A stretch of 28,011 bases of DNA from Acanthamoeba lenticulata (taxonomy: Eukaryota; Discosea; Longamoebia; Acanthamoebidae): assembly GCA_002179805.1 (NCBI GenBank), contig NAVB01001814.1, positions 1 to 28,011 of the forward strand. The letters run 5' to 3'. Positions 1 through 28,011 of the stretch are shown here, in pieces. Each line of letters starts with the position of its first letter. The first letter of the stretch is position 1. The notes below the pieces were generated by a model that saw nothing but the letters and a program-made list of their open reading frames with translations, had not been told where the DNA came from and searched no databases. The translations under genes were made by a program, and so were the position numbers.

Positions 1-8
1 TACTGCAG

Positions 9-101
9 AAGAAGCTCTGGGATCGTAATTATCCTCCGCTTCCTCCCCTGTGGCCCATGCCCTTCCTCCTTCTCCATCTAGCGAGGGGCGGTGGCGCGTA
101 A
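9..101 (+). other. possible last exon of an upstream plus-strand gene
   Basis: The window opens with an acceptor-like CTGCAG at 3-8, followed by an open frame of 30 codons ending in TAA at 99-101. The predicted tail is rich in Pro and Leu. An A-rich stretch with ATA/ATAA repeats (about 109-150) follows and could be 3' flanking sequence. No family can be recognised from so short a piece, and the frame may be open by chance. The remaining sequence to 244 holds nothing else I can support; the transporter gene ends at 245 on the other strand. Confidence 0.2.
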
Positions 102-244
102 AACACCCAAAAAGAAAATAATAATAATAATAAAACAAAAAACCCCAAAAAATTGTTGGGGAGAAGATGACACGTTCTCTCCCGCACTTCCAGGAGCTCC
201 TAGGCCAAGAACTACATATTTACACGTGTGACGGTCGACAATGG

Positions 245-2378
245 TTACCGCTCCAGGGGCGAGTCGTCCACGTTTTCACGGGCGGGACTGCGCGCCAGCG
301 TCCACCAGTGCAAACCAGCCACGGGTACAAAGCCCACGCACGCGGCTATCATGATCGTGAACGTGAGTTGTGTCAGACATCCGGTCAAGTCCCTTCCCCA
401 CCTCCAGATGGGCAACGAGAACGAACCTGCAAAAAGGAGAAGCATGGTCTTGAAGCTGAGCCACTCCACTAACGCGCCTCCAATGAGCGGCCCTTTGGAT
501 GGCGCAGACTCTTATGTCAATCAAAAGTGGAAGAGCAATCAGGTCGAAGAAGAGGTCCGTACCGCCCAACATGCCAAAGGCGTAGAACCAGTTGAATATG
601 GCGTAGACCCGGCCGTAGACTCCCCCGCCCATCGCATCCACAGTCGCGGCCAGTTCAGAGAGCGTCGGCGTGAGCGCGCAGGCCGAGGTGACGCCAACGG
701 CTACCAGCATGACGATCATCAACCACAGCTGGTGGGGCATCCAGAGCAGACTCTGTTGCACGATTTTCACCATCGCCTTCGTTAATCACAAGCCAACTTG
801 AGCCATCATGTGCAAGGCGAAGGCTGAACCAGAGAGATGGAGAGCGTGACGAGGCCGACGAGCATGGGAACGCGTCCGCCGATCCGATCTGAGAGCCAGC
901 CGACCAGGGGAGCCATGGTGCCGTGCGCCAGGGCCATGGCCATGAAGGCCAGCCCGATCACCACCGACGACGCGCTGAAGCGCTCTGGTATGAACACAGG
1001 GCACGGCTAAGCTATAGCTCGAGTTAAAATGAATAATAGGAATTAATGGTACACAAACCTTGGAGGACGGCTGGCAGGGTGGGCTCGAGGACGGTGATGG
1101 CGTTGGCGCCTAGGGCTACGATAATGTTGGTGACCAGCACATTGCGGTTGAGTAGGATCTCGAAGAAGGTCGGCGACCGCTTGGCCACCGGCGGCGGCAA
1201 ATGCTGGCGCACCTTCTCCAGGTCCTCATCGGTGTACAGCACGTCGTCGGCCGTCGCTGCAGTGGAATACAACGTTTGATCAGTGGGGAGGGCTGACACG
1301 GCTGGCTCTTGGGAAAAAGCGCACAGTAGCCAAAGCCCTTCATCGGCGTGGTGTCCTCGCCGCGGTGCTGCGCCAGCAAGTGCGTGCTGGCGGTGGCCTC
1401 TGATCCGTCTCCAGCCTCGCCCTGGTCACTGTCATACAGGCGGGCTGGCTTCACGCGCTCCGTGATGAGCACCACCCGCACGATGGCGTCGAGCAGCGCC
1501 ATGCCTGCCACCCACGAGGGCCCCGTGAGTCCCGTGACCGAGCTCGAGCGAAGGAGGAGAATGGAAGCCAGAGAGACCAGAAGCGAGGAAAAACGGCATC
1601 TGGTAGCCGCCAAACTGGTACACGAAACCGCCGAACGGCGGGCCGATCAGCATGCCGAGCGACATCGCGGTCATGACGATGCCCATGACGCTCCCGAGCT
1701 CTTCTGCCGGGTAGGTGTCGGCCAGCAGCGCCAGGCCGGCCACCCACGTCGCCGCTGAGCTCGCGCCCTGCATGAACCGTGCCAGGACCATCAACGGGTA
1801 GTTTCTGCAGCGCACGACAGAACCCGTCAGCTACAACCGTCCGAGCTGTGGCCATGAGCGTGACGAGAGGGACCCAGTACTGGGTGAAGGCCAGCGTGAT
1901 GGTGGCGGCGCTCAGGCCCACCAGGCCGCCCAGCATGGGCCACTTCCGTCCAACCCTGGGAAACCACATGTGCAGAGCACGTGCCATTGCGTGTAGCCAC
2001 ACTGCCGGTTATGGAACCAGACGGAGGCCGGAGCTCAAAGAGGAGGGTGCCTTACGTGTCGGCGAGGATGCCAAGAAGTGGCGTGAACAAGAGCAGGCCG
2101 CCGGCGTAGCCAGCAAACAAGACGCCCAGCTGAGTGGGCGGCACCAAAGCACAAGACACGTGGTGGCGGAGGAGGTTGGCGGACGAGGGTGGCATGAAAG
2201 AAAGGAGCTGCAGGGCCCATGGGAGGAGGTTCTGTACCTGGAAGGGGGTGACTTGCAGCACCTCCGGCACGAAGATAGGAACCACCATGCCGTACACCAA
2301 CCCGTCTGTGAACACGGCAACAGCCACCACGATGAGCGAGGAGACCGGCGCCTCACGTAGCGCCTCGAGTCGACCCAT
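245..2378 (-). CDS. major facilitator superfamily transporter (DHA1-like)
   Basis: Exons on the minus strand: 2378-2238, 2129-2056, 1955-1881, 1804-1578, 1504-1325, 1256-1059, 984-830, 776-563, 492-245; together 1512 nt, 503 residues, in frame. It is a 12-helix-type MFS carrier most like the DHA1/vesicular amine transporter group, which exchange small molecules for protons; the substrate cannot be read from sequence. Helix 1 has FTDGLVYGMVVPIF, the loop 2-3 motif A is GRKWPML, and the helix 5 antiporter motif C region is GMLIGPPFGGFVYQFGG. The second half repeats the pattern with SDRIGGRVPML and GGPLIGGALVEWL. A hydrophilic linker of about 80 residues joins the halves. I start at the ATG at 2378, 12 residues before helix 1; an upstream in-frame TTG is not a credible start. 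The last exon has a poorly conserved stretch between helices 11 and 12 that might hide another intron. Confidence 0.88.
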
Positions 2379-2792
2379 CTCCTCGCGCGTGTTGTGTAAC
2401 AACGAAATCTTACAGCCTTCGAGGAAGCATCCGCTTCTCCATTTTCTCTCGGTTTAGTTATTATTTATGAAATGCTTTTCCTTCAGTTCGGGCTCATCGG
2501 CGATTCCACGGAGAAGTCGGCGAAAGCACGAACCAGCTGCGTGTACACCGGGTGGCCGACCTCGAAACGTAGAGGAAACCCATCCCGAACTTGACTGAGG
2601 CCTTTGGACACGCGCTCGGATCACGGTGATTCGCACCGGAGCCGTGTGTTCTCGTCACTGCTTCCCCAATTCCATTGCAAAACGGCCAACTGCGGCGTCT
2701 CAGTTGAATTCTCTACACCTCAGCGCCACTCTGGATAGACGTTTAGAGCGAGAGAGAAGCGAACACTAAAACTCAACAATCGCACAACAAAC
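2379..2792. promoter_or_regulatory. shared divergent promoter region (transporter / CNNM gene)
   Basis: This 414-bp gap separates two genes read outward in opposite directions, so both promoters and both 5' leaders must lie here. The 45 bases before the CNNM ATG are A-rich and free of ATG, as expected of a leader. I see no clear TATA box or repeated operator-like element. Confidence 0.4.
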
Positions 2793-5016
2793 ATGAAAAG
2801 CCGGCATGCAGCGCTCACAGCTCTCAGCCTGGCCGTTGGCGCAGGGCCGCACCTGGTCCGGGCCGACTGGGCCTTTGACATTCCACATGTGGGGACGGTC
2901 GAGATAGCTCACCTCCCCACAGTCGGCGCCAGCTTCGCCATCTTGCTCAGCTCTTGCTTCGTCCTTCTCTGCCTCGCAGGTGAGCCCTTTTTTTCGATCT
3001 TTGTTCTTTTTTCGTTCTTTTTGGCTGATGTATCGGCGCCATTCTCATGCTCAGGCATGCTCTCGACACTGACCATCAGCCTCATGTCCACCGATATGGT
3101 GAGCCTCCAAATCCTCATCAATGGTGGCGGCACACCCCGAGAACAAAAATACGGTACGTCCTCCTCCTCCTTCCGCTCCCCCAAACCCGTCCGGGGTACT
3201 CATCTGATGAGGTCTTGCCTCTCAGCCTCGCGAATTGCAAGCGTGACGAAGAAGCGCCACTTGCTCTTGGCTACTCTCTTCATCGCCAACGCCGCGGTCA
3301 TGTCTGCCCTTCCCGTCCTCCTCTACTTGTACGCTTACCTTTTTGCTCTTCCCTACAATGAGGGCTGGAGACTCACTTGTGTTCGTGGTCCAGCCTCTTT
3401 GGACCGCTCCCGGCCGTGCTGTTGGCCGTCGGCTCCATTCTGGTCGCTGGCGAGTACGTTCTTTCGCTTCAGCTCGAATCGAACGGCGGTCTTTCAAGCC
3501 CACCAGATGCTTACCATTTGCTGCTTGTGTGCGCGTAGGCTGATGCCGCAGGCCTTGGGCTCGCGGTACGGCCTCTTCATCGGCGGCAACCTCGTGTGGC
3601 TGGCCTGGGCGCTGATCGCGCTCCTCTACCCGCTTGCCTGGCCTGCGAGCCTCATCCTCGACTGGGCTCTGGCCGGCTCCCAGAGCACCTTTTACCGTCG
3701 TGCTGGTGCGTTTCATTTAGTTCTAATTATTCACATTTTTAATTTTTTAAAATAAAATGTGGATAATAATTCAAATTCCGCAGAGCTTGCCGAGCTGGTG
3801 AGCCTCCACGTCCGCGAGACGCAGGCCAAGGGCGCGGCCAAGCGCGAGCGGACGCTCGACGCCGCTGAGCGGGGCGAGCACCTCGAGGAGAGCGAGGAGG
3901 AAGGCCTCTCCGTCGACGAGGCCAACATCATCAAGGGTGCGCTCTCATTCGCCTTCTCCCTTGTGTCGGCCGCATGGTCTCACCGTCGCGCACCGTCGTC
4001 ATCATTAGGTGTGCTGGACATGAAGGTCAAGACGGTGTCCAAGTGCATGACCCCGCTGGCCAAGGTTTTCATGCTTTCCCTCTCGGACAAGCTCAACGAG
4101 AAGACCATGGACAAGGTACTCTTCGACGTCCCTCCCAATGGTCGGCTTGAAGGGAAGCTGACGGACCCACGCGCGCCACAGATTTTGCAGAGCGGGTTCA
4201 GCCGCGTGCCGGTGTACCAGGACAAGAAGAACAACATCATCGGGATGCTCATCGTCAAGAACCTGATCAAGCTGTCGCCCAAGGACGCCGTGCCCATCGA
4301 GGAGCTCAACCTCCACCGCCTTCCGACGGTGGGCGCCGACATGCCCCTCCACCCCATGCTCGACCTCTTCCAGCGCGGCCAGAGTACGCTTCGCCCTTCT
4401 TTGCTTCTTCTTGTCTTCGAAAAAGCATGCGATGCTGACGGGAGTTGAACCCGCGATCTGCGCAGGCCACATGGCGCTGGTGGTGGACCCGGCCGACCGG
4501 GTGACGGTGCAGGGCGTGATCACCATGGAGGACATCATCGAGGAGCTCATCCAGGAGGAGATCGCCGACGAGACCGACAACAACCGCGAGATGATGGACT
4601 CGCTCCGGGCGCAGGGCATGAAGCCCCGGTTCAACAAGAACCCGCTGGGCGACCGCGACACGCGCCGGCTGGAGCGCGCTGTGTCGTCCATCGTGCTGCC
4701 CTTCCGCAGCAACCCGCTCGACCAGGTCATCCAGGCCGGCGCCGCATCGGTTACGGGCGCCGGCGCGGGCCCGCAGCGTGGGCGCGCGGGCATGATCGAG
4801 GCCAGCAGCTACAACAACCTGCTGGGCCTCAAGAAGGCGGCCGGCAAGCAGCGCATCCTGACCCCGCCGGCGTCCTCTTCTTCGTCTTCCTCTTCGGTGG
4901 CCATCAACACCGACGTGCCCACCGACGGCGGCGCGGGCCTCGATGCCGATGCGCGCACGCCGCTGCTCAGCGGGCGGGCGCCCTCGACCACCCGCGTGAC
5001 CTTCGCACGCGACTAG
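2793..5016 (+). CDS. CNNM-family membrane protein with DUF21 and CBS pair
   Basis: Exons 2793-2979, 3055-3153, 3226-3328, 3394-3453, 3539-3705, 3784-3936, 4009-4115, 4182-4383 and 4466-5016 join to 1629 nt, 542 residues. The product resembles CNNM/MAM3 proteins, linked in animals and yeast to Mg2+ and other divalent metal homeostasis. Residues 1-24 look like a signal peptide. The DUF21 region (about 50-205) shows the family pattern: LSTLTISLMSTD, a GGTPREQKYA stretch, KKRHLLLATLFIANAAVMS, and ELMPQALGSRYGL before the last helix. A helical linker (206-256) leads to two CBS motifs (about 257-395) with KCMTPLAKVFML, SRVPVYQDKKNNIIGML and VQGVITMEDIIEELIQEEI, which in the family bind adenine nucleotide. 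The tail is Ser-rich and ends in LLSGRAPSTTRVTF. Most introns are phase 1. Metal specificity is not visible. Confidence 0.93.
4420..4459 (-). other. tRNA 3'-half-like sequence inside CNNM intron 8
   Basis: On the minus strand the intron 4384-4465 contains a T-arm-like stem and loop (GCGGG-TTCAACT-CCCGT, 4438-4454), with the B-box pattern GGTTCAACTCC, followed by seven bases like an acceptor 3' strand and then TTTTT (4424-4420), as in a Pol III terminator. No matching D-arm, anticodon arm or acceptor 5' strand precedes it; that side is CNNM coding sequence. I read it as a tRNA-derived fragment or a chance match, not a working tRNA. Confidence 0.3.
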
Positions 5017-5140
5017 GAAGCGCCTTTTTGTAATTGAAGCTCGTCGGAAATCTTTTTCGACTAATATCTCAAAAACAAATACTCAAAAAAGAAAGAAATA
5101 ATAAAGAATTAAAAACATATCAAAGCCACATTGTGGAGCC

Positions 5141-8100
5141 TTACAAGGCGCTCTCGTGCTGGTTGTGGCGCTCGCGGAGGTGGTGGGCGAAGGCGCGCAG
5201 GAAGTGCTCTTGGCGCTCGCTTTCGATGGCGCGCGGGTTGTTGCGCGCTTCGCGCACAAGGCGCACCACCGTCGCGACGTCGCCCGCCGCGGCGCCGTAT
5301 TGCAGGACGGTGCAGCCCGCCAGCACGCCGCACCGGCCGAGGCCGCTCCACGACACCAGGACCACGTTCTGGCCGGCGACGAGGGCGTCGCCTATCCACC
5401 GCACGAGCTCCGCCGTCTGCTCGAGCGACGGCGTCGAGTGGAAGAACACGGGCACGTGGTGGAACACGATGCCGCGCTTCTCGGCCAGCGTGCGCAAATT
5501 GCGCACGCCGCATTCAAAGAGCTCCTGGTCGTTGGCTAGGCACAGGAGGCGGTCGACGCCCTGCGCCCGCAGTTCGTCCAGGTCGAGCCCCTCGTCGCGC
5601 CACTTGCGGCCCGGGATGATGGTCATCCCCAGCCGGCCCGGCACCAGCGGCATCGCCTCGCGGGGCAGCCAGTATACGCGGATCGGGCCCTCGTGCCTCG
5701 AATAGGTCGCGGCCACCACCTCGGCGAACCCACACGCCGCCGCTGTGACGTCGCGATGGCCACACCATGCATAGAGAGAGAGAGAGAGAGAGACACAACC
5801 GGTCAGCCCGCGAGCCAAGGACAGGCGCGTAAGAATACGGACCGAGAGCCCACTTGCGGTTGAGCGGGGAGAGGTGCGAATAGGTCATGGCGTGGAGCGC
5901 GTAGCGGAGCAGCGGGATGGCCATGCCCAGCGGCTCGCGCCGGCCCTGCACGATGCCCACCGTGATCTTGCGCAGCGTGCGCACCGTGTGGTAGGCCCGC
6001 ACGAACTTGGGCTGGTGCAGGCCCGGCAGCGTCTCGGGCAGGTCCTCGCCCAGGTCCCTGCGCGTATGGTGAGCCTGCAGCAGCCCGCGAACAGACGACA
6101 ACAGCGACGACGACGACGAGGCGGGCCGCACCGAACGCGAAGGAGGAGGTTGGTAATGAGCATGCCCTCGGCCAGGTCCTCCTCGCTCTCGAGCGCGGTG
6201 AAGCAGTAGAGTGTGTCGGACTCGAGCTTGCTGACGTCCTTCAGCACATGCCCAGGGCCTGTGTGCGAGAAGTCGATGATCCAGATGTTGCGGTGGTCGT
6301 CCACCATGATGTTTCCCGCGTTCAGATCCCCGTGCTGCACGAGATAAATAATTGATTAACATTCTGATTATATTTATATTTATATTTATATTTATATTTA
6401 TATTTATATTTAGATTTATATTTATATTTATATTTATATTTATATTTTTAATTAATATTTAATTCAATTTGGAGTGGAGCGTGCCTGAATGGAGACGAGG
6501 TGGGCCTCGCCAGCATGGCGTGGCAGCTTGGGCAGGTCGTGCTCGAGGAAGAGCGCGACGTTCCTGAAGCTGGTGCCCCCGGCAAACTCCAGACGTTCTT
6601 GCTTGCCGTCCTCGACGCCCATCAGCTCGCGCACGCGCTCTGCGACTTTGTCGGGCCTGCTCACCATTTCGTTTCCCCCACCGCCCAACACCCTCGTCAA
6701 CGACAAGCCGCAGGCCTGGCTTGGTGGGCAAGCCGCGCGCACCGATCGGTGCCGCCGGCGGCGTAGGACCACCCGACGCCGTCAAAGTCCTGTACGACGA
6801 TGCAGAAGAGACGTGGCCGAGGAAGGGAAAGAGGTCAGGCGGGCGTGCACGGCATGGTCCACACGCGGTGCGCAGGCGGACGCACGTAAAAGTCGAGCAG
6901 CTTGAGCGGACGCATGATGGCCGCCCGGTAGAACCGGCCGAGGACCTCGACCAGTGCCGTGTTGATGATGTCGTCAATGTCGTCCTGTGGCGCTCCCTCG
7001 AGGTAGAGCGAGCGAAGCGTGGCCGAGCCCTTGCCCTTTTGCCGCATGGCAGCGTAGGCGAACTTGATGCCGGACCGCGTCTTGTAGTCGATGAAGCTGC
7101 ACACATAGACGCCCAAAAGGTTGGTTCATTCAATCGAAGAACCACCCAACGCAGAGATGCGAGCAATAGAGCGCAGGGCCAGTGGCGAGTACTCGTGAAT
7201 CGTGGGCGCGTTGTTGCCCAACACGTCCTGCACCCGCTCAAAGTTGACCCGCTCCTGTACAAGGCCGAGACACATCACGCCGCCGCGGGGGATGACGTCA
7301 GCACAGCTACGGCCACCCACAGGCGACGACAGGTCAGTTGGCGTGCCTGAGCGATCTCGGTGCGCGGGCCCAGCTTGAGGACGAACATGGGCTGCTCGTG
7401 GCCCACCATGTCGCAGGACTTGACCCGGAACACGAGCGACCCGGAGAAGCCGCCGGATAAGTGGTGCAGACTCACCCGCGTCGAGCTCCGGAACAAATAG
7501 CTGCGGGTTCGGCCCAGGTAAGTCGACATTCACCATCTACGCGGCGGAGCGCACTGGCACGAACCAGACGATGGACATGTCCTCGTCGCTGAGCGGGAGG
7601 GGCTCCGAGTCCTCCCCGACGACGGTGGGACAGTAGTCGTAGGAGATGGGTGGGAGGCCCAGCAGGGAGTCGGCCTTTGGGAGCAGCCACGCCACAAAGT
7701 CGCCCACGCTGTCGGTCACGGTGACCCCTGTACACCATAGATGGCAGCACCATCACCGTCGTCGCCATTTCCATCGAATCAGCAACAGTTCAGTTCATCA
7801 TCATACGATGAGCTCATGTGGTGCGAAAAAAACGCATCCCGAGCAGAGAATCCGCACCGAGGACGGTCTTGAGGTGCTTCAGGGCTGTGAAGTGGTCCGC
7901 GCGCGAGCCGCCGGCAGTCAGGGCGCTGCAAGTGCCCAAGTCCTTGACGCGCAGCCGAGTGCGCAGGTCGTACAACAGATACGACACCTGCACGTCAACC
8001 ACATAAGAACACGTCTTCAGATCCGAAGGCCTACGCCAGCGATGGTCGAGAGCAACCCACGTGACCTTGACCTCGGTCCACACGCCGACAACGCCGATCC

Positions 8101-8832
8101 GCAGCTTGGCGCCCTTGGCCTCTGCCTTGGCCTGAGCGGTCTTGAGGAGCTCAGGCAAGTTGGTCTCCTCGAAATCATTGAGGCCCGTCCTCTGAGCGTG
8201 CCAGCCGGGCGCTGTGAATTGAAGGCACAACAATAAAAAGAAATGGGCGGCTCGCGGAGAGTTGGGATGGGTTGAGCCACCTCACTGGCATTTACGAAGA
8301 ACTCGTTGGGCCGGTTCTTGGCTCCCTCTTCGAGGCCCAGCACGAGCGAGGCGCCGGGCGTGCCGGCCAGGCAGTGCTCGCCGAACCTCGTGAAGTGCTC
8401 CTCGCCCTCTGCTTTCGCGTGCCAATCGCTGGTGCCCAAGAAGGATGAGCTGAAATGCCACCGTGCAACTTCCTTGACAAGGTTTGGTGAGTGCGGCCGC
8501 AGGAGGGAGCCGACCGTATGTGGATGATCATGAGCTCATCTGTGTCCTGCATGCGCGCCCAGTGGACGAGCTGGCCAAGCGGTCCTGCATGGTGTGGAGC
8601 GCCATGATATCTGAGCGCTGACAGCTCGCCCTGCTACCTCCAGAGCTCTCGTTTGGGGAAAGTCCGTACCAGGGGCTTCCCTCGAGCAGCCGCGGCCGAT
8701 GAGGCGCTCTGACTCGGACCGACCGACGTGCATGCGGTTGGGCAGAGGTTCAGTAAGCGACAGCGGTCGCAGCAGATCATTCTGGAGGCACTGCGTCACC
8801 AGCACTGAGTACCAGGTCCCGTTTTCCTGCAT
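5141..8832 (-). CDS. isochorismatase-like / kinase-like / phosphatase-like fusion protein
   Basis: Fourteen exons: 8832-8670, 8584-8515, 8428-8281, 8191-8066, 7987-7858, 7727-7541, 7500-7347, 7254-7193, 7096-6886, 6789-6743, 6656-6485, 6334-6132, 6057-5843, 5742-5141; 2490 nt, 829 residues. Residues 1-250 resemble isochorismatase-type hydrolases (LVTQCLQNDLL, HIRDWHAK, FGEHCLAGTPGA, GVVGVWTEVKV, SALTAGGSRADHF). Residues 280-600 resemble aminoglycoside/choline-kinase-like phosphotransferases: LSGGFSGSLVFRV loop, Lys317 in FVLKLGP, HGDLNAGNIMVD (Asp493, Asn498), Asp511 in WIIDFSHTGPG. Residues 640-829 resemble CDKN3/dual-specificity phosphatases. The kinase motifs are intact; the outer domains lack their usual catalytic residues. 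The domains recall bacterial multidomain proteins; I recall a similar kinase-like domain described as ternary-complex-associated domain 9, unverified. Introns 7255-7346 and 6335-6484 need GC donors. Exon 3/4 has an alternative in-frame splice (8286/8211), and exon 12/13 may also have one (6138/6081). Confidence 0.85.
5773..5792. repeat. (AG)10 microsatellite
   Basis: Ten AG units lie within the last intron (5743-5842) of the fused gene. In the sense of that gene the tract is CT-rich and sits about 30 nt before the acceptor, so it may act as a polypyrimidine tract. Confidence 0.9.
6369..6446. repeat. (ATATTT)n hexanucleotide array
   Basis: About thirteen copies of a six-base AT-only unit, with one A-to-G change near 6413, fill much of the intron 6335-6484 of the fused gene. 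The array is sharply AT-rich against GC-rich exons. The intron is the longest in that gene and has a GC donor. Confidence 0.92.
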
Positions 8833-9095
8833 TCATGAGGGTGAGTTACGTCCATGCACCATAGTCTAAAATATAGAATGACTTCATCAACACGCGCCTG
8901 GGTGGGTGAGTCAGTGCTTGGGTGGTCATCCATCCTTGCGCCAAGCTAAAGAAAAGAGAAAATGAAAAGAAAACCACCTTAACCGCCTTTTGCTGCTCTC
9001 GCCACCTCTTGATCTTCACCACACGCCCTCAAAATCGATCGGCCCCCTTTTTCTTCCTAAGACCTCTGAGCCTTATTGCCTGCAGCACTACGTCC
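8833..9095. promoter_or_regulatory. shared divergent promoter region (fusion gene / F-box gene)
   Basis: This 263-bp gap lies between two divergent genes. An AT-rich core near 8863-8880 (TCTAAAATATAGAATG) is the best candidate for a TATA-like element and lies about 35-45 bp from the fusion-gene ATG. The part next to the F-box gene is a pyrimidine-rich leader. The assignment rests on position and composition only. Confidence 0.35.
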
Positions 9096-9740
9096 ATGCA
9101 ATCGCTCCCCGACGAGCTTCTCTTAATCGTCCTTGCAGCCTTGCCACCAGCAGACTTGCGCCGCTTCATGCTCACTAGCAAGAGGCACCACGAGCTGGCT
9201 CTCGGCCACTTGAATCATCAGGCCAAGCGCTACGCGAAGAGAGCTGCACCCAAGCTTCTCGTGGGTGCAAAGAGAACGAGGTTCGTGATGGGCAAGCTGA
9301 CCCGCCTCGTGTCCCCTGGGCTTGTGCTGGAGGCCTATCGAGGACGGCACGGCCTCGAAGTCGACATCCGCCAGGGGGAGACTCAGGAGGACGAGGTCGT
9401 TTGCAGCTACGGCCTGGACTTCACTCTCCCGCCCCTCCTTGTTGATCCCATCAGCTTTTTCATTCGCTCTCCCCGGTGTCTCATCGAGTATGCGGACGGC
9501 ACAAACTTCCTCATCCGGGTGAGGGACAAGTGGACGCGCACCAGCGAGTTCTCGTTTAAGGAGTTCGCGATCAACGATGCCCAAGAGGGCCACACCATCC
9601 AGTTCCCTTTTTTCACTGTGGACCAACAAACGGAATCAAGCGGTCCCTATCACGAGTGCAGCCTGCCATTGATGAGAAAGGCCAACGCTGAGATACAAGG
9701 CCTCTTGGACCTGCTCCAGCAGAACGACATGATCATTTAA
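9096..9740 (+). CDS. small F-box protein
   Basis: A single-exon gene of 214 residues. Residues 1-36 match the F-box: LPDELLLIVLAALPPADLRR followed by a Thr-Ser-Lys and a His-rich stretch where the family often has a conserved Trp. F-box proteins usually join SKP1-cullin ubiquitin ligases and present a substrate with the C-terminal part. Here residues 60-214 form a basic linker, then a probably beta-rich region with no family I recognise; it ends in a Leu/Gln-rich helix (IQGLLDLLQQND). The frame is open upstream to 8922, but the ATG at 9096 places the F-box at the N terminus as usual, and the upstream part reads like a leader. The F-box is weaker than in the larger F-box gene of this window (17342-19653). 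Confidence 0.78.
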   Translation: MQSLPDELLLIVLAALPPADLRRFMLTSKRHHELALGHLNHQAKRYAKRAAPKLLVGAKRTRFVMGKLTRLVSPGLVLEAYRGRHGLEVDIRQGETQEDEVVCSYGLDFTLPPLLVDPISFFIRSPRCLIEYADGTNFLIRVRDKWTRTSEFSFKEFAINDAQEGHTIQFPFFTVDQQTESSGPYHECSLPLMRKANAEIQGLLDLLQQNDMII

Positions 9741-10187
9741 GAAGAGAAGAAGAAGAAGAAAAGGTTTTTGCTCCTGCCTTTCTCACGCCTGTGGTGGCCC
9801 ACTGACACCTCGCGGTACGTCATCCTATGCTTGTGGTCTTTGCCTCAAGATTGACACGTCCTGCAATCTCTGCAGAGGTACTTGGACCATTGAGCTAGGC
9901 CAATCAGCTTGCTCCGTAGTTTTAAGCCACCCAGAAATGCCACCGGGCCATGTTGTTGTTACGCCCGCAGTGGCGTGCCCAAGAGCAAATGGCCCCGAGC
10001 GCCATTCCATCAGGCTCGTGCCCGAGCAGGGGCCGAAATTCAGCAGAGAGATGAGCCCTTCATCAGGTCGCTGGAGCTTACGGCACCCCCATAAAAGGCG
10101 GCCTGCCCCATTTTGCCGAGTAGCATTCACATCCCCACGCTCGAGCACACCCCACCATCGAACATCCTCATCAACCTGCCCCGAGTG
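9741..10187 (+). promoter_or_regulatory. intergenic region with TATA-like element
   Basis: These 447 bp hold the 3' flank of the F-box gene and the promoter of the secreted glycoprotein gene. ATAAAAGG at 10091-10098 is a TATA-like sequence about 90 bp before the ATG at 10188, in a GC-rich surrounding. Open frames on both strands here have no recognisable product. Confidence 0.4.
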
Positions 10188-13100
10188 ATGAAAGTTGTGC
10201 TGCTTCTGCTTGCGCTCCTGGCAGCGCTGGCCAGCGTGCACGGTACGCTGCCCACACTGATCGTCGGAGCCTCAACACTCGTCGCACTCTAACAATTGAC
10301 AATCACGTGCCGCAGGTGAAACCAAGACCTTGACCACGGTAGGCGCTACGAGTCTCGCAGCCGCCTCGCCCACGGTTACAGCCATCACCTCGCTCAACAC
10401 CACCAGCCGCGTCACCACCCTGAATGTCACAAATGTGACAGGTAGACTTCCGCCCCGTCCTCCCACACGTTGTGCTTGAACGCTGATCATTTTTTCTCTC
10501 GGCAGCCAACGTCACCATCAGCGGCACGGGCGCGACGGGCTCCTTCATCGGCCAGCCCACGATCGCCGGCTCGCGCGGTGGAAGCGTGACCATCGGCACG
10601 GGCAACGTGTCGGCGGCATCCCCTTCCCCCAGCGCGGCTGGCAATGCCACCCTAGTCGGAGCTGGCCCTTCGTCTTCGGCTGTCCCTTCTGGTGCCGCTG
10701 GTCTCGTAAGCCCAACTGCAAGCGCTGCCGTTGTTGCCTCTCCAACAGCGTCCGGCGCGGCCGTCGTCTCAGCTTCGCCCGCGGCCTCTGGTGCAGCCAC
10801 AGCCTCGCCCGCCGCTTCAGTTGCAGCCTCGCCCGCGAGATCGCCCTCGCCCGCGGCCTCCGGCGCGGCGTCGATCTCCGCTTCGCCCGCGGCCTCTGGT
10901 GGAGCTGTCATCATCTCACCTTCGCCCGCGAGATCGCCCTCACCTGTGGCCTCTGGCGCAGCCTCAGTTTCGGCTTCGCCTGCAGCCTCCGGCGCTGCCT
11001 CGATCTCGGCTTCGCCTGCGGCCTCTGGTGCCGCCACAGCCTCGCCCGCCGCGTCGGCGGCGGCCTCAGGCTCGCCCGCGAGATCGCCCTCGCCGGCCGC
11101 GTCCTCCGGCGTGGTGGCTTCCGCTTCCCCGGCCGTCTCGGGAGCAGCCTCGCCCGCCCCTTCGGGCACAGTGTCGGCCGGCACGGTCGGCAGCCTCTTC
11201 CCGGCCATGCCCACATACGGCGAGGAAAACTTCGCCTTCACGTGCCCCAACGTGTGCGTGCCGCCTCATGAGCTCATTAGGGCTCGAACTGAAGAGCTGA
11301 CCACTGACCACTCGACCCACGCAGAACGAACCAGACGATGGTGGAGGTGAGCTTCGAGCCGCTGCTCGTGGGCATCGATGCCGTGAGCTCCATCAAGTTC
11401 GCCGGCTGCCCGGCCCTCATGTACGTGGCCACGCGGTCCGGTCGCGTCTTCGAGGTCACCCTGAACAACGACTCCTCTGCCGTACGTGACTCGCGTCCAC
11501 ACTGACTGGTCCCTTTCCCTTCTCGAACTTGGCTCACCGCCCGAGGTTTCATCATGTAGGTCGAGCAAGTGCGGCTCATCCTGGACCTGAGCGGCCAAAT
11601 CTTTACGTCGCAAGCTTCCGGCGCGGGCGCCTCGGCCTCCCCTGGCCCCGCGGCCTCCCCACTCTCAGCATCGCCTTCGGCCTCAGCTTCACCATCTTCC
11701 TCTTTCTCGTCGACGTCTTCATCGCCCGACCAGCCGGGCTTACTCGGCATCGCCTTCCCGCCTGACTTTGCCAGCAGCGGTCTCTTCTACGTCTACTTCT
11801 CGGCGCAGCCCACGTCGGGCGGCGCACCATCGACGCCGGAGTCAACGACAACCCCGTCCGCCGCAGACTCGTGTGCCGACGAGAGCACTCTGCTCAACCA
11901 CGTCAACCGCCTGGCCGAGTACCGGCTCAACTCGAGCACGGGCATCGCCACGTACGTGCAGCTCCTGAAGTGGAAATGCGTGAGTCGACACTAACGAGAC
12001 GACTTCCGTGGTGGCGGACCGCAGACTCTCGCGCAACCTGCTGGAGCTGCGCTGGCCCTTCGCCAACGGCAACGCCGACAACTCGCTCGAATTCGCGCCC
12101 GGCACGCGCCTCCTGTTCGTGGGCGTCGGCGACGGCGGCTCGTCCTTTGACCCCTTCGAAAACGCCCAGAATCCCGGTACGCGTCCTTCCCGTCGTGCGC
12201 CAACACTCCCGTTCGCCACGGCACGAACTCGTGTCGCTGACTTGGGCGTTCCAGACGTTTTGCTGGGCAAGGTGCATGTGCTCGACCTGAACAGCCTGTC
12301 GGCCAACGCCAGCTGCAACACGACCGTGCTGCGCCTCTCCGAGCTCGAGCTCTCGTGCCCCGAGATCGCCTCGGCCACGACCATCTTTGCCACTGGCATG
12401 CACGCGCCCGCCGGGCTCGAGTTCCTTAGCCCGCCGGCCGAGTCCGAGGGCGCTGCCTGTCCCTCGAGCGGCGCCGCCAATGAGACCGCCTCCGCTGGAG
12501 GCGCGTCCACCAACGCCACGAGCGGCGGCAACAACGCCACCCTCAGCAGTCTTGCGGCGCGCGTCATCGTCCCCGACCGCGGCCAGGGCCGGTACGAGGA
12601 GGTCAACATCATGGAGCAGATCGGCGCCAACTACGGCTGGGATATCCTCGAAGGCTGGAGCTGCGTCGACCAGAGCCTCGACCTGTACGCGCGGCTCCTT
12701 CCAATCAACTATTTGGAGGGCTTAGGTCCTTTTCCTTCTCGTGCTCACGATTGGTCGTTCCTTTCTCCAGGTGCCCTACGGCGACCAGCGGCCCGGCTAC
12801 ATCCAACAACGCCTCTCTGGCGGGCGGCGCCAATGCCACCGCCGGCGATGGTGCCGGCGCCAATGCCACGGCCAGCAACAATGCCACGGCCAGCAACAAT
12901 GCCACGGCCAGCGGCAACGCCACGCTGGCGGGCGGTAACAACGCCACGTCGGCCGCGAACAACACGGGGCTGTCGACGACCTCCTCTGTGCTCCCGGCGG
13001 CGGTGATCCCTCACAACTGCCGCCAGCTATACAACCCGCAGGCCGTGCTGGGCGGCCGCTTGTACCGCGGCACGGAGCTGAATCCCCTGCTCCAGGGCGC

Positions 13101-13970
13101 CTACCTCTTTGGCGCCACCTCGTCGCTGCAGAACGGCGACGAGGCGCTGCCCATCGGAAGCGGCGGCCTCTACTTCATGCGGCCCGAGTCCTTTGCGTAC
13201 GGCAGCCCCCTGCCTCGCCTCTTGATGCCATGGGTCCGACCGTGGATCACTAACGTGCTTTCACCGCCGTCCCACAGGGGCAACGCTGTGGTCGACCTGG
13301 GCATGTGCCCGGCGGCTGGCTCCGGCAGCGCTGTGGGCGAAGGCAGCAACGCCACCGCCGCCGGCGGGAGCAACGCGACTGCGGCTGAGGCCGGTGGTGC
13401 CAGCAACGCGACTTCGGCTGAGGCCGGCAGCGGCATCACCAGCACGGGCTCGGGCGTCAACGCTTCGTTCATCCCCAACAGCCGTCTGGAGGTGTTCCCC
13501 GTCACGGCCAACTTCCAGTTCTTCCCCGTACGACCGAGCCCTCGGCACTTTCAGCTTTCCATTGCGCACTCACACGTGAGCTTTGTCCAACAGACGCAGC
13601 ACTTTTTCACGGCCATCGGCGCAGACGCGTCGCGCACGCAGCTCTTCGTGGGCGTCAGCTCGGCCGAGACCCCCACGGGCGGCGTGGCCGGCGTGTTCAG
13701 GCTCATTCCGTTCAACGAGGGCCCGCTGAACCCCGCCGTCATCTCCGGTAGACCAACAATCCCCCTTCTTGTTGTTTGTGTTGGTGTTGTCTGGAAGGAG
13801 CTTGGGCGATACCGACCACTGACCGCCGGTGCGTGCCCGTTTCGTTGATTTCAGCGACCAACTTGACGCCCGGACAGATTGTCTTCTCCGCCGCCAATGC
13901 CACTGCCAGCGCCAGCCCTTCACCGTCGACCTCGCCGGCGAGCAGTGCCGCGGCGTCGCCGGCCGTGTGA
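10188..13970 (+). CDS. secreted glucose/sorbosone dehydrogenase-like beta-propeller protein with mucin-like insertions
   Basis: Eleven exons (10188-10242, 10316-10441, 10506-11253, 11325-11481, 11560-11951, 12025-12176, 12255-12684, 12771-13196, 13278-13527, 13594-13747, 13855-13970) give 3006 nt, 1001 residues. Exon 1 encodes a hydrophobic signal peptide (MKVVLLLLALLAALASVHG). Residues 60-300 are an Ala/Ser/Pro repeat region likely to be O-glycosylated. The rest resembles the PQQ-type glucose/sorbosone dehydrogenase and HHIP-like propeller family: MYVATRSGRVFEV, GLLGIAFPPDFASSGLFYVY, FVGVGDGGS, LLGKVHVLDL, EEVNIMEQIGANYGWDI and LGGRLYRGTELNPLLQGAYL. Four low-complexity insertions lie before or within the propeller, and there are many Asn-X-Thr/Ser sequons. 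Cofactor-binding residues cannot be confirmed, so it could be enzymatic or a wall or surface protein. The C terminus is Ser/Ala/Pro-rich without a hydrophobic anchor. Confidence 0.87.
10711..11180 (+). repeat. degenerate in-frame repeat encoding Ala-Ser-Pro-Ala-Ala-Ser-Gly
   Basis: About 20 imperfect copies of a 24-45-nt unit encoding Ser-Pro-Ala-Ala-Ser-Gly-Ala, some with Ala-Arg-Ser-Pro-Ser-Pro, make up the mucin-like part of the secreted protein. The same DNA gives long open frames in other frames and on the minus strand; these are by-products of the repeat. Confidence 0.85.
12862..12915 (+). repeat. three tandem 18-bp units encoding Asn-Ala-Thr-Ala-Ser-Asn
   Basis: Units at 12862-12879 and 12880-12897 are identical; the third (12898-12915) differs only near its end. 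Each adds one Asn-Ala-Thr N-glycosylation sequon to the secreted protein. The near-identity at DNA level points to recent slippage or unequal exchange. Confidence 0.88.
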
Positions 13971-14436
13971 TCTTCACCCCCCCCCCCAAACCACTATCTC
14001 TCCAGCCGTCTCTTTCCCTTTTTCCCGATATATCTGTTTTGCTTCCCTCGAGCGGAGCACTCGAGAGAGCTGCAACAACAAATACAACAACAAAGGGAGA
14101 ACAACCCCGGAACAACTCGTAGAGATGGAACTGTCTCAGGAGGTGTTAGCACAGCAAACGGTTGCTGTTGTGTACACGAGCAGTGTACGGCGGAATTGTC
14201 CGCGATGATGGCGCCACACGTTTAGCGAAAGGAATCGCAAACCAATGGGCGTAAACGTCGGCTGGCGGTTGGCGGGAACGACCGACGAAGATAACACCGG
14301 CCTGTCAAGTCCATCTCCGGCAACCGCACAGCACGTAACCTTCCTCTGCTCCTTGCTGCTCACATCGCACTTGAAGAACGGCGTGAGCGTTCGCCCCGAG
14401 TCATTCCACGCTTGTCCACCTAACTTTCACACATCT
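13971..14436. other. intergenic region between two plus-strand genes
   Basis: These 466 bp hold the 3' flank of the secreted protein gene, beginning with an 11-C tract (13977-13987), and the promoter and leader of the ankyrin gene. The C-tract lies 7 bp after the stop codon. I see no gene here; the frame that is open upstream of 14437 lacks coding character. Confidence 0.5.
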
Positions 14437-16462
14437 ATGGCCTCGTCCCCTCCCGGTTCGCCTCCGCTTTCGCCGACCTCGGCCTGCGCCTCGACCACAA
14501 CGTCTTCTTCGCCGGATGTGCGCACACTCGAGAGGCAGAGGAAGAAGGAGAACCGCCGTAGCCTTCGCGAAAGGCTCGTCTCCTCCTGGAGTCTGCACGC
14601 GCTTACCTCGCCCCGTTCGGCCATCGTCGACGACGCGAGCAAAGCGGCCGTGGTCCCGGTCGACAAGTCCCCACGCGAGGATGATGAGAACGAAAGCCAC
14701 CACGACAACTCGCACAGCGGCCACAACAACGAAACCGGCGGGCGAGCCTTTGACGGAAGCCGCAGCGCGGGACCCAGGGGTCTTCGCTATAAGAATGGTA
14801 CTTCACCCACTTCTTCGCTTTCATTTTCGTGTGTCCGCGGACGAGATATGGACCTGTTTTCTGCGTTCGTTGGTATCCTTGGTGGCGCGAACACGAGTAT
14901 TCTTGTTATTCTTGTCGTTTCCACCTGTGGCTACGATTGACGTTCGTTGTGGTCTGCAGCGGACAACGACGTGTGGCGGTCGGCGCCAACGGTGAGTGGG
15001 TTGCCCTTCTCGGCTCGCCGAGACACTGACGCCTTCCGGTCGGAGGGCCACATCGTGCTCGGAGGCCGCCAGACCACGGCCTTCGCCAAAGTTGACGACC
15101 AGGAGGCCGCTGCAGCGTCGTCCACCACCGAGGCCGCCGCGCAAGCCAAGAGCGCCAAATGGAGCACCAAGAAGTTGACAAAGACGCTGATGAAGGTGGC
15201 GGGCAAGAAGGGCAAGAGCCGATCTGAGGAGGAAGTGGCCTCCAAAGCAAGCAAAAAGGCAAAGAAGAAGGACCGTGATGAGGAAGCAGAGGTGGAGCAG
15301 GAGAAGGACTCAGCCGAGTCGATCCACGTCCTGATCAAGAGAGGCGACGCCGAGGGCGTTGCAAAACTGCTCGCGCGGAAGGGCAAGCGGTCAAACACCG
15401 ACGTGGTCAACGCCAAGAATGCGCTGGGCAGCACACCACTTCACACGGCTGTCGAGACCGACAACCTCGAGGTAAACCTATTTTTGGGATTATTTATTTT
15501 TTAAAAAAGTGATCACGAACTCACCATAAATGAAACTGCTTGCAGTTGGTGCGGCTGCTGCTGCAGAATGGCGCGAACGCGGACATCGTGGACGGGATCG
15601 GGTGGAGTCCGCTTCTGGTCGCCTGCAAGTGCGCCTTCCCGCCCTCCCACCCCTCTGGTCCTTGCATTGCACTGACTTTTGGCCATCAGAGCTGGCAATG
15701 TGGCAATCGCCCACGCGCTACTGGTGGAGGGCAACGCCGACGCCAACTCCAAGACCAACGACCTCAACACGCCACTCCACTACTTGGTGCGGCTGCGCAG
15801 CTTTGACCTCGCCATTGCGTCGTCTTTCAGGCCTAAGCGAGAAATGTCACACACACTTACAGGCGGGCAAGGCTCCCAAGCCAGAGACCCGCGCGCTGTA
15901 CTTCGAGGTGCTGACGACGCTCCTCGGCAAGGAGGGCAAGGTCTACGGCATGGTCTCCAACAACACCACCGCCCGCAATAAGAACGGCGGTACTGGACCC
16001 TCGAATCGAGCTCGAGCATGAGGGCAAGAATACTAACCTCAATCCATTGGCGCCACTTGCAGACACGCCTCTTCACTACGCGGCACTGCATGGCAAACCC
16101 GAGGTGGTGCAGTGGTTGCTGGAGCACCACGCCTCTGTCAATAATCAGAACTCGTGCGCGCCTCCGCGTCTTTTGTCGAAGTCTGTGCTCACACACGGGC
16201 TGCTGTGCACCACAACCACCAACAGATACGGAGACACGGCGTTGCACTGCGCCGTGATGCGAGGCGATGTGGAGATTGTGCAGATCCTGCTCAAAAACGG
16301 TGCCAGCAAGAGTTTGTCGGGACGATCCGGCACGCCACGTGAGGTAACCTCTCCCACTCTTCACTACTGAGTCCTCTGCTGGCCGCAATGCTGACCCTCG
16401 TCATGCACAAGATTGTACAAAACGAGTTTCCAGACAACGCGGCCCTTCGGGCCTTGTTTTGA
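14437..16462 (+). CDS. ankyrin-repeat protein with basic N-terminal region
   Basis: Exons 14437-14797, 14960-15471, 15546-15628, 15690-15786, 15863-15989, 16063-16153, 16226-16343 and 16412-16462 give 1440 nt, 479 residues. Residues 1-120 are Ser/Pro-rich and basic (RRSLRERLVSSW), then His/Asn/Asp-rich. Residues 190-240 are highly Lys-rich and may be a nuclear signal or a coiled region. From about 285 five ankyrin repeats follow: GSTPLHTAVETDNLELVRLL, GWSPLLVACKAGNVAIAHAL, NTPLHYL with a long diverged insert, GDTPLHYAALHGKPEVVQWL and GDTALHCAVMRGDVEIVQIL. Introns fall close to repeat boundaries. Ankyrin repeats bind other proteins; the partner is unknown. The last exon, 51 nt, uses an AAG acceptor and is the least certain. 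Confidence 0.9.
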
Positions 16463-16653
16463 GGCAACCTCTGTACATAGGACCACTTTTCGAGTTTTTC
16501 AATTGAACAAGTATGCATATTGCACCAAATGCTCTCTGTCCCTTGGCTGGCAACGTGTGTTTTTACTGTCAAGAGGGTGCAGCTCTTCGAGATAAACGCA
16601 GTTTGCAAGTCGCTGATGCTCTTGATGCACCGCCATTGTGATGACATATTCGG

Positions 16654-17088
16654 TCAGCTCCCTAGTGCGCAGCGGGCGCGGTAGGCGGAGAGAACCGAGG
16701 CTGCCTTGTGCAATTCATCATCAAGCATCGTGCTATGACGTACACCATCCACCGTGACGTCGGCCACAAAGCGGTGGGACAGACCTTCTTCTTCTCGCCT
16801 GATGTCCACCTGCCACTTGCCACGATTGTTCGTGTGTCCACCAAACACAACGAGGTCGTGCCGATCGATACGCATGTCGAAGGTGCTGGCATACCAGGAC
16901 ATGTCCTCGGCAGCAAACACCTCTTTGGAGGGTTGGCACACGAAGAGAACGCGTCGGGTGCTTGGGCTGGAGAAGAGAAGCCAGGGTGGTCCCAGCGCCT
17001 TGAGTTCCTCCATGAGGAGTCGTCCGCCAACAGGCTCCTTCTCCCAAGCTCCTCGAACTCTCCTCAGCCCTGCAGGCACTCTCCTCAT
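16654..17088 (-). CDS. hypothetical protein
   Basis: A single-exon frame of 144 residues from the ATG at 17088; the frame stays open upstream to an ATG at 17289, but that part is AT-richer and hydrophobic and looks like leader. The body has coding character: it is GC-rich at third positions and includes DMSWYASTFDMRIDRHDLVV and FVADVTVDGVRHSTMLDDEL, which suggest an alternating beta-strand fold. No signal peptide or membrane segment is seen in the short form. I recognise no family. It converges with the ankyrin gene (191 bp apart) and diverges from the large F-box gene. Confidence 0.55.
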   Translation of the reverse strand: MRRVPAGLRRVRGAWEKEPVGGRLLMEELKALGPPWLLFSSPSTRRVLFVCQPSKEVFAAEDMSWYASTFDMRIDRHDLVVFGGHTNNRGKWQVDIRREEEGLSHRFVADVTVDGVRHSTMLDDELHKAASVLSAYRARCALGS

Positions 17089-17341
17089 GTCTGATCTACT
17101 TTTGCAGTCTGTTTGTATGTCGAACTCAGTTGTTTGTATGTTTGTTATCCAACCGGCGGAAGGAAGAAAAGAAAATGAATGGAAAAGGATCGTGAATGAA
17201 GCAACAGAAGTGCAAAGAGGGCTGACGAGACAGAAGCTGTTCTCTGTGGTGTCTGTGGGGAGCTGCTGTTCGTTTCGCATTGCATTCATACATACTAGTT
17301 AAGCCACCACGGACAGTTTCGGTGCTTTCTGAAACGGCCAA
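17089..17341. promoter_or_regulatory. divergent promoter region (hypothetical / F-box gene)
   Basis: This 253-bp gap separates two divergent genes and is less GC-rich than the exons. No definite core element is visible. If the hypothetical gene starts at 17289, only 52 bp would remain, which argues for the shorter start at 17088. Confidence 0.35.
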
Positions 17342-19653
17342 ATGCGTAAGGGACCAGAGGAGCCTCGGTACTGGATCTCGCGCAGGCCCGATTTGACATC
17401 GCCGTCGCCGTCTTTTGGTGTGCCTTCTCCGCGGCCCCTCGATGGACCTTCTGCTATGCTGCAGGTAGTCGACAGCCCGGCACGGCTGCTGCCTGAAGAG
17501 TTGTGGCTTGGAATCTTGTCACATCTGCACGAGATCGTCGACATCACCAACGCCGCCCTCGTGTGCAAGCAGTGGTACCGCCTGACGCAGGATCCCTACC
17601 TGGAAAACGAGCGGGCCGGGGCGCTGTTCCTGCTCGGCACAACCGTTCTCGACTTCTCGCGGCTCATGGTGGCCCACGAGCGCGTGCGGGACGTGCTCCG
17701 GGCTGAGCCCCGCTTCGCCAGCTGGGACGACTACGAGCGCCTCGTCAAGCAGGACGGCAAATACGGCGCCTGCCTCGTCCCAACACACGACGTGGCGCTC
17801 GTCAAGATGCTCCACCTCGAATCGGCCCGCGTCCTGTGGGAGGCCGCCTGGCCCACGAGCCGCGGCGAGCGCCTCGTCTGCTTCTTCCAGGACAAGCTCA
17901 AGGTCTGGTTCGTCCGCGAACGCAGCATCACGTGGTACCTCAAGCGCACCGGCCGCCCTGGTGCGTCTCCTTCTGGGTCCTGCCTCCGTTGGCTCACGCA
18001 TGATGATGGTGATGGTGATGATGACGATGATGGTGTGCTTGCAGGGCCGTCGGTGGCGCTCCATGACCTGGTCAAGGACTACCACCCAGAGGCCCGCATC
18101 CGAGCGGTGCGCGCCCGGTGAGCCTCGCACGCGATCGCGCGCGTAGCCGTGACTCATTGGAAACGGCACATGTGCAGGGCGTGGTCTATGGCGCGAACCT
18201 GGTGGTGGCGGTTACGTCCGACGACGTCGTGTCGGGCGTCAAGCGTTGCCTCTTGTGGCTCGACAAGACCAGCCTCAAGGCAAGGCCCAACCTTTTTCCA
18301 TCATAGTTATTTATTTATTTATTTATTTATTATTTTGGTTTTTTTGTTATTTTGCTGACGTTTTGGGCGCAGATCAAGGAGCGGCGGGACAACGCTGAAG
18401 GTCTCCCAGGCCAGATGACGCTCAACGTGCTGCGACCGCCTTACGTGCCGCAGCCGCTGCTGGCCTGCGCCATCAACAACGAGCTCAAGGTCTACGACGA
18501 GCACGCGCGAGAGCTCCACATCTTTGGCTTCCGCACGTCGTTCCTCCTGGGCAAGACGCACGTCCTGCTCTACAAGCGAGACACCAACGGCGACAAGAAC
18601 TGCTTCTATCGCATCATCCGGATCGAGGACTCCAAGCTGGTGGGCGTCTTTCCGCACGTCCTGCGCAACGACCAGAGCGTGTTCCTCCTCGAGCGCGGCG
18701 AGTCGCCGGTGATGCCCCGCCCGGGCTCCCGCGGGCCCTCGACCCCGGGCCGCTTCGAGGGCATTCTTGTTTCGTCCAACCTGGGCCTCGCCTTCCACGT
18801 CCTGGACGGCGTCGACGACGCTGACGCCGACAAGGCTGACTACGATGATGCCGCCGGCGATGTACAAGAGCCGATTGCCCAGAGGCCTCTGCTGCAGCGC
18901 AGCGGAAGCAGCCCCGGACGAGGGGATGAGGCCAGTCGTGGCACGGCCGGGACCGGCTGGACAAGCCGAAGCGCGAGACATCGGAGCGGCTTCGCGGCGA
19001 CGTTCCCCAAGGCGGCGGGCATGGCCGCCGACTCGTTTTCGCAACTGATTCGATCCAACCCGTTCACGTCGCTCTCCTCATCGCTCTCCTCCGTCCTCCC
19101 GCTCTACTCCTCGTCCTACCCGCCGCCTCCGCCATCACCGCCGCCATCGGCACAGCCGTCCCTCCCGCGGCGGGTCTCGGACCCGCCAATGGCATCGACG
19201 GCCACGGGCACGGGCACGGCCCGAAGCCAAGGCGGTGGCTTTGTGTTTGACAGCGCGGCGGTGCCGACGACGCGATGCGCGTGGACGCAGCCGAACGTGT
19301 TCCACGACTCGGACCTGGTGTCAACCTCGGCCGTGCTGTACCGGGAGCGATTCGTCATCGTCGTGCGCGTGTGGGCCTTTCTGGGCGGCCGCCAGCTGTT
19401 CGACCTGCAGTGCGTCGATGTGGCCACGGGCGCGGCGCGCTGGCACGAGCGGCTAGAGAGCCTGCAGGAGTCGCACCACGCCGACCTCAAGCTGGTCCTG
19501 CTCGGGTCCAAGATATACCTCTACTTTGTGTCGCGCGAGGCCTCATACTTCCTCAAGATCTTCGAGGCCTGGAGCGGCAAGTGTCTGTTCTCCTTCAAAG
19601 AGGAGATGGCCGCCTCGTCGGCAACAGCCGCGATCCAGGGATCTGCAGAGTAA
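17342..19653 (+). CDS. large F-box protein with probable C-terminal propeller
   Basis: Exons 17342-17960, 18045-18106, 18178-18279 and 18373-19653 give 2064 nt, 687 residues. A clear F-box lies at residues 49-88 (LLPEELWLGILSHL, then AALVCKQWYRLTQDP), which would bind SKP1 in an SCF ubiquitin ligase. The remainder has recurrent beta-strand patterns such as GVVYGANLVVAV, LLACAINNELKVYDE, TSFLLGKTHVLLYKRD, RERFVIVVRVWAFLGGRQLF and SKIYLYFVSREASYFLKIF, suggesting a beta-propeller like that of quinoproteins; this is inference. A disordered Ser/Pro-rich insert with a run of prolines (residues 430-540) divides it. The third intron uses a GC donor (AAG|GCAAGG). An alternative start at Met39 (17456) is just before the F-box. 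Confidence 0.87.
18307..18331. repeat. (TTTA)n tetranucleotide tract
   Basis: About six TTTA units lie in the GC-AG intron 18280-18372 of the large F-box gene. They are strongly AT-rich compared with the exons on either side. Confidence 0.85.
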
Positions 19654-20498
19654 GGGTTACCCTCTACAACCAAGTGGCTCAACCTTGGCCAACAGCGCGC
19701 CCGCAACAAAAACAACAACGAGTTGTGTATGCCGATGTATTTATGTTTTCCGCCAATGGTGCTTCGCAGCTAAATGGGTTGCGCACCAGCCAATCAGGCA
19801 CCAATTCGGCGAACTATTTAGAATTAGGGGTAATTGGGATTGTCATTGATCAAAAGTGAACTTGGTCAATGGCCTACAGTACTTTGGCATTGAATGGCGC
19901 AAGCCTTTTGCGTTTTTCTGTGGCCCGAGCTGGTGTCGCTGACATGACTCGGCGGACGGCCTGTGTCATGGTTTGTGCCAGCTTGCTCGCACGTTGGTGG
20001 CCTCTTTACGTCAATAGATACGAGAGACTCGTTGCACTTTCACTTGAACAAAAGCAATAACAAGAGTCACGTACCAAGCACAACAGAATTACCGTGAACA
20101 CGAAAGTGGGGCTCGAGCTGTACAAATAGGCCGGCTCCACTTATTGCGTCCGGACTCAACCTTCCGAGGCCTCCGGTCCTTTCGCACGACACTTCCTGGC
20201 CAGGAGCATTCCCACCCCAATTGCCCATTCCTTCCACCATAGCCCTTGGTACCAGTGGTCACGCTCACGAGTGGGTCCCATTTTCGTACGAACCTCCGTA
20301 GACCAGTCGGGCTTTACTCCGCAGCGGACCTGGCGCTCTTCTTTTGTCAAAGACCGAGCCAAGAGCACACACTCACGAACTCTCCCTCCGCCCCAGGGCC
20401 CTTTCTTCTTCCAGCCAGTTTGGCGAACACAACGCCCCGTCTCTCTTTCAAGCCAGCCACCAACATACCACAACCCTTCAGAAGAAACTTCGCGAAAG
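19654..20498. other. 845-bp intergenic region
   Basis: This region holds the 3' flank of the F-box gene and the upstream region of the helicase-associated-domain gene. Composition is more balanced than in the exons. Short frames (for example 19869-20060) have no coding character. TACAAATAGG at 20119-20128 is a weak TATA-like sequence. CCAAT motifs occur near 19755 and 19788. I see no RNA gene or mobile element. Confidence 0.4.
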
Positions 20499-22286
20499 AT
20501 GGCCACATATTCTCAACTTGTCTGCCCCACAATGACCGCAGGACACAAGCGACCTCGCCAGAGCGTCGCTGTGAATGGCTCTACATCACCGGTACATGCA
20601 GCTTCCTCTTCACTTGTTGTTGTTTCCTCCCCTCGACCCCTCTCGTCGGGGAGAGAGTGAGTCCTGGCAAATTAGGCCAAGTAAGAGCTGCTGTGCACCC
20701 AATAATTTGTCGTCAGCTCCAATCCACGCAACTCATTGGGCCTCGCTTTAAAAATAATTGAGTTTTTTTTCGTTGTTCAGTCAACGTTGTTCGACAACGA
20801 AGCACATGAGCTTACCTGTCGTGACACACAGGACCGACAAGACGTTCATCAATGGGCCGGAGACAAAACTGACAACGGTGGCCACGACGAGAAGTGGGCC
20901 GTTCACCTGCTTCTCCGACTTAAGTCCACCGACTCGGCCCGCAGCAGCAGTGATGACGAAGACCACCAGCAGCAGTCCTACGAGGGCGAAGAGTCCAACC
21001 ACAGCTTCGTCGACGACGACAGCGATGACAGCACAATTGCGACGCCTGTTCGGCGCAGCGCCCGCAAGCGGAGGAGCCAGAGCCACATGTTGGACTTTGT
21101 GTGGGATGACGACCACGAGGACGACGCCGACGACGAGGCCTCGTCTCCTGCCAAGCGCCTTCGACGAATCATGCCTGTAGAGAGCGAGAGCGAGCACGAG
21201 CGACACCAGAGCGAGGCCGATAACGAGCCGAGCGAGCCGAGCGAGAGCGACGAGCACGAGGGTGACGACGAACAGCCCGAGGACGAAGATTTCTCTGAGG
21301 GCGACGAGTACATCGACCCCTCACCCCGCCGACGCCACCGCGCTCCGACCCTCCACAGCAGCAGCAACAACAACGAAGGCAGCTCGTTGAGCCAGCCCAG
21401 CCCGACCACGACGCTGGTTTCGGTGAAGTCCGAGCCAGTCTCGAGCACGCTCAGGACTGGCGCTCTGCCCCTTCCCTCGTTGCTGTCCTCTGCTCCGCCC
21501 AGCCCGGCCTCGTCGACTTCCTCGGCTGTGGCCTCGCCCTCCGTCAGTGTAGCGGCCTCCTGCGCGGCGTCGCCGGCAACGACTCCAGTCAAGAGGACGC
21601 GCAAGCCCAAGTACAGCGCAGCCCTCGAGGCTCGATGGGAGGAGAAGTTTGAGTGGCTGATGGCCTACCGGCGGGCCAAGGGCAACTGCCGCGTGGCCGA
21701 GGGCAACAAGGAGTACCCCGGCCTGGGCAAGTGGCTCAGCAACCAAAAGACCCTGTGCAAGAAGGGCAAGCTCAAGGCCGAGCGCATGCAGAGGCTCATT
21801 GACGTCGGCGCCATCGTCGACCCCGCCCTCAAGGCCGCCAGCGGCTCGGCCAGAGGCTCGCGTCAGCATATGTCGTCGCCCTCGCCGATGTCCTTGTCCA
21901 GCTCCGCGCCCTCGTCTCCGATGTCGGCATCAGGCTCGGCGTCGCCGATCCTCGTTAACCGCTCTGTGGCCACCGTCGACAGCAGCGCCCGATGTGACGA
22001 CGGCGCGCTGACGAAGCGCCGTCGGAGGTCGGAGCATCCGGCCTCGGCGATGGAGCTCTGTGCCTGCCAGGATAAACCGGGAGGCTCATCGCAGCTCCCA
22101 CCGGGCGTTGGTCTCTTCTCGGCCGCCTCGCCCTTCCGAACGTTCCAGGGCAAGCCCATCCTGCCCTCGCTCGGCTTTCCGCCGCAGACGCACCACAGTC
22201 ACGCCCATTCCGCTGGAGGATCGACGTCGTTTCGCCCGTTCCCGCTCGCGATGCCGCCTGTCCTCTTCGCTTCCTACTCGCACTGA
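20499..22286 (+). CDS. acidic protein with a helicase-associated domain
   Basis: Exons 20499-20591 and 20781-22286 give 1599 nt, 532 residues; the intron 20592-20780 has a GTACAT donor and a pyrimidine-tract acceptor. Residues 80-210 are very acidic and Ser-rich, with basic clusters such as RRSARKRRSQ and PAKRLRR that may act as nuclear signals. Around residues 316-378 lies one helicase-associated (HA) domain: WEEKFEWLMAYRRAKGNCRV, GLGKWLSNQKTLCKKGKL, then a helix ending in LIDVGAI. HA domains are three-helix modules thought to bind nucleic acid and often follow helicase domains; none is present here. The rest is Ser/Pro-rich and probably disordered. A role in the nucleus is inferred. The start of exon 2 has weak coding character, so the first intron is less certain than the HA region. 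Confidence 0.78.
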
Positions 22287-22779
22287 GGACCGATACCGCC
22301 CTCTGTGTGGCCACAACGCCTCATTATTTATTTATTATTTAGACCTCATTTTCAAGAGCACTTAACGCCTGAGCACAACATGTGATCATTAAACAACAAG
22401 ATATCCACTTAAATCGTGTGCCCATTTGGCTGAAGCCCAGGCTGCTCTTCTTTCTTGCTTTTTTATCCTTGTCGCCCACAAGCAGGGGGGCAACAAGCTG
22501 ACCACGTCATGAAGAGGCCGCTTCAAGGTCTTTCAGGATGAGGAGAAGGGCCAATGGAATAGGGTGCTACTTCGTGAACATCTCCTCCACCACCCAAACC
22601 CGCACCCTCCGCCGTCCCTTCTTCTTTTTGATGCATCACAGAGCATCCAACCAAAAAAAAAAAGTTGCATTCTCCTGTTCACCACCATCATCATCATGAG
22701 GTGGTGCGTACAGGACACCAAGGAACAAGCATCTAGCCTGAGCTTCAGGCACCGTGTACGGGAGGAAGTAGCAGGAAAT
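22287..22779. other. convergent 3' intergenic region
   Basis: These 493 bp lie between the ends of two convergent genes. They contain AT-rich 3' flanks (TTATTTATTTATTATTTA near 22323) and a run of 11 A at 22656-22666. A minus-strand frame continues through the EMC6 last intron to 22533, but it is explained by EMC6 splicing and has no family of its own. Confidence 0.5.
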
Positions 22780-23368
22780 CTAGAAGATATAGGCGAAACC
22801 ATAGAAGAGCCTAAAGCCACCGGACGACATGCCAGCGCGAACGACATGATCGTTAGTGTGAGCGGGGCTTGGAGGGGCAAGAGGTGCAGCACAATCACGT
22901 ACGTCCAAAACAGCACGTACGACTTGATGGTGGTGAGAAGATAGACGAGAAGAGACATCAGCTTCTATCCATGACCAGAAAAGAACACAGGGGGTGCGCA
23001 GATACCAGAAGGCCTTGGCCGATGGCTTCAGTCCATGGGGCTGAAGCCGAGGTGAAGTACTTGCTTGTGGCGAAGCCTGCTCGCTGAAGCACGAGCAGCG
23101 ACACGAGGGCCGATGCGGCCGCGTAGAAGATGAATCCAGCCAAGCCCGTCACGCCCAAAATGCCAGCCGCGCTGCCGGCAACGCTCGCCACGATGATTCG
23201 ACTGCAAGGCCAAATTGATCAGAACACAATCGTGCATGAAAGAAAATTAAGCTGTAAATTCTACAAAAAACTCAGTTCGAACCTGAAGAAGATCACGCGG
23301 TTGTTGTGCGCCACAGCCTCCGCATTGTGGAGCTCGCTCGCTTCGCGTGGTTCACTACTCTGCGCCAT
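22780..23368 (-). CDS. EMC6: ER membrane protein complex subunit 6
   Basis: Four exons (23368-23283, 23201-23006, 22922-22903, 22810-22780) give 333 nt, 110 residues, the length I know for the human protein. EMC6 is a small core subunit of the ER membrane complex, which inserts tail-anchored and multi-pass membrane proteins. The family signature is clear: VASVAGSAAGILGVTGLAGF in the first helix after an acidic cytosolic N terminus, then a second hydrophobic segment ending in LLVLQRAG, a short loop (KYFTSASAP), and a final helix SYVLFWTLFYGFAYIF. The third exon is a 20-nt microexon, with GTACGT donor and an AAG acceptor before it. Without the last splice the frame would run on for about 120 unrelated residues, so the splice model is well supported. 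Confidence 0.96.
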
Positions 23369-23518
23369 TGGGATCTCAATCTATCTTTTCCCTATTTATT
23401 TTCGCTTCTCATTTTTCATGATTTTCTCTTGTTTTAACGCGGTGCACCGGATATTGGTCACTGCAGCACCGTTGTTCTAAACCCGACAAGGGAGGATAAC
23501 GCAACAACATAAAAAAAG
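23369..23518. promoter_or_regulatory. short divergent promoter (EMC6 / duplicated-domain gene)
   Basis: Only 150 bp separate the two start codons, so the genes very likely share a bidirectional promoter. An AT-rich pyrimidine-biased stretch (23380-23440) fills the middle, and an A-rich leader precedes the ATG at 23519. No canonical TATA box is evident. Confidence 0.45.
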
Positions 23519-25803
23519 ATGAAGATTTTCAAGAAGGTCAAGAAGACCGTGACGCCCAAGGGGCCAACCAGCCCACGCGCGTCAGAGGAGCAACAAGAAG
23601 GAGGTCAGCCTCACACAGACCTGGACAACATATGGGGCGAAGTCGAGGGCCTCGTGGGCGACAGCTTCCGCTCCCTGCCCGTCCACAAAGACCTTCATCG
23701 CCTCGCGCCCACCACACGCGTACTCGCCGCCTCCGTAACGGATCAAAAACAAATAATACTAATACCACAAACGCAAAAACGATGCCACGGTCGTTCTTGT
23801 ATGTGCGCGAGTGCAGGTGTGGGACAGCGACGGCCGGTTGCTCAATGGGCCGGAGCTGTTCGCCGAGGATGCCGCTGACGAGCGCCTCAAGCGATTCCTG
23901 CCCACCAAGCGCGTCCTCTGGGCGCTGGCCAACGCCTTTGATCCCACCAAGCGGGACCACATCATGGCCGTCTTTGAGGTGTGCACTCGCACTCCCTCTC
24001 GTCTCGTCGCATGATGACACAATCTCAACCTCAACTCGTCGTCCTCTTTCACGTGCAGGAAAAGGTCGTGCGTGGGCCGATCCACGATATCGTGGGCTCC
24101 ATGCTCGAGTTCTTTGGCCTCATCGACGATGGCGAGGTCGTCGTGCCGCGCCTCCGATGTCTTCGCATCCTTAAGGCACGAACCCTTCCCGGCTTTATCC
24201 GCCCACCAATCGCCCTATGGACACGACCAACTCACTCCTGGATGCCTGATGCCTGCAGTTGGTGAATCAAGCTGTGCTGGCGCCGGCCGTGATCCACCTC
24301 AACCTGTTCATGACCAAGAGCCCCGAGAAGGAGACCTTCATGAACGGCGGCGACTGGAAAATTCGTACACGAGTCCTCTTACTGCGCGTGTTGATGGCGG
24401 CCAAGAGCTGATCATGTCGTGTGCAGACATCAACTGCCACAAGGACGGGCGGGTGACCGTGAGCCACACCAAGTGGGAGAAGAATGCCAAGAATGCTGCA
24501 TTCAAGTGGCGCCTGCGGATGACCCTGAACGACTCCCTGTCGCTGCTTGAGGCCGCCGACCTGGCCTTCACCCGAATCCGCCTGCCGGACTCGCCCGAGG
24601 GCGATGCCCGCCGACGCGCGCTGCTGGACTACGTTGGGCGCTACTACGCGGGCCAGTCCTGCATCGCCGACGCCGAGCGCGAGCAGTGGGCCCGGCCGTT
24701 CCACCAGCTGCCCATCCACAAGTCGCTGCCCACCATCGCCTACCGGACCTCGGTCGTGGACCAGGACGAGGTGGTCTTTCAGTCCGCGGACGGTGTGCCG
24801 GTCGAGCAGAATCTCAAGGCGCTCTTGCTCGTCCTCACGAGGCTCTTCTCGCCAGCCAAGGAGAGCGGTGCGCGCTGAAGCGAAGCCCCACCGGGTCGTT
24901 GTGTGACGACTTGAGGCGAACGTCGGCTGACGTGCGTGGATCGTTGTGGATTTGTGGTGGGGCGGGCGGGGGCGTCTCGGCAGTGGTGGCCAACGAGTTT
25001 GACAGGCGGTTCCAGAAGAACGACGTCGTGAGCTCGCTTCGCTCCTTCCTCCACAACGTGCGGCTCCCGGCTGGCGTCAGTCCCAGTGCCCTCGTGTGTT
25101 TGTGTGTGTTCACACGTGTGAGTGGTGACAGGAGCTCAAGTTGTACGACAGCAGCGCGACGCCTGTGGACGACGGCTCGGACGGTTCGTGTGGCGACGAG
25201 GAGGCGCGGGGCGTGACCGCCGTGCTGAAGACGCTGCACGACAGCGTACTGGCGCCCTGCCTCCTGCTCCTCCACGAGCGCATCGGACCGCCGCTCCTCC
25301 CGCCTGTGCGCGAGAAGGGCGACGCGCTTGTGACTGTCGTCGTTCGCCCTCTGCCTCCCGGCGCCGACAGCAGCGGTGATGACGACGACAAAGGCAAAGA
25401 CAAAGACGATGACAATGACGACGACGACTCGCGCCCGGGAGACGTCAGCACCAACGGGAGCAGCGGCGCCAGTGACACGAAGGTCGAGGGCGGGGACAAC
25501 GAAAGCGGCAGCTTTGCCAAGACTGTCGATGCCTCGCAGGTCGCTGTTCCGAAGGACGACGAGAAGAAGAAGAAGGCCGGCTGGGTGCTCGTGCGACACA
25601 GCAAGCGGGCGGTGGCGGACGTCAGCGCCGAGGCCGACGCCTACTTTGAATTCGCCTGGCATGTGGAACTCGAGCTCGACGCGAGGCTCGAGCGTCTCGT
25701 GGCTGTCCGTTTACGTGTTGACAACTTTGTCTTCGGCCCAGGTGCCGATGCTGATGCGCGCCGGGACCTCGAGACCGCCATCCGGCGAGCTCTCGACTGC
25801 TGA
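23519..25803 (+). CDS. unknown-family protein made of two related halves
   Basis: Seven exons (23519-23734, 23817-23978, 24059-24175, 24259-24364, 24427-24867, 24984-25075, 25132-25803) give 1806 nt, 601 residues. No signal peptide or membrane segment is seen; the N terminus is very basic (MKIFKKVKKTV). The two halves look homologous and collinear: FRSLPVHKDL matches FHQLPIHKSL, LVNQAVLAPAVIHLN matches LHDSVLAPCLLLLHE, and a beta-rich segment near NAAFKWRLRMTLNDSLSLLE matches AYFEFAWHVELELDARLERL. The second copy carries an Asp/Lys-rich, probably disordered insert (about residues 455-530). Intron 3 has a GC donor (AAG|GCACGA). I do not recognise the domain and assign no function. Confidence 0.85.
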
Positions 25804-26090
25804 CCGACTAGCCTATTTTATTTTTGTTTTTTTTTTTAAATTTATTAAAGTCCTGTGCGTTGCATTTATTTGTTGTGTCTGCCGATACTACCCTCCAACC
25901 ATGGAGGAACATCATGAGCTGGTCCGCTTGATCTTCAAGTTCGTGCAACCTTTGGCTCTGCCAGCCGTGCATAGCCAATGGGCTCGGTTAACCCAGAGCA
26001 GAAACAGTTTTAGGTTTTCTTTGTTCAACTTCTTTTGTGATTTTTTAAATAATAAATTTAATTCTGTTTCGCCAATAAAATACAAAAACC
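25804..26090. other. convergent 3' intergenic region
   Basis: This 287-bp AT-rich gap holds the 3' ends of two convergent genes. T-runs and TTTATTAAAG near 25840 follow the plus-strand gene; minus-strand polyadenylation-like AATAAA-type sequences occur near 26050-26080. No gene is seen. Confidence 0.5.
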
Positions 26091-28011
26091 TCACGAGGCG
26101 GTCGGAGTTGGACTCGCAGCTGCGGCCGACGAGGCGTAGAGGCCCTGCGTGACCTCCTTGGCCTTGACAATGAGTGGGACGAGATTCTTGAGCGGACACG
26201 CCATGCGCAGGAACGGGTGGGTGAGGAGCTCGGCCGCCGTGGCTCGTGCGGCCACGTCCACTTCGAGACATCGCTGCATGAAGTCCTTGAACGTGTTCGA
26301 CCACTTCTCGGGCTCCTTCAGCTGCGGCGACCCGTGTGTCGCGATCAGGAACAGAGCCTACATGCGCACATCACGCCAAGACACATCACGACATGACACG
26401 ACACGACACACGCGTAAGAGGCCGCGCGTTGGCGGGGTGGAGATAAAGTGAAGCGAGGCGGGGACGAACCCGCAGAGGCGGATATTCGAGGTAAGGCGGC
26501 TCGCCCTCGGCCATCTCGATGGCAGCGATGCCAAGGGACCAGAGGTCCACCGGGTAGCTGTAGTCGAAGCCGCGGATGAGTTCGGGGGCCATCCAATAGG
26601 GCGTGCCCACCACCGAGTTTCGCTTGGTCACCTCCTCCGTCAGCTGCGCGCAATAGCCAAAGTCGGCTGTTGTGCACGCGCAGTCGACTTGAGCAAAGAG
26701 CGAAAGCGAACGAGAAGAACGAAAGCGAAGAAAAGAACGAAGAAAGCGACGACGCACCGACACACACGCGGCCGTCCATCTTGAGCAGGATGTTGTCGCT
26801 CTTGATGTCGCGGTGAATGCGCTTCTTGGAGTGGATGAACAAGAGGCCTTTGAGGACCTCCTTGCACACGGCCGCGATTTGCGGCTCCGTCATCTTGCAG
26901 ATGCTGATCACCTCTGTGAGCGACCCGCCGTCCATGTGCTGCCGCCATCCCCCAACCAATCATATATGTTTTTTTTTGTCAGCTTCATTTTTGAGTTTTG
27001 TTTGCGTTTTGATTTCGTTTTCGTTTTCGTTTCGTTACCTCCATGACGACCCAAAGGGTGTTGTTCTTGAGGTAGGCCCCGAGGTAGCCCACCACGTTGT
27101 GGTGCTGCGAAGTCGACATCATCGCTGTGCTCCCCCCCCCCCGCCAGGCGTCTCGTGTGAGTCATCACGAGGGCTGGCGCCTCACCGGGGGGGGGGAAGG
27201 CGCGCACGACGCACCGATTTCGTTCTCGAGGGCGCTCAGGTTGGCCTGCGACACGTTGCTGATGACCTTGATCGCCACCTGCCGAGGCACCGCCATCGCG
27301 CCGACTGACACAGTCAGCATTCTTTTCGGTCGACAACGAGGAGACAAATGCGCGAAGGACAGCCCCCCCCCCAATACGTGCCTTCTGGCCGGTCGACTTC
27401 TGGGTGGCCAGGTAGACCAGGCCCGACGAGCCCTCGCCGATCTTGACCAAGTCGGCAAAGTGGGGCTCCGGGTCCTCGTCGCTGAACCATCGCTGCGCGC
27501 GCTCCTCGCGTCCCTTATGCTGCGCCTCATCGCTCTCTTCGGCCTGCGCCTTGCCGCTCTGCTCATGCGCAGCCTTTTGCGCCTCTTCCTCCTCCTCGGC
27601 CTTGGCCTTGGCCTCGGCCTCGAGCAGGGCCTGGGCCAGGGCGCGGGCCTCGGCCTCCTCCTTCTGCTTGCTTCGGCGGATGACTTGTGTTGTGCGCACA
27701 AGGACACAAAAGGTCAGCCGCAGACACCACACAACACACACACAAGCAAGCAGACGATCATCAAGCGTGAGCGGACGGACCGGCCTGCAGGTCGCCCGGC
27801 GAGGTGGCCGTCCGGTCTTTCGATGCGCGGCTCACGAGAGCCTCGCCTGCTGCCGACGCGCCGCTGCTGCTGGCGGCCTCAACGCGGCCGCTGGCGCTGT
27901 CGTCGTCGCCGCAACTGTCGACATCGGCGCCGGTCTTGTCCGCGGCCTCCTGGCGGAGGAAGCGGTGGAATCCGCTGGTGGCCGAGCGCGACCGCCGGTG
28001 GCGCTTGTGGG
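26091..28011 (-). CDS. PAK-like STE20-family protein kinase (partial, N terminus outside window)
   Basis: Visible exons: 28011-27781 (continuing beyond the window), 27683-27382, 27278-27215, 27124-27039, 26938-26758, 26666-26470, 26357-26091. The visible N-terminal part is Ser-rich, then a charged helix of Glu, Ala and Lys likely to be a coiled coil. The kinase domain is complete: [19 protein letters not shown] with the ATP-binding Lys, IHRDIKSDN catalytic loop, ADFGYCAQL, and [12 protein letters not shown], the STE20 hallmark. The C-terminal lobe ([23 protein letters not shown]) resembles p21-activated kinases. It should phosphorylate Ser/Thr targets, probably under Rho/Rac control, but no CRIB motif is visible; it may lie upstream. 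Intron 27279-27381 needs a GC donor (AAG|GCACGT), which restores the conserved GQKVAIK junction. Confidence 0.92.
27132..27196. other. strong hairpin in a kinase intron
   Basis: Inside intron 27125-27214, an 11-C tract (27132-27142) faces a 10-G tract (27187-27196). Between them GCCAG (27143-27147) pairs with CTGGC (27074+100 i.e. 27174-27178), and CTCGTG (27152-27157) pairs with CACGAG (27166-27171) around an 8-nt loop. The transcript could fold with donor and acceptor close together. Confidence 0.6.

Follow-up and report, generated by a model that had tools for sequence, protein, structure and literature searches.

What does a free-living amoeba do with a protein in which a kinase is framed by two enzyme-like domains that are both altered at catalytic positions, and from where did it obtain such a protein? 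The question is raised by a gene of Acanthamoeba lenticulata on the minus strand of the window, i.e., the whole stretch of 28,011 nucleotides that was analysed. A first-pass annotation made from the sequence had described it as a fusion of isochorismatase-like, phosphotransferase-like and phosphatase-like parts.

Gene structure and genomic context

Reading of the minus strand of positions 5100-9000 yielded a real single gene at 5141..8832, with its start codon at 8832, its stop at 5141 and 14 exons spliced in frame at GT-AG or GC-AG sites, introns 7 and 11 being of the GC-AG type. This part of the first-pass annotation stands, whereas its length of 829 residues gives way to 821, the end of exon 6 having been moved by comparison with homologues. 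With exon 6 ending at 7565, intron 6 measures 64 nt, the alignment score rises against 7/7 homologues, the 8-residue insert of the 829-residue model is gone and SIVCYLFR comes to stand opposite AILCYLFR of the homologue P0001; the 40-nt intron 6 of the 829-residue model (exon 6 end at 7541) was outscored and is rejected. A CACAG acceptor for intron 3, giving 834 residues, was also discarded, scoring below the 829-residue model against 7/7 homologues. Residue numbers are those of the 829-residue model, and beyond residue 266 the 821-residue model runs 8 lower. The features of the gene, all on the minus strand, are as follows.

5141..8832, minus: whole gene, 14 exons, 821 amino acids (829 with the earlier exon 6 end)
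8670..8832, minus: exon 1, start of the nicotinamidase-like domain, VLVTQCLQNDLL motif
8515..8584, minus: exon 2
8281..8428, minus: exon 3, metal motif DWH ... H
8066..8191, minus: exon 4, GVWTEVK, Lys replacing the catalytic Cys
7858..7987, minus: exon 5
7565..7727, minus: exon 6, homology-preferred end (829-residue model: 7541)
7347..7500, minus: exon 7, glycine-rich loop and kinase Lys317 (309 in the 821-residue model; codon 7376..7374)
7193..7254, minus: exon 8, GC-AG intron 7 upstream
6886..7096, minus: exon 9
6743..6789, minus: exon 10
6485..6656, minus: exon 11
6132..6334, minus: exon 12, HGDLNAGN loop (6334..6311), IDF metal Asp (6274..6272), GC-AG intron 11 upstream
5843..6057, minus: exon 13, helices of the kinase C-lobe
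5141..5742, minus: exon 14, kinase end and KAP/CDKN3-like pseudophosphatase domain, stop included
5333..5356, minus: phosphate loop VSWSGLGR, Ser (5353..5351) at the catalytic Cys position, Arg kept

GC content is 0.66 in the exons vs 0.54 in the introns (829-residue model), and intron 11 holds an ATATTT repeat (plus strand, 6370-6447) in a region of about 60% GC. Bacterial contamination is ruled out because the gene has 13 introns and is flanked by genes of eukaryotic type. These include a CNNM-type gene on the plus strand at 2793-5016, tail-to-tail with the three-domain gene (PF01595, 8.4e-11 in the ORF 2793-3752), and two F-box genes on the plus strand, one from about 9097 (ORF 8922-9737) and one at 17342-18118. 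Further plus-strand ORFs at 20736-22283 and 24072-24875 encode a helicase-associated HA domain and a GlfB_C domain, respectively. A second copy in the same genome (contig C81:62000-66904) matches window positions 1479-6385 with 97.3% identity over 4.9 kb and breaks off at the end of that contig. In the last three exons, the copies differ by 9 silent changes, one of them in the stop codon, and by 3 that alter the protein; they are probably two haplotypes.

Distribution and origin

Database searches returned 186 homologous proteins at E up to 0.001, and the same three-domain order was found throughout the 120 of 186 that were listed; such searches scored about 8000 candidates each, of similar length only, so that counts of domain order are biased towards full-length proteins. 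The 120 matches listed show about 36-46% identity, in most cases 38-46%, and mostly over 97-98% of the length; many bacterial-type rows, indeed the majority, come from metagenomes, and the named sources include Polyangiaceae, Actinobacteria, Dormibacteria, Binatia, Pseudomonadota and Acidobacteria. A search from P0001 adds a Bacteroidetes row (37% identity to P0001) and the amoebae Willaertia magna, Naegleria lovaniensis, N. fowleri and Acrasis kona. The domain order, which had been thought unusual, is thus ordinary in a broad bacterial family and occurs in other protists as well. The bacterial proteins, annotated as 'isochorismatase family protein' or 'protein-tyrosine phosphatase/nicotinamidase-related amidase', have the same domains in the same order as the amoeba protein, but their phosphatase Cys loop is mostly intact and their genes have no introns, whereas the amoeba gene has a Ser loop and 13 introns. 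No functional test of a bacterial homologue was found in the literature searched.

All three domains are present in 175 of 189 aligned rows, while the phosphatase is missing or shortened in 11 and 3 are partial or different; the Myxococcales and Myxococcota rows P0160 and P0178 lack the phosphatase domain. P0005 has a match at E up to 1e-30 in 16 of 282 Myxococcota genomes. With the C-terminal half as query, two proteins only were recovered, and a scan of genome contigs with one query sequence gave 10 loci only, of which L017 and L018 are short matches to the kinase motif. The proteins of Naegleria, Willaertia and Acrasis (P0180, P0181, P0162, P0183), which belong to the Pfam family of the middle domain, TCAD9, resemble the window protein in kinase, phosphatase and Ser-for-Cys exchange and fall with it into one supported group; unlike it, heterolobosean TCAD9 proteins carry long inserts (up to 1466 aa) and have lost the N-terminal metal motif and Lys. 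In the Acrasis row, the N-domain is incomplete. In P0184 (977 aa), a calponin-homology domain precedes the N-domain and kinase, and the phosphatase is absent.

A first tree was built from 76 rows over 745 columns, leaving out the trait columns, bacterial-type rows with <85% coverage or >70% identity and P0186-P0188. In it, a branch with SH-aLRT of 99 separates 10 eukaryotic-type from 66 bacterial-type rows, P0182, P0184 and P0185 being classed as eukaryotic-type by their place in the tree and their sequence. In a more careful tree of 35 rows, comprising 26/66 bacterial-type rows and omitting the long-branch P0184, the 9 eukaryotic-type rows group together (100/99) in 200/200 bootstrap trees, the bootstrap being not fully settled. 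The window gene forms a pair with P0001. As no root is placed, the tree indicates one group, not a donor. The first-pass annotation had considered capture of a bacterial gene followed by intron gain plausible, and a single supported eukaryotic-type group agrees with this. The gene is probably of bacterial origin. Since the bacterial spread is wide and the amoebal set patchy, the simplest reading of these sequences is one transfer from bacteria and later intron gain, with either loss elsewhere or further protist-to-protist transfer.

The kinase domain and the conflict-system reading

The middle domain is assigned by Pfam to TCAD9 (PF19974; 3.8e-47, 161.9 bits vs a cut-off of 40). It shares its predicted kinase fold and the HGDxxxxN and IDF residues with choline kinase and the APH aminoglycoside kinases, and the ATP Lys, HGDxxxxN loop and metal Asp of such kinases are all present in the window protein. 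The kinase fold assignment stands on Pfam and a structure model: Foldseek with the P0001 model retrieved choline kinase (1.7e-6, target TM-score 0.37) and APH(3')-IIIa (3.4e-5, 0.48), the TM-scores being modest. With phmmer, the kinase part found no significant counterpart among PDB sequences (best 0.28), and it had no match among those listed in the fold comparison that placed the N-domain on 3o93. A TCAD9 motif match has been reported for a Plasmodium choline kinase (PMC11195610). That the central domain keeps all key kinase residues, as had been noted before, is borne out across 188 homologues: Lys317 and Asp493 are each found in 186, Asn498 and Asp511 each in 187, and the remainder are gaps with zero substitutions. 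The kinase is probably catalytically working.

The name TCAD9 suggests that the protein could serve NTP-dependent conflict (immune) systems of the vWA-MoxR-VMAP type, as effector or as regulator, in line with the likeness to conflict-system proteins remarked on in the first-pass annotation. Besides the Pfam match at 3.8e-47, this is favoured by a figure legend in which TCAD9 is associated with vWA-MoxR-VMAP (PMC10910872) and by a report of a few active APH-like kinases among effectors (PMC7159879, eLife 52696), in the available portion of which the word TCAD does not occur. Bacterial gene neighbourhoods lend it no support. Among 18 bacterial loci (a set that excludes L015, L017 and L018), no other gene family is common to more than three, other families recurring in two or three loci at most; a shared operon is rejected for these loci, and nothing in their surroundings suggests an operon or a defence island. 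A sample of ten flanking genes, drawn from 8 loci, encodes, according to Pfam, a sulfatase, a PALP enzyme, Lon, a hydrolase, DUF1552, a desaturase, a phosphate transporter and a protein kinase, with two having no match; no vWA or VMAP gene is among them, and the lone AAA_5 match lies inside the Lon protease. PADLOC gave no match for P0001, P0005 or P0180, and for the differently built P0186 it gave 34 matches, of which the 25 listed all fall in the protein kinase part. A role in conflict systems, for which the Pfam name is the link, is in our view very improbable.

The N-terminal nicotinamidase-like domain

Profile and fold comparisons back both outer domains as enzyme-like, and the N-domain has the nicotinamidase/isochorismatase fold. 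Isochorismatase-like cysteine hydrolases use a catalytic triad of Asp, Lys and Cys, which was not found here. The Cys position of 3hb7 (GVWTNVCV) is Lys in the N-domain (GVWTEAKV), the triad Asp position is Cys as judged by motif and aligned range (model residue 82 to residue 1 of 3o93, which presumes no gap), and the triad Lys position lies opposite a small residue in the 3hb7 alignment. Where nicotinamidase and isochorismatase-like hydrolases (3hb7, 3o90, 1ilw) have catalytic Asp and Cys, the N-domain thus has Cys and Lys. Its DWH and following HC align with nicotinamidase 1ilw at Asp/His positions that we take to be the metal site.

Of 188 homologues, 176 keep Cys15 and 179 keep Lys169, and the three metal residues are each found in 180; such conservation is typical of catalysis. 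It may be asked, then, if the domain has remained enzymatic, using a Cys nucleophile at a new place and a Lys base in the former pocket and passing its product to the kinase. All four aligned PDB hydrolases, however, keep Cys at the Lys position. The Naegleria, Willaertia and P0182 rows have lost both the metal motif and the Lys, and the Heterolobosea keep the kinase residues; we consider an active N-domain distinctly unlikely. Because of this heterolobosean loss, the role of the N-domain is not constant. The Cys/Lys swap is common to nearly all bacterial-type rows and therefore does not reflect decay specific to the amoeba. The earlier observation that the outer domains are altered at catalytic positions holds; the N-terminal swap is bacterial too, and in bacteria the phosphatase Cys is mostly intact.

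In P0186, the N-domain is joined to a Ser/Thr protein kinase, a fusion that suggests that it may serve kinases as an input module. This is the sole other context seen for the N-domain; in 266 Myxococcota genomes, with at most 11 candidates scored per genome, an N-domain match coincides with the three-domain gene in 15/15 genomes having one.

The C-terminal phosphatase-like domain

By fold and by profile, the C-domain is a phosphatase domain of the KAP/CDKN3 type, human KAP/CDKN3 (1fpz, 1fq1) matching it best in both fold and sequence. KAP has phosphatase activity on CDKs, whereas the amoeba domain is fused to a kinase and has, instead of the catalytic CX5R, Ser (5353..5351) for Cys. This position is Cys in 137 and Ser in 37 of 188 homologues, 14 rows stopping short of it; the phosphate-binding loop Arg is kept in 174/174 rows that reach it. 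All 7 eukaryotic-type rows reaching the site have Ser and lack the general acid Asp (window, P0001, P0162, P0180, P0181, P0183 and P0187, the last a metagenome fragment). Of the bacterial-type rows, 166 extend as far as the loop (two more Cys rows not counted), and among these the acid Asp is kept in 133/135 with Cys vs 16/31 with Ser. The 31 bacterial-type Ser rows all fall in one 63-row group together with 31 Cys rows, and 12 Cys/Ser changes in all are needed on the FastTree topology. Once relatedness is allowed for, the link between Ser and acid loss is not significant, the median p being 0.5 for 7 independent pairs taken from supported branches (with P0184, P0186-P0188 and short rows left out).

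Natural loss of the catalytic Cys is common to the amoeba C-domain and STYX, MK-STYX and STYXL2, which, unlike the amoeba protein, are not known to be fused to a kinase. These three are known as pseudophosphatases, with Ser at the site in MK-STYX and STYXL2 (PMC8269279). PRL phosphatases, which bind CNNMs and act as pseudo-phosphatases (PMC12192612), also turn up as fold matches to the C-domain, and their coincidence with the neighbouring CNNM-type gene is probably due to chance.

Cys-to-Ser forms of phosphatases are used as substrate traps. For KAP, replacement of Cys140 by Ser is described as leaving no phosphatase activity (PMC4216094). A trap in the amoeba protein would lean on this engineered substitution, and the amoeba domain is without the acid Asp too. 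The dead domain may also be structural only. On a wider reading of this kind, the protein would be a one-way small-molecule kinase whose outer domains are relics kept for folding or dimerisation only; the catalytic changes in both, the missing or shortened phosphatase in 11/189 rows and the heterolobosean loss of the N-terminal metal motif speak for it. Conservation of the phosphate-loop Arg in every row reaching it, and of Thr166 and Cys189 of the N-domain in 186/188, seems to exceed what folding needs, and the two A. lenticulata copies differ by few amino-acid changes. We therefore regard relics as a rather unlikely explanation.

Proposed mechanism

The reading that we prefer, and to which we give about an even chance, is that of a multidomain signalling protein from bacteria, acquired by an ancestor of several amoeboid protists, in which a kinase works with a phosphate reader and a ligand-binding pseudo-nicotinamidase. 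The outer domains are without the usual catalytic groups, probably so as to bind and sense, not react. The choline-kinase/APH-like domain would phosphorylate a small molecule or a protein, and the N-domain would bind a ligand and gate the kinase. In bacteria, the C-terminal phosphatase could reverse the phosphorylation within the same chain; in eukaryotes, the C-domain would act as a reader that holds the phosphorylated product or partner with no cleavage.

Significance

No paper describing the three-domain fusion was found in the open-access literature searched. A bolder proposal, which we put forward tentatively and think more apt to fail than to hold, is that of an undescribed signalling family in which the kinase would make a phospho-mark, the Cys-to-Ser domain would trap it and the nicotinamidase-derived pocket, with its Cys/Lys pair and metal site, would sense a pyridine-type or redox signal. 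Bacteria would repeatedly switch between a Cys form that reverses the mark and a Ser form that holds it, free-living amoebae having the latter only. The interest lies in a natural design of kinase and dead phosphatase, recurrent in bacteria and present in a single eukaryotic group. If the preferred reading is right, the family would offer a compact natural test of the conversion of an enzyme into a reader, the same kinase being accompanied by an intact phosphatase loop in some members and a dead one in others, a contrast seen inside one bacterial-type group as well as between bacteria and protists. The family would also exemplify the coupling of a nicotinamidase fold to kinases, and the transfer to eukaryotes of an intact three-domain protein, common to Acanthamoeba lenticulata and heterolobosean amoebae.
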